From Malachius bipustulatus (lineage: Eukaryota; Arthropoda; Insecta; Coleoptera; Melyridae): DNA of 64,000 nt. Below the pieces are notes generated by a model. It had not been told where the DNA came from. It did no database searches and saw nothing but the letters and a program-made list of their open reading frames with translations. The position numbers were made by a program, and so were the translations under genes. Shown one piece after another: positions 1-64,000 of this stretch (its first letter is position 1; each line of letters opens with the position of its first letter). Location: NCBI GenBank assembly GCA_910589415.1, contig OU342630.1, positions 26,383,867 to 26,447,866 of the forward strand. The letters are read 5' to 3'.

Positions 1-939
1 TATTCTGACCGAACTTCAAAAAATAAATATGTAATAAATATGACTCCGAATGTTGCGAAACTTGACGAGATGGTTAATAATTCAAAATAAACTAGAAAAG
101 AAAATTTCTCTCCAAGATCAATAATTTTTTTGTACTTATATTTTTTTTTATTAAATATCCAAAATTCTGCAATAGTGGCCTAATTTGCAAAAAAACTCTA
201 CCCGTGCATTTAAAGAAGTCATGGAAAACAAATTTTCTTCCGAACTGACTAATCCTAGAGAAGATGCTCCCAATTTGATGCATCCATTTCATCAAATATA
301 CACTGTGTTGCATTAGAAAGGTAGTTGTTTGAAGGCGACAGCTTTCTTGCATCTTTTGTTGAACCAGGGTTTGCTGTTTCAGGGATGTTTTTTTTTAAGG
401 GAATGTAGGCTTCCATGCTAGTAAAGATGACTTGAACAACCTCCCTAGCACAAGCAGATGGATCATTAAAGCCAAAACAAACGCTTCGCCATAAAAAAGC
501 TCTATAATGGTCTCGGAGTTCTTCCCATTTGGCCGATGTATTGATAGACTATGTGCGGTTTACTTATTGATTTGACAATAATTAGTAGGACACATGATGT
601 TGAGACGAATTTACGGCCTGAGAAACCCCGTGGAACTTTCACCGCAATAGTATGTATTTGAGGATTCGAGGTCAAAAAGAGATCCAAGCGATCTGGGTAA
701 AACCGGAGCTAATCGCAAAAGATAAAAAAAATCGTTGGCACAACTACTGCACAAAATTTCTTCAAATTATTGTAATCGGACAATTTTTTTATATTTCAAA
801 AATACGAGTCTTTTCCTAAAACTTGAACACCTATATTTTCTTAACGAAGCATTTCCCGAATATAGTTCGTACCTAGAGCAAACTCATTTTATTTTTCGAT
901 TATCAGTCGTTTCCTGAATTAAGTGCGTAAAAAACTAAA
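1..939. other. AT-rich intronic sequence, nothing recognised
   Basis: If the minus-strand Fife-like gene continues to the left, this stretch is intron downstream of the 2775-2977 exon. Short open frames here have no recognisable motif and no splice context that I can support. Confidence 0.4.
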
Positions 940-1300
940 CAACTCTGTATAAAGCCATTCTCAAGCCCATTATTTGGACATTGTGTCTAGCTATGGGAGT
1001 GCAGTAAACCGCCAAATACTAAAGTCCGAGTTTCCAACTAAGATGCTGCAAATTATAACAATTTGCTCAATGGTTTGTCAACAATCGCACTCTACAATCT
1101 ACATACTGATCTAAACATATACATATACCATACATGATGATGCTATCAGATCAATAGCCAGAAAAACCAAACACCGAAGCACCGACCATAGCAATCAGCT
1201 AATTGCACGACTATATAGCCAACCAGTAGGCATCTGAAGACTAAAGATAAAGTAGCCTAAAGAATTAACTGAATAGGTAATGGAAACTCATAAGGGGATG
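940..1300 (+). pseudogene. Decayed C-terminal end of a jockey-like reverse transcriptase
   Basis: Across shifted frames the plus strand gives a block like YKAILKPIIW followed by AVNRQILKSEFPTKMLQIIT and DDAIRSIARKTKHRSTDHS, the arrangement found at the very C-terminus of jockey-clade non-LTR reverse transcriptases, where a thumb-like segment and a short basic tail end the protein. Several frameshifts and stops interrupt it. No reverse transcriptase core or endonuclease lies upstream, so it is a 5'-truncated, long-dead copy. The match rests on my memory of the family and would need a protein search. Confidence 0.5.
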
Positions 1301-1604
1301 ACGCCCAACTCACTTCATTCATGAATATTGTCCATATAAGTAATTTAGTAAATACACGGTAAGTTTATTGTAAATTAACTTTTGTCAATTAGGTAATTCA
1401 CAAAAGAAAGTTATGTTACCATTTTCTGTCACTCATGGCGCTTACTTTACATTTCTTCATATCTGACGCCTTCTGCCGCTCTTCCCCATTTATAAGCTTC
1501 CCATTTATTTAAATCCCACTTATAAAAACTTAAAACTTTCCAAAAAAATGATAATGTATCTTTGGCCCTTTCATCAAGTAATGTTTCACTCATCTCTCTT
1601 ATGT

Positions 1605-2533
1605 GTTAATGAATATGTGTTACAAACTTGAAGACCGTGTAAAAAATACAAAAATAAGCGGAAAATTCCATGTAGACACAGGTCGTTGGAGCTTTCGTTT
1701 TCGAGATACAGTTAAATCTCTTCGAAAAATTTAATATTGTTTGAATATATAACAATTGGCTGATCAGAATAACTCGAAATTGTTAACAGTTGTACTAATT
1801 GAAATATATGATTTGATACTCTCAACAACAAATTTTAATCCACTGACGGAGATCTGGGTGTGTTGTTACCTTTTTTATTAAATAATTTCTACGCCACTGA
1901 CTTTAATGCAAAGTTGTTATTTTTGGTAGATTACTTCGTTGTGTTGAGAGGAAAAAAGTCATCTTAAGCTTATGTTGTAGGACGCACTGTTTTCAACACA
2001 TTTCACAATGTTGGCACTCATGCAAGCTTTTCGAAATGCAGCACGCTTCAATAACGATCACAAAAATGATTAATTTCTGGAAAAACTCGATAGCATTGAT
2101 TTTTTATGATATTTTACCTCGTACGGGTTCCTACATTGGGAAGTATCTCGGAAACAGTGCGTCCTACGACAAAAACTTATGATGATTTTTCTTCTCTAAA
2201 CTACATGAAGTATCTACCAAAAATAACAAATTTGGATTAAAGTCAGTGGCGTAGAACTTATTTAATAAAAAGGTAAGAACAAACCCAGATCTCCGCTACT
2301 GGATTGAATAATTTTCCATTGGGAGTATCAAATCATGTACTTCAATTAGCAGAACTACTATACAAAATTTCGAGATATTCTAATCAGCCAATTTTTATAA
2401 ATTAAAAAAATGTAAAATTTTAAGACCTTGTATCTCTAAAACTCAAGCTCCAACTACCCATGTCTATAGGATATTTTTCGCCTATTTTTGCAATTCCTGC
2501 ATGACCTTTAAGTAACACCTATTCATTAACAGG
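1605..2533. mobile_element. Foldback (long inverted repeat) element, ~0.93 kb
   Basis: The left part (1605-1990) reads as an imperfect reverse complement of the right part (2160-2533). Matching blocks include TGTTAATGAATA at the left end against TATTCATTAACA at the right, GAGATCTGGGT against ACCCAGATCTC, and GTAGGACGCACTGTTT against AAACAGTGCGTCCTAC. The middle (about 1991-2150) is unpaired and has no coding sequence. The ends lack the CAGGG head seen in many other elements here, so this is a different or decayed family. Arms differ by many substitutions, so it is old. Confidence 0.7.
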
Positions 2534-2774
2534 TATAGGTATAAGATCAAAATATTCAATTTTTGAAGAAAAAAAATCAAAAACAGTGAGTAACTTAAAC
2601 TTTTATAAATTCTTATTTATAACAAATGAAATATTGATGATATTATTGAAGAATTATCACCACTTATAGAGCTTGAAAATCACATTTAAGAACAAAAAAA
2701 TGTTTAGCTCAAGAAGGGTAGGTACCTATCTAATACTTGGAGAAAACTTAAAATTTAAGTTAACGTTATCTTAC

Positions 2775-2977
2775 TTCTGTGAGCTTTATCACTAGGATCC
2801 CGGCGAAGAACTACTCTTCGTTGTGCATTTGCCGAAGAGCCGGAATCCACATCATGGATGACGATTCGTATCGCCTCCGCATCGACGGATGCCTGCCTCC
2901 GTGGCGCCGCTTCCAAGTCCTCTAGAGCCGGAGTCGGGCGAGGCGTAACCATTGGACGCAGGCCAGCTATGTCAGGT
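2775..2977 (-). CDS. Fife-like gene, exon with start of PDZ domain (last exon in window)
   Basis: A 203-nt internal exon. The acceptor reads TTTTGTTGCAG before ACCTGACATAG, and the donor follows CACAGAA at GTAAGAT. The phase fits: the preceding exon leaves two bases (CT) that this exon completes to a Leu codon, and it ends one base into a codon. The peptide runs PDIAGLRPMVTPRP, an acidic/basic linker with an RRQAS phosphosite-like motif, then IVIHDVDSG and RRVVLRRDPSDKAHR. The last segment resembles the start of the RIM/Fife PDZ domain, where a basic beta strand precedes the GFG loop; that loop would be in the next exon, outside the window to the left. RIM-family PDZ domains bind ELKS/CAST and calcium-channel tails in vertebrates; for this protein that is inference. 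Confidence 0.75.
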
Positions 2978-3116
2978 CTGCAACAAAAATACATTGAGGA
3001 ATGGCAGCATTAATCGTCAATAATAAGGAATAATAATTGAGAGTGCTGGTAGGTATTATTATGCGTTGTTTCCATGAAGAATAATTTTTAAATATCAAGG
3101 CTTAGGTACCAAGTTT

Positions 3117-3157
3117 GTATTATTATTATTATTTCGAATTATTATTATTTTATCTAA
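3117..3157. repeat. TTA trinucleotide microsatellite
   Basis: Two runs of TTA/ATT repeats separated by TTCGAA. Such tracts often mark the 3' tail of a non-LTR element; no element body is recognisable beside it. Confidence 0.6.
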
Positions 3158-3279
3158 TCTCATAAAAGAAGTTTAAGATGGTTCGGTTTTTTTTTCAGGT
3201 GTTTGCAAACGTTTTTTTTTCAAATGCAGTAAACAGTTTGCAAAACGACGAGGTTCTAAGAAGAGTTCAAATAATTTTT

Positions 3280-3829
3280 TTTCGCAGGATGGAACTGACT
3301 AGGGTCCAAACCGGCGCCCACACCGAGCATCTTGTATAAGATTAGATCAAATAATCACCTGACAATTGAAAATTTGATTTAAAATTAAAAGAATGAAATA
3401 AAAATTTAGTTATCATCGACTAATTTATTTTATCACATAGCACCTGTCGGAAAGATACAGATTTTTGTAGGAGACCAACAATGGGCTAAAACGATGTATC
3501 TTTCAAACAAAAAACCATGAACAGCGTTCCTGCTACCCTATCAACAATTACGATCGATTTTAATGAAGGGTAGGGGTAGTTTCACCCCTTCTCGGGTTTC
3601 CGTCAAATTATCATGTACATCAGAAATTAGTAAGAAATTTACCTACCAAATTTCATCTAATTGGAATCAGCCGACTTTGAGCTATTAAAAAAAAACACAA
3701 ATTTTCAAAAGACTTTGAAGCCCTCTAACGGATAAACGAAGCATTTTGGTATAGAGTTAAGTTTGGTCCGAGCGACTTTTTTTACCTCAGTAATCTGTGA
3801 TTGCTCCATGTCCATGGAATATTGGGACA
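3280..3829. mobile_element. Remnant ending in GGGACAGCCTG|TATAG (one end only)
   Basis: The right edge at about 3829 carries the CCTG-TATA end common to the CAGGG-headed inverted-repeat elements in this window. I cannot find a matching left end, and the left boundary given is only an estimate. No coding sequence is seen. Confidence 0.35.
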
Positions 3830-3970
3830 GCCTGTATAGCTCATGACGACTTATGTACACCTACAAAAATAGTTCATTTATTTCCAGTTATTTCAAATAC
3901 TGAAGTAAAAAATCTTTCAGTTTTTTCATCATATTTCCAAGTAATTCTAAATTTTGTTTCAGATTCTTAA

Positions 3971-4866
3971 CCCGGCATTGGTCGCTAGGTGAATTGTAAC
4001 ACCAGTGGTCGCTAGCGAGCATTTCGCTCCCATGTAAAATCAACAAGCAAATGTGCAATAAAAGAAGCACTTTGAATCACAATACAGGGTGATTGGTGAT
4101 CGGACATCTAAAATTAAATTTACAAAACCGCATTAGAAGCATAAAAAAGAATTCTTATTATTTTTTAATAAAACAAATAAAAATTTAAATTTAAATAAAT
4201 TTTTGATGAAATTTTAATTTGGCTGTCTAAGTAGGTACTGAAAAAAAATAAAATATTTATAGATGATTTAGTTTTACATTTTTGGAAATATTTCCTGAAT
4301 GAAGCCCGATCAGGACAAAGTTATTCTTTTTTATGTTGATGATGTGGTTTTGTATAATATGAAATTTTATTTTGGCTTTCCAATAACCGAACACCCTGTA
4401 TTAGCAATATTTGTTGTAGGTATTTTAAAATAAGGGGGAATAATGTTAACTTGCCAATATAAATTTTTTTGGTATATAACTATAGGATTTTTTTACATTA
4501 AATAACACAAACTGATTCGATTCTTAACTAAGCTAATACCATAATACCATAAAAACAACAAAGAACTTCAGATAAAGAAATGACAGCAACCCTTGCATAT
4601 GGCTAGCAGACCTAAACATAGGAGCAGTTGAGTGTCGCGGGTGGTCGCTAATGAGCGTTTAGCTCGCGCAGCGGCAACTGCGGTGAATGAAGTGTCCATA
4701 AAAAATAAATTTACCCGATTTTCATTACAAAATACTTCCAATGTTTCTTCTTAAGGCTATAAACTAAGCTAGAAAAATCGACAAGATTGTACGAGTTCAA
4801 GTAACAGAATAATTACAGTTTAAAGACAATGGTGAGCTAAATGCTCACCTAGCGACCACTCCCGGG
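3971..4866. mobile_element. piggyBac-like non-autonomous element with TTAA target duplication
   Basis: The left end reads TTAA (3967-3970) then CCCGGCATTGGTCGCTAGG. The right end reads CCTAGCGACCACTCCCGGG then TTAA (4867-4870). The two ends are inverted repeats beginning CCCGG, directly flanked by TTAA, the invariant target of piggyBac transposases. Sub-terminal GGTCGCTA words recur near 4008 and 4645. No transposase is encoded in the 0.9 kb, so mobility would have needed an enzyme in trans. A second element (4085-4398) is inserted inside. Confidence 0.8.
4085..4398. mobile_element. CAGGGTG-headed inverted-repeat MITE nested in the piggyBac-like element
   Basis: It begins CAGGGTGATTGGTGATCGGA after TA and ends, in reverse complement, with CAGGGTGTTCGGTTATTGGA before TA. 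The similarity of the two arms decays inward over about 80 bases (AAAAAAGAAT is shared). At 314 bp it is one of the shortest of the CAGGGTG group. It has no coding capacity. Confidence 0.75.
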
Positions 4867-5035
4867 TTAATAAGTATAAAATTTTGCACATTTTTTGTAA
4901 TATTACCAATCCTGTAGCTTTTACTATTCTCGTATAACAATCTCTCCGTAGTTCTTCACGAAATAGTCAGTATCTACTCTAATTAAATTAAACAAAGTCT
5001 GGTTTCTCTGACAGGTTGCATTGTGAAGTTATATA

Positions 5036-5062
5036 CAGGTGAATTTCTTTTTATCAACCCTG
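5036..5062. repeat. Tiny CAGG...CCTG remnant flanked by TA
   Basis: TA then CAGGTG, 15 bases, then CAACCCTG and TA. It looks like two element ends with almost nothing between. A direct repeat AGTTATATACAGGT (5027-5040 and 5067-5080) joins it to the start of the next element. Confidence 0.4.
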
Positions 5063-5075
5063 TATAAGTTATATA

Positions 5076-6067
5076 CAGGTTAGAACTACTTAAAGGGCCA
5101 CTACAGGGATGTCCTAAGCCATTGAAGATACGAGGTCGGTTAAATTAGAGAAAAGTTGCGCTATTTTGTGGCCATCTCGAATCCGTCAAAACATGCAAGA
5201 TATCTGTGACCGTTCCTGAAATATCCTGAAAAAAACTGAAAAATCGAGAAATCTTATTTTTGCCATATCTTTCTTACAATTGAAAATTAATAGATAATTT
5301 TTTGTAGGCTTACATAAACCGTTATGAGCTATTGATCTGACGTTTCAAAAATTTTCAAAGCCGACTAGATCCCAGAGCTTTCATAGTCAACTTTCGTTTT
5401 CTTGTGGCCGCCATATTATTTTTTCATGTCGTTTGATCAGAAAAAAAATAGAGGAAATCAAAAATTGATAAACTTAAGAAAAAAATTATTCATCGTTTTT
5501 CAAAGAAAAACAAAAAATTTTCCATTGAAATAGGTCAATATGAAGTCATACTTATTCTTGCCTTATAGTTTTTTTTTTAATTTCTCTATGATATTCGGTC
5601 TAAAAAGTTGTATTTTTTAGAAAAAAAAGAACAAAAATTTTTGTAATATATTTTTTGAAGTTAAATATTAGTTTTTGGTTTCCATTATTTTTTTCATGCC
5701 GAAAGAAATAAAAAAAAAACAATACGGCGGCCATAAGAAAAAACGAAAGTTGACTATGAAAACTCTGGGATCTAGTCGGCTTTGAGAATTTTTGAAACGT
5801 CAGATGAATAGCTCATAACGGTTTACGTAAGCCTTCAAAAAATTATTTATTAATTTCCAATTGTGAGAAAGATATGGCAAAAATAAGATTTCTCGATTTT
5901 TCAGTTTTTTCAGGATATTTCAGCAACGGTCACATATACATATCTTGCATGTTTTGACGGATTCGAGATGGCCACAAATAGCGCAACTTTTCTCTAATTT
6001 AACCGACCTCGTATCTTTAATGGTTTAGGATATCCCTGTAGCGGCCCTTTAAATAGTTCTAACCCTG
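5076..6067. mobile_element. Foldback element, family A copy 1 (~0.99 kb)
   Basis: Flanked by TA on both sides (5074-5075, 6068-6069), it starts CAGGTTAGAACTACTTAAAG and ends, in reverse complement, CAGGGTTAGAACTATTTAAA. The arms are long, about 400 bases each (for example GATACGAGGTCGGTTAAATT against AATTTAACCGACCTCGTATC), leaving an A/T-rich centre near 5560-5620. No open frame of interest. A second copy lies at 43654-44628. Confidence 0.85.
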
Positions 6068-6938
6068 TATAGTAGCCCACGACCAAAATTTTTGCCTCAT
6101 AATAACACGAACAAAAACGCATAAAATTGATAAATTCGATTATTTTCCGTGTAGCGTCTGAGCGTCAGACCTGAGCCAATTTTCAAAAATGTGAAAAAAA
6201 TTTACCAAACTGTATCATAGCAATCCGTCTGATTTTCAGTATGCGCTGGAATGATAGATCTAAGATATTGAAAACATATTTATCAGACACCAGCAGAGTA
6301 GGTATAGCTCGTAACCGGAAGACTTGAAAAAATTAAAAATGAGATAAAAAAAAGTATCATAGCAATAATACCTCTGAAAATCTTCTTCGCGAGTGAATTT
6401 GGGTCTGTTGATGTGAAAGAATCATTTTTCAGAAGGTAATGTGAGCACATTATATTTTGAGACCGTTTTGAAAAGGTTAAATTTTTTTATTGTTAACATT
6501 GTAAAGCATTAGCGGCGTTAAAGTCTATCTACGCGCATTTTTAACATCAAAATAAAAATTATTTTATCGAACAAAGATTGTTAACAACCTTTCCCAAACG
6601 ATTTTTAATTTGCAATCGCCGGGGCGTTTACCAGACGACTCCAAAACGTCCTTTTCGCTTTTGGTATTATAGGCCCCGACATTGGAAATGTATGAAAACA
6701 GTGTTTCGGTCATTCCAGAAGCCTAATACATAATAAAGTTCGGGTAAATTTTTTGACATTTTATGAAATTGACAAAATCTATGTACATTTTCAATATTAG
6801 ACGTAATAAGATAATACCGTCTGCCTGTTTTATTTTATTTTTTTAGCAGAAATGGCCTCCCATGCAGTTGCAACATTTGACTGTTAGCGCCCACTTGGTA
6901 AGGTTTAGGATCATTTTAATCTAACGACTTTAGATATA
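6068..6938. other. Intronic AT-rich sequence, nothing recognised
   Basis: No open frame, inverted repeat or tandem repeat that I can support. Confidence 0.4.
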
Positions 6939-7847
6939 GTCTGTACACTGAGAGTTGTCTGTTGTGATAACTAAGGATACATCATCTCGTTATGTTTCTT
7001 ACTACTTCTATTGCATTGCATAGTCAATCGAGTTACATTGGGACGTATTGTCAGAAATACGTTTGAATCGTCAGCAATTCTAAAAATATAAGCGAGATCA
7101 CTCTCGCTTATATACTCTCGCACGACGGAAGTACGACTCGCGTCTTGATATGCTTAGATTGATACGATATTACGATAAGATTGTTGTCCAGCTGATCGGC
7201 TACTGTCAGTAGTGTCAGTGACAGCGCTAAATATACTAATGAGGTTTGTGTTGTGATTTGAAACGTTTTTAATATGAAATTAGCAGAATTACCTGTGATA
7301 TTGTACGATGTGATAAACTATGAGTAACTTATTAATTGCGCGAATGCCTAAAAATCTATTTCCTTGTTTTTATACGGTTAAAAAAAACGGACTGGGTATA
7401 TTCTCGCAACGAACTACCTACAAAAAATTACAGAAAATGCCTGGGAAACGATTGAACTCCCTAGTACGTGGTCTTGTGGTTAAATTGCTGGAATATTTTA
7501 CTTGCAGAATAAGAAAACGGAGGTGTTATGCTTTCTTTTAAACGGCAACCAGCAGGTAGGTGACATGATGTTTCTAATCATGATGATAAAAATAATTATA
7601 TCATTCTTATTTACTTGCATGATATATATTTGTTATCAAAAAGTTGCAAGGCTCTACTTCGTCAATAACTTGTCGAAATAATATATTTGTAGGATATTCA
7701 TTATTCCTCAACATACGCCACTGACACGAACTGCGATACCACATCTGGTTCGACTTGGAAATAAGTGTACGAATCAAATCGAATTAAATGAAATTGTTTA
7801 GTCAGAATCAGTGTGGCATGACAACGGACAACACTCAGTGGACAGAG
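6939..7847 (+). mobile_element. Inverted-repeat transposon relative, family B copy 1
   Basis: Left end GTCTGTACACTGAGAGTTGT and right end, reverse complemented, CTCTGTCCACTGAGTGTTGT form terminal inverted repeats of about 28 bp. GATATA flanks both sides (6933-6938, 7848-7853) and may be the target duplication. Inside, from 7437, the plus strand carries a small frame starting MPGKRLNSLVRGLVVKLLEY, shared with copies at 19072-19963 and 27045-27752. The best version is in the third copy, where it ends at a CAG|GTAGG splice donor. I do not recognise the protein; it may be the first exon of the parent transposase. Confidence 0.65.
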
Positions 7848-8208
7848 GATATACGGTTTTGGCCGTAAAACGATGATACGTAGTTTAAGTCGTGGGCTCT
7901 CGTCGGTACTAGTCGTTAGTCGTATTAGTAGATGACATGCAGGTTTTATTATTGAAAATTAAAAACGACATCTGCTGAAAGACAACACAAGTTAACGTAA
8001 AGAAGACAGAAGGCAAGTATACTCAATGATTAATTCATAGAAGAGTGAATTGCAGGTCAATGATTATAAAGCAATTAGAGTGCAATTACTAGCCTGTTAG
8101 ATGGGGTCGGAGAATTCTCCATCACCCTAACAGTTGTCATGATGGCAGTGCCCGAAACTCCAACTAGAGAGTTTGCTTCCGCATCCAACAGCAGAGCCTT
8201 CCAGAGTA

Positions 8209-8268
8209 CCAGAACAAGCACAGACACGTGTTTCGTTCTACTGGAACTCATCAGTGTGCTGCATCTGG
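8209..8268 (-). ncRNA. Type I hammerhead ribozyme (minus strand, intact-looking)
   Basis: Read on the minus strand. Stem I has two helices, CCAGA/TCTGG and GCACA/TGTGC, separated by an internal loop TGCA/TTGT. The catalytic core CTGATGA is at 8254-8248. Stem II is GTTC-CAGTA-GAAC. GAAA follows at 8234-8231. Stem III is the palindrome ACACGTGT, and cleavage would fall after GTC (complement of 8223). All invariant core bases are present. The loopless, self-complementary stem III is what is seen in metazoan minimal hammerheads thought to act as dimers. Activity is inferred from sequence only. Confidence 0.85.
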
Positions 8269-8432
8269 AGTGTCTGGAGGATGCTGTCGGATGAACGGAA
8301 ATTGGCCCCTCTTAAGACAAGAATTAACACGGATCTCCGTGTGGTGTAAATAGAGCGACATCTAGCGGTCAGTCTACTCAATGATTAATTCATAAAAGAG
8401 TGTTGTCATGATGGCAGAGCTATCATAAGTAC

Positions 8433-8456
8433 GAAACACGTGTCTGAGCTTGTTCT
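8433..8456 (+). ncRNA. 3' half of a hammerhead ribozyme (broken copy)
   Basis: CGAAACACGTGTC followed by a stem I 3' strand (TGAGC, TTGT, TCTGG) matches the 3' half of the neighbouring ribozymes, but the upstream CTGATGAG and stem II 5' strand are missing, replaced by unrelated sequence at a rearrangement junction near 8416-8431. It cannot fold as a full ribozyme. Confidence 0.7.
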
Positions 8457-8855
8457 GGTACTCTGGAAGGCTCTGCTGTTGGATGCCGAAGCAAACTCTC
8501 TAGTTGGAGTTTCGGGCACTGCCATCATGACAACTGTTAGGGCGATGGAGGAATTCTCCGACCCCATCTAACATGCTAGTAATTGCACTCTATGTGCTTT
8601 ATACTCATTGACCTGCAATTGACTCTTTTATGAATTAATCATTGAGTATACTTGCCTTCTGTATTCTTCATTATTCGATTATCATCGACTGGCATTGGTA
8701 GTGTCTGGAACTGCAATTAACTTAGAGTGAACTCACGGTTAGTTCTTTAGACTGACCGCTAGATGTCGCTCTATTTACACCACACGAAGATCCGTGTTAA
8801 TTCTTGGCTTAAGAGGGGCCAATTTCCGTTCATCCGACAGCATCCTCCAGACACT

Positions 8856-8915
8856 CTAGATGCAGCACACTGATGAGTTCCAGTAGAACGAAACACGTAT
8901 CTGTACTTGTTCTGG
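8856..8915 (+). ncRNA. Type I hammerhead ribozyme (plus strand, slightly decayed)
   Basis: Core CTGATGA at 8870-8876, stem II GTTC-CAGTA-GAAC (8877-8889), GAAA (8890-8893), then CACGTATC with possible cleavage after C8901, and the stem I 3' strand TGTAC-TTGT-TCTGG. Compared with the minus-strand copy, stem III is ACACGTAT instead of ACACGTGT and stem I has a G-to-A change (TGTAC for TGTGC). The cleavage triplet becomes ATC, which the hammerhead rule NUH still allows. It is likely weaker than the intact copy. Confidence 0.75.
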
Positions 8916-9496
8916 TACTCTGGAAGGCTCTGCTGTTGCTGTTGGATGCGGAAGCAAACTCTCTAGTTGGAGTTTCGATCACTGCCATCATGACAACTGT
9001 TAGGGCAATGGAGGAATTCTCCGACCCCATCTAACAGGCTAGTAATTGCACTCTATATGCTTTATACTCATTGACCTGCAATTCACTCTTTTATGAACAA
9101 GTTAACATAGGCTATAATGTTTTAAATGCAGATTTTTTACAGCAACATTTAACAAAAATGCATTGTATAAATAATGCCATTGGAAAAAAAGAAAAAGTTT
9201 ATTACAAATCAATGATTCAAGTGCATGTCTCTTAAATTACAGATTCATGAACAAGAGTCATGTCGCTGCATAAAATTTTAATACAACCAGCTTATAAGGA
9301 GCAAACAATCCTCTTTGTCGGAGACAAGAACAACTGTGGCGCCGTCTAAGCTTTCATATTTCTAACATCATTCAATTTATCATTCAGGTTGGTATACTTT
9401 TCCTTGTCTTTGGAAGGAATCTAATATAATTATGCTCGGTTCAAAAACAGAGTGAGAAGGACTTAGGGGTATTGAAAATAATAATTATACCACAGA

Positions 9497-9545
9497 TCTT
9501 ATATCTGAACAAGGGACCAATCGGTCCCGAAACGTTTCATTTTTA
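9497..9545 (+). other. Hairpin with hammerhead-like surroundings (Penelope-like end?)
   Basis: CTGAACA, then A, then the hairpin GGGACC-AATC-GGTCCC, then GAAACGTTTC. The layout (CUGA..., a stem, CGAAAC, self-complementary AAACGTTT) copies that of a hammerhead, but the essential G8 of CUGANGA is C and there is one extra A before the stem, so it should be inactive. From memory, similar hairpins followed by CGAAACGTTT occur near the ends of Penelope-like elements. No reverse transcriptase is adjacent. Confidence 0.4.
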
Positions 9546-9599
9546 TAAAAATATTTTTGAAAAATAATACTTTAATTATCAAGAATCTAAAACCCAAAA

Positions 9600-10905
9600 C
9601 GAAGAAGAACATTTAACAACTAAGAAGCAAGGTTCAATAAAAATAATCAGATCTGATCTCTATACGTATAATCTACTGTAACGCATGTATTGAAAGCAAT
9701 AAACATAGGACTGCTGTCAGTCCCAGGATGACTTCTGTCCTTGTAATAGAGTGCGCATAAACACTTGACAAACTAGCACTATTAAATAAAATCGTATAAC
9801 TGGTCAGATGAGGCGAAAATTGAGTCCTGTTATCCCGGAACCAATTGTGCCTCTGACACAAACTACTAGCAGAGCTCTGATCAAAGATCTAACCTATCAA
9901 GAACATGTCAAAATATGACGAAACCTGAAGTCATGAAATTACGGCAGATCAGCAGTCACTCACTAACCCTTACCAAAGAGGGCTAAATACATCCCGCAGC
10001 TATCAAGAACAAGCCTAATAAAGCGTCTAGCTTAATTGCTTCATTTAATCTGATCGTTTTTTATTTCTTTATGTTGGCTGCTTTTATTTTTTATTATTAC
10101 TGTTTTTTATATTGACTTTGTGTTTTTTTATACATTCGTATTTTATTGAATACCTAATGCTATTAGTTATAATAAATTGTTTATTAATAGATTGTAAAGT
10201 AGCTGATTACCTACTTTAAATGTTTCATCAGGATTTTATAATTCTTATTGTCGAATGACATATTTTTTGTATAATGCGCTTTATCGTTAACCAGAAGAAA
10301 AAACTACACAACATGATTACATCATATCAAAAGTGCCGTAACTTTAACTACAACACTAATAACGCCTTATTAGTGTTAAAAAAGAAATAAATTTATGTGT
10401 GCTGGATATTAAGCATTTTCTTTAGCAAAACAATGTATTCGAAAATTGCCCACCTGGCAGCTTTTACGTCGGACTTTTTCGACGTCAGCAGCCAATTCTG
10501 TCGTCTTAATTTCTCACCGCAGCGTCATTTTACCAAGGCTCTAATAATTTTTAGTCAATGAATAATGATTTAAAATTATTATTAAAAAAAGCTCTTCGGA
10601 TTCAAACCCACTAAGCGGGGTTTTATTTTTGTTATTTTGATCCTTTTTTAGTCTTGCAGTTAATGACACCCCTCCCCCCTCGTCGATGAAACAATTTTGT
10701 GTAGTGTTTACTCTAGTCAATTTTTGTTTATTATTCTGATATACGCTTTCACATACCTAATATTACCTATGTGAAACAAGAATTCGTAGAAAATTTGTCC
10801 CTTACTGTGCTATTTATTAATGTATTGGTGTTTTGACATCCCCCAGCAATTAAGTATAATATCATCAAAACAGAAAAAAGCGAAAAAGTTTAATGCTTCA
10901 CTTAC
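9600..10905. other. Intronic AT-rich sequence, nothing recognised
   Basis: No coding, repeat or RNA structure that I can support. A plain intron is the simplest reading. Confidence 0.4.
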
Positions 10906-11189
10906 AGCTGCGATCCTCGTCTTCTGGTCCTTCTATCCTCTTCTGGGGCAAGTCCTAACGAAAGTGCAGGGTTAGCTTCTGTGGGACTGGGCGGACTGCC
11001 GATCTCAGAAGCAGCCGGAGGAGGCACCCTGAAAGAAGGTCTTCTTCCACTTGCTGTTGTTGGAGCGGTCACCGTACTCAGACCTGGCACTGAGAATACG
11101 TCATAGGCAGATGCACGACGGGGCATTGGGGCGGGTAAACCCAGACCACTGTTTTCTTGACCCGCAACAGGTGATAATCCGCATTTCAC
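10906..11189 (-). CDS. Fife-like gene, linker exon
   Basis: A 284-nt internal exon. Acceptor TTTTGCAG before GTGAAATGC, in phase 0 with the preceding exon. Donor after CAGCT at GTAAGTG, leaving two bases of a codon that the 2977-2775 exon completes. The 94-residue peptide begins VKCGLSPVAGQENSGLG and is rich in Pro, Ala, Ser and Arg, with arginine-flanked serines (MPRRASAYDVF, GRRPSFRVPP, RRTRRRGSQ) that look like basophilic kinase sites. No folded domain is expected: this is the disordered stretch between the zinc finger and the PDZ domain. GC content is clearly higher than in the flanking introns, as expected for real coding sequence. Confidence 0.8.
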
Positions 11190-12355
11190 CTGCAAAAGTA
11201 GGTATACATTTTCAATTACGTTTTATTAACAGCTATTGAAAATTTCAATATGATGTTGGTAGAGTACCTGGATATTGACAGATTTTTATTGTATTAATTT
11301 TAAATAGAGGTAGCTACTCTAGATGTAGGTAAGTAGGTATCAATTAGATTTACAAGAAAATACTTAAAATGTAACAGCACGGGAGTCCACTGACAAAAGT
11401 GTCATCGTGCATCCTAGGCGACATCGCTTACTTAAAGGAAATGGCATACGAGTAGCCCCTATTCCCCCAACTGCAGGTCACGTCACCGCGCTCTGGTCTA
11501 GAGCGAAGCCAAAAACAAAGGGGCCCTTCTATGTATGTTGCCCAAAAATTAGGAGAGTTTTTTTTTTCTGCAAAGTGCTTATTTAAAAATGAAAGAGTGT
11601 GGAATTCAAGTTATTATAAATTTGTCTGTGGGTAATCAGGCACTTAGATAAAGTTCAGGAGGCAGAAGCTGCTTATTTTCGCCTAAAAATATGTATCCTA
11701 TAATTTTTTCGTATTTTCTTCGAGGAAGGACTCTAGGGTAATTCTATTTCTGTTTTTTTTTTTTTGTGAAACGGTCATTTGTTTCTGCAAACATGTAAGG
11801 AGAGTCATGATCTTTAACAAAGGAAGGATTTTGAAAACATTAAAGAAACAAATAATTACATACCGTTTGGGGAATCGTAGTTATAACATGCCTACAACAT
11901 CTTTACTAAGTGACGGGCCCCCTTTGCGGTCCACAATGCCACTTTTGCCAGTGGTACTAAATAATATAACCTAATGGAAATTTAAATAAAAATAAGTAAA
12001 AAAATTTACCCCTCGACTGAGAAAGTCTCCTTTACACTTACGTCTGTCGAATTAGATGGTTTAATAATGGTATAATCAATAAGGCAAAAACAAAATTCAA
12101 GGCAATTTTAAGGTACACTCAGCAGGGGAGCAAGAAGCTTTCCCATAATGAGCAAAAATAATAAACTCATTAGATTCGTGTGCTACACTAAATATCTCAT
12201 TAATGGTCCTGATAATGCCTTTTGAGACCTCCACTTTCTCTTATTATCATAAAAGACATCATTCTGTTTTTTCTCAGCTTTCATGAAATATATCATGTTT
12301 AAGTGAAGTAAAAACTGGCTAATTAAATTAAAAATGAAATAAAGGCATGTGATAC
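11190..12355. other. Intron sequence, nothing recognised
   Basis: Apart from a poly-T run near 11751-11764 I see no gene, tandem repeat or paired ends. Confidence 0.4.
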
Positions 12356-12616
12356 CTTGACTAAATTTAGAAATGAGCTTAAATCATATCTAGTGGATAA
12401 ATGTTTGTACTCGACAGAGGAATATTTAGATTGATTATGACAGTTTTTATTTGCTGTTGCTATGTGTGTTTATGTGCTGTATCTACAGTCGGTGTTCTCT
12501 GTGTCTTTCATGGTGTTTTATATTTGACTATTCCTATGCAATTCATTGTAAAGTTGTCTACTGGAAAATAAGAAACATTTAAAACCGTTACTTAACATTT
12601 AACATTTAACATTAAT
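12356..12616 (+). mobile_element. 3' end of a 5'-truncated non-LTR retrotransposon
   Basis: The frame LTKFRNELKSYLVDKCLYST followed by EEYLD and a stop resembles the C-terminal tail of non-LTR reverse transcriptases (a short basic helix, then a Cys-Tyr-Ser segment before the stop). It is followed by a 3' UTR and a short tandem tail of ACATTTA units at 12591-12612. No upstream reverse transcriptase motif is present. Confidence 0.5.
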
Positions 12617-13271
12617 TAGTGCTTAGTTTGGGCGCTATACGGCCGTTAAGTGACCATATTTTTATTTTTTTATAATAAATTTAAAATGACATAAACGATT
12701 CTGCTAAAATTTGGTGTATTGATATGTTGATATGGGTTGATATGGGACACAAGACCCTCCAAAAAGGTATCAAAATAATTATGATTAACATCAATCCCTA
12801 GAAGCCATTTTAATTAAATTTTCTTCAGACAAAATAGACCAAGCGGCGACCGTCATAAAAGGGTGGTGAATCAGAATAAGTGCAAAAATGGACTTTATTA
12901 CTTTTTGGATATTAGACCAATAAATATATTCAATGGTGTGGCGATCTGTAGCTTGACCAATTATTTTTTTTTATATTTTTTTTTACTAATTTTTAGTAAA
13001 AGGGATCTATAAGACCAAATACAATGTTTTACTATTCGGAGGAGTTTTGATCAGTAGAATATAAACATTAAGATCTGGCACCCCTATTCTTGACACAACT
13101 GTTTGCCAGACCACCTTCAAAATATTTCTTGCAATGATCAATTTTCTATATGTATAAGGTATAAGAAAGAATTGAACGACAAAATTTTACTGTTTTATCC
13201 CTTTTTTGAATAGAATTGGTCTGGCACATTAATAATTGACCTAATTTCTGCCAGACTACGATTAAGAAAGT

Positions 13272-13352
13272 TAATTGATGATTAATAAAACACTAATGTT
13301 TTAAAAAATTCTAGAATTTTTTTTAAACATTAATGTTTAATTAATAATCAAT
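13272..13352. repeat. Small palindrome, family C copy 1
   Basis: TTGATGATTAATAAAACACT and its near reverse complement meet at AATTCTAGAATT (centre about 13312). The palindrome and its right flank down to about 13400 (GTATGCAGATATTCTACAAA) are matched in reverse orientation near 43575-43650, where the copy is split by another element. Confidence 0.6.
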
Positions 13353-13399
13353 CAGTATGCAGATATTCTACAAACTAGGGGTTGAAAACATAAATTTTA

Positions 13400-14643
13400 T
13401 TAAGAAAGTTCTTTGTTGCTACTTGTTAAGGGCGACTTTTGTTTTACTTCATTAATTCTCGAATTTTTTTCATGATTTCTTAATCATCCCATACAGCCAG
13501 TAACAGAGTAATAGGAGTAATGAAAAATGTTTTTTTATCCCTAGTCTTTAGGAAAACGAAATGGTTTTACAGTTTTTTGAAAAGTTGTAACTTAGTACCT
13601 ATTTGTGGAAATTGCTTGCATCTCGGATGGTTTCTTCCTTATCATGCTGTGCAATTTGTTCAACGGTCAGTTCATCGCCTTCAAACGATTTTAGCTCATT
13701 CGCATTATTATCATCCCTCAATTGCCAAACAACATTGTAAGGGATCGAGTCTAATAGAGCATTTTGCCACATAAACATGACGAAAATTTGGCGTGCTTGA
13801 ACCGTGCACGATTTAAAAAAATTCGAAACTGGGTTTTATACAGGGTCGTAGTGTTTGACGACACTTGCAATTTTTCTTTCACACAGTGCTTAGACTGTGA
13901 AATTTATTTGCCTGCAGATATTGATATACTGAATTTATATTCGTGTTTATTGCGTCTCTAATATCACCTCTAATATTACAAAAGTCTACTATAAATTTTC
14001 CCACATGTTAAATTAAATGCATGAATGCGCCCCTGGATAAGCCCGTTCTGGAAATCCAAATGGGGATTCATTTTAACTCCGGAATATTTTAATCCCGGGA
14101 GCGCCATCCATGCGTATATCTGGATCGGAATCTTTGGCACAGCATCGAAACGTAAGCTCTATAAAACTTCACTCCTGTTAAGCCAGAATGATGCTATCGC
14201 GCCGGGTGAGGCTGATGTGTAGGTTCTACGTCTTCTAATATATGATTTTTAGTTTTGGTCAGCCCCGGGTATTTGATTTCCCTGCTAGGTACCATTATAT
14301 AAGAAGGCATTCCCCACTCCGCCACCCGGGAAGACTCCTGATGGGGGACTTACAACCCAAAGTCAGCCAATCTGGACACGAAAAACTAAAAATTGGAAAA
14401 TTGGTCCTGTTTTCGTTTTATCCAGAAGTAAAAACCTGTTCCTGAATAACAGCTAGCGACTTGAAATTTGGAATTTATCCATCTGAACATAGCTTGCATC
14501 TACAAGGTGTAAACTTAATAATAATAAAAAACTGTAGGCGCCCTAGATTTTGTGTAACAATAGTGAACTTTTGGTTTTATTATAGCCACCAGATGAAATT
14601 TTACACTTTTAAATACTTGCAATAAGATCTTTTCAAAAATATA
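13400..14643. other. Intronic sequence with a GC-richer block at 14020-14450
   Basis: Open frames of 62-84 codons occur on the plus strand (13520, 13764, 14025, 14242), but none has a motif I know and they overlap in different frames, so I do not call genes. The block 14020-14450, with CCCGGGAGCGCC, GCGCCGGGTGAGG and CCACCCGGGAAG, is more GC-rich than its surroundings and may be a fragment of an unrecognised retroelement. Confidence 0.35.
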
Positions 14644-15965
14644 CAAGGTGATTCAGTAATGAGTACCATAAATGATACGGGGTGTACCTACTGTCAAAAT
14701 AATACGAAAACCAAGAATAACTTTTTTTCCAAAAGTGCTTCCCTAACAAGATACAGGGTGTGAAAGGGTCGATTTGGAAAACACTTATTTGATCGTATCT
14801 TCTAACTGGGTTGAACTATTTAATTCATTTTTGGTAGACATCTACTACATAATAAGGACCGTAAACGGACAAAATTTTGTCGCATTTGAACAATCCAGTG
14901 GCGTAGAATTGGGGGTCATGTGACACTTTTTCCCCCCAAAAAAAAGTTGCTGTTGGGTTTTTTCCCATTTTTATTTGGTTTTTAGTATTATTGGTTCAAA
15001 TACCACAAAAAAGGTACACTTGTTTCATTTGCCCAGAAGCGTCCGTTTCCGAGATATTCTGACTTGCGTGTAACTATGTGAAATATTAAACTGCAAATAA
15101 AATTATCAAGGCGCCTTATTTATCAATAATTCACAATTAAAAAACTAACTTGTCAAAAAGTAAATTATCAAAAAAGCTAAAGACATGGAAAGGTTTTCTA
15201 ATGGCGAGTACACAGATATGCTCTTAACATTAGGAGAATGTTTTGGAAATTCGAATGCGGCAGTTAGACGATATTCCGAAAAGTAACCCAACAGAATAGT
15301 GCCAAATCGGCGGACTTTTTTGTCAGTGGAACGGCGTTGTCGCGAAACTGGAAAATCGTTTACATCAATGCATTCGTGCCAATGGAGGACACTTTGAAAA
15401 CTTACTTTAATTTTATTTTTATTATTTTTCAGTTAATTATAAACTTACGTAGGTAGATGTATTCGACTTTAAGTATTTTATTTGGTTGTTAATAAAACTT
15501 TTTCTGTGATAATTTTGCAACTTGGTATTTCACATAGTTACACGCAAGTCAGAATATCTCGGAAACGGACGCTTCTGGGCAAATGAAACAAGTGTACTTT
15601 TTTTGTGGTATTTGAACCAATAATACTAAAAACCAAATAAAAATGGGAAAAACCCAACAGCAACTTTTTTTTGGGGGGAAAAAGTGTCACATGACCCCCA
15701 ATTCTACGCCACTGGATTGTTCAAATGCGACAAAATTTTGTCCGTTTACGGTCCTTATTATGTAGTAGATGTCTACCAAAAATGAATTAAATAGTTCAAC
15801 CCAGTTAGAAGATACGATCAAATAAGTGTTTTCCAAATCGACCCTTTCACGCCCTGTATCTTGTTAGGGAAGCACTTTTGGAAAAAAGTTATTCTTGGTT
15901 TTCGTATTATTTTGACAGTAGGTACATCCCGTATCATTTATGGTACTCATTACTGAATCACCTTG
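14644..15965. mobile_element. Foldback element carrying fused ends of a transposase gene
   Basis: TA flanks both ends (14642-14643, 15966-15967). Arms of about 450 bases are nearly perfect: CAAGGTGATTCAGTAATGAG at the left equals the reverse complement of the right end, and CGAGATATTCTGACTTGCGT (about 15050) matches its partner near 15550. Between the arms lies a short degraded coding region (15185-15410) holding the first and last parts of a transposase, so the element looks like an internally deleted DNA transposon whose long inverted repeats remain. The high arm identity suggests fairly recent activity or gene conversion. Confidence 0.85.
15185..15410 (+). pseudogene. N- and C-terminal remnants of a Tc1/mariner-type (DUF4817-like) transposase
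   Basis: From ATG 15185 the peptide reads MERFSNGEYTDMLLTLGECF, then GNSNAAVRRYSEK, a stop, then PNRIVPNRRTFLSVERRCRE. This is the pattern of the helix-turn-helix (DUF4817-like) N-terminus of a transposase family common in insects, with the GN.AAA.R.Y..K.PNR signature. One frame over, from 15351, it reads ENRLHQCIRANGGHFENLL and stops at 15408, matching the usual C-terminal end of the same proteins. The whole catalytic region between is missing. The only other remnant of this kind of protein with catalytic motifs in the window is at 46925-47640. Confidence 0.7.
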
Positions 15966-15992
15966 TATAACCTGGTGTTCATATTTAGAGTT

Positions 15993-16475
15993 CAGATTTA
16001 TGATTATGTTTTTCTTGAACCAATTATGCTGGTTATATAATATTTGAGATTTCTTGGGATTCAGTTTCTAATTTTAATTTTGCCACTAAAGTTCTTTGCA
16101 GAACAAATTAAAAACTTTCGCACAGCACGCGAGGAGAAGACTAGGAGAAGTGTAAAGTTCACATATCCGTAACAACTCTACTGTTAGCTAGGACTATATA
16201 GAGACACGCTGTAATATAGACCTGTAAAAATTGCAGGTCACTACAATCAGAAAAGACCAGTTTTAAGATAAATATAACTTTCAATTTTGGTACGGTATGC
16301 GTGGCGTGGGTCTGACTGATATGATATGCTGATGAGTCCATAATAAGGACGAAATGGTACCGTCCATGTCTTCAGTCTTCTCCTCGCGTGGTGTGCGAAA
16401 GTTTCTAATTTGTTCTGTAAATAACCTTTAGTGACAAAATTAAAATTAGAACCTGGATCCCAAGAAAGCTCAAAT
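15993..16475 (+). mobile_element. Hammerhead-bearing foldback element with 12-bp target duplication
   Basis: The direct repeat ATATTTAGAGTT occurs at 15981-15992 and again across the right edge (its end at 18004-18015, separated from the element by a later insertion at 16480-18002). Arms of about 100 bases pair: GCGAGGAGAAGAC (16129-16141) with GTCTTCTCCTCGC (16375-16387), and AAACTTTCGCACA with TGTGCGAAAGTTT. The region between the arms contains a complete type I hammerhead. The 45 bases before the left arm (15993-16037) are unpaired. Inverted terminal units, an extra tail, a long variable target duplication and a hammerhead together resemble Penelope-like pseudo-LTRs or retrozymes. No protein is encoded. 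Confidence 0.75.
16314..16377 (+). ncRNA. Type I hammerhead ribozyme
   Basis: Stem I is made of GACTGA (16314-16319) pairing with TCAGTC (16372-16377) and ATATG (16324-16328) pairing with CATGT (16365-16369), with an internal loop TATG/CT. The core CTGATGA is at 16329-16335. Stem II is GTCC-ATAATAA-GGAC (16336-16350). GAAA is at 16351-16354. Stem III is a short ATGG-TA-CCGT, self-complementary around GGTACC. The cleavage triplet GTC is at 16362-16364. Every invariant core position is present, and the stem I internal loop is where tertiary contacts form in fast hammerheads. Self-cleavage is inferred, not shown. Confidence 0.88.
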
Positions 16476-16479
16476 AATA

Positions 16480-18002
16480 CAGGTGTCCCAGCTTATTTGA
16501 AGCGGTCTCTGTAGGCCAAACGATGGACTTTTTCAAAAAACTTTTTAAAATTCAAGTACAGAATCACAATGGCCATAATTTAGAATTATTTTGGAGTATA
16601 AAGAGTGTCCCATATGACAGTGGCATATCAAAGTTATGTTTTTTTTAAATGGAATGCTCCTATATTATTGCATTTTTATATTGTCTGAGAAGAGAAAATA
16701 AGATTGGCTTTTACAGTTGGTATTTAAATTCAGAAGTTTTTGTGTTATAAACAAGTGAAAATCGTAATTTTTTAAGTTCAAGGCCCTATGCAACGAAAAC
16801 GGATGAAGATAGAGAAAAACGTCTTACATGTCCCTATTTTAACTTTTAATGTACTACTGTCCTATGATGTAGATGAAATGTTTATACAAGGCGATAAAAA
16901 ATTTGAAAAATTGTGAGATTTCTCCACGCGTAGCCAAATAAAAAAATCAAAGAAAGTACAAATGTTTCTACACCATAGGATAGTACATAAAAAGTAAAAA
17001 AGTAAAAATCTTGAACCGTTTTCGTTGTACCAACACTTGTGTCCACCCCCTAAATAGAGCTTAATTTTAAAGATAAAAAATTGAAACTTTGAGGACTTGT
17101 GTACTTGATATAGCACCACGGAATGGCATAATTAGTTTCATTAAAAAAAAGCTTAATAGCTTTTTAATAATCACCTTTTTCGTGACTCCATAATACGACA
17201 CTGTCCAGTGCAGGTTCAGTGTGCCGGCTCGCACAGCAAGAGCCGTCCTTCTATTTATTTGGGCCTTATTTACTTTGTCATAAAACTTTATGCACCTACC
17301 GTTTTCAGATTATATTGATCACCGTATTGCACATCATAAATCAATTTTTTCTATATTCAAAATTTTCTATACCTGTCATTGCTCTATAATTATATATTAT
17401 TTAATTAAAGCCTTTTAATCAGTTTTTTCACATTTGTTTCAAGGAATTTTGATTTTATTAATCGATTTCCACGTATGTATTGAAAAAAAAATCGATTTTT
17501 TTTTCGACAATTTACCACCATATTACAGTTTTTTAATCGCTGGCGCCCGAACAAAATTTTTTTTATTGAAACTGATTATGCCATTCCGTGGTCCTATATC
17601 AAGTACAAAAATCCTCAAAGTTTCAATTTTTTATCTTTCAAATTAAGCTCTATTTAGGGGGTGGACACTAGTGTTGGGACACCCGGTACAGGGCCTAGAA
17701 CTTGAAAAATGACGATTTTCACTTCTTTATAACTCAAAAACTTCTGAATTTAAACACCAACTGTAAAAGCCGATCTTATTTTCTCTTCTCAGATAATCTA
17801 AAAATGCAATAACATAGAAGCATTCCATTTAAAAAAACATAACTTTGATATGCCACTGTGACATGGGACACTCTGTATACTCCACAATAATTTTAAATTA
17901 TGGCCATTGTGATTCTGTACTTGAATTTTCAAAAAGTTTTTGAAAAAGTCCATCGCTTGGCTTGGCCTACAGAGACCGTTTCGAATAAGCTGGGACACCC
18001 TG
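16480..18002. mobile_element. Foldback element, family D copy 1 (~1.5 kb with nested insert)
   Basis: Starts CAGGTGTCCCAGCTTATTTG after TA and ends, in reverse complement, CAGGGTGTCCCAGCTTATTC before TA. The arms run about 450-550 bases (for example GGCCAAACGATGGACTTTTT against AAAAAGTCCATCGCTTGG). A second copy starts at 63216. A further foldback is nested at 17030-17686. It is inserted at the right border of the hammerhead element, between that element and its target duplication. Confidence 0.85.
17030..17686. mobile_element. Foldback element nested inside family D copy 1
   Basis: Its arms pair: CCAACACTTGTGTCCACCCC (17030) with GGGGTGGACACTAGTGTTGG, and CACCACGGAATGGCATAAT with ATTATGCCATTCCGTGG. 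It is bordered by TA on both sides (17028-17029, 17687-17688). The other family D copy near 63900 runs straight across this point (TTCGTTGTACAGGGCC), which gives the empty site and confirms the insertion. The centre (about 17180-17560) has no coding content. Confidence 0.75.
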
Positions 18003-18026
18003 TATATTTAGAGTTTTGTATTAGTA

Positions 18027-20933
18027 CAGTAAATGACGGTAGAAATTCTTTCAAGAAAGATCGATTTCGCTGAAATTTTGACAGTAAGGGAATACCCCAA
18101 GAAGCAAAATCTACCCTATGCCAAGGTGGGTCTTTTCGCTGGGGGTGAATCCCACCCCAACTAAAGGGTGGTAATTTAAAAAAAAACTCCAGGAATCCAT
18201 AGAAGGATGGATTTGAATCTAAAAATGTTCATTAGAAGTTTTTCGAAACATCAATACTTTTTGAGATATCGGTGATCGAAAATGAAATTTTTTTTCGAAA
18301 ATAACCACGTTTCTTGACGATTTTTCACATATAACTCAAAAACTATTTATTTTATCAAAAAACTGTGATAAAAATTGTTGGTTATGAAAAGCCGAAGAAT
18401 TTCGTTTCTTATTATTCAATGTAAATCCAAAAAAAAAGTTATAGCTCACTGAAGGTAGGACTCATTTTTTTCAACGAAAAATTAACAGATTTCAACATTG
18501 AATTACGAAAAAACGGTACGTTTCACGATGAAAGTGCTTATGATCTTTTTTAAAGCACATTAAAAAACCTTCAAAATACGTTTTTCTTGAAGTCCTCTAC
18601 CATAAAAATTAACGGTGTTATGGTGAAAATAAAAGTTGGTTTCTATTTTTTTACGAGAAAAATCAACAATGAAACGCTTCTCATTACTACTCTAATTGGA
18701 ATTAAATGTTACAAATGTACAAATTTCTCTTTATCTTAACATTATAAATATTATCGAAAAGTTTGATCAATTTCAAATGCTTTTTGAATAAACATATCAT
18801 CAAAGTAAACTAGGTATTTTTGAAATATTAACAAAAATTACTTTTTTCAAAAATAGCTCAGAAAATAAACCATATACGTAAAAATTGCTAGAGTACAAAA
18901 GTAAGCATTTTCATTCCAAAAAATTTTTTTTTACTTGTAGCTTAAAAATTAAAATTCTTCCAGATATGGCTTGTAAAAGTTAGCATTGGTACGAAATCAG
19001 TATCGCGCTTGAGCCCTTTCACCGTTGACTTTTATAAAATGAAGGGATTGAGAAATATGAAACTTATTAGAGTCTGTACACTGAGAGTTGTCTGTTGTGA
19101 TAACTAAGGATACATCATCTCGTTATGTTTCTTACTCCTTCTATTGCATTGCATAGTCAATCGAGTTAAATTGGGACGTATTGTCAGAAATGCGTTTGAA
19201 TCGTCAGCAATTCTAAAAATATAAGCGAGAGTGAGACGGAAGTACGACTCGCGTCTTGATACGCTTAGATTGATACGATATTACGATAAGATTGTTGTCC
19301 AGCTGATCGGCTACTGTCAGTAGTGTCAGTGACAGCGCTAAATATACTAATGAGGTTTGTGTTGTGATTTGAAATGTTTTTAAAATGAAATTAGCAGAAT
19401 TACCTGTGATATTGTACGATGTGATAAACTATGAGTAACTTAATAATTGCTCGAATGCCTAAAATCTATTTCCTTGTTTTTATACAGGTAAAAAAAACGG
19501 ACTGGGTATATTATCGCAACGAAATACCTACAAAAAATTACAAAAAATGCCTGGGACACGATTGAACTCCCTAGTACGTGGTCTTGTGGTTAAATTGCTG
19601 GAATATTTTACTTGCAGAATAAGAAAACGGAGGTGTTATTCTTTCTTTTAAACGGCAACCAGCAGGTAGGTGACATGATATTTCTATCGTGATGATAACA
19701 ATAATAATTATTATCATTCTTATTTACTTGCATTATATATATTTGTTATCAAAAAGTTGCAAGGCGGCTCTACTTCGTCAATAACTTGTCGAAATAATAT
19801 ATTTGTAGGATATTCATTATTCCTCAACACACGTCACTGACACGAACTGCGATACCACATCTGGTTCGACTTAGAAATAAGTGTACGAATCAAATCGAAT
19901 TAAATGAAATTGTTTAGTCAGAATCAGTGTGGCATGACAACGGACAACACTCAGTGGACAGACGATACATGAGCTTATGGGCGATAAATTTCCCTACAAA
20001 ATCCTTTTTTTATCTCTAGTCCGAAATGCAACGGAAAAAACTAAAAAAAAAAACAAACTCATTTTTTTTTTTAATTTCGAAGCAGCTAAATTTTGAAGCA
20101 GGGAGATGCGTATACTGAGCAGGCCGAAGCCATGTTGTCTCTTTGTGAAAGAAGAAGCACGTGTTTTGTGACATCTCTAAATATTTATTGTTTATGTACT
20201 TACATTTTTTATTCAATAATAATCTATTGGTAAGTTCGATGATTGTTGTTTAAATTTAAAATAAAACTGTTGACTTTAATTTAAAATTGACACGAATAAA
20301 GAAGGTGATTATAAAAAAATAATACTTACAACGATTTAACATTGTAATTTTTTCCTCCCTTCTTCCTGGTGAGGGGTAGGTACTTATTAAGGGATGCAAA
20401 TTTCGAAATACATATTCTGAGATAATGAACTCAAAAAAATTACTAATTTGTTCTAATGAGGCATCATACATTAATTTAAAAAATGTTTTTTTTATATTTT
20501 TTATTTTTTAATGTACTAGGGGTGGATTTTAGGGGATGAAAACTAATTATAACAATTCCCTTAAGATGTCTACTATTTAAATATAACAATTTATGAACAA
20601 GAAAACAAAATTTTTTCAATTTTATGTCAAAAGATATCAAAAAGGGTGTAAGGAATAAAATAGTAATTGAAAAATCACAAATAGTTTTTAAAACTTAATA
20701 ACTATCATTAATCAAAAGCTTTATACATTTTTTCATTCGTTAGGTAAATGCCTAAATTTGTAAATTTATCAATTTTTGTCAATTAGGGGTAGTTTTCACC
20801 CCTAACAGCACACATCGGCATAGGGTGGATTTTGAAGTGGATGATAGGTAGAGCTTAATTCCAAATTTTGAATAAAATGCATCTTTCTCGAAAGAATTTC
20901 TAGGTTGTACCGTCTTTTTACCGTCATTTACTG
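18027..20933. mobile_element. Large foldback element with CAGTAAATGACGG ends
   Basis: The left end CAGTAAATGACGGTAGAAAT and the right end (reverse complement CAGTAAATGACGGTAAAAAG) are inverted repeats. Similarity continues for several hundred bases with divergence (TCTACCCTATGCC at 18110 against GGCATAGGGTGGA at 20818; GGGGTGAATCCCACCCC against CACCCCTAA). The left flank is TA; the right flank is TTA. The interior is AT-rich and includes a nested family B element at 19072-19963. No transposase is seen. Confidence 0.7.
19072..19963 (+). mobile_element. Family B element copy 2 (nested)
   Basis: It is collinear with 6939-7847 over its whole length, with few differences, for example GTCTGTACACTGAGAGTTGT at the left, ACTCAGTGGACAGAC at the right, and GTGCTAAATATACTAATG-like internal blocks. 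The small MPGKR frame is broken (a 1-base loss in CCTAAAATC and GGACACG for GGAAACG). It lies inside the 18027-20933 foldback and so is younger than that element. No clear target duplication. Confidence 0.75.
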
Positions 20934-21276
20934 TTATATGACAAAAGTCTTTAAAAATATCCCCATTTTAAATCCCTTTATACTCTCGCTCTTTAAACAG
21001 AGACGCAATAAGAGCAGCTATTATCAAACTCTCATTCCATAATATAATATTTTAATCCGGCCAATTAGTTGGAAATTTTCACGTAACGTTGGTCGCCAGC
21101 TTTACAGTAAACAAATTAAATTATTAACTAAATTGTATTCACTAATCGTTATAGAGTTTATAAATTAATCGTTGTGGGTGTGTAAATTAACTATTAATCT
21201 ATGTTCGCGCTTAGAGATATCGCATATATTCTAGTCGTGGTTCTATCATATTCTAGAGTTGCTAATTCCAAATCTA

Positions 21277-21518
21277 AAGGTCAATTTACATCTTTACATC
21301 TAACGTCACGGACACAAGGGCCGGGTGTTCAACGTGGACGTGCATTTTTATTAATGAATGGATTTTGAATGGCTGAATTCACATTTGACGGGACCTTTTG
21401 TTGTCACTCCGTCCCCGTCACATGTAAATGCAGTCACCAAAATCCATGTAATAATAGAAATTCGCATGTATGTTAAGCACCCGACCCGTGTCCGTGCCGT
21501 TATATGTAAATTGACCTT
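21277..21518. mobile_element. Inverted-repeat MITE, 242 bp
   Basis: Left end AAGGTCAATTTACATCTTTA and right end (reverse complement) AAGGTCAATTTACATATAAC, followed in both arms by CACGGACAC and CGGGTG. TA flanks both ends. The middle includes GTGGACGTGCATTTTTATTA. There is no coding capacity. Confidence 0.75.
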
Positions 21519-21649
21519 TATTCTTCCTTAAATAAATGCGTAATTTTTTTTGTCAACATTTAAACGAAACGAATGCAATAATAAAAAATTGTATCAGTTG
21601 CCAAGACAGCCCGTTAGTAAGACCAGTAATTAAAAAGACGAGCAGCGGG

Positions 21650-21853
21650 TATTATAAAGGCTCATTAAGTTAACGGGCAGATTTATGTGGCTGTTTCTGA
21701 GGAAGGTATCGAGTCTAAGTGGAATTTTTTTAATTTATCTATTCTTGACATGAAAGTTATTACAAAAATGTCAATAAAAGTCATTTGACGTCGATATTAG
21801 CTTCAAAAACGACCACAGAAATCTGCCCGTTAGCCTAATGACCCTTTATAATA
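21650..21853. mobile_element. Inverted-repeat MITE, ~204 bp
   Basis: TATTATAAAGGCTCATTAAG at the left mirrors CTTTATAATA at the right, and AACGGGCAGATTT mirrors AAATCTGCCCGTT. No coding capacity. It lies only 130 bp from the previous MITE but has a different sequence. Confidence 0.7.
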
Positions 21854-22312
21854 TTGGCTGTAAAAGTTATGAGCCTGATCTAAATAAATAATTATCTTAT
21901 ATAATTTTATTTTAGTAATTACTACCCAATGCATCTGAAACAAGAAGTGCGCGGATAGCTGCTTCTGACCACAATAAGCGCGAAAACAGTACAAACGAAA
22001 AGGAAACTATAACTTTGCTCCGCTTATGAATGTTTTCCAGAATCTATAGCTACATCTAAATTATTGCAAAGAATCTAAAAAAAAATTGAACATTTGAATA
22101 AGCTGAGTATCAATAATGTCACTTGGAAATGTTGAACCATCAAAATCAAATTATTAAAGTCATGGATGGTATTCTGAAATAATCGCGACTTAGTTTATTA
22201 AAATTTGTACTTGGTGCCATCTACTCCCTTCTATAGGGTCAGTACAACGTCCTATAACCAATTTTTAGTTTTATAATAAGTAAATTACTGAAATTTTTCT
22301 TAAATTTTATAT

Positions 22313-22496
22313 CCTGTGATCCACAAAATTTTTCATCAACTAGTGCCTTGGAAGAGAGAGATAGCTATTGCAGTCATGTCTCAGCTCATTGCACCTGAGC
22401 AAACCTACCAATTGTTTGCATTTTATCTGATAGACTGGCAGACATGATTCATTTTTTCCAAGGCACTAGTTGATGAAAAATTTTGTGGATCACCCG
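22313..22496. mobile_element. Short MITE with ~38-bp inverted repeats
   Basis: GTGATCCACAAAATTTTTCA at the left is the exact reverse complement of TGAAAAATTTTGTGGATCAC at the right, and the match continues through ACTAGTGCCTTGGAA. The loop is about 105 bases. The near identity of the arms suggests a young insertion. Confidence 0.75.
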
Positions 22497-23472
22497 ATAT
22501 GATTAGATTACTTACTCAAAGGCTTAACGGCTTTAGATGGAATTTTGTATGTGGAGTTATTTTTCCATTACGATTAAATTCCCTTTTAGTAGAATTTTTG
22601 TTTAATCTCAACTAGACATCAAAGTACAAAAATTGTTTAACAAGAAATTTATTTCATATTCAACGGTCGATTCGGTTATTACACTATTATTGTCAAGACT
22701 TCAATTTCTTTCATTACATAATATTACTTGATATAAACTTAGCGTTCAATACTTGAGAACACTAATCATAAGTATAAGTATAATACTTTTACTTTTAGAG
22801 GTTTTACTGTTCACGGCGCTTTGTCTTTATTACCTACACGATGACGAAACAAAATGGGTATTCACGAGGTACTTCGTACTTTCGTAGGTACTTACTTTTA
22901 TAATTTCGTCAATAATTTATTAATATCGTAATACAGGAATAAAATCCATAACATGTGTTCTAGTCTTTTATCCCTGTCTATCAATAAATCCTATAACTTA
23001 GTATAATTCAGCCAACAGAGTATATTCAATTAAACAAGCCTTTTCGTGTATAATTAAGTATCGCAATCGTAGAGAAAATAATGTCTGCAATATGTATTGA
23101 GTGGCATATTCCTCACTCGTGGATCCGTGCCCTCGCCATCGGCTCGCGTGACGAACTCTCCACTTATTCCAAACTTGTTACAGAAAACACTATGTAAGTA
23201 ATATGGAAATAGGAATAGGTATGTATTTATTGTTCTTTGATACCATCCGTGGATATATTGTTTATTTCGTAATAATTTTTAAAGGCATTCTAAAATTCTG
23301 GAGAAGATATCAGTGGATAACTTCTTCTTAGGTAGAAAATAAACGACTAGTCTAAAATGTAATTTACATATCGCATAATTTTACTTTTCGCTCGGGACAA
23401 TATCCATCTTATAGGAAGCAACCCTTAGGTAGGTGGGTAATTCGTAAAAGTCGATATAAAAATCATATTATA
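22497..23472. other. Intronic sequence, nothing recognised
   Basis: No repeat ends or frame that I can support. A short GC-richer patch (TCGCCATCGGCTCGCGTGAC, 23133-23152) has no assignable role. Confidence 0.35.
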
Positions 23473-24692
23473 CAGGTGTCCCGTAAGTAATGGTCCGTGG
23501 TGAAATGGGAGATTCTTGGTTTAACAATATTACGATCTGACACTACTTGCTCTAACAAAATCTTGATAATAAAAAAGATACAGGGTGGCAAAGTTGAGAC
23601 TTAAACATTTGCTTTTCAAAATATCTCGAAAAATTGTACAGGTACGAACGTGAAAACTTGGGGATAGATGTTTTACGGTATGAGAAATCATAATTTGATA
23701 TCCGTGTCGATGTACTTTATAGAGGGCGCCACTTAGGTCATGTTGACGACGTAAATGAACACATAACTTTTTTATCCTTCAGGATATCGCGCATTTTATT
23801 GTGAAATATTAAAACTACATCATTCTTGAGAAAAAAAGATATACTGATTGTTAGTCTCAAAAGTTAGTGGTTTTCGAGATAATCACGTTTTAATAATCTC
23901 CTGCATTATTTCTATTTTTTTTTTATTATCAGAAATCTTGATGCAGTAGGTTGAGATAATAACCAGCATTTTGGCAATTAAACATTTTTCACTTTGACAT
24001 ACTTATTAAAAAAGCAAACAAATGAACCATATTCACCTAAATTCCTATACAGATTCTGAAATAGTCGATTACCAGGTTGCAGTCTGTTTGGATATCGTGG
24101 CAGGTATTCTCGTTTCGCAGCTTGTCCATTGAAGTTTTGTTTGAAATAAATAGAAATCATATCTCTCTTATCTGAATTTGAAAAATTATTATGTCTCGGC
24201 ATTTTTTAATTTTCCAACTACTCGTAGCAGTAAGCAAAAAATTCTGAACAGTATCAGTAGAGAAAATCATTAACTGTCAATTATCTCGAAAATCACTAAC
24301 TTTTGAGACTGACAATCAGTATATCTTTTTTTTCTCAAGAATGATGTAGTTTTAATATTTCACAATAAAATGCGCGATAGCCTGAAGGATAAAAAAGTTA
24401 TGTGTTCATTTACGTCGTCAACATGACCTAAGTTGAGCCCTCTATAAAATACATCGACACGGATATCAAATTATGATTCCTCGTACCGTAAAACATCTAT
24501 CCCCAAGTTTTCACGTTCGTACCTGTACAATTTTTCGAGATATTTTGAAAAGAAAATTTTTAAATCTCAACTTTTCCACCCTGTATCTTTTTTATTATCA
24601 AGATTTTGTTAGAGCAAGTAGTGTCAGATCGTAATATTTTTAAACCAAGAATCTCCCATTTCACCACGGACCATCACTTACGGAACACCCTG
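23473..24692. mobile_element. Foldback element with transposase N-terminus in the centre
   Basis: TA-flanked, starting CAGGTGTCCCGTAAGTAATG and ending, in reverse complement, CAGGGTGTTCCGTAAGTGAT. The arms are about 450 bases and nearly identical, for example ATTACGATCTGACACTACTT near 23529 with its partner near 24630. In the unpaired middle the minus strand encodes a helix-turn-helix-like peptide (24202-23978). The architecture is that of the 14644-15965 element, but the sequence is different. Confidence 0.85.
23978..24202 (-). pseudogene. Transposase N-terminal remnant (helix-turn-helix), 74 codons
   Basis: The peptide MPRHNNFSNSDKRDMISIYF, then KQNFNGQAAKREYLPRYPNR and GNRLFQNLYRNLGEYGSF, matches the pattern of insect Tc1/mariner-type transposase N-termini (FS..D..DM..IY, AA..Y...YPNR, F..L...L...GS). 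The last dozen residues change character and then stop, so the catalytic part was deleted. Located in the centre of a foldback element. It is not expected to make an active enzyme. Confidence 0.65.
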
Positions 24693-24747
24693 TATACTTA
24701 CCTAATATTATCCATTAAAATAATATTAACCATTACTACATAATTAC

Positions 24748-24924
24748 CTCGTCATCGTAGCTGTGTTGTCGACCCACCCTGGAGGCCCTCCTAGAACGAG
24801 TTGCTGGTGACACTAGTGGGACAGTTTCACGAGGTGGACTGTTTGCGCGACTGTTGGCCACGCTTCGTCCACCTCGACCTCGGGCCCAGTCTGGATCCGG
24901 AGTCTTACTGCCGCCTCCTTTTAA
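24748..24924 (-). CDS. Fife-like gene, Arg/Ser-rich linker exon
   Basis: A 177-nt phase 0-0 exon (59 codons). Acceptor GGGTTGCAG before TTAAAAGGAGG; donor after GATGACGAG at GTAATTA. The peptide starts LKGGGSKTPDPDWARGRGGR and goes on with SPPRETVPLVSP, TRSRRASRVGRQHSYDDE. It is strongly basic with RRAS and RQHS sites, and is probably disordered. Being a multiple of three and phase 0 on both sides, it could be skipped without breaking the frame, so alternative splicing is plausible (inference). Confidence 0.8.
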
Positions 24925-25029
24925 CTGCAACCCATATCAAAAGTGAATTTTTTGAAAACAAGCTCGTAAATTGTAAAATTTTTAATTTTACAAAACATTT
25001 TATTTTATTTTTTTAAAACATTTTCAATT

Positions 25030-25277
25030 ATTACTAAAAAAATATTATTATTATTATTCGAGTTAAGCTTGCACTTTGTCAACCGAAGTTGGAAAATATT
25101 TATCGACCCTTCGCGGCGGTATACGGGGACGAAATTCATCATATCCCGTTTTTTCGATGGGTATTAAATGCTATCTGCATGTGCGAAAGACTTTAGTATT
25201 CCCCACACATCGTTTGGCGCAAGATACAAAACCAAAGAACCAATGCAACCACCGGGAATGACACCGTTCTTCTTTAG
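25030..25277. other. Intronic sequence, unassigned
   Basis: A 61-codon plus-strand frame at 25076-25261 (MSTEVGKYLS...) has no motif I know and overlaps the end of a minus-strand retroelement relic. I do not call it a gene. Confidence 0.3.
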
Positions 25278-26508
25278 CTAGTTTAAAAACTTACGGACTA
25301 TGTGACAGGTATGTAAAAGAGTAAAATGCTGGCAAATGTCGGCAATGGCAGCTGGCAGACCCAGATAACCGATAATCGCCGCAAAATTTCTGCTTATTAT
25401 TACTTCAGCAGACATCATCAGAGAATATAATATTTCCACTGGCTGAAGTTTCCGAAAGTTCTTCAGTTCTCTAGTTAGATTTTGATATTTCTCAGTCTTC
25501 TTGATGTTATGTGATAGAGGCACAGCATCTATAATCACACAAAGTTTCTCTTATTTATGGATGAGTACTACTTATATCTGGCCTGTTGTAATCGACAGTT
25601 CGATCAGTTACTATTCGTCGATCCCAATAGAGTACCTCATTTGCAGACTCCAGAACAGGGACAGGATTGTATCTATAGTCAGGTGCTGGTGTCCCATAAA
25701 TAAGTTTATATTTAATTGCTAGCTGTTGATGAATTAATTTTGCCACCTGGTTATGACTGCCTTAGTAGGCTGACTCTACCAGAGCAGGGCAGGCAGCAGT
25801 AACGAGTTCTATAGTTTCTCCCACTTTTCCACATTTTCGGCATTTATCAGTCACATCGATCTTCAGGCAGTGTTTCTCATAGTTTCTGACTCTAATCACT
25901 CTATCTTGGATAGCCATTACGAATCCCTCCGTTTCTGGATGAAGTTGTCCTCTCATAAGCCACCTAAAGGATGCTGCATTCTCCACCACGTCTGCTTAAA
26001 TCATTTTTTGAGTATCTTCCGTGCAGAAGATACTCAATACTACTAGATAGATTTTGTCTATCTAGTGGTTTATGTTGTCAGAACGTAAAATCTTGAAACT
26101 TAAGAATTCGCGTGAAGACGTAGGAATCTCTCAATTATTCTACGAGTGAGATGATCCAGCTCCTCTAAATCTGTGTTTGATCACTTAATTATTCCAAAAG
26201 AGTAATTCAATACTGGTATCGCTCACAAGTTGATAGCGGTGCATAAGTTACCTCCACTGAGCTTTGTGTTAAGTAATTAAGTGATCCTTTTTCTGATATT
26301 TTTCATGAATAACTTTTTTCAGGTGTGTATGATCTAGTCTATGATTTGTGAAGTCCCTAAATAACGGTATAGTTTCCCCGGCGGTAACCGGTAACTGATC
26401 GATGTCACACATGGTAAGCTGCTGTTCGTTTTCTACCATGCCGTTCTTAATGTGTATATTCGCACAGTTCTGAAGTCCAAAGGTCATCCTAATATAATCA
26501 TATATCAT
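25278..26508 (-). pseudogene. Broken non-LTR reverse transcriptase C-terminal region (R2/R4-like?)
   Basis: Minus-strand pieces in order: MTFGLQNCANIHIKNG (26508-26269, the post-YxDD part of a reverse transcriptase, GL.KC..L.I..G); LMRGQLHPETEGFVMAIQDR then TDKCRKCGKVGETIELVTAA with CPALV (25989-25762, a Cys-His zinc-binding segment); KLIYGTPAPDYRYNPVPVLE and LYWDRRIVTDRTVDYNRPDI (25746-25555); and a final block ending CHIVRKFLN (25538-25278). This order is that of the C-terminal third of a non-LTR family common in insects that databases often label R2-like. Stops, frameshifts and a gap (25990-26268) make it a pseudogene. Confidence 0.65.
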
Positions 26509-27044
26509 CCTAATTCAAAAGTCCCATTTTGCATTAAGTTCCGATGCAAAATACACCATTTTGCGAGATCTGCGAATGGTCAAGTTTTTGACTGCCGAGG
26601 GTAATCCTACACAGTGTGTAATCCTACACAGTCTCGTTCACTGCAGCAATGTTTTCTGCAGACCGCAAATCATGACGACGTACGGGTCCTGTTTGATTGT
26701 TGACTGAAGCCTGAAGCAGTTAATTCAAATTAACTGCAAGTTAGCTCAACAGGATGATTGTGTTCACCATAAAAATCACGTAGCGCACGAAACATAGCTC
26801 CAACTGAACACTCATTTTGACAGTGGAGTTTAATCATTTGAACGCGTTGTTAAACACTGTAACTTTCCAAGATAATTTTGTCTTACATCTAACAGGTGTA
26901 GCTTCACCTCCATGGCTGCTATGTACTGTCAAAGTTCAAGCGCCCCTATTGAATAACCCTCTAGATAATTTAAACATGTGTCAATATCAGCATTAGGTAT
27001 GCTCTATGATGAAAGTATAGGCGCTACTCAGCAATGCAAATATG
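26509..27044. other. Intronic sequence, nothing firm
   Basis: A short duplicated phrase CCTACACAGT (26609 and 26624) and the words TTAACTGCAAGTTAGC are seen. It may be further 5' debris of the non-LTR relic, but no motif can be read. Confidence 0.3.
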
Positions 27045-27752
27045 GTTTGTCCAGTGAGTGTTGTCCGTTGTGATAACTATAAGGATACATCGTCTCGTTA
27101 TATTTCTTACTCCTTCTATTGCCAATCTATAGTCAATCGAGTTAAATTGGGACGTATTGTCAGAAAAACGTTTAAATCGTCAGCAGTTCTAAAAAGATGA
27201 GCGAGAGTGAGACGGAAGTACGACTCGCGTCGTGATACGCTTAAAATCTTGAATGCCTAAAAATCTATTTCCTTGTTTTTCTAAGGTTTGAAATAACAGG
27301 GTACCTATATTTTCGCAAATAACTACACAAAATTACACAAAATGCCTGGAAAACGATTTAACTCCCTAGGACGTGGTCTTGTGGTTGAATTGCTAGAATA
27401 TTTTACTGCAGAAAAAGAAGACGAAGATCGTATGCTTTATTCAAACGCCACCCAGCAGGTAGGCTAATGCATTATATTTAAAATCATGATTATAACAATT
27501 ATTATCATTTTTATTTACTTGCATTATATATTTTTGTTATCAAAAAGTTTCAAGACTCTACTTAATACCTAATAAAATAATATACCTATTTTTAGGATAT
27601 TCATTATTCCTCAACACACACCACTGACGCGAACTGAGATACAACTTTTGGTTCGATTAGAAATAAGTCTACCTACGAATCAAATAAAATTAATGAAATT
27701 GTTCAGTCAGGATCAGTGTGGCATCACAACGGACAACACTCACTGGACAAAC
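27045..27752 (+). mobile_element. Family B element copy 3 (708 bp)
   Basis: Ends GTTTGTCCAGTGAGTGTTGT and, reverse complemented, GTTTGTCCAGTGAGTGTTGT: a perfect match for at least 20 bases, better than in the other two copies. The palindrome continues a little outward (AATATG / CATATT). It lacks the middle-left part found in copies 1 and 2 (from GATTGATACGATATTACG to the start of the small frame). It carries the best-preserved MPGKR exon. Confidence 0.75.
27342..27458 (+). CDS. Small conserved exon-like frame in family B element
   Basis: Thirty-nine codons from ATG 27342, MPGKRFNSLGRGLVVELLEY then FTAEKEDEDRMLYSNATQQ, ending CAG directly before GTAGGC, a plausible splice donor. In copies 1 and 2 the same start and GLVV.LLEYF core are present but frameshifted. 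The predicted peptide is helical and acidic after the first 20 residues. I do not recognise the family. It may be the first coding exon of the parent transposase or a captured host exon. No partner exon is visible in the 300 bases that follow. Confidence 0.4.
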
Positions 27753-28657
27753 CATATTCAGGTATCTATTTACTCTAAACTCAATTATTAAGGGATTGGC
27801 TGCGGTCAACTGAGAAAACCCAGTACAATTTACGTGTTTCATAATAATGTAAGTGTTGAAAGATACTATGCTTGTACAGGTGTCATGTCGATTTCACGTA
27901 ATACATCCATCCTATAGTAGGATTAACTTTAAAAAGTCAGATGTGACGTCACACTAACCGTCCGAATTAATATTTTTAATTTCACCAGAAAATGTCAAAC
28001 AGTTAATTGTCAAGTTGTGAACGAGCGTAAATTATTGAAGGAATCATTCAAACAATTAATTGAAACGCTTACGTCAGTTTGAGAGCCACTGACAACTACA
28101 TAAAATTTATTCACGTAATGACATTCTATCCTCTGTGTTGTGCATTTAATTCTCATTCAAAACCAATGTTGACGTATAGGTACTTATTTATGCGGGATGA
28201 AGTGTTTAGACAAATTGGACGGTTACTATAAAAACCACGTAGGTATATGAAACAAAATAAATCGAACTATCAAAAGGATGTGTATTCTTAATCGATACGT
28301 ATGACTTTTTAGACTTTATTGGACTATACACTAACAGGGGTATTAAGTGGGTACCGTAGGTATGTACAGTTTTTTTCAAATAAAACTGGGACAACTTGTT
28401 TGTAGTGTTGTATTTGTGGGTTTCAGAATGTTAGTTGTCACCTAACTTCAATAAATATTTTGACGATACCTAACAAAAGGACATTATTATAATTTATTAC
28501 AGTGAATAAATTATAATGAATAATAATGAAGTTAAAAATGAAGAATGTAATTTTGATTTTTTGAAGTTTTAATTTTTTGACAGAGGACTGTACCTACCTA
28601 CTTCAAATTATATCGAGCGAATAAAATCATAAATTTCACTTTATTTCTGAAGCTTAC
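27753..28657. other. Intronic sequence, nothing recognised
   Basis: No frame or repeat that I can support. Confidence 0.4.
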
Positions 28658-28877
28658 CTTCTCCAATTCTTTTAGGGAAGCAGGTGACACGTCAGAATGT
28701 CTTCTAAGTTCTGGGCTACGGGGCGGCGCTAAACCGCTACCCAGGCCGGTGGTGGAGAGGCCGGTGCTGGACCCCAGTCGCGCTTCCGAGTGTCTTCTTT
28801 GCAACTCTTGAATTGGTACGTCAAGAAGGCTCTCTGATGAGTCTTGGGCCAATACTGCTCGAGATTGGATTTTCCTC
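28658..28877 (-). CDS. Fife-like gene, exon following the zinc finger
   Basis: A 220-nt exon. Acceptor CATAG before GAGGAAAATCC; its first base completes an Arg codon begun as AG in the previous exon. Donor after TTGGAGAAG at GTAAGCT, phase 0. It gives RRKIQSRAVLAQDSSESLLD, then VPIQELQRRHSEARLGSS, a Gly-rich patch, and PPRSPELRRHSDVSPASLKE. The start (C-R-R-K) continues directly from the last zinc-finger cysteine pair, as in RIM/Piccolo-type fingers followed by a basic tail. Two RRHS motifs look like basophilic kinase sites. The acceptor has a weak pyrimidine tract. Confidence 0.82.
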
Positions 28878-29189
28878 CTATGAACCCGTATAAGATATAA
28901 CTCCAATATAGAATAATTTAGACTGTCAAAAGAATTACCTACTAAAAAAAATATGAGTAAATTATCTTTATCTCAGTTACCTAGAAATACCAATATTTTA
29001 AGCTTATAAAATAAGTTTGCTCGTCACATAAAATGTTGGTACAATGTAAATAGGTAACGATATGGTATATTTGTTTCTTCATTATTTTCATTGTTTAGGT
29101 TAGCCCTGAAAATGAAGTAAACACAATAAAGTAGAACCTCTGCTAGCTGCTACCAAATCAAGGTAAAGATCTCTCAAGCCCCGAATGAA

Positions 29190-29595
29190 AAATTCTCCAA
29201 TATGGCTCCCTTAAGAAGATATGACCACTTTTGTGGAAAATAAAGCCACAACACTGCACTGGATACCCTTCTTCAGGGAGAAAAATATTGTAGGTCTACA
29301 ATACCCAGATAGATGTTACCATGGAAACATATGAAATGGCAAGTCCAACAAAGCCTAAAACAATAGTGCGCGGATATATGCATATTCGATAATATTATTC
29401 AAAATCTTGAATTCGAACAACGATGCCACATTGAAAAATGTTTTTGAACTCAGGGATTAGGTAAACTTTGAATGCCTGTAATTCCGTTCCCGATAATGAA
29501 AAAAATAAAAAGCAAACACTATCGTAATAGTCATGTCAAATCATGTGCTTTGCCAGTGGAGGTTGTTTAAATTTAACGGCCATTTTGATTTAAAT
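29190..29595 (-). mobile_element. Fragment of family E element (minus orientation)
   Basis: It reads as the reverse complement of 52145-52505 inside the 51985-52592 element: shared blocks include ATGGCTCCCTTAAGAAGATA, AGGTCTACAATACCCAGATA and GATGTTACCATGGAAACATA. Neither terminal repeat (CAGGGTGATCCCG) is present, so it is an internal piece cut at both ends. It abuts a Penelope-like relic. Confidence 0.7.
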
Positions 29596-30180
29596 TAGAA
29601 AAGGACTCGGTAACTAATCCGAGGAAACCATTTTTGTCGTAAGGCTTTCCTGATTTCTTGAGTCGTATAGCCATTCTCCTGCAGAGCAATATCTAAGTAG
29701 GCTAGCTCTTCTTGGAGGTGTTGTGTCTGACATATTCTGGATGCACGATTTACCAGGGATTTACCAAGTGTCATCTACGTAGCGATACCAACGAGACGGT
29801 CTGTTGATGGTGGAGTTTAAGGACGTGGCTTCAAAAAATTACATGTAGAAGTTGGCAATAACAACACTCAGGGGGCTGCCCATAGCAACTCTATCCTTTT
29901 GTTCATAGAAGTCACCATTCCACTGGAAATAGATTGTGGTGAGTACATGGTGGAAGAGCGGGGTGATGTCCCTAGTAAAGATAGTAGCGCTGAATGTGTT
30001 GAAGGATCTCGTCGATGGGCACCATGATGAAGAGAGAAACGACATCAAAACTGTCGAGAATATCAATGGAATGGAGGGTTACAGATTCAAGTTTTTTTAT
30101 GAAGTGACCCGAGTCTATAATATGGGATTCTGTAGATACGACGTGTGGCCGCAGCAAATTGAATAAAAATTTCAAGTGGG
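29596..30180 (-). pseudogene. Penelope-like element reverse transcriptase relic
   Basis: On the minus strand: NLLRPHVVSTESHIIDSGHF, then a segment with DSFDVVSLF (motif A, Asp), then after a frameshift near 29990 LTTIYFQWNGDFYEQKDRVA with MGSPLSVVIANFYM (motif B), a stop, then RWYRYVDDTW with the catalytic YVDD at 29781-29770, and finally LQEELAYLDIALQENGYTTQ EIRKALR. DVVSLF, the MGSPLS..IAN block and YVDD in this order and spacing identify a Penelope-like reverse transcriptase rather than a jockey/CR1 type. No GIY-YIG endonuclease follows. It is dead because of the frameshift and in-frame stops. Confidence 0.75.
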
Positions 30181-30521
30181 TTTCCGATGTTTTGTTTTAT
30201 AAAAAAATTTGATTTTCACTGATCATTCAATTTCTCATAACCTACTCAATTCAAACTGCGTCAGTAGCAACGACTCTCATTGGATTATTCTCTCAGGAAC
30301 AATGAAAATGCAATAAGATACAGGTTGTCCTATTAAAAAAAAAACATAATGTCGTCATTATACTGAGTCAAGGAACATTCTGTAAAGAAATGTTACGTCC
30401 ATAGAACATAAATTAAATGAAAAATTGACCAGTTTCTTTTATTTTGCTGGAAAATCAGTAGGAGGTGCTTTCCCTTTTATCGAATTTACTCCGTACTTTT
30501 CTCGCGTACAATTCGTATACA

Positions 30522-31265
30522 CAGGGTGTCCCAAGATTTCTTTATCAAGGGATATCCGCGTTATTTCAAAAAATAAACAAATGAAATTCGGGAAATTCCA
30601 ACCATACCCCTAAGGCTTTGCAGCTTCATCCTCAATGCCGCTTTACGTCTTTCCACCCCTAAGTAATCATCCCCTACTTTTTTTTCAAATGACACCCTCA
30701 TATTTTTTTGCTGGGCAGGATTGTTGACTTCTTTCTGAATACATTGTCATACGATTTTTTCAAATCGAGACATATCTAGCACGCCGAAATATAATATCAA
30801 AACAAACGAGGGTTGTCAAGGAGTTGCAATTGCTTGTTTTTTGTGTTAATGTTTCCTCCAACCACCTTAACAACTAGTAATACCGGTGTTACTCGATATA
30901 GGCGTTAATAATAATAATTGCTTCTGTGATTTTAATGTCATATTAAATGTTAATTGTTATTCCTTGACAACCCTCGTTTGTTATGATATTATATTGTTTT
31001 CGGCGTGCTAGATATGTCTGGATTTAAAAAAATCTTGTGACATTGTATTCAGAAAGAAGTCAACAATCCTGTCGTGCAAAAAAAATATGGGGGTGTCATT
31101 TGAAAAAAAATAGGGGATGATTACTTAGGGGTGGAAAGGCGTAAAGGGGCATTGAGGGTGCAGCTGCAAAGCCTTAGGGGTATGGTTGAAATTTCCTGAA
31201 TTTCATTTGTTTATTTTTTGGAATAACCCAGATATCCCTTGATAAAGAAATCTTGGGACATCCTG
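30522..31265. mobile_element. Foldback element, 744 bp, CAGGGTGTCCCAAG ends
   Basis: CAGGGTGTCCCAAGATTTCT at the left pairs with AGAAATCTTGGGACATCCTG at the right. The arms run about 330 bases (GGCTTTGCAGCT, TACTTAGGGGTG, GTCAACAATCCTG all recur inverted). Right flank TA; left flank slightly altered. The loop (about 30850-30940) is non-coding. Confidence 0.85.
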
Positions 31266-32379
31266 TATAATCGAATTGAGGACAACTCTTTTCAATCTTT
31301 AGCAAAGAATACTACGACTACATTCATACAAGAAGTAGGCAAGCTTTTTATTTATGATTTAAACTTGACATCTCTCTAGAGTATCTGGCTGCTATGGAAT
31401 CCTATTGAAGTAGGTATGTACCTACATATCATAAGTACGGGTAAGCAAACAACTAAAATTTAGATTAGCAGCAATTAACTAACATTTGAGCTTAGACTGT
31501 GATCAGTGCATCAGATAGATATCACGTCACTGTATCTAAATTATATCACTTGGATTGTGGAAAAGAAAAACTGAACAGGTCCCTAAACGAGATCAGAAGA
31601 GCAAGGAAAGCGAATCATCCAGGAATATGGAGGATGCTCAACTCTGCGATAACTGTGCTGCTTTCAAACCCCCGCTGAGAATTTATTGCCGATCTTATAT
31701 GATTTTATATTTCAGTCAAAATATTCAGCTATTTCCTACTGCACAGCACGTAAAGGAAACCGTTTCAATTTCCGAACGTCTACGAATTGATTTGCAACGA
31801 GATCCAACTATTTATTGTATTACATTAAATAAATAGCTACAATTTGCTTATAAACATCATCTGGAAGCCTAATAATGAGATTTTCACACACGATGAATTT
31901 TGATCCTGGATCATAAGAAATTCCTATGTAGGTATACATTATGTATAACGGATTCCGTGAATATTGGTTCCTATAGTTACATTTTAAGTCTGATGAACTA
32001 TTTTCGATGAAGTCGAGAAAAAATTTTTAATTTGTGACGTAATTTTCTTTACATATTGCCTTGACTTACACAATTATTAAAAACAACGTGAAATGACGTT
32101 AATCACATCACAACTAAATGAAAACAATGAAAACAAATTGAATTTTTTCCCAATAATAATTGGCAAGAATTAAAAATTTATAAAATAACACTTTACCAAA
32201 AATTTGACTTTTTCAGGTACATCAAATACTGCATGAAGCGCTTGTTGGGCTTACGACTTCTTATGTACTTATACTGGGTGTTTATTACTGACGCACCATA
32301 GGGATTTCAATGTTAAGAAAATAGGATTGAATTATTAGTACAGGATGATCATAGCATACGATATACATAGACAAGGTGT
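31266..32379. other. Intronic sequence with an unassigned 93-codon frame
   Basis: The plus strand 31555-31836 is open (MWKRKTEQVPKRDQKSKESE...). Another frame of the same DNA reads LNRSLNEIRRARKANHPGIW, which looks a little like a non-LTR retroelement segment. Neither reading is convincing. The rest is AT-rich with no visible repeat. Confidence 0.3.
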
Positions 32380-32960
32380 ACATAATATAGTGTTGTAGAG
32401 GATGTTCACAAAGACTGTACATTAAAAAAAGTGTTTCCAGAGATTTGTTAACCGAGACATAGGGTTGTCTTTTTCTAAAATTTAAATCAACATGGCAGTT
32501 TATTTTAAACAACTTCCACTTACAAAGCATATGATTTCACGCAGTGTATAAGTACTCGATATATTCACACGATAGTGTGGCGGAGCCAGGATAGTTGCTA
32601 GATTTTTGGCACATTTATTTAAATAAAATAAAAAATGATGACTAAATTTTTTCACAATCAATACAAGACAATTATTGTTAATTGCTGATAGAGAAAAATG
32701 AAAATGAAAAAATAAAAGAAAATTAACAACTTAACTGGGACGGAACACACCTACCTCAGCAGATTTAAGGTTAACGCGTGCTGAAATGACCACTATAGCG
32801 CTGAAATTTTTTGAAAATTGGTCATAACATCTTAAAGAAGCTATGCCGAAGAAAAAAGTGAATGAAGCTAGAATCCCTAATCAGCAATGAATGCTGTGAT
32901 CCTATCCATGTCCGATATCTCGAGATCCATGTATGCTTTGACACTGGATGCTTCAATGCT
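32380..32960 (+). mobile_element. Family E relative (plus orientation, decayed)
   Basis: It is collinear with 52015-52592: shared blocks include GTTGTAGAGGATGTTCA at the start, TAGGGTTGTCTTTTTCTAAA, AAACAACTTCCACTTACAAAGC, and at the end ATGAATGCTGTGATCCT before a degenerate CCGATATCTCGAGATCCATG. The inverted ends are eroded. No coding content. Confidence 0.6.
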
Positions 32961-33269
32961 TCAGTTATACCCATAATTTTTCCAAATTCTTGTTATTAAA
33001 TAATTACAATTACAATTACAATTACAAATTTCTTTATTGTACTTGAATTACAACAGTCATTGCTCAGTACAACAGCGTCATTACAGAAATTATAAAAACA
33101 AACATAAAGACAAACAGTAAATTTAAAACACACAGCATGTCAACATAACGCCGGGAACAGTGAGGGTCGAGACGCGCAGAGACACAAAAGAAATCAGTTC
33201 TCGATCGAGGCATAGTTCCATCTCTATGATAAGGATGGATCAAGGCTTTGAGTTTTAGGTGTTTTAATA

Positions 33270-36200
33270 TCAGACTGCAGGTAGGGATGGGGGGTTGAGG
33301 GACAGTATATCAGAGGTAGTGTAGGGTTCCAACTCCGTGAGATGTTTCCGGAGATACGCACTGTACGCTGAGAACCCAACAGTTGCAGGATCTATTTTGA
33401 AGTGGTTCAGGTATTTGATAGATGCGTACGTGAATGTCCTTTCTGAAGACGACAGATGGTGTGTAGGAGGTCTAAACAAATTGAACCTGGTACTGTAGTG
33501 ATGGGTGAATCGGTAAGGTAAAAGTCCATCCTGATTTTTGTGGATCAGTTTGAGCAGAGAGAAGACATACAAAGCAGGCACGGTAAGAAGTCCAAGCCGC
33601 CTGAAATGGCCTCTGCATGACTGCTGCATTGACAAGCCTGTCAGGATCCTAATCGCTCTCTTTTGAAGAAGAAAAACCCTTCGCAGAGATCTCTCAGACC
33701 CACCCCAGACGGCCAGCCCATAGTTCACGTGGCTGATGAAATGCCCATAATAAGCAAAGAGAAGAACCTCAGGGGACACCGTGTGCTGAAGGCGTCTAAG
33801 AAGGAAGCAGACGCTAGCAAGACGACGGCATAAATGATCTGTGTGTGCCGACCAGTTTAGGTTCTGGTCGATGTGGAAGCCCAAAAACTTCACCACGCCC
33901 TTCGGCTCGATCAAGGCACCATCGGTGGGTATGGAGGGTAAAGGTGGAAGATGTGATCGGCTAGAGTGAAAATCAATCAGCTCAGTTTTGTCTAAGTTAA
34001 GTTTTAGTTCATTGGCCCTGAGCCATAAACTTGCTCTTTTCAACGGGAGTTGAATGGTATCTATCAGACTAAGAGGGTCGCCTGGTTTTATCCTAATAAG
34101 AATTGTTGTATCATCAGCATAGTTAACACAGATTGAATTTGGGGAGGTAATTTTGGGGCCCAGATCGTTAATGAAGATAAGAAAAAGAAGTGGACCGAGA
34201 ACACTACCCTGTGGCACCCCAGAGGAGACTGGAGCAAAAGGTGATCGCACAGGTCGGCCATCAGACCCAGTAATCTGAACCGCCTGTGTTCTTCCCTGTA
34301 GGTAGCTGGTAAACCAAGAAAGGGGCAATCCACGAACTCCGACATTCTCCAGTTTCCGAAGGAGGCACTCGTGGCACACACTGTCGAAGGCCTTGGAGAG
34401 ATCCAAAAGCCAGCCCACAGTGCGCATCCCCTCCTCCAAACCCTGAGATATGAAGTCCGTAAGCTCCACAAGAGCCGTCTGGGTAGATCTGTTTTTAAGA
34501 AAACCATGCTGGGAGCGGGAAAGGATCTTTGTTTTGTCTAGAAAGTCAATAAGACGAGATGAGACAAGAGATTCAAGAATTTTATCAAATACCGATAGTA
34601 GACTAATCGGTCGGTAGTTTTCAGGGTTTTTGACGTCGCCCTTTTTAAAAATAGGCTTAACTAACGCTGCTTTGAGATCTTCGGGGAATACACCAGTCTG
34701 AAAGGAGCTGTTGTAAATTTCTGATAATGGCTGAGCAAGCTCAGCAATGCAATACCTGGCAACAAAAGAGGGAATCTCGTCCAAGCCCGAAGACTTCTTA
34801 CTTTTAAACCTGGAAACTATTTCTATAATTTCCCGAGGTGACGTCGGAAAAAATACGAAGGAAGAAGAGGCGTGTGTTGACATGTTGGATTCGTGAGTGT
34901 GACTATATGTGGGAGAGTCATTTGAAAGAAAGACGGAATTGAGCATCTCTGTCATTTCTTCAGGATCAGTCGTCACCTTGCTTCGGTACTCAAGTTCTAA
35001 GATTTTATGAGAAGTGTTTATTGACTTGCATTGGTTGTTTATGAGGGTCCATCCTGCTTTGATGGGATTCTCTGATTCACTGATAAAGACGTCGTTACAG
35101 CGCTTGGTCTCCTGCCTCACCAGGTACCCAAACCGTCGCTTTAGGCTGCACAGCCGAGTTCTGAACAGCTGGTTGGACGTGTTTATTAAAGGATTTAGGA
35201 GATTAATCGTGTCGTATAGTTGACGAATTTCAGAGGTGAGCCACCTGGGACTGGAGAGTCTAGGCCCATGAACTCTACATCTCCTGAGTGCGAAGTATTT
35301 GTTGAAGTAGAATGAAAGAGTGTCAGAGAAGCAGGAGTATTTCGAATTCGTATCAGGGGCATCCAGAACTTCGTGCCAGCCCAAACGCCGGAGTTCGTTT
35401 TGCAGCTGTGCAAGGAGAAGGGGGTCTTTTATATCTCTCTTCCATGTCATCAGGGGTTTGTCGGCGAGACCGCGGGTGTAAGCCGTCTCAGAAACTCCAA
35501 GGGCCACATGCAGTCCAAAGTGGTCTGATAGAAAAGTTGGCAAGATTTGACTATCGAGCAACTGAAAAATACCAGAAATCGCGACGTTATCGATGCATGT
35601 TGACGAGGTGTTGGTAACTCTTGTTGGGTCCCTAAAACAAAGTCGAAAACCATAAGAGAAGAGAGTCTCGGTCAGGCTGGAGGTGTTGGCGTTCTCACAG
35701 AGTACGTCAATATTGAAGTCTGCAGCCAGAACCACATTATTTGTGATCCGGATGGCCGCGTCAAGCAATCCGTCTAGGTGACGAATGAAATCTCTTACAG
35801 GGCAGGCAGGTGATCGATATGTAGATATAATTAGTGCTTTCTGAGACCGAAATTTGGTTTCGGTTGCCGATATTTCACACACGAGTGGTTGCGAAAGAGA
35901 GCAGAGGTTATGAACAACCCTACACTGAATGTCGGACCTGCCATAGATAGCCGAGCCCCCGTAACCTGACTGCCTGCAGAAGGAAGAAGAAAGGTTGTAA
36001 TGATCGATTTTGATCTTTTGAATGTTGTCAGATGTTAAGAAATGTTCGTTTAAACAAACAAACTCGGGAAATCCCAGATCAGAGATCATGATACCCAGAC
36101 CATCCACGGAGTTTTTAAGGGACTGAATGTTTATGTGTAGGACCCGGAAGTCATGTCTGGAATGATGGGGTGAGAGCACAGTTGATGTGAGAGAGGTAGT

Positions 36201-36308
36201 TGTTGAATTGTTTTGACTCCTCACAATTCGATGGCTGTATGGAAGGGAAGGTACGCTAGGAGAAGGTGAGGGTGGTTTGTAGGAGAGTTCTTGCTCCCGT
36301 CGCGTCAC
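33270..36308 (-). CDS. ORF2: apurinic-type endonuclease plus reverse transcriptase
   Basis: A 1012-codon open frame. Residues about 55-270 are an exonuclease-endonuclease-phosphatase type endonuclease: HINIQS (58), CLNEHF (85-90), AADFN (195-199), IDN (239-241) and SDH (261-263). The reverse transcriptase follows at about 540-800: NYRPISLLSVFDKILE (564), the first Asp in LLDLSKAFDS (635-643), SSGVPQGSVLGP (695-706), and catalytic YADD (730-733). A basic C-terminal region of about 200 residues has no zinc finger that I can see. The product would nick genomic DNA and copy the element RNA there. The first codon of the frame is GTG and overlaps the ORF1 stop (GTGA), so initiation may depend on ORF1 translation, or on a later Met. 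All catalytic motifs look intact. Confidence 0.9.
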   Translation of the reverse strand: MTRREQELSYKPPSPSPSVPSLPYSHRIVRSQNNSTTTSLTSTVLSPHHSRHDFRVLHINIQSLKNSVDGLGIMISDLGFPEFVCLNEHFLTSDNIQKIKIDHYNLSSSFCRQSGYGGSAIYGRSDIQCRVVHNLCSLSQPLVCEISATETKFRSQKALIISTYRSPACPVRDFIRHLDGLLDAAIRITNNVVLAADFNIDVLCENANTSSLTETLFSYGFRLCFRDPTRVTNTSSTCIDNVAISGIFQLLDSQILPTFLSDHFGLHVALGVSETAYTRGLADKPLMTWKRDIKDPLLLAQLQNELRRLGWHEVLDAPDTNSKYSCFSDTLSFYFNKYFALRRCRVHGPRLSSPRWLTSEIRQLYDTINLLNPLINTSNQLFRTRLCSLKRRFGYLVRQETKRCNDVFISESENPIKAGWTLINNQCKSINTSHKILELEYRSKVTTDPEEMTEMLNSVFLSNDSPTYSHTHESNMSTHASSSFVFFPTSPREIIEIVSRFKSKKSSGLDEIPSFVARYCIAELAQPLSEIYNSSFQTGVFPEDLKAALVKPIFKKGDVKNPENYRPISLLSVFDKILESLVSSRLIDFLDKTKILSRSQHGFLKNRSTQTALVELTDFISQGLEEGMRTVGWLLDLSKAFDSVCHECLLRKLENVGVRGLPLSWFTSYLQGRTQAVQITGSDGRPVRSPFAPVSSGVPQGSVLGPLLFLIFINDLGPKITSPNSICVNYADDTTILIRIKPGDPLSLIDTIQLPLKRASLWLRANELKLNLDKTELIDFHSSRSHLPPLPSIPTDGALIEPKGVVKFLGFHIDQNLNWSAHTDHLCRRLASVCFLLRRLQHTVSPEVLLFAYYGHFISHVNYGLAVWGGSERSLRRVFLLQKRAIRILTGLSMQQSCRGHFRRLGLLTVPALYVFSLLKLIHKNQDGLLPYRFTHHYSTRFNLFRPPTHHLSSSERTFTYASIKYLNHFKIDPATVGFSAYSAYLRKHLTELEPYTTSDILSLNPPSLPAV

Positions 36309-36540
36309 TTCCTCTGAAAAGGGGTATTGTATGATCTTGAGTTTTCCCTTGCTTTCACGAGGTAGTTCGTGTTTTCAGCCGCAAGGTGTGATCTAAGGGC
36401 CTTAAGATCATCCTCGGCGTCACTTCCGGTTAATCCATAGCTCTCGTAGAAACGTTTATAATACGCCATCAGGGCATTTCTCTCAGTAGGGAAACCCTCA
36501 GAAGCAAGTAGCAATCTGACGCTGTTCTTCGTTTCACCAT
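36305..36540 (-). CDS. ORF1 C-terminal fragment of the non-LTR element
   Basis: The open frame ends YNTPFQRK and stops in GTGA, overlapping ORF2 by four bases. It encodes a helical segment, LLASEGFPTERNALMAYYKR then FYESYGLTGSDAEDDLKALR. The N-terminal part of ORF1 (nucleic-acid chaperone and coiled coil) is absent because of the 5' truncation. Upstream of 36540 the reading cannot be followed. Not functional alone. Confidence 0.65.
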
Positions 36541-37116
36541 GAAGGCATGTTGAAATAAAAAACCTTTATACAAAAATTCATAATTATTGGTGCACTCTGT
36601 AGAAAGATAGAATAAAAACCAGTTTTGTAAATCGACACTTAAACAGTTTTTTAATTCGAATGGACCGCTGCTATTAACCCTTAACTACGCGCGCCCTGAA
36701 ATACAACATAACTATTGTCAAGCTGCCACGAAATATACCGGCGGTGTGTCGATGTGGTGTCCTGTTTATTTACCTTTTCGCCAAGCAAATCAAGTGAACA
36801 ATTAATTTTTCTGGTATCAAACAATTCACTTTTAAATAATCTACACACTTTGCTGAATTTCAAAGTTGTATCTATAATCCTAATAGTGCAAAAGACTAGT
36901 GTAATTTATTGAAGTGTTGGTGCTATATCTTTTTTATTAACGCTGGAAATCAATTTTACCTGCAGTTATCATTTCTCTGATATCGCCCTGGCCGGCACCG
37001 TCCTGGCGTTTTAAAATATCCATAGTTGCCGCTTTGCCAAATTTTACAAGGTTTTCACGTCTTTACGGTGACATATAGGTACCTCGATAATACCTTCTTC
37101 CCATAAACTTCAAATA

Positions 37117-38142
37117 ATGACTAAAGAATGTGGTAAATGCCCTCACATAAGAGGCGGTAATTTAATTAAATGCAATTCCTGCTCTCTCCAGTATCACCCG
37201 TCGTGCCTCAACCTTGAAAGCCAGGATGTTGTATTCATAGAGAAGAATCCTAAATCATGGTCGTGCGACCAGTGTGTCCAGGGAACTAGAAGACTCCGCA
37301 GTACATCAGTTAACTCAGCGACTTTTAAGATGCCTCAACCCAAAGAACAGCAGAATGAACCTAAGACCTTGAATCTGCACCACTTCGATCAACTGATGTC
37401 ATCCATCGAGAAGCTTTCCAAAGATTTCAAAGATTCCCTTAAGAATATAGCCAGTGACGTCGCTGAAATTAAAAAGGCGCAGATCATTATACAAAACGAT
37501 CTAGCCCAATGTAAATCTACTCTAGCTGGGCATGAATCGGCAATACAGGCGAACACCTCTGCCGTTGCTCGCTGTCGTGAGTCGGTTCAGGAAATTTCAT
37601 CTGCCCACGGGGAAATAAAGCGGAAGACGGAAATTATGTCTGCTAGAATAGAGGCCCTGGAAGGTTCGCACTTGGGCGCCTCTGGGGCGGATATTGGCAG
37701 CGACTCTGCGACGCTTCTTGATAGCGCGGTAAGTCAAGCTACCGAAAAAATGCTGAAGTCACATAACATAATAATTAAGAAACTTCCCAATGGCAACGAC
37801 GAGGAGAGTGTGAAGACCATCCTACAAGCTTTTCGACAGGACCATTTTTCGTCTGTTGTGAGCATCCAGCGAATCGGATCGGCCAACCTTGCCATTAGAC
37901 CTGTTAGAGTTGTATTCAATAATCCACAGGTTCCGAGGTTGGTACTCAGAAACAAAACGGCTGTCTCCAGTAGTGCTTTCCGCGACGTTATTATCACTGA
38001 TGACAAGACATTCGCTGAGTTGCGGACCTTGAGCCAACTAAGGGAGGAGCTTAAGAGAAGATCCACTAGTGGTGAGGAAGGACTCACTATCAGATATGTA
38101 AAAGGTAAGCCAACCATTACCAGCTCAGCTTCAAAAAACTAA
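37117..38142 (+). CDS. Retrotransposon ORF1 with PHD-type zinc finger and coiled coil
   Basis: 341 codons, uninterrupted. Residues 5-53 form a PHD-like finger with C5, C8, C19, C22, H27, C30, W48, C50 and C53. Residues about 85-180 (LHHFDQLMSSIEKLSKDFKD onward) are predicted coiled coil with regular hydrophobic spacing. The C-terminal part (about 215-341) includes SHNIIIKKLPNGNDEESVKT and VSIQRIGSANLAIRPVRVVF, the RRM-like RNA-binding region typical of such ORF1 proteins. PHD fingers are known in ORF1 of CR1-group elements. The ATG lies after a 5' UTR with no other upstream start in frame. The role is presumably binding of element RNA. It is unrelated in sequence to the neighbouring 33-36 kb element. 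Confidence 0.8.
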   Translation: MTKECGKCPHIRGGNLIKCNSCSLQYHPSCLNLESQDVVFIEKNPKSWSCDQCVQGTRRLRSTSVNSATFKMPQPKEQQNEPKTLNLHHFDQLMSSIEKLSKDFKDSLKNIASDVAEIKKAQIIIQNDLAQCKSTLAGHESAIQANTSAVARCRESVQEISSAHGEIKRKTEIMSARIEALEGSHLGASGADIGSDSATLLDSAVSQATEKMLKSHNIIIKKLPNGNDEESVKTILQAFRQDHFSSVVSIQRIGSANLAIRPVRVVFNNPQVPRLVLRNKTAVSSSAFRDVIITDDKTFAELRTLSQLREELKRRSTSGEEGLTIRYVKGKPTITSSASKN

Positions 38143-38189
38143 TAACCAAACTCACGGTCTGGCCTCTTCTATACACTAATACCTGCTCT

Positions 38190-38570
38190 CTGCTCTCCAA
38201 GTTCAATGAGTTGCTCTGTTACGTTAGACCTCACAGGCCCATGATCGTCGCCGTCGCTGAGACGTGGCTGAGGAGTTCGATTCCAGACAGCCTATGCGAG
38301 CTCCCCAATTATCATCTTTACAGGTCTGACAGTCCGGACGACAGGGGTTGCGGTGGTGTCTGTCTGTACGTGCACAGCGATCTACGGAGTACTTTTAAGA
38401 TCGCAGATTTTACTCTTAATCTTCCCCTTATTAATACTTTATTTTAGTGTATTTTTTATTTATCCTTCAAATCGGCACAACTTTCGTTCACTGTCGGCTG
38501 TATATACAGGCCGCGGGCTTCGGACAGCGACCCAGAACTCTTACTCCAACTCCAACGTCTAGCTAAGCAC
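38190..38570 (+). pseudogene. N-terminal endonuclease fragment of ORF2
   Basis: SKFNELLCYVRPHRPMIVAV then AETWLRSSIPDSLCELPNYH and LYRSDSPDDRGCGGVCLYVH is the start of an apurinic-type endonuclease (catalytic Glu in AETWL). A frameshift near 38440 changes to a frame reading IYRPRASDSDPELL and LVISGHFN (normally GDFN). The sequence then stops, joined to C-terminal sequence. Confidence 0.75.
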
Positions 38571-38601
38571 GAAAAAAATTTAGTCATTAGTGGCCACTTT
38601 A

Positions 38602-38760
38602 ATTCTTGCTAAGGAGAGTTTTAGATCCCGACTCAGACAAGAATTCTTGCCAAACCGAGTTTTTGAAATTTGGAATCGACTACCTCCGGAGGTTGTCGGC
38701 GCTCCAAGCGTCGGTGCCTTTAAGCCTCGCTTGGACGACTTTGGCCTATCATCTGGATAG
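38602..38760 (+). pseudogene. ORF2 C-terminal fragment
   Basis: ILAKESFRSRLRQEFLPNRV then FEIWNRLPPEVVGAPSVGAF and KPRLDDFGLSSG, stop. The VWNRLP...VV.APS...FK..LD pattern is the characteristic end of ORF2 in many CR1/jockey elements. Followed by the 3' UTR and the TAA tail. Confidence 0.75.
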
Positions 38761-38955
38761 GAGCTGTGTTGCGTGGTTGGCTGCCTTCGGTTAGATTGAG
38801 TAAATTCATGTTCAACTTTACTTTTTCCCTCTTTTTTGCTCTGTATATTTTTTTGCATTTTACTTGTGTCAAAAACATTGTTAGGTATATATGTGGTATT
38901 TTCTTTTGTTTTTCATTGAGTCACATAGAATTGTTTCTTGACTCTTTTCAAATTG

Positions 38956-38986
<31 letters not shown>

Positions 38987-39194
38987 TATTCGCGTGGTGT
39001 ATTTTGTACACCAGGCCTAAAAACCACCATAAAACAACCAGTTTTAATATAAGTCAAACAAATAACATAAATAATGTTTAAAGAAATATTTGCCATACAA
39101 ATATTGAACAAAAAACTTAAATGCAAAAGTATGAAACAAAAAAAATCTCAAAAAAGCAGAAAATTGCACCAAAAAAAAAAACGTTTTTTTAAGT

Positions 39195-39420
39195 GACTAC
39201 TCGCTTTCACTCATTGTTTCATCATCGCTGATAGTGCACTTCGAACAAGTACTGACAGTAGTTGCATGTTCTTTGCATACAGGTCTCCCACATGTATGAC
39301 ACGACATAGTCGTCACACCCAATTTTTCTGTCTTCCGCAACAAAAGCACCTTTTTCGTATTTTTGTTGGTGGTTCTTTACACTGGCACTGACAGTGCGTG
39401 TAAACAACACTTCACCAATA
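39195..39420 (-). pseudogene. Cysteine-rich C-terminus of a piggyBac-like transposase
   Basis: The minus strand reads QCQCKEPPTKIRKRCFCCGR, then after a 1-base frameshift MSCHTCGRPVCKEHATTVST and CSKCTISDDETMSESE, stop. Paired CxxC and CKEH motifs near the protein end are typical of the cysteine-rich domain by which piggyBac transposases bind their terminal repeats. The catalytic core is missing: this end lies only about 100 bp from the right terminal repeat. Confidence 0.65.
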
Positions 39421-39991
39421 GGTTAGATGGCCACCCCGATTGCGCATGAAGTATTAAACAAAAATTGCCGCCACCATAGTTATAGTGGTGTACAAAATAC
39501 ACCAGCGCGAGTAGTTAAAGGTTAAACTCAAATTTAACTATGCTAATCTTCAAGGTGTTCCTGAGTGTTGATATCAATGGTGACCGCCTTTGACGCAAAT
39601 GCACTAAAGAAATCGAGACCCCCATTCAAGTCACAGGCAACTGCATCAAGTCCGCGAAGATAACAGCTCGCCATAATCATCTTAAACACAATATGACATC
39701 AATTCTCCAAGTAAAATGTTATGAATGCTTTGAAGAAATATATGCCAGAGATGTAGCAGGATTAAAGATTAAATAGATTTTTGAATATTATTGCTTTTGA
39801 TAAGGAATCAAAAAATGCGTTTATAATCGACCCTACAGTTAAATTTGAAACTAATGATAGATACATTTCAAGACATGAAAATTGAAATAGAGAAAAAAAT
39901 ATTTATGAACCATACGTAGTCCATTTTATGCAGAACATTTGAATAAAATATTTCTCTCTCTTTTGTTTTAGACAAATAATATACTTCTAAC

Positions 39992-40277
39992 CTGCAGACG
40001 CTACATGTCCAGTTGGCTGGATCCTCGTCTTCTGCAAGCTTACTGTAGCTGGCACAATCCTCACATACGCGCTGGGTACACTCGGCGCAAGTCCTACTGA
40101 AATCGTCTGGTTTAAAGGCCTTTAGGCAGACGCGACATGCTCCCGTTCTACTAGGTGGTTTTCCTGGTTCACTTTTCAAGGCAGGGGTAATAGGTGTTGG
40201 TGCAGAAGCTGGTGGCTTCTCTTCGGTAGGTGGATCCGGTTCAGGGACCAGGGACGGTCGTGGTGATATCTTTGTCA
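39992..40277 (-). CDS. Fife-like gene, zinc-finger exon
   Basis: A 286-nt exon. Acceptor TATTTCAG before TGACAAAG; with the G left by the previous exon it makes GTG ACA AAG. Donor after TGCAG at GTTAGAA, two bases into an Arg codon. After a Pro-rich stretch (PSLVPEPDPPTEEKPPASAP) comes the finger: CRVC-x12-CAEC-x4-CEDC-x16-CSVC, the four CxxC pairs of the RIM/rabphilin/Piccolo zinc-finger class. CEDCASYSKL and a W before the last CSVC fit Fife/Piccolo-type fingers better than the CGICHKTKFADG start of true RIM, as I remember them. In the family this region recruits active-zone and vesicle partners; for this protein that is inference. Confidence 0.85.
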
Positions 40278-40550
40278 CTGAAATAAAATAATAACTCTAT
40301 ATTTCAAAAATAATAATTTATTATAATTCTTGCATAACCAATCAGAATTCAGTATTAGTATATTTTAGGTAACCATTTTTTATTTTCTTTTGTTGGTCGA
40401 AGATAATATCTATGATAATAATAAGCGAGTTAAATTGAAGCTGAATTCAAAGCTGAAATAGCAAAGTTATTTTTTATGGAATGCTCTTATAGCTTATGGC
40501 ATTTTTAGAGTGCTTGATTTTATTAGAGTGTCTGATCATTTTAGAGTGGG

Positions 40551-41330
40551 TCATTGTGGTGACACCTCCACTGCGACCAAATGTCTATCCTGGCTCACAT
40601 CTAGTCGTGCTACATTAACCCCATCAGCTCTTTGGGGCAGCTGGCCATCTTGTCTATTGGTAATGCATCCATGTGTGAGGAAGTCTTTCCCGAAGGTTTG
40701 TAATCTGGTTCTTCCCAAAGCGGGACACACGCACAGGATATGTTTTGCCGTTTCGTCATCCTCCAAGCACAGGCGGCATTCAACGCTGTCCGCATAACCC
40801 ATCCTGTGCAGATAATGGTTCAGCTTACAGTGCCCAGTATATAGGCCTATTAGGACGTGCAGTTCTTTCCTGTTAAGCTCCAATAGTTCTTTGGTCCCTT
40901 TTCTCGACGCGGTCTTTATAAAGGCCTTCGAATGGTCCAATCTTGGCGAGTTTCGCCAGTGCTGGAGGACTTACCTCTCAGCTCAGTTGCGTATTTGTTG
41001 TTTTGGCAATATCTAGTGATCTGCCAAATGCTGGTTCTCGTCCAATAAGCTCGAATCTTTTCCTGGTCAGTGAGTCGACAAGTTCGTTCTTCCCATATCC
41101 AGCATGGCTTGAAATTCAGGTCAGAGTTACTTCGTTGACCTTGTTAGGGCATTCAGATCTAATTGACAGTTTTAGACAAACTTGGACTAGCAGTGGCTGG
41201 AACTAGGCTGTCTGAAAATATATTATTTTATTGATCTGCATCGGCAGTGTATATTTTCCTGCAGCTGCGCCCGGAGCTCTATGGCGAAGATTTCGGCCTG
41301 GAAAGTTGTTGCGTGAAACAAATTCAAGTT
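40551..41330 (-). pseudogene. RNase H and C-terminal region of a non-LTR element (I/R1-type)
   Basis: On the minus strand: FQAEIFAIELRAQLQENIHC (start of an RNase H domain with its Glu), later KVNEVTLT and SSHAGYGKNELVDSLTRK (the HSG.GNE.AD region), PAFGRSL, then from 40940 the open frame LLELNRKELHVLIGLYTGHC with KLNHYLHRMG and CRLCLEDDETAKHILCVCPA LGRTRLQTFG. The LxGLxTGHC...C..C..E.ET..H.L..CP block follows RNase H in I- and R1-clade elements. Several stops and frameshifts. No reverse transcriptase is attached. Confidence 0.75.
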
Positions 41331-41881
41331 TTTCATTTTATAGGTGGTAATGTTTGTTTACCTACAAGAAAAACCTAAAAAAATTGCCTTTCAGGTTTGT
41401 TGAAATTTCAGTCTGTAAACAAATAGAAGAATTTGCTGTTTGGTTGTTGACATTCTATATTATTGACAACACAACTTAGAGTTTTGGTGATGCGACATAT
41501 TCCACAGCATCTAGATGTTGACTTCACTGGCGCGTGACCTCCAACATTATTTGTCATCCTGACTGAATTTTCGGCAGTATTCTTTTTGCACTTTCTTTAG
41601 TTTTCTTCATTTTGTTTTTTCCTATCTCAAGCAACGATATTTGCCTCTTTCTGGATGAGTGATCAGCTAGAATACTTCTAAAGACCAACTCTATCTGTGG
41701 CTTCATATTATTTGTTTTTGTTGTTTGTTGTCAATGTTCGTGCAATGTATATTATAGTCTACACCATATCAAAACCTACATTCTGGACAATGCATCTTGT
41801 AGAATACATAATTTTCAACTGCGAATAGGTTTATATCTTTACCATTTATAATCAAATTAATTAATATTCTAATATACATGT
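41331..41881. other. Intronic sequence, nothing recognised
   Basis: No coding or repeat signal that I can support. Confidence 0.35.
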
Positions 41882-42452
41882 CAGGGTGATCAGTAACTCG
41901 CGCACTCGGAGCATGCTGCGGTAAACTTCACTTTTTAAGAGTTTTATATAAGAGTGGTAAATTTCTTACTGCAGTGTTGTTAGTTCTTTTCTTCCAAAGA
42001 TATGACCATTTTCGTAAAAAAAGTGGCAACGCTACACTGAACATGTGAATAAGTTCGGGTTGGATGGTATTGTTATTATTTTTATTTCCATAGCAACGAA
42101 GGCATTTGATTATTTTAAATTCTAAGTTAAGTTTAGGCGGTTGCCAAACTTCAAATTTCGTTCAGATTTAGGTATGGTATCAATTTCCAACATTCTCAAT
42201 TCCTCTGTAAAGAGGTTTTGTGGAAAAAAAATTGATGAATTATATGGTATCCGTTCCAGACATTACAGTAACCTGAATTTTTCATTAATTTTTATCACGG
42301 TTATTGAAAAAATTACCTCTAAACTCGGATGAGGGAAACTCTGTAACTTGAAAACCAACCATTGGATTCAATTTTTTTTTGCAGAATATCCTTAATTTTA
42401 ATGGGCTCTATATCGCCCTGTATTCGGAGTGCGCGAGTTACTGATCACCCTG
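41882..42452. mobile_element. CAGGGTGATCAGTAAC inverted-repeat element, 571 bp
   Basis: The left end CAGGGTGATCAGTAACTCGC matches the reverse complement of the right end GCGAGTTACTGATCACCCTG exactly for 20 bases, then CGCACTC continues. Right flank TA. The left flank is TGT, perhaps a mutated TA. The interior has a short frame (42141-42332) with no recognisable motif. Confidence 0.8.
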
Positions 42453-42882
42453 TATAAAGTATAAATTGCTAAATCGATTTACAATAGTTGAATTACATAA
42501 CATGAAGTGGAATTTAGTGAAATTCTGGTTTTCACAGATGAAATGCAGAGGCTCACTGATTTACGATAGCCATCTTGGAAGACTAATGCTACTTGGTCTA
42601 CTGAATCACGTGACTCGAAGAAACTCTGTGATTTGACAAGAATAATTATGTATCCTCTTGTATAACCTGCCTGCTTCTGCGGAAAAATTCAGTGTATACT
42701 TATGAAAAAAATACCTACTGAAGTTTGTGTATCTAGCAGAATACATTGCCAAGAAGAGGGTAAGAAAAACCTTAGGCGGTGCCGAAATATCCTGAAATAC
42801 TGAAAACTCGAGATTTCTTATTTTAGTCATAACTTTTTTATCATTATTATTGAAAGATCATTATTAACATATTGTATACATA

Positions 42883-43500
42883 CAGGGTGTGTCGCATATA
42901 AGAACCGACACAGAGCAGGGGTGTTGTAGAGGAACCCAAAATATAGTGATTTACCGCAACTTATCTCTATACTAAGTTTGATCCTATGAGAAGTTAGAGG
43001 TCTGAAGTAATGGGTTTCAAATTGAATTAAAAATCAATACCTATCTGAGTTAGGTATACTTGAACTCAGAAAAAAAAATTTGGTATAAGTACGTTGTGAG
43101 TGTTGCAAGAGCATGGATTGGAAATTAATCTTTGTAAGGTTACGGGAGTTTTCATGACACATCCATTCGATATTAAAAAAGAAAATCATAACCGTTTAGA
43201 GTATAGGATTTTTGATGGTCAACATAATATGTTTTTCTTATAGCCGCAATTTTTTTCATGCATGTCAGTCGGTATTAAAAAACTGAAGGAAACAAAAAAT
43301 CTATCATGTTAAAAACATTGTTTCAATTTTTTTTTCTTTTTTATAAAATAAATAAGCTTCTATTCACCGAACGTCATAAAAGACATACTTAGTTAAGGCA
43401 AGCAATATATTATTATATTTTATATTATATTTTTTTAAGAAAAAAATTTAAAAAAATATATGTATAAGAAAAACCAAAGTTGACTATGAAAATTCTGGGA
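42883..43500 (+). mobile_element. Single left end CAGGGTGTGTCGC, distant relative of family E
   Basis: CAGGGTGTGTCGCATATAAG follows TACA/TA, and GGGGTGTTGTAGAGGAACCC resembles the GGTGTTGTAGAGGATGTTCA of family E. No right end was found, so the right boundary is approximate. Confidence 0.35.
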
Positions 43501-43559
43501 TCTAGACGGTTTTAAAATTTTTTCGCATGTCAAAGGGATAACTATTAACGACTTTATGT

Positions 43560-44720
43560 AAAATTTATGTTTTCAACCCTTACTTTGTAGAATCTGTGCA
43601 TGCATACTGATAGATGATAAATAAAACATCAATGTTTCAAAAATTTTACTATACAGGTTTAGAATTATTTAAAGGGCCACTACAGGGATACGGTTAAATT
43701 AGAGAAAAGTTGCGCTACTTTGTGGCCATCTCAAATCCGTCCAACCATGCAAGATATCCGTGACCATTCCTGAAATATCCTGAAAAAACTGAAAAATTGA
43801 GATTCCTTTTTTCGTCATATCTTTTTTGTTATTGGAAATTAATAAATAATTTTTTGCAGACTAACATAAGTCGGCAAGAGCTATCCATCTGACCTTTTAA
43901 AAATTTTGAAAGCCGACTAGATCTTGGAGTTTTCATAGTCAACTTTCGTTTTTCTGACAGCCGCCATATTGTTTTTTTATTTCGTTCGGTATGAAAAAAA
44001 TTATTGAAACCAAAAACTATAATAAACTTCAGAAAATAAGTTTCAAGAATTTTTGCTCTTCTTTTTTTCTAAAAAAAGACAACTTTTTAGACCGAATATC
44101 ATTGAGAAATTGAAAAACTACAAGGCAAGCATTATTACTTCATATTGACATATTTCAGCGAATTTTTTTTTGTTTTTCTTTGAAAAAAGAAGAATAAAAA
44201 TGTTCCAATACTTTTTTTCTGAAGTTTATTAATATTTGGTTTCCATTATTTTTTTCTGATCGAACGACATAAAATATAATATGGCGTCCATAAGAAAATA
44301 AGAAAAACGAAAGTTGACTATGAAAACTCTGGAATCTAGTCGGCTTTGGAAATTTTTGAAACGTAAGATGAATAGCAGATAACGGCTTATGTAAGCCTAC
44401 ATAAAATAATTTATTAATTTCCAATTTTAAGAAAGATATGGCAAAAATAAGATTTCTCGATTTTTTAGTTTTTTCAGGAAATTTCAGGAACAGTCACAGA
44501 TATCTTGCATGTTTTGAGGGATTCGAAATGACCACAAAATAGCGCAATTTTTCTCCAATTTAACCGACCTCGTATCTTCAATGGTTTAGGATATCCCTGT
44601 AGTGGCACTTTAAATAGTTCTAACCCTGTATATTGCTGATGGATAGTATAAACGTTACACGTAAAAATCAGTATACAGTAGAATTTTTTAAAACATCAGT
44701 GTTTTATTTATCATCCATCG
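43560..44720. mobile_element. Family C palindrome copy 2, split by a foldback element
   Basis: The left half (43575-43650: TTTTCAACCCTTACTTTGTA, GCATACTGATAGATGATAAA) and right half (44640-44720: TTTTTTAAAACATCAGTG, TTTTATTTATCATCCATC) together equal the palindrome at 13272-13352 and its flank in reverse orientation. The family A foldback (43654-44628) separates them, so this is a nested insertion. Confidence 0.7.
43654..44628. mobile_element. Foldback element, family A copy 2 (975 bp)
   Basis: Starts CAGGTTTAGAATTATTTAAA and ends, in reverse complement, CAGGGTTAGAACTATTTAAA, with TA on both sides. It is collinear with 5076-6067, including ATGCAAGATATC and the AGTTGACTATGAAAACTC motif near the centre. 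Copies 1 and 2 differ at many sites and by short deletions. Confidence 0.85.
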
Positions 44721-45377
44721 ACTTTATGTAGACCTACAAGAATTGATTTACCTATTTATTTTCGATAACAAAAAAATATTGGTAAAAATCTTAACTTTTA
44801 GTTTTTTTTTCGACATATTTGACCATCGATTGAAGATATCCGAAATTTTGTATCAGATTCTTGAACGAAGGAAGTATCAAATGATGAAACTTTGTTTAGA
44901 AATAAATGAAAGAGTTTCTCTTCGACCATTTAGTAATACGTTCTTTATACTGCCAATTTCAGTTAACTAATGACGTACATTCCCCATGCGATGGATGGAA
45001 TGTTCATTCTCTCACCGCTTACGATGAGGGAATATTCTAAGCCAATCACTGGCTCGGCATTTTGCCAATTGATTTTCGGAATTGAACTCGCTGTGACGGC
45101 AACCAGATAAGATAACGCCACGGCTACTATCGCGCTGCCAGCGCACCTAACCTGACCTGACAGACAGATAATAATAACCAGGTTAGATATCATCTATTCA
45201 TGAAAATGAATAGAATAGAAAAACAAAATATAAAATGATAATTGAAATGACTGGGGATTTAGTAAAAAACGACAACGCAGATATCAAGAAAATAAGTTTA
45301 TTGAAAAGTTTAATTTATTTTTTGAACTAATTTTAATAAATTTGGTCAAAAGGTCGAATAGAAAATAGCGTCTTCAT

Positions 45378-45470
45378 CTCGCGAAGAATAGCTATTATCC
45401 ACTCAAACGTTCCAACACTCGCCTGCGTTCTCGTGGATAATAACCATCATTCTTCGCTCGTCGAAGAATA
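45378..45470. repeat. Imperfect palindrome (MITE-like)
   Basis: CGCGAAGAATAGCTATTATCCAC is mirrored by GTGGATAATAACCATCATTC with TTCGCTCG. About 24-base arms with a 30-base loop. No flanking duplication is evident. Confidence 0.5.
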
Positions 45471-45665
45471 TACTATTCGTAAATTGAGTTTAAGAAACAA
45501 AAAAGTTTCAAAGCTATTAATATTATGGAAGTGTCTATTATTAAATTTTTAGATACTTCGCACAAAGTGCTACTCCGACTTTCGCTCATCAATCAGTTCA
45601 ACACTTTTATCATAATATTTTGTTTACAAAACAGCCTCCTATAAGACAACGCAATAAAGTTTTAC

Positions 45666-45783
45666 CTTTGTCTTGTGCTGTCAGCAAGGATGAGGAGAGT
45701 GTCTGCTTTAGTTTACCAAAAGTTGTTCCACTGTCTGCTGCCTCAGTGGCAGCGTTAGTTGTCCCCGGTTCTACTGTGACCAT
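45666..45783 (-). CDS. Fife-like gene, most 5' exon visible (possible start codon)
   Basis: A 118-nt exon bounded by a good acceptor (TTTTTGTATTTCAG) and a donor GTAAAAC after GACAAAG. It reads MVTVEPGTTNAATEAADSGT then TFGKLKQTLSSSLLTAQDK. The ATG is the first codon right after the acceptor, so it could be the initiator with 5' UTR exons further right, or just an internal Met. It joins in phase 1 to the zinc-finger exon. No upstream exon could be recognised between 45784 and 64000. Confidence 0.7.
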
Positions 45784-46061
45784 CTGAAATACAAAAACCG
45801 AACATTACGACTTGCTACTGTTAAGTGTCCTAAAAAAATATTGATAAGTTGAATTACTCATTAAGCAATGCCTGCGATCAACAATCATAATAATACTTAT
45901 TTTTTATCATTATAAAATATTAGCGAAAAATGTTTCGATTTGAGCAAGACTGTGGATTACGTTAAAGTCGATCCTTCCCGGATGATAATCAGGTCAGGTG
46001 TATCATCCGGTCGATTCATCTTTTATGTTGATTGTTAATTGTATAGATACCGACACTTTTA

Positions 46062-46200
46062 TTTGTAAATGTAAATGTAAATGTAAATGTAAATCTTTAA
46101 TATGCCTAAGTTTTTTGCGCCTACACTACATACATATGCATTAAGTATAGTGCTTACTGCCGGTAAAAATATTTTTAACGAGTGTAAACCTTTACGGAGA
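46062..46200 (-). mobile_element. 3' end of a minus-strand non-LTR element
   Basis: A run of GTAAAT hexamers at 46069-46092 (ATTTAC on the minus strand) closes a short stretch with no coding content. It resembles the tail of the 33-36 kb element in form but not sequence. Confidence 0.4.
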
Positions 46201-46924
46201 TCCAAATTAGTCAAACGCCAACCTCAGTCAGAGTGAAAAGCCCAATCGTTATCAAGCTCTCAATTTCAATTCATAACTGGGTACGAAAGCAATCACTTGG
46301 CTATTTTCGTCAGCCATTACGCTATCATGGTACATTGAGCATTATGATGACAGGGAAATGAAAGGAATCACAGAGAGGAGAGAGTAAAGCCCTCGTCCCG
46401 TTTCAGGATAATAAACCTGCGTCGCAGTGTTCAATTTTAAATTATTATATTACGGTAGGTCGGTAGGTTTGGTATTTTTTATATGAATCCTTTCTTATTA
46501 GTTATTAGAGATATGAAAATGACGATGATCATATCCCCATAAATGACAATGAAGTTTTACAACACGACTTGGATCTTATTATTTTATTAAATCCAGTATA
46601 TTCAGGTCCCAGATTCTTGGCATATAATATATTAGGGCCCGCGACTGCCAGACCTTCGTTATTTTATAAAAGCTAAAAGTTTATCCATGCATGTCTCCAA
46701 CATAAATAAATGAAATATTATCAATGTCTTGGCTTACATATAATTTGATAGATATGTAGGAACTAGAACATTGTCTCTAGACGTGGGAATAGCACGAACA
46801 ACTGTTCTGAAATATTTTGAAAGATTATAGGTAAATAGTTTTATCTTATTCCAAGTATCTTAGCTCATACCTTCAAATACACAATTCAGTGTTATTCTGA
46901 TTATATTATTTCTTATTACCGATT

Positions 46925-47640
46925 ATGTTGTTTTTTACTTTTAGATTACATCCTTACCACATAGTCTTGCACCAGGCGCTAAATGAACAAGATTTCGATA
47001 ATAGATTAAATTATTGTCAATGGATGCTAGGCATACTTGAGGAAAACATAGATTTCTTAAAGGAAATTCTCTGCACCTACGAGGCTACCTTTAATAGTGA
47101 TGGTAGAGTCTTCATAATATGCATTATTGGTCCGCTGAAAATCCGCGTTGGTTAAGAGAGAGAAGTGCAGCACCAGGAACGCTGGAGCCTAAATGTGTGG
47201 TGCGGTATCATTGGGGACAGAATTATTGGACCTTACTTTTTTGATTAAGATTTAACTGGTAACCGCTTCTTAGAGTTTTTGATCAACGACTTGCCAATTT
47301 TGTTGGAAGATGTGCCACTCGAAACTAGGAGAACTATGTTTCTACAATTAGATGGTTGTCCGGCACATATTCAATTATTTATGCCTGAAACCATATTTAC
47401 GGGACCTTTCGAGAACGCTGGATAGGAAGGGGAAGCGTATTTCCTTGTCCGGCAAGATCTCCCGACTTGACATGTCTTGATTTTTACTTCTAGGGACGCT
47501 TAAAAGACATTGTTTTTCAAACTCCACCAACAACACGAATGGATATGGAAAACAGAATTCGAAACTCAATTCCTCAACTATCAGCAGCAGAAATCGAGGA
47601 TGAATCGAGGCAGAAATCGAAAAAAAAAGGTATTTTTTAC
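46925..47640 (+). pseudogene. Decayed Tc1/mariner-type transposase (catalytic region)
   Basis: Pieces in order: RLHPYHIVLHQALNEQDFDN, CQWMLGILEENIDFLKEILC, TYEATFNSDGRV (normally a catalytic Asp before EATF, here Tyr), LNVWCGIIGDRIIGPYFF-like text, FLQLDGCPAHIQ (Asp kept), ARSPDLTCLDFYF (Asp kept), LKDIVFQTPPTTRMDMENRI RNSIPQLSAAEIED. This is the middle and end of the transposase family whose N-terminus (DUF4817-like) appears in foldback elements of this window. Several frameshifts and stops. No terminal inverted repeats are recognisable around it. Confidence 0.8.
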
Positions 47641-47804
47641 CATTTTTAGGTTAGTAGTAGCTCGTTAAGTCGGGGCGATAACTAATCACCAGAATTCTAC
47701 CGATTAAGGGACTTAACGAAATTAAATGTCAAATGGATTGATATATTTTCATTCTAAAATAAATACAATTTTGACTGAATCTAGTCCAGCATTTTTCCTT
47801 ACCC

Positions 47805-49272
47805 CTTAGACTATATTAATAAATATGGACCAAGACATAAACACTGAAAAAGTGTTCCGACATCCCTCTCTCTCCAAACAAGACTGTTCAAAACAACGAA
47901 TGCCAGATCAATAATGAAACTGGCACTTACAATGAAAGAGCGCAACCTCTCCAGTGTTATTGTTGGGCAATAAACATCGATGGATCCCTTATACCCGTTT
48001 TACTTTGCTACATCTGGCAACATGAATGTTTACATCCTGTCAGACCTTTTGTTTACATAATACCATAATAAGAGTTCGTGTTTTTCAAACAGTTGTAAGT
48101 TCCTTGTTGTTTATATTTTCAGCTCTAGCTTTCACTCGTTTTAAGCTTTAATAATTAATTTTTCAATTAAGTTAAAAAAAAGTGGCGAAAACGTGTTCTG
48201 TTTTTGAGAAAACTTCGAAAGAAGGTAAGTCTATCAGTTTCCTACGTAAGCAACGCAAAGCCGTCAATCAAAACAAAGCATACATGGTCATGGGCGTAGC
48301 GTAGTGTAAGTGTTTTATCTTTTAATTTGTGAAAACAATTATTGTTTGACATTTTTTTTTAATTTTCGAAAGCATACTGAATACCTACTGAATACTTTGA
48401 AAAATGCAACTTGGAAAAATTATTCCATTTAAATAAATAAAAAATACTGACTTTTTGAAAGTAGGTATATTACCTATTATTATTGTCAACCTCTAGTTTA
48501 AGATAATCAGAATATGGAGAGGGGGAATAATATTCAAACAATATCATCAAAGAATATGAAATAGAAGACTTTGACCCGGTTGCACGAACGTTAAAAAAAT
48601 TTCAGATTATTACTAATTTTAAGGTGCAAATTTTTAAAATGTGGTGAACTTTTTCCATGATCTTTAATTTTTTATCGGCAATTAATTCTTCTAAAATTGA
48701 GACGAATTCACTCCCAGCAATATCAGAACAAAACTTTAGTAATAACAGGGTATTTTAAAATTAGTGATTAGGTATCTGACATATTTTCAATTAGGTTCGT
48801 TTAATTTATTTTTAGAATAAAATCAACTAAATATGTAAGAAATTGAAAAAATATTTTAGGTACCTACTGATGTATATTGCTTTCCGACTTTCCTATCGAT
48901 TTTTTATTTGCTAAATTGTTATTACCTTTTTTACCTTTTTTATTTTATATAGGTAGGTATAAGTATATATTTTCTTAATTTAATATCTATTAGTATTCCC
49001 ATAATTTATGTTTTTTGTAACAAAAACCGCAAATAAAATAATAATATTATGAATATTATGATCATTATTATAATTTATGTAATTATTACATTTCCTATAA
49101 CTGAACTCGAGCGCGCCATCACTGCCGTTGCGTTCTGTTGTTTACGTTTTACGTCGTTCCCCTTACCCCGCCAGATGCAGCATATGAGTGCGAGAGAGAA
49201 TATCAACAAACCAAAACTGACTTCAAGCTAAGATAGGGAAGGCGCGGTCCATATTTATTAATATAGTCTAAG
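47805..49272. mobile_element. DNA transposon remnant with 27-bp perfect inverted ends and 8-bp target duplication
   Basis: CTTAGACTATATTAATAAAT with ATGGACC at the left is repeated exactly, inverted, at the right (49246-49272). CCTTACCC flanks both sides (47797-47804, 49273-49280). An 8-bp duplication points to the hAT or P superfamily. The 1.47 kb interior has no transposase frame. A CGAAAGAAG|GTAAGTC splice-donor-like site at about 48224 suggests the leader exon of the parent gene was kept. Confidence 0.8.
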
Positions 49273-49280
49273 CCTTACCC

Positions 49281-51984
49281 ACTTAACCTATAAAATTTTC
49301 TACCGTAACTCTCTACGATCATTAGTTTCTGAGGTACAGCCGCTTACCTCGCTTATTTGCCCATCTTGTACATTAATAAACGAGAAGAGTTTTCTTTGAT
49401 CAGTTAAAAGAGAGTTTTGCACCTCGATTAAGTAAGACACATACATATAAATGCAGTTCTGATCTATTTTTTATAACGAACGTAATTTGCTATAGTCTTC
49501 AATAGCATTGGGAATACCATACCTTCTTTAACGTTTAAGCAGAGATTTCAACTTAATGTTTTCAATGATTTGCTTATTAAACCAGAATGGGTATTTTTTG
49601 TGTCTAACAGAGTCGCCTTTGCGTACAAATAACAGAGTCGCAACTAATTAATGTGTGTAAACTTTCACGGCTGCCTTCAACTGAAATCATAGTTGATATC
49701 ATGTTTTATTTGAACAGAACTGTACCTATGTCAACCTAGATGGCTTGGTTGGCGAAATAATAATAAAAATAATATTTTGATGAGTGGCGGTAAATTTTTA
49801 ATTTTATCATTGCTTCACATGAAATGGAAATACAAAAAAAACTAGAAGATAATTCGTAGACAAACAATTATTTTCGATAACAATGATTAAATAAAAAAAT
49901 AAAAAACTGACAGTATCTTAACTTAAGCAGAAGCGACACAGCGTTCAAGGCAATTCGAGGCAAGCAGGATTGGCTGAAAGTATATAGCATATATACTTTC
50001 TTACTTTTTTTTCTAGGTTTGCAATTTTTGTCAGAATCTGTAAATCCTTTACTGTATGTCTTCTTTGATACACTATTGGATCCATTGCTGGATTTATTAC
50101 GTTTGTACTAACTCTACGTCTCGCAGACGGCACAAGAACTTTATTGAGAGCTAAATACTTTCACAACAGGAAGTCACTCCCGTTTGGCTACATTTGATAA
50201 AGTGAGTTACTGGATGGTATTTTTATATTGTATCTATAATAAATTAGATGGAAAGAGCATTCGTCACACCCGTCTATAATGACTATGACACGTATGTTTA
50301 GTAATTAAGGGTTAACATGTGAAGAGAATATTCGTTTGATTCTCGTCTCCCTTAATAATAGTCGATTGCTGATAACCAGTGTAAATGTCCATAGATTTAA
50401 TAACTTCCGCATATCTGTATAATCTTAATAGTGATAACATTATATTTTCATAAGTTTAATTGACTTCATTGTACTATAAAATTCAGAATTGATGACTGTG
50501 TGTCATTTTACAAACCCATTTGTTAATTAATACTTTATTAACATCAAAAGTATAAATATAGTGCGTACCCTTGAAGTTCTATTATGGACCATTTCGTTAA
50601 TTATAGTGTAATTCTACCTACAATGCGGTTGAAATTATAATAATTATTATATTTATATTCCATAGGTAGCTTTGCGGTTAGCACGCATAAAAAGGGAGGT
50701 GGGTAATAAGAACGGTAGACTTATTTTTAATGAAGACTATTCAAAGATGCATAAGGAATCTCCTCAGCCAGGAATTCCAATCAGACTAATGATGAGAAAA
50801 ATAATTCACGAAGGAAAAGTAATGTAATCAAAGCACAGACGATAATCATTGTTTCTTTTAAGGTCGTTTAAAAATTATTCAGAGAAATATAATTTAATGC
50901 AGTGAATTTTGACTATATGTAGCACCATGTTTGTTTACCCTTAGTCGTTACTACGTGCATTAACTATTCGCACTTATTAAACTATTATTAATGGTACGGG
51001 TCATTGAACAGACTTGAGGATCTTACTCTGTTTTCAAATATAGGGTTCAAGTTTATCTGAAAACATTGGAATATACTGAGTGAGAAAAAAGTTCAGGTAC
51101 GGTCCAATAAATCCTTACATTTTGATTTAAAAAAAATGGAACAACAGGTCAGTCTTTTTATTTAATTGAAGTGCTTTCTTTGTCGTAAGAATTTTTCAGG
51201 TTCCTCGGCGGAGTAATGACGACATGGTCTGTTTTTTTTTAATAGGACACTGTACATTTTTGTACTTCCATATTTCCTGAAAAATACCAATAAGGATGGC
51301 TTTTGCCGTTGCAGTTTTAAGCTTGGAGCTTTTTGAAAATAAAAAAAAATTTAATTTTTTATGAAATAAACGCATAATAGGTACCAACCTAGCAACCTAC
51401 CTACTTAATCCAATAAAATATTATATCGTCAGAACTATGAGACGTAGTGCCCAAAGTGGACGGCTGACGTCAGTGAAATGTGAACGGCCAAATTTCGCGT
51501 TTGTAATAATTATTATTACTACTAGTTCAATCACTTTAGACAGTTTCATGAAAAAAACTTATATTGCATTTTTTGACGCAGTTTAGTTTGTTCAATTTGA
51601 CGTGTACAAACTATAATCACTGTTTTACAACAAAAATTTAAATGAGAACCTTCCATCATCTTTAATTTTTTCTTTTTTTTTCCATTTGTATTTTCATTTT
51701 GCATTTTTAGACGAAAAGGTTGAAAACAAATGTGTAGTGAATTAAATTTCCCAAACTATTCATTTGGGAAATTTAAATTTGGTTGCTAGAGATTTAATGA
51801 AACAGAGTGCACAAAGAAATTATGTGCATTGTTCCAGTATTCCTCGACTTAAGAGAAATAATTGGAATAAAATCGTTGTACAACATGATATTACTAACGT
51901 TGATCAATTGTCCGTATTTAAGAATTTGTTAATAGAAATTCTTTTCAGATATTTATGATAATTTTACTGATTGAGTACAAATAT
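49281..51984. other. Mostly unassigned AT-rich sequence
   Basis: Two short readings attract attention without being identifiable: the minus-strand frame 50133-49990 (SARRRVSTNVINPAMDPIVY...LEKK) and the plus-strand phrase MHKESPQPGIPIRLMMRKII at 50749. Neither has convincing splice sites or a family I know. A further open frame at 51764-51958 has no motif. No paired repeats were found. Confidence 0.35.
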
Positions 51985-52592
51985 ACAGGGTGATCCCGAA
52001 ATAGCGGACACGGAATACTGGGTGTTGTAGAGGATGTTCAGAAAGACTGTAATTTTAAAACAAAAATGGGTTCCTCGGCTTCATTACCGAGATATAGGGT
52101 GTCCTTTTTCTAAACGTTAAATCGAAATGACGGTCAAATTTAAACAACCTCCACTGGCAAAGCACATGGTTTCACATAACTATAATGATAGTGTTTGCTT
52201 TTTATTATTTTTATTATCGGGAACGGAATTATAGGCATTCAAAGTCCCTGTGTTCAACAAAACTTTTCAATGTGGCATCGTTGTTCGAATTCCAGATTTT
52301 GAATAATATTATCGAATTTGTATCCGCGCAACGATGATTGTTTTAAGCTTTGTTGTCTTTCCATTTCATATATGTTTCCATGGTAACATCTATCTGGGTA
52401 TTGTAGACCTGCACATTATTTTTCTGCCTGAAGAATGGTATCCAGTGCAGCGTTGTGACTTTATTTTCTACAAAAGTGGTCATATCTTCTTAAGGGAGCT
52501 ATACTGGAGAAAACAGTAAATAAAACTTAGAATCTTTAATCAACAATGGATGCTGTGGTGCTGTCCGTGTCCGCCATTTCGGGGTCACCCTG
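51985..52592. mobile_element. CAGGGTGATCCCG inverted-repeat element, family E (608 bp)
   Basis: TA-flanked; CAGGGTGATCCCGAAATAGC at the left, and in reverse complement CAGGGTGACCCCGAAATGGC at the right, continuing GGACACGGA. The inverted repeats are only about 30 bases, unlike the foldbacks. The interior is shared with 29190-29595 (inverted) and 32380-32960. Confidence 0.85.
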
Positions 52593-52619
52593 TATAGTAG
52601 CTAAATTGTTAATTGAGCA

Positions 52620-52975
52620 TTTGGTAATTTTTCTTTGTATTTACAATTATTTGAACAGTGTATTTTTGTATCTATTTTTGTAAAAAGGGAAACTGCCCGT
52701 TGACTTTAAATAAAAATAAAAATAAAAATAATGATAAAATAAAAATAAAATCATTTCTTGTAAAAATCATTTATTCAGTTTTATAATTACAATTTATAAT
52801 TTTATTCATTTTTATAGTTACTATTGTTATAATACACTTGTTGTGTACACTTGATGCTGTATTTTATGGTGTAATTTCCATTTTTTTCCATCTATTTCCT
52901 GTAATTGGGTGCTTGCACCTGTTGGAAATAAACATTATTCTTATTATTATTATTATTATTATTATTATTTAGATA
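52620..52975 (+). mobile_element. Two non-LTR 3' ends in tandem
   Basis: A 3' UTR-like stretch ends in AAATAA repeats at 52708-52749. A second stretch contains GCTTGCACCTGTTGGAAATA and ends in a (TTA)n run at 52940-52970. Tails of this kind close many insect non-LTR elements. No coding sequence remains in either. Confidence 0.5.
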
Positions 52976-55660
52976 TAGACAGAAGACTAGGAGGTTATTT
53001 CACAACCCATAAAGGCATGTAATAATAATAAATTCACTGAGACTTGTGATCCGTATTTGAAACGCCGAAAAATTCTAGCAGCGCGGTGGTGTGGAAATGA
53101 GTTAGTATTGTCCCCAAGACTCGCATGTTTAGGCATTCTCGGTCGCAGTCTCAGTCATACGCAACGCACAGAAAACTTGCTAATATTGTAGAGAATTAAG
53201 TCCTTGACAACTTTGCCATTTAAGAAATATGCCACTTGCTTTCAACTAAAAATGGTCGAAAAATTCGAAAAAAGGCGCCACTTTGTCAGTTTTTCGCACT
53301 TTTTGCAGTAAATCTCATTTTTCTTAATGCCTCCAATGAAAAAATTTGAGAATTTAATCCGCTACAAATTTGTATCATAGTTTTTCGTTGCAAAATGCAA
53401 ATCAAGCATACAAATAGCAAAAAACATTAAATTCAAGATGGCGTAAGGTTCTTATATAAAATTTTGTTAGTAAACAGTGATTCCATGTTCGATACACGCC
53501 AAATAGAACATTTTTTGGGATTAAGGTTCTAATGTTTTTATTAAACATCCTAACATTGTTATTAAATTATAGAATTTTATTGTTTTATGTAAATTATAAT
53601 AGTAGGTTTATTACATAACCAGAGTTGAAAGTGGCATTTTTCGCACAAGCAAAAAAAGTTACACACGAGCTGCTTGCAGTGTGTGTGTAATTCCGCAAGT
53701 GCGAAAAATATCTCGCTACTCGAGATATTTTGATAAACTTTATCTACTCTAAATAATATACGAGTAATATGGGAAATATGATTTTGTAATGCACCCACTG
53801 AGGATGGTGGATAACTCAGTCCGAATTTTGGGAAAATTTTTACATAAAACGTTAAGTGATGACCAGTAAATACGATATAATGAAAAAAAGTGAGGAAAAT
53901 ACATAAAATATCGAGAAAAATGAGTTTAAAGTGTCATAAAATTGGCCAAAACTGACAGCTCAATTTCCAATAAATTCGTTGAATTAACAGATTCCTAGAA
54001 TCAATAAACATATTGCTGTGCAACGTTGCCAGATTTATTTTTATTACTTACGTTTTGTGATATAATAATATTTCGTGTAATATTTGTAATGGTTTGTCCA
54101 TGTGTGAATAAAATTCTATAAGTTTCTGTTCCAAAATACATCAAGCTACAAATGAGTCACGCAAGAAGTTCAAGGCAAGGATTACTTTAGAGGGGTCGCC
54201 AAATAGCGATTTTTTTTCATACTCTTTCTTTTTTTTGTCCTTGCTTTTTAAATTTTCTTGAAAGTGCAGGGGAAAAACCGTACAATGACCAATAACCTGA
54301 CTTAGGTCACTTTCTGCTCATCCCCATTATTCAATAAAATCGGTACGTATATCGTAAACTCAATTGGTAGGAAACATTATTTTGTGAAATTTGCTCTAAA
54401 AATATCTATTCCAAAATATTATGTGAACAAACAAGTTGGGGCATTCTTTGACCACACATCCCATTGCCGATAAATAATATCGATTGAGGGAAAAAAGTAA
54501 AACAGAAAAGCATAAAAAGAAAAAGAAACACAATATTACATTAGGTTATTGTAAAAGGTCGTTGAAAAAGAGTATATGAATTAAGTTTTTCCAATTCCAA
54601 AATTGCATATAAAAATAAAAATGACCGCAAGCGGCGATTGATGGGACGCTCGCGCGGCCAACGTGCGTCTCCTCACTGGGCCTGATGACAACAGAACGTA
54701 TTTAAGGGAGATTGTATCTGGCCAGACCAAAAGACCCGAAATTTTTGCATCAAAGTTGTTTTTCAATAGACAGTTGGTGTGTGGATTTACTTGAACCTGT
54801 TTATTTTGAATGGACGCGACCCATCGACTCCAAAAAAATTCCATCGCCACAAAAGATTGCCGTATTTTCCTATCAATAATAATTGTAAGCGATGTGTCTT
54901 GACTTGTTCATTAAATGCGACGCGAATATCTTTTATGGTCGTCGACTGTTGGCAACTGCTTGAAAATTTTATTTTCGTAGGCAAACGAAACAATTTGATC
55001 TATGACTTGACAAAATCTATTCAAAAAAAGTTCTATAAAATTTTTTTTTTAACAATTTTTTTCAATAAAAAAAACAATTAAAAAAGCTCCCCACCCTAAA
55101 AAAACAAAAAAGTTTCTTTTGCAATAAATAGATTTAATTATTTTCATCATTTAATTACAAAATAGAAAATGGATAAATAAGTAATGATTCCCACTAGTTA
55201 CCTACATTTAAAATAGTAGACAGATACGTCAATAAACTTTCGAAAGATAGTTTGGTAATCTGGTAAATTTAAATAAAAATAACATGGCAACAGCGCACAA
55301 ACATCTTTCAGCCAGTCTTTGAAAGTTGACACGCTGGACAGAAGAATGAATGAATGAATGAAGGAATTTATTAAGCTTCAAGTTTGTTTAGTTTTCGTTT
55401 GAAGTGAGGTTACAAAATGTGAGGTAACACAATAGAAGATAGGTAAGTAATCCAAAACAGCGAATTTTACAATTCCTTGTTTTAAGTAATTTCACTGAAA
55501 TAAAACATAAAACTGGTAAATATGCTTTCGTAAAACCTTTATTAATTTTACTAGATAAGTGAAAGCACTCCCAGTACGCACAAATTCGTCTTTTTCAAAA
55601 TTGTAGGAAGGATCCGAAATTTTTTTTTGCTTAAATTGACTCGTTTTAAGTTAAGCTATA
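52976..55660. other. Unassigned; possible relic at 54650-55030
   Basis: At 54779-54960 the plus strand reads LFILNGRDPSTPKKFHRHKR LPYFPINNNCKRCVL, which might be the end of a transposase (a basic stretch followed by a C-x2-C pair), but I cannot name the family. A GAATGAATGAATGAA microsatellite lies at about 55344-55360. Otherwise no gene. Confidence 0.3.
53636..53709. repeat. Hairpin, ~29-bp imperfect arms
   Basis: ATTTTTCGCACAAGCAAAAA with AGTTACACAC pairs with GTGTGTGTAATTCCGCAAGT with GCGAAAAAT. The stem has a few mismatches and the loop is about 14 bases. Confidence 0.5.
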
Positions 55661-56393
55661 CACCGTGTTTTATATTAAGTCGGCCACTATTGCTAACTTC
55701 GTTATTATTTGAGCTAGAAAGTCGGTTAAATTAGCAAACTAGTAGTATTTTTTCTCCTGAATAAAATGGCTAAAACAGAAAAACAATTGAACATCGTGTT
55801 TTCGAGATATTTGAAAAAATGTATATTTTTTAATGGAACAACCTGTATATTTTTAGATGGATCGGTTGCATTTTTTTTTTTAACAAAAAAGTTTCTATGC
55901 ACTATGCTCCTAAAATAATAAAATTTTACAACACAAAAAAGTTCTGTTATTTGTTTATTTTAAAATAAATCCTTTTCAAGATAACAACTGTTATTTTTAG
56001 TGTATTTTTAAATGAAAAAATACACTATTGAGGACGACCTAATTTTTTTACCTTACATTACGGAGGTACACTAAATTACAATAATTGTCGCAGCCTACTT
56101 TGGGAGTAATAAAATGATGAATAATTGATGAATTTATTATTTTAGGATCATAGTGCATAGACTTTTTTCTTTAAAAAAAAATTTGCAACCGATCCATCTA
56201 AAAATATACAGACTGTTCCATTAAAAAATTATAAATTTTTTCAAATATCTCGAAAACGCGATGTTCAATTGTTTTTCTGTTTTCGCCATTTTATCAAGGA
56301 GAAAAAATACTACTAGTTTGCTAATTTAACCGACCTTCTAGCTCAAATAATAACGAAGTTAGCAATAGTGCCGACTTAATTTAAAACACGGTG
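55661..56393. mobile_element. Foldback element, CACCGTGTTTTA ends (733 bp)
   Basis: TA-flanked; CACCGTGTTTTATATTAAGT at the left against ACTTAATTTAAAACACGGTG at the right. The arms extend about 280 bases with GTCGGTTAAATTAGCAAACT and CTCGAAAACGCGATGTTCAA among the paired blocks. Its end differs from the CAGGG head. Non-coding. Confidence 0.85.
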
Positions 56394-56884
56394 TATAGAA
56401 ATTTTTCTAAAATTCGGAGTGAGTTATTATCCACCAGAACCCACCCACTTAACTTACGACCTAACTTTGACAAGATGGTCAGCTTCCCCAGTAGCCCGAC
56501 TGGATGTGAGCCACAATCAGATAGAATGGGAAGTTTTACTACATCTTCTTTTTTACTTCTAGGGTAAAGTATTCTCTATTGCCATTTAAGCTTGGGCTAT
56601 TATTTGAGGTATTTTCCATTTCAGTTTCACTCTCACTAATTTTATATTGGACAATAATAATATTATTAATAAAATAGGTAAGTACGTAAGCTAACTAAAA
56701 TCACTTAATAATGACATCGTATGTCAATGTCAATTTCAATAAATATTAAATCAAAAATATTATTGAAATAATTGATTTCTGTTTGGAATATTGATAAATT
56801 TCAGTAACTATGATGCATTTTAATGGCAATTATTAAACAATAGTATATTATGCAACGAGCTTATAATGAAGCCTATGAATACGC

Positions 56885-56932
56885 GAGTATGATGGTTAAG
56901 ATACGAGCCGTAGTGTCTTAACCATCATAAGA
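56885..56932. repeat. Hairpin, 17-bp arms
   Basis: TATGATGGTTAAGATAC and GTGTCTTAACCATCATA pair with one mismatch; the loop is GAGCCGTA. Confidence 0.6.
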
Positions 56933-57620
56933 GCGTATTAATAGCCATTATCTGCGAGTTCCATACACTATTTTTTCTACGACCCTTTTTTATTTCATAG
57001 AAAAGATTAAAAAATTATATATTTTAACAATGACCCATGTACAATTGCGGATCATTGAGGGTAAGATAGGTTGCTATTTGCTGACGCATATTAGGTAACA
57101 GATTCTCTCTTCGTTGCTAAGATTATTCTGCTGAGACATGTTTTAGTATCAAGTTTAAAGGGCACTACTCACTACTGCGTAATTTTTATTATACGGAGTT
57201 CGAATTCCGAATTTTACGCTTCGATTTTGAGATTAATTAATAATTTTAATAACTGACAGCCATTAATTACGATATTGTATGACTGCGCAACGCGGGTCGC
57301 AGCGTTGCCGCTTTGAATACTATATCACGGAGCGCTACGAATGATATTATAATACTTTATCTTCCCATCTTTTACACGATATACCTACTTATCAAATTAA
57401 TTAAGGTAACATAAAATCTTGATAAATTTTCTTTGAATGTTACTTATGTTCTAAATTAAATAAACGTTCAGAATTTTTTTTCAGAAATACAGAACTTATA
57501 TCACAAGGCAATTTTTGTCGTCAGTATGACAACTCTGTGACTTCGGTTGGCTTGCCGACCCGATCGTGAGCGAAAAGGAACCGATTCGATTGCAAATGCT
57601 CCTCTGCCATTGGATAGCAT

Positions 57621-57674
57621 GACCAGTGCTTTAATGAAAATTTGTATCTTAATGAGACCCATTAAAGCACTGGT
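57621..57674. repeat. Hairpin, 15-bp arms
   Basis: ACCAGTGCTTTAATG pairs exactly with CATTAAAGCACTGGT, with a 23-base loop. Confidence 0.6.
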
Positions 57675-57730
57675 GATTCATATTTAATGTGCATATTAAA
57701 AGTTGGGAGTAGAAAATAGTATATTATTAC

Positions 57731-58467
57731 ACAGGGTGAATTATAAAAAACACCCCAAGCGATAACTCCGTTAATTTTGAAGATATGACAAAACTTTTTT
57801 ATACAAAGTGGCGCCGTTTATCATCATTTATATGTTGAGATAAACGCTCGATCAACACAACTTCCTGTTTAACCGGAAGTAATATCAACTTTGGGTTTTT
57901 AAATAGAACACCCTGTAAAACTTTATATTTTTTAAATGTCTGAAGAAATCTAATACAGGTGGTTTTCACCATTGGAATTTAGATTGAGCGGTTTATGAGT
58001 TATAAACAAGTGAAAATCGAAAATTTTCATCTTCAAAGCAGCGTAGAACTAGAACGGCTCAAGATATCTAAAAACGGTTTACATGTCCCTATCTTAACTT
58101 TTCACATAGTATCATACTATGTGGTTTAAATTTCAATACAGGGTGATGAAAAATCTGATAATTTTGAAGTTGAAAATTTTCGATCTTCACTTATTTATAA
58201 CTCATAAACCGCTCAATCTAAATTCCAATGGTGAAAACCACCTGTATTAGATTTCTTCAGACATTTAAAAAATATAAAGTTTTACAGGGTGTTCTATTTA
58301 AAATCCCGAAGTTGATGTTACTTCCGGTTAAACAGGAAGTTGTGTTGATCGAGCGTTTATCTCAACATATAGATGATGATAAACGGCGCCACTTTGTATA
58401 AAAAAGTTTTGTCATATCTTCAAAATTACCGGAGTTATCGCTTGGGGCGTTTTTTATAATTCACCCT
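57731..58467. mobile_element. Foldback element, CAGGGTGAATTATAAA ends (737 bp)
   Basis: CAGGGTGAATTATAAAAAAC at the left against TTTTTTATAATTCACCCT at the right (the terminal G is lost). The arms of about 330 bases are close to identical (GGCGCCGTTTATCATCAT inverted at the right as ATGATGATAAACGGCGCC). Non-coding. Confidence 0.85.
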
Positions 58468-58473
58468 ATATGA

Positions 58474-58569
58474 GCGATTATGACCATTATTCACTTGATG
58501 ATGAGTGAGCGAGCTTAAGCGAGTGGCATTGTCATCACTCATCATCAAGTGAATAATGGTCATAATCGC
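58474..58569. repeat. Perfect 35-bp inverted repeat (hairpin)
   Basis: GCGATTATGACCATTATTCA with CTTGATGATGAGTGA is repeated exactly, inverted, after a 26-base spacer. It directly follows the 57731-58467 foldback. Confidence 0.75.
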
Positions 58570-60560
58570 GAATGTAATACTTATGCTTTTTCTTCTCTTT
58601 TATTTATGCCTAAGAAAACTAATTTCAATCATAATATTTTTTTATTTATTTACTGCTTGAAACAACTTGTAGTACAGAGTACAGAGTGCGCACACGTGGA
58701 TTCTGAGAAATGTCAGTTATCGTTCCTATTCACAGCTTTGCTCTGTTTATCAAATATACAGCTTCTGATTGATTCTCGATGTTACATGTCAGAAATGATG
58801 AGCGGCGGAGCAATAATAGATGGGATGGCTAAGCCACATGTGATTTAATTGATTGATTTCGTATTAGTAGGACGATTTTAAAAACAATACATTTGTAAAT
58901 TTAATCTGACAGATTCCTGATAATACTTATTATTTAAAATGTGTGTTTTTTATCGCTACAGCAATATTCACCTACATTTTCCTATCTCACTTTTAGGAAT
59001 ATTGACTCGGGTATGGTATAGGTGGAACTGTCAGGCATGGAGATTCTCTCTAAAATTCTAATAATGAAGCCAGCAGCTTTTTCTTTTCGAAAAAGACAAC
59101 GAGAGGTTGGTTATTTTACCTAAAGTAGGAATGATAAAACCTTCGCTTGCGCGGATTATTTAATCGGAAGATTATAGTAGATATTAAGTGAAAGGGAAAT
59201 TGAGGTCCTTTGTGTTGCTCTGGGTAGAGGGCATCGTGGACTCTCGTCGGAGGAATTACCTTTACACTACAAGGCTTCAGACCCATATCTTTGAATACGA
59301 AGGCCCCCACACCATCAGGGGAGGGGTAAGTCATTTTTATCTAGAACGACTTCAGGGCATTTTCTACTAAGGAGTCTAGCGACTAATCGATAGGTATCAT
59401 TTGATTTTCTCGTAGACCTGTTACTTACACCTATAAAATCTCAACTGGGGAGGCCCGTCCGTTCCCACCGGCCACCGAACGCTGACCAACCGTGACTCCG
59501 GCACCCTGATCCCCCTGCGGATCATCGCTCTAGTTAGGGGCCCAAAAGGCTCCAACGCCCCATTGTACTAAGTACTCCCGACATTGGACGCCGATAAGTA
59601 CCTAGATATAAGCTCTAAAACAGGAATAACTACGTCCACTGCCTTCGCTTAAAACTGTTCAATTATTAAAACAAAAGTCAAAAGTTATTTATTTCTTTTT
59701 TTAATAATTTCAAATGTAAAACGAGAGGTACGTGCACGTAACTCGAGGGATGTAATCCACCATTACTGGTGTTTCATTGTTATTTTCGTATTCCATTTTG
59801 TTCTGGATTAACTTACAATAAAAACTATAGTTGAACTTCAATAAATCTCTTAATAACATCATTACCACCCATTAGTGTAAAAACCTATTAGTTGAATCCT
59901 ATTTTTTTAAATTCTCAAAACAAAACAAAAATAGTGCGACTCACACCCTGAGGTGAGCGGTTCTTGAAGTGAGTGATACAATAGAAAGAGGCCTTAGCAA
60001 CGAGCGAGTATTATTAAGTGCTAAGCAGCTGTGATTGGAAAGAGCCGAGTACTATAAACTATATAATTCAACACCTACGAATAATAACCTTCATAATTCA
60101 TCCAGAAAGCTCCAATAATGGGAATATTATTTAATAAGAGTAGAAAAATACATAATATTGCGTATGCCGCTCATTTCGATAACAATAGCTTTTCGATAAA
60201 AATGATTTTATACGTGTTCCCTTATGAGATTAACTTTGCATTATTCGACATAATGTCGAGTATACCTACTTAATTGTTTTACCAGCCGCTACTCTTGAAT
60301 CTTGATTCTGTGATTTATAAGACCGTCGTGTTGTAATAAAAAAAATTACAACACTCTGTTTTGATTCTCATTACAGAACGGACAGCTTTCATATAAGAGA
60401 GTAGATAATGCTTTACGCACCTAATACGCCAATAAAAAAATAAAATCTGTTTCTCTACATGGTCAGAAGATTATCGTTAAAATGACAATAAAAAATATAA
60501 AAATATGCAGGTAGAATTCTGCACGATCGTTACTAGCGGAAATAAAATGAAACGTGGTAC
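58570..60560. other. Unassigned; GC-richer patch at 59445-59600
   Basis: The open frames at 58549 and 59116/59188 have no motif I know. The patch at 59450-59590 (GGGGAGGCCCGTCCGTTCCC, GGGGCCCAAAAGGCTCC) is much richer in G+C than its surroundings and could be a fragment of an unrecognised retroelement or regulatory DNA. Confidence 0.3.
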
Positions 60561-60639
60561 ATGAAAAAATGCCCCTTGATGCGTAATACCTGTATACGAA
60601 ATTTAATTAAAATATCTAGAGCGGTGTTACAGACACTAT

Positions 60640-60790
60640 GAATTTTTTTTTTTTTTTTTAACTTTACCACCACTGTATCTCAAAAGTTAAGACTTTTAGG
60701 ACACACGTTCTTATGAAGTTTTCTTCTTAAAATGGACCCAAAAATCACCCCCTTAAATATTGACATTCAATTAGAGAACACCCTGTATAG
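60640..60790. mobile_element. Single right end GAACACCCTG|TATAG
   Basis: A CCCTG-TATA end like those of the CAGGG group, preceded by a homopolymer T run at about 60644-60660. No left partner was found. Confidence 0.35.
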
Positions 60791-60954
60791 CTATACAAAA
60801 TTATTTATTTTTTATATTATTATTTTATATCCAAACATAACAATTACATATTTAATATCGAAAAAATGAGCTTATTTTTGCTATATGACTCAATTTTACT
60901 CAAGTTTAGACTCAATTTACTTAAAAACTATGAGTAATTTCGAATATTCATAAC

Positions 60955-61145
60955 AGCCGGTGTAAGATAAATAAGGTGTTGGGACGCGATCACTCAGTGC
61001 GTGCGGATATCGCCACATTACCTGAGGTTATATCCCACTTGTATTGTTGCTCTCGCTCGCGGTGTTTAAATCTGCAGAGCCCTTCACACGGGCAAGCGCC
61101 AGTATAAATGATTCACGCGTATTCACTGACAAACGCGTGCTCTTA
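60955..61145 (+). promoter_or_regulatory. Possible promoter-like GC-richer segment
   Basis: A compact GC-richer stretch (GGGACGCGATCACTCAGTGC, TCGCTCGCGGTG) ends with CAGTATAAATGATTCACGCG and TTCACTGAC about 30 bases after the TATAAA, a spacing that would suit a TATA box and initiator. No gene is recognisable downstream, so this is only a suggestion. Confidence 0.2.
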
Positions 61146-63215
61146 TGTTATAATTTTACAAATATTTAAATACTGAAATGTCACTCGATGAAATACCCGT
61201 GGTAGTTTCATCGTATCAACAACTAGGCACAAGACACTTTCTACCCATTTTTGCTTATCACTTATTCAGGAAAAAATAAAATAGAGTAGCAAGTAGTATG
61301 ATATCCTGATAGTGGCAAATTGCATGTGTAAGAAGTCAGAGCTCAGCTGGCAAGCCTCTCTCATACACTGACGGTTCCATTCCTTCGGCCCTTCACTTAC
61401 TGTTGAATTGAAATACGTATTTCGTTCACTCACCTTATATATCTTTACACTGTGATTCATAAGTATATCTTTCTTTGTAAGATATCATTAGGGGATCCAA
61501 CACTGATAAAAGTAAGGTATTGTAAATTCATGGGCGTAGAAGTTGTTGAGCGAAAAAGGGGTCATATTCTACCCTATATCTACGCCACTTATGAATTTTT
61601 TCACCCATGTCTTTATTCGTTTTGTGTGATTTAGATTATTATAAATAATATTTTGGTATAAAATAAAAATATTAAGAAATGCAAAAGTTATGCCGCGAAA
61701 ACTAAAATTTTTCTTTTTTTTCAATCAACAACCCTGTATAATTTTTCCAAGGTTTTCGGAACTTATGTTTCTGGAAACTTTCGTTCCTAAAAACAGTTTT
61801 TCTATATAAACTGGTGTAGCCTTGCTATATAAAAAGGGACTCACCCTGCATTATTTATCAAACAATCGCAAACAAATATGTAGGTATATTTAAATAACGA
61901 AATCCAAACAATAATAATTACTTAGCAGTCCTTATACATGAGAATTCCCAATTTTATTAGGTTTCATATTTTTATAACCACAAATACGTAACAAATCTTT
62001 CCTCAATTACCTAAATTATGTCATCAAATACTCTTACTCAGGATCAGGGATAATTTAGAAGCGCCTTCAGAATTGATATATGAACAATAGTTTCTCCTGT
62101 TCTATAAAGCATCAGGAAATAAAAGCTATTAAGTAGAATTTCCATACATATACATAGAGACCTTCAAACGTATAAATCTAAATTAACAATGTATTAGCCA
62201 AAGTCGCTGCTAACTTAATATCAAAATAAGTGCCTGAGAGATCTGGGAGTTACGGAAAAATTGTCTCTCTATCTCTACACGGACCGCGATAATTCAGATT
62301 CATGGGATGGAGAGTCGGAGTTATCCCCATGAAAATGAAGTTTCTCTGGGATGTATTAGGCGCTTGTTTCATCGGCCGCAGATCCCGGGACGGACGAAAC
62401 GCCTTATGAATCAACAACATATCTTATTTATATTTTCAACACAACAGACTCCAGTTCTAACCAAAAAAGAAGCAATGTCGTAAATCTTATTCATGAGTTT
62501 AACAATGATAAGCCCATTACTTATTTCAGAATATTCCACATCGTCTAGATTGCAAAAAATGCGACAGATAAAATAAATGCTCTCTGATTTTGCTGGACAA
62601 TAGGATACAAACTAACTATTGATCGACTTTAATCCAATAAACCATCTTTAATATAGGTAGGTACTACAGATCTAATTCTCACAAGCGCTAAGACTATTTT
62701 GGAATGCTCGTAAGGGTATAACGAAGTCTAATAATTTTCCAATTTAAATTAGGATTTAGGTTAATATGCCATTGTAGAGAATGCATATCCTACGAAAATG
62801 TTGAAGCAAACAAAATCTGATCATAATTTTTTCATAGGTTGTTATTTTGCATGTTAACTGTGAACCATATTCAGTGAGGACGTTTATAGACCCTAAGCTC
62901 TTTCAAGTTCTGAGCTGAATAAGATGGTCCTGTGAGATCTCATTTATAGCCAGTTTAATTATATGCACAAAAATGAGGTTGCTTTTTCATTTTGGCATTC
63001 TTTGTCAGTGAGGACTTTAATAATTTCCCTCCTTTAGATTCTGAGCCGAATGAGATAAACTTTTTGAACAAAAACTAAATTCAATAGCATCAATTTTTGT
63101 ACTCCTTCTTGACTTAATAAGATAACGTAAAGATTCCTGTTAACTTCTAAATGTGTCAAAAAATGGCATGGGAGGTCCTATGAAATCTCATTTTAAAGTC
63201 AGTTTGATTATAATA
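61146..63215. other. AT-rich sequence, nothing recognised
   Basis: A few isolated CCCTGTATA and CACCCTG words (61730, 61846) look like eroded element ends. No gene seen. Confidence 0.35.
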
Positions 63216-64000
63216 CAGGTGTCCCAGCTCATTCGAAGCGGTCTCTGTAGGCCAAACGATGGACTTTTTCGGAAACTTTTTTGAAAATTCAAGTACAGGA
63301 ATCACAATGGCCATTATTTAAAATTATTTTGGAGTATACAGAGTGTCCCATATGACAATAACATATCATAGTTATGTTTTTTTTTTAATGGATGCTGTTA
63401 TGTTATTGCATTTTTAGATTGTCTGAGAAGAAAAAATAAGATTGGCTTTTACAGTTGGTGCTTAAATTCAGAAGTTTGTGAGTTATAAACAAGTGAAAAT
63501 CGTCATTTTTCAAGTTCAAGGCCCTGCTGTACAACGAAAACGGCTCAAGATAGAGAAAAACGGCTTACATGTCCATATTTTAACTTTTCATGTACTATCC
63601 TATGATGTAGATAAAATGTTTATACAGAGTGATAAAAAATTTAAAAAAATCCGAGATTTCTCCACGCGTCGCCAAATAAAAAAACAAAGAAAGTACAAAT
63701 ATTTCTATACCATATAGGATAGTACATAAAAAATAAATAAATAAATATCTTATGGCTGTGGTAAAGCCCAAGTGTCAGAAGTTTTCAAGTAGCCTCAAGG
63801 GCCTCTGACATAACTTAACGACTGCTATGAAGCAGCCGGGACCCCCTTTTTAACGTACCTTTTTAATAGTACATAAAAAGCTTGAATAGGGACATGTATA
63901 AGCTGTTTTTCTCTATCTTGAACCGTTTTCGTTGTACAGGGCCTTGAACTTGAAAAATGGCGATTTTTCCTTGTTTATAAGTCACAAACTTCTCAATTTA
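63216..64000. mobile_element. Foldback element, family D copy 2 (runs off the window)
   Basis: Starts CAGGTGTCCCAGCTCATTCG after TA and matches 16480 onward. The right arm begins after 63866 (TTGAACCGTTTTCGTTGTAC) and is cut by the window end. It has no nested foldback at the point where copy 1 has one, but holds a short retroelement insertion at its centre. Confidence 0.85.
63733..63865 (-). mobile_element. RTE-like 3' fragment with 14-bp target duplication
   Basis: ATAGTACATAAAAA occurs at 63719-63732 and again at 63866-63879. Between them, read on the minus strand, is about 133 bp ending GGCTTTACCACAGCCATAAG then an ATTT tandem tail. That end resembles RTE-type elements as I remember them. 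It is extremely 5'-truncated. Confidence 0.7.

Follow-up and report, generated by a model that had tools for sequence, protein, structure and literature searches.

The window, that is, the whole 64,000-nucleotide stretch analysed, holds a two-armed array of hammerhead-ribozyme units between two target-site duplications (TSDs), together with the other features collected in Table 1. Long repeat pieces of the element (7997-9096) are 93-97% identical or complementary to one another. The preliminary description had placed three units of ~457 nt, one inverted and two in tandem, inside a perfect 10-bp direct repeat. The repeat is present and the arms are arranged as described; 457 nt is the length in this copy, and the unit of the family measures 461 nt. 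After correction for the TSD, the outer end of the left arm lies at unit position ~228, and within the same arm there is an internal jump from unit position 310 to 208. An ORF scan of the element found no closed stop-to-stop frame as long as 120 aa, in agreement with the earlier statement that no protein is encoded. The reverse transcriptase and GIY-YIG endonuclease of an autonomous Penelope-like element (PLE) are not encoded by it.

Table 1. Features of the window, with positions counted from its first nucleotide
Feature	Position	Strand	Remarks
Left TSD, ACAAGTTAAC	7987-7996		Direct repeat, 10 bp, perfect
Left arm, minus-strand units	7997-8397	-	Outer end is the L start site
Complete type I hammerhead	8217-8260	-	Rfam Hammerhead_1, 32.6 bits, E 3.2e-4 for the window; gathering score 34
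32-nt ribozyme core	8223-8254	-	Inside the stronger hammerhead
Centre join of the arms	8398-8427		Rearranged unit piece 8402-8420 plus filler
Right arm, plus-strand units	8428-9096	+	Outer end is the S start site, unit position ~190
Pieces of the right arm	8428-8444 (partial), 8445-8901 (full), 8902-9096 (partial)	+	
Initiation stem-loop, TATACTCA...TTGACCTGCAAT...TGAGTATA	8600-8650	+	Internal, complete copy; counterpart of the PLE B stem-loop
S site; L site	after ~8633; after ~8669	+	Next to the stem-loop at 8600-8650
Second complete hammerhead core	8865-8906	+	Hammerhead_1, 18.6 bits, E 0.28 for 1301 bases
Predicted cleavage, plus-strand complete core	between 8901 and 8902	+	
Right TSD, ACAAGTTAAC	9097-9106		Direct repeat, 10 bp, perfect
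106-bp inverted repeat	16038-16142 / 16374-16479		One arm lies beside the motif at 16311-16386
Second hammerhead-like motif, core CTGATGAGTCC..GGACGAAA	16311-16386	+	HH9, 23.9 bits, E 0.17; gathering score 52
LINE-type frame	33270-36374	-	1034 aa; endonuclease and reverse transcriptase domains
Exon-like frame	39868-40296	-	FYVE_2 zinc finger, 24.5 bits, below the cut-off of 27.2
Inverted repeat	58474-58569		Weak match to a plant miRNA model, 27.1 bits; gathering score 160

As for the ribozymes, Hammerhead_1 is the best Rfam family for both. The stronger one has, by eye, a stem I (GCACA/TGTGC) with an internal loop and an outer CCAG/CTGG, a stem II (GTTC/GAAC), and ACACGTGT at stem III. Two complete cores and the type I form with an internal loop in stem I had been claimed, and both are consistent with these results; of the ribozyme in the middle unit (8428), just the 3' part is left. 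The proposed check with the Rfam type I model gave the expected family at scores below its threshold, since no Hammerhead_1 match in the window, nor in four other loci examined, reached the gathering score. The short stem III may lie behind this. The bare palindrome described for stem III holds for the minus strand, where ACACGTGT is palindromic; the complete core of the plus strand reads ACACGTAT. It had also been said that this stem implies dimeric cleavage. Because 2 bp capped by an ACGT loop are an alternative form of stem III, dimeric cleavage appears possible and is not implied. Considering copies below 93% identity, unit positions 438-460, which hold most of the core, show 1% divergence, compared with 5-19% in the other 23-nt bins.

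Elsewhere in the window, no target duplication is clearly visible around the second hammerhead-like motif, and none of the six PLE pieces sampled from the genome matches it convincingly. The motif possibly belongs to another two-armed ribozyme element. Inverted repeats are many in the window, and the one with the plant miRNA match is one among them. The closest proteins found for the LINE-type frame are ~31% identical to it. The exon-like frame is perhaps, as we presume, part of a RIM-like gene.

Genomic copies, array ends and target sites

Counting genomic copies, which had been proposed as a check, gave 577 exact copies of the 32-nt core in the host genome (544 Mb, 52 contigs; 272 and 305 per strand), against 0 for the reversed core used as control. 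A DNA search with the whole element gave at least 299 matches (40 of 1233 candidates scored). Among 100 listed places of the 577, the 32 same-strand core spacings are mostly 461 (18), 462 (8) or 463 (4). Grouped by position, these 100 places give 53 clusters; 15 of them have cores on both strands, and in every one of the 15 the order is minus-then-plus. The remark that a mix of head-to-head and tandem units is not the usual form of a retrozyme was therefore right, and the mix is general among the places listed. Several arrays are built from units identical to units of other arrays, and the largest one measured (L033) has 16 units or part-units, so the activity of the family looks recent.

Two sets of loci were measured, which makes a census of 49 loci out of hundreds, in one genome. 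Set 1 has 39 loci, selected by likeness to the window copy: that copy itself and the 38 best-scoring matches to the window element. Set 2 has 10 loci, selected for cores on both strands from the 15 clusters mentioned above. In set 1, 29 of the 39 loci are two-armed and 10 are not. Pieces were measured against an observed unit of 461 nt, opened at the site of predicted cleavage.

The outer ends of the arms fall at two fixed unit positions ~35 nt apart, S at ~190 and L at ~225. Where a two-armed locus has a TSD of at least 10 bp (23 loci), S ends lie at 186-194 and L ends at 222-229; the classes were assigned by range, 180-208 for S and 212-245 for L. All 29 two-armed arrays of set 1 have one S and one L end, 28 of them by range and one (L045) by eye, since a small duplication breaks its right end. 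In set 2, the 8 classifiable loci of 10 are also S/L, the other two having a left end outside the piece (L048) or a missing left outer end (L055). If ends were independent with equal odds, 37 discordant arrays out of 37 would have a chance of ~1 in 10^11. Orientation is balanced, with 20 arrays S-left and 17 L-left (L045 counted as L-left; L048 and L055 left out). Leaving out L027, L048 and L055 (n=36), arms from the two sites show no clear difference in length (medians 709.5 and 636.5, Wilcoxon p 0.25), and the lengths of the two arms correlate weakly (Spearman 0.30, p 0.08).

In terms of target sites, a TSD of 10 bp or more (10-15 bp, modal 12-13 bp) is present in 23 of the 29 two-armed arrays and in 1 of 580 mispaired flanks taken from different loci. 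The direct repeats are thus not due to chance, which had been named as a way for the earlier reading to fail. Two further arrays of the 29 have TSDs of 8 and 9 bp, and in four none was found. Related empty sites were obtained for 3 of 25 joined-flank queries (L018, L035 and L042). The clearest is that of L042, which aligned with the LINE frame at window positions 33289-33721; at the L018 site 6 nt next to the duplication are missing, and the alignment of L035 is poor in that region. An empty site in the window's own flanking repeat was considered and rejected, as the related copies (19068-19967 and 27040-27757) stop short of the insertion point.

Furthermore, the target bases beyond the ends resemble the RNA just 3' of the start site. 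Matches out of 6 are 3.26 (S) and 3.43 (L), and shuffles that keep flank composition gave 2.06 ± 0.24 (S) and 1.99 ± 0.23 (L), with the observed values never reached in 2000 shuffles. AUUA follows both start sites, and the resemblance suggests that the primer end anneals to it.

Penelope-like element family B

A search of the genome for GIY-YIG endonucleases gave at least 775 first-look candidates, of which 150 were scored. Open frames reach 921 aa, and several matches lie in tandem with 3.1-3.5-kb spacing. Among the 150 scored candidates of 775, neighbours within 12 kb that switch strand do so minus-then-plus in 23 cases and plus-then-minus in 2, and both of the latter join matches of different score classes. 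One contig (C11, 84009 bases) carries 6 minus and then 18 plus PLE endonuclease matches at ~3327-bp spacing, mostly in 833-aa frames, and forms a giant head-to-head PLE array.

Six PLE families were sampled, with letters assigned in this analysis. Family B (C17:397161) is the sole one that shares sequence with the retrozyme, in the form of TTATACCCATTGACCTACAAT...TTGGGTATACC, directly 5' of an ATG, against TTATACTCATTGACCTACAAT...TTGAGTATACC in the retrozyme. Its stem-loop has a local score of 40, with a maximum of 31 in 200 shuffles. The other five families were rejected as partners, with scores of 18-26 that lie within the null. The stems of PLE B and the retrozyme show one compensatory pair (C-G to U-A), and TCATTATTC recurs at the L site at nearly equal distance in both. 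An RT-initiation region common to the retrozyme and a genomic PLE is therefore found in family B. It spans ~55 nt, and beyond it blastn of the unit against a 2.24-kb PLE B piece gave no clear similarity. Just upstream of the PLE B stem-loop, by eye and by general hammerhead rules, lies what we take to be a hammerhead-like motif, CTGAAGA...CCCGAAACTAGTTGACAG, for which there was no Rfam match.

It had been predicted beforehand that PLE B copies would end at the corresponding sites. Nine of the ten PLE B pieces fetched do so, the tenth piece being internal, and three pairs among them are S/L with 12-13-bp duplications by eye. A search with the PLE B region gave at least 45 matches (40 of 263 candidates scored), of which 16 end at S, 18 at L, 11 at the query end and 0 elsewhere; the S and L ends lie at query positions 262-271 and 299-312. 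Paired by position, 13 of 13 PLE B pairs in the same scored candidates (40 of 263) are S/L and minus-then-plus, and 8 ends are unpaired. The 13 pairs include the three from the fetched pieces and a derivative, L074.

This derivative (C7:8897600-8898900) is a tandem of 2.2 units, each a 350-nt fragment of PLE B, set apart by runs of A; it has S and L ends, and its inverted arm is 34 bp long. It looks like a piece of polyadenylated mRNA that the same machinery integrated while jumping between RNA ends. As for PLE family A, the ends of one pair (L075/L076) differ by eye, at ~1117 and ~1165. A second pair has its left end outside the piece, and two pairs are too few to generalise.

The 602-aa frame of PLE B matches RVT_1 (39.2 bits) and GIY-YIG (33.0 bits). 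In this copy the frame is broken further upstream, and other copies have 823-aa frames. Among the best 120 of 515 relatives, the best named ones are proteins of the beetle Diabrotica (~44% identity), with butterfly and locust proteins lower. The label "insect" for the retrozyme is indirect, as its basis is that beetle proteins are the best named PLE homologues.

The ends of both the retrozyme and PLE B are alternatives ~30-40 bp apart, as in the tail of Penelope elements. The preliminary description had left a choice between a candidate retrozyme and a Penelope-type terminal array, and both hold, with retrozyme anatomy and the PLE B tail signature at the ends.

Template of the arms and proposed mechanism

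The 49 loci give 182 joins between neighbouring pieces on one strand, and 170 of these joins lie exactly at the 461/1 boundary. The 12 exceptions consist of small gaps where copies are old, of large nested gaps or of internal jumps. The inner ends, 78 in total, are spread over the unit, with 4 within 5 nt of the cleavage site and 18 in the bin 368-414, which indicates that the template usually did not end at the cleavage site. Folded as a circle, the unit reaches -173.5 kcal/mol, compared with -117.7 ± 7.2 kcal/mol for shuffled sequences, none of which (0 of 60) was as low.

In 7 of 30 both-strand loci (L009, L013, L018, L022, L023, L029 and L030), a variant private to the array and absent from all other loci is carried by all units that cover its position, in the one arm as in the other. 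One fixed variant is confined to one arm (L018, position 436). A nearest-neighbour comparison gives a weaker result: among 25 comparable loci, the nearest arm is strictly the own partner in 7, tied in 9 and at another locus in 9, the tied loci being young, identical arrays. Both arms would thus probably copy one monomer species, and gene conversion could be an alternative homogeniser. That one physical molecule templated both arms is inferred mainly from the absence of S/S and L/L arrays.

At the level of sequence, the retrozyme resembles PLE B in its stem-loop, in the matching S and L sites and their pairing, and in similar spacing and duplication length. We consider it very probable that it is a non-autonomous retrozyme mobilised in trans by PLE family B. 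In the mechanism that we propose, array transcripts would self-cleave and then be ligated to circles of ~461 nt. The PLE protein would bind the stem-loop and cut the target with a 3' stagger of 12-13 nt. The pair of 3' overhangs left by this cut (12-13 nt) would serve as primers for reverse transcription from S and L and would also account for the duplication. Both start sites would perhaps be on one circle. Each reverse transcriptase may circle the template for up to ~seven laps, giving opposed arms that end joining would unite in the middle.

The strict S/L pairing suggests that two halves of one reaction use one site each. For PAc, a Poseidon element of Anolis, cutting and extension of both strands by the protein, modelled as a dimer, were shown in vitro, with two start sites inside the RNA (PMC11167929), and the spacing and position of the retrozyme ends fit what would be expected of PLE "tail" start sites. 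On a more specific proposal our opinion is evenly divided: that the integration complex consists of one RNA and two reverse transcriptases obliged to start at different sites, which on a ribozyme-made circle would chase each other and leave two opposed multi-unit arrays. If true, PLE head-to-head arrays, such as the one of 6 minus and 18 plus ~3.3-kb units, would be products of two-enzyme copying of circular PLE RNA.

Instead of a circle, the template could have been an uncleaved linear multimer transcribed from an array, copied by two PLE enzymes from two primers. Exact 461/1 joins are expected in that case too, and so are internally homogeneous arrays, as a concatemer also gives identical units. 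However, many S and L sites per molecule should produce S/S and L/L arrays, of which there are 0 in 37, and the strong conservation of the core means that the transcripts should cleave. We hold a linear multimer to be unlikely, though deserving of attention. Cleaved linear monomers could also yield tandems by end-to-end template jumping, for which L074, with its poly(A)-tailed PLE B fragments between S and L ends, is a model. This sits badly with the exact joins (170 of 182) and with inner ends that have no clear peak at the cleavage site (4 of 78 within 5 nt), and it seems quite improbable for the retrozyme. Linear run-off was rejected on the same absence of a clear inner-end peak.

As for the inverted arm, snap-back self-priming of the first cDNA, made on an antisense template, has been put forward for the inverted repeats of PLEs because palindromes occur at the inverted junctions (PMC3846280). 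It predicts equal phase across the centre. Among 39 two-armed arrays, 38 lie at least 18 nt from equal phase, and the sole one within 5 nt (L052, C1:53747950-53749960), whose arms meet within 2 nt of it, compares with 0.9 expected by chance. The centre of L052 is either chance or a snap-back event. Snap-back also leaves the S/L ends unexplained, and with independent phases in 38 of 39 arrays it is disfavoured to the point of being very improbable as the general origin of the inverted arm. Lastly, repeats are easily misassembled, and an assembly artefact or recombination of tandem satellites might be imagined, but this is hardly credible when separate loci show target duplications, ends at fixed positions and related empty sites. 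Mobilisation by PLE B remains our preferred reading.

Meaning and comparison with known systems

The end structure and the common stem-loop point to the mobilising partner of the retrozyme, and the initiation region offers a small substrate for biochemistry. With strict pairing, the long-known "optional tail" of PLEs would make sense as one of the two halves of a two-primer reaction. What the arrays record in the genome looks like rolling-circle reverse transcription.

Animal non-LTR retrozymes are described as tandem repeats with circular RNAs, with PLEs as "a strong candidate" for their mobilisation (PMC7229834). The portion of PMC7761336 available to us gives no motif pointing to a mobilising partner of retrozymes. 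In PLEs, inverted pLTRs in head-to-head order have been described, one of the two bearing a tail (PMC3846280). Judging by titles and the starts of abstracts among the papers listed, we found no report of a retrozyme with head-to-head architecture or S/L pairing, which may be in print elsewhere.

The element is like the metazoan non-LTR retrozymes (Cervera and de la Pena 2020, PMC7229834), as described in the parts of that paper available to us, in having a type I hammerhead in each unit, here with scores below the gathering score of 34, and a weak stem III. It also has a tandem, non-coding, multicopy unit of a few hundred nt (461-nt spacing, 577 cores), TSDs longer than 4 bp, a highly self-paired RNA and PLEs in the same genome. 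Unlike them, it has head-to-head arms, an identified, very probable PLE partner, and two fixed ends ~35 nt apart, each used once. The words "inverted" and "head-to-head" have 0 occurrences in the main text of PMC7229834.

With plant LTR retrozymes (PMC4918200; features via PMC7229834) it has in common a non-coding nature, a hammerhead and, as we would infer here, a life cycle through circular RNA. According to the same partial source, those elements carry type III hammerheads in LTRs, have a 4-bp TSD and probably depend on Gypsy. The present element, with its type I hammerhead and mostly 12-13-bp TSD, is not one of them.

Finally, the retrozyme is unlike PAc and the Adineta Penelopes (PMC11167929, PMC3846280) in being 461 nt and encoding no protein. 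For PAc in vitro, the available portion of PMC11167929 reports no homology, in contrast to the putative priming microhomology of this retrozyme. In the portions of these sources available, the likeness lies in two adjacent internal RT start sites (the tail), the extension of both target strands, which would apply here, and a head-to-head inverted pLTR; the 8-10-bp TSD and the optional tail on one inverted pLTR are also counted as likeness.
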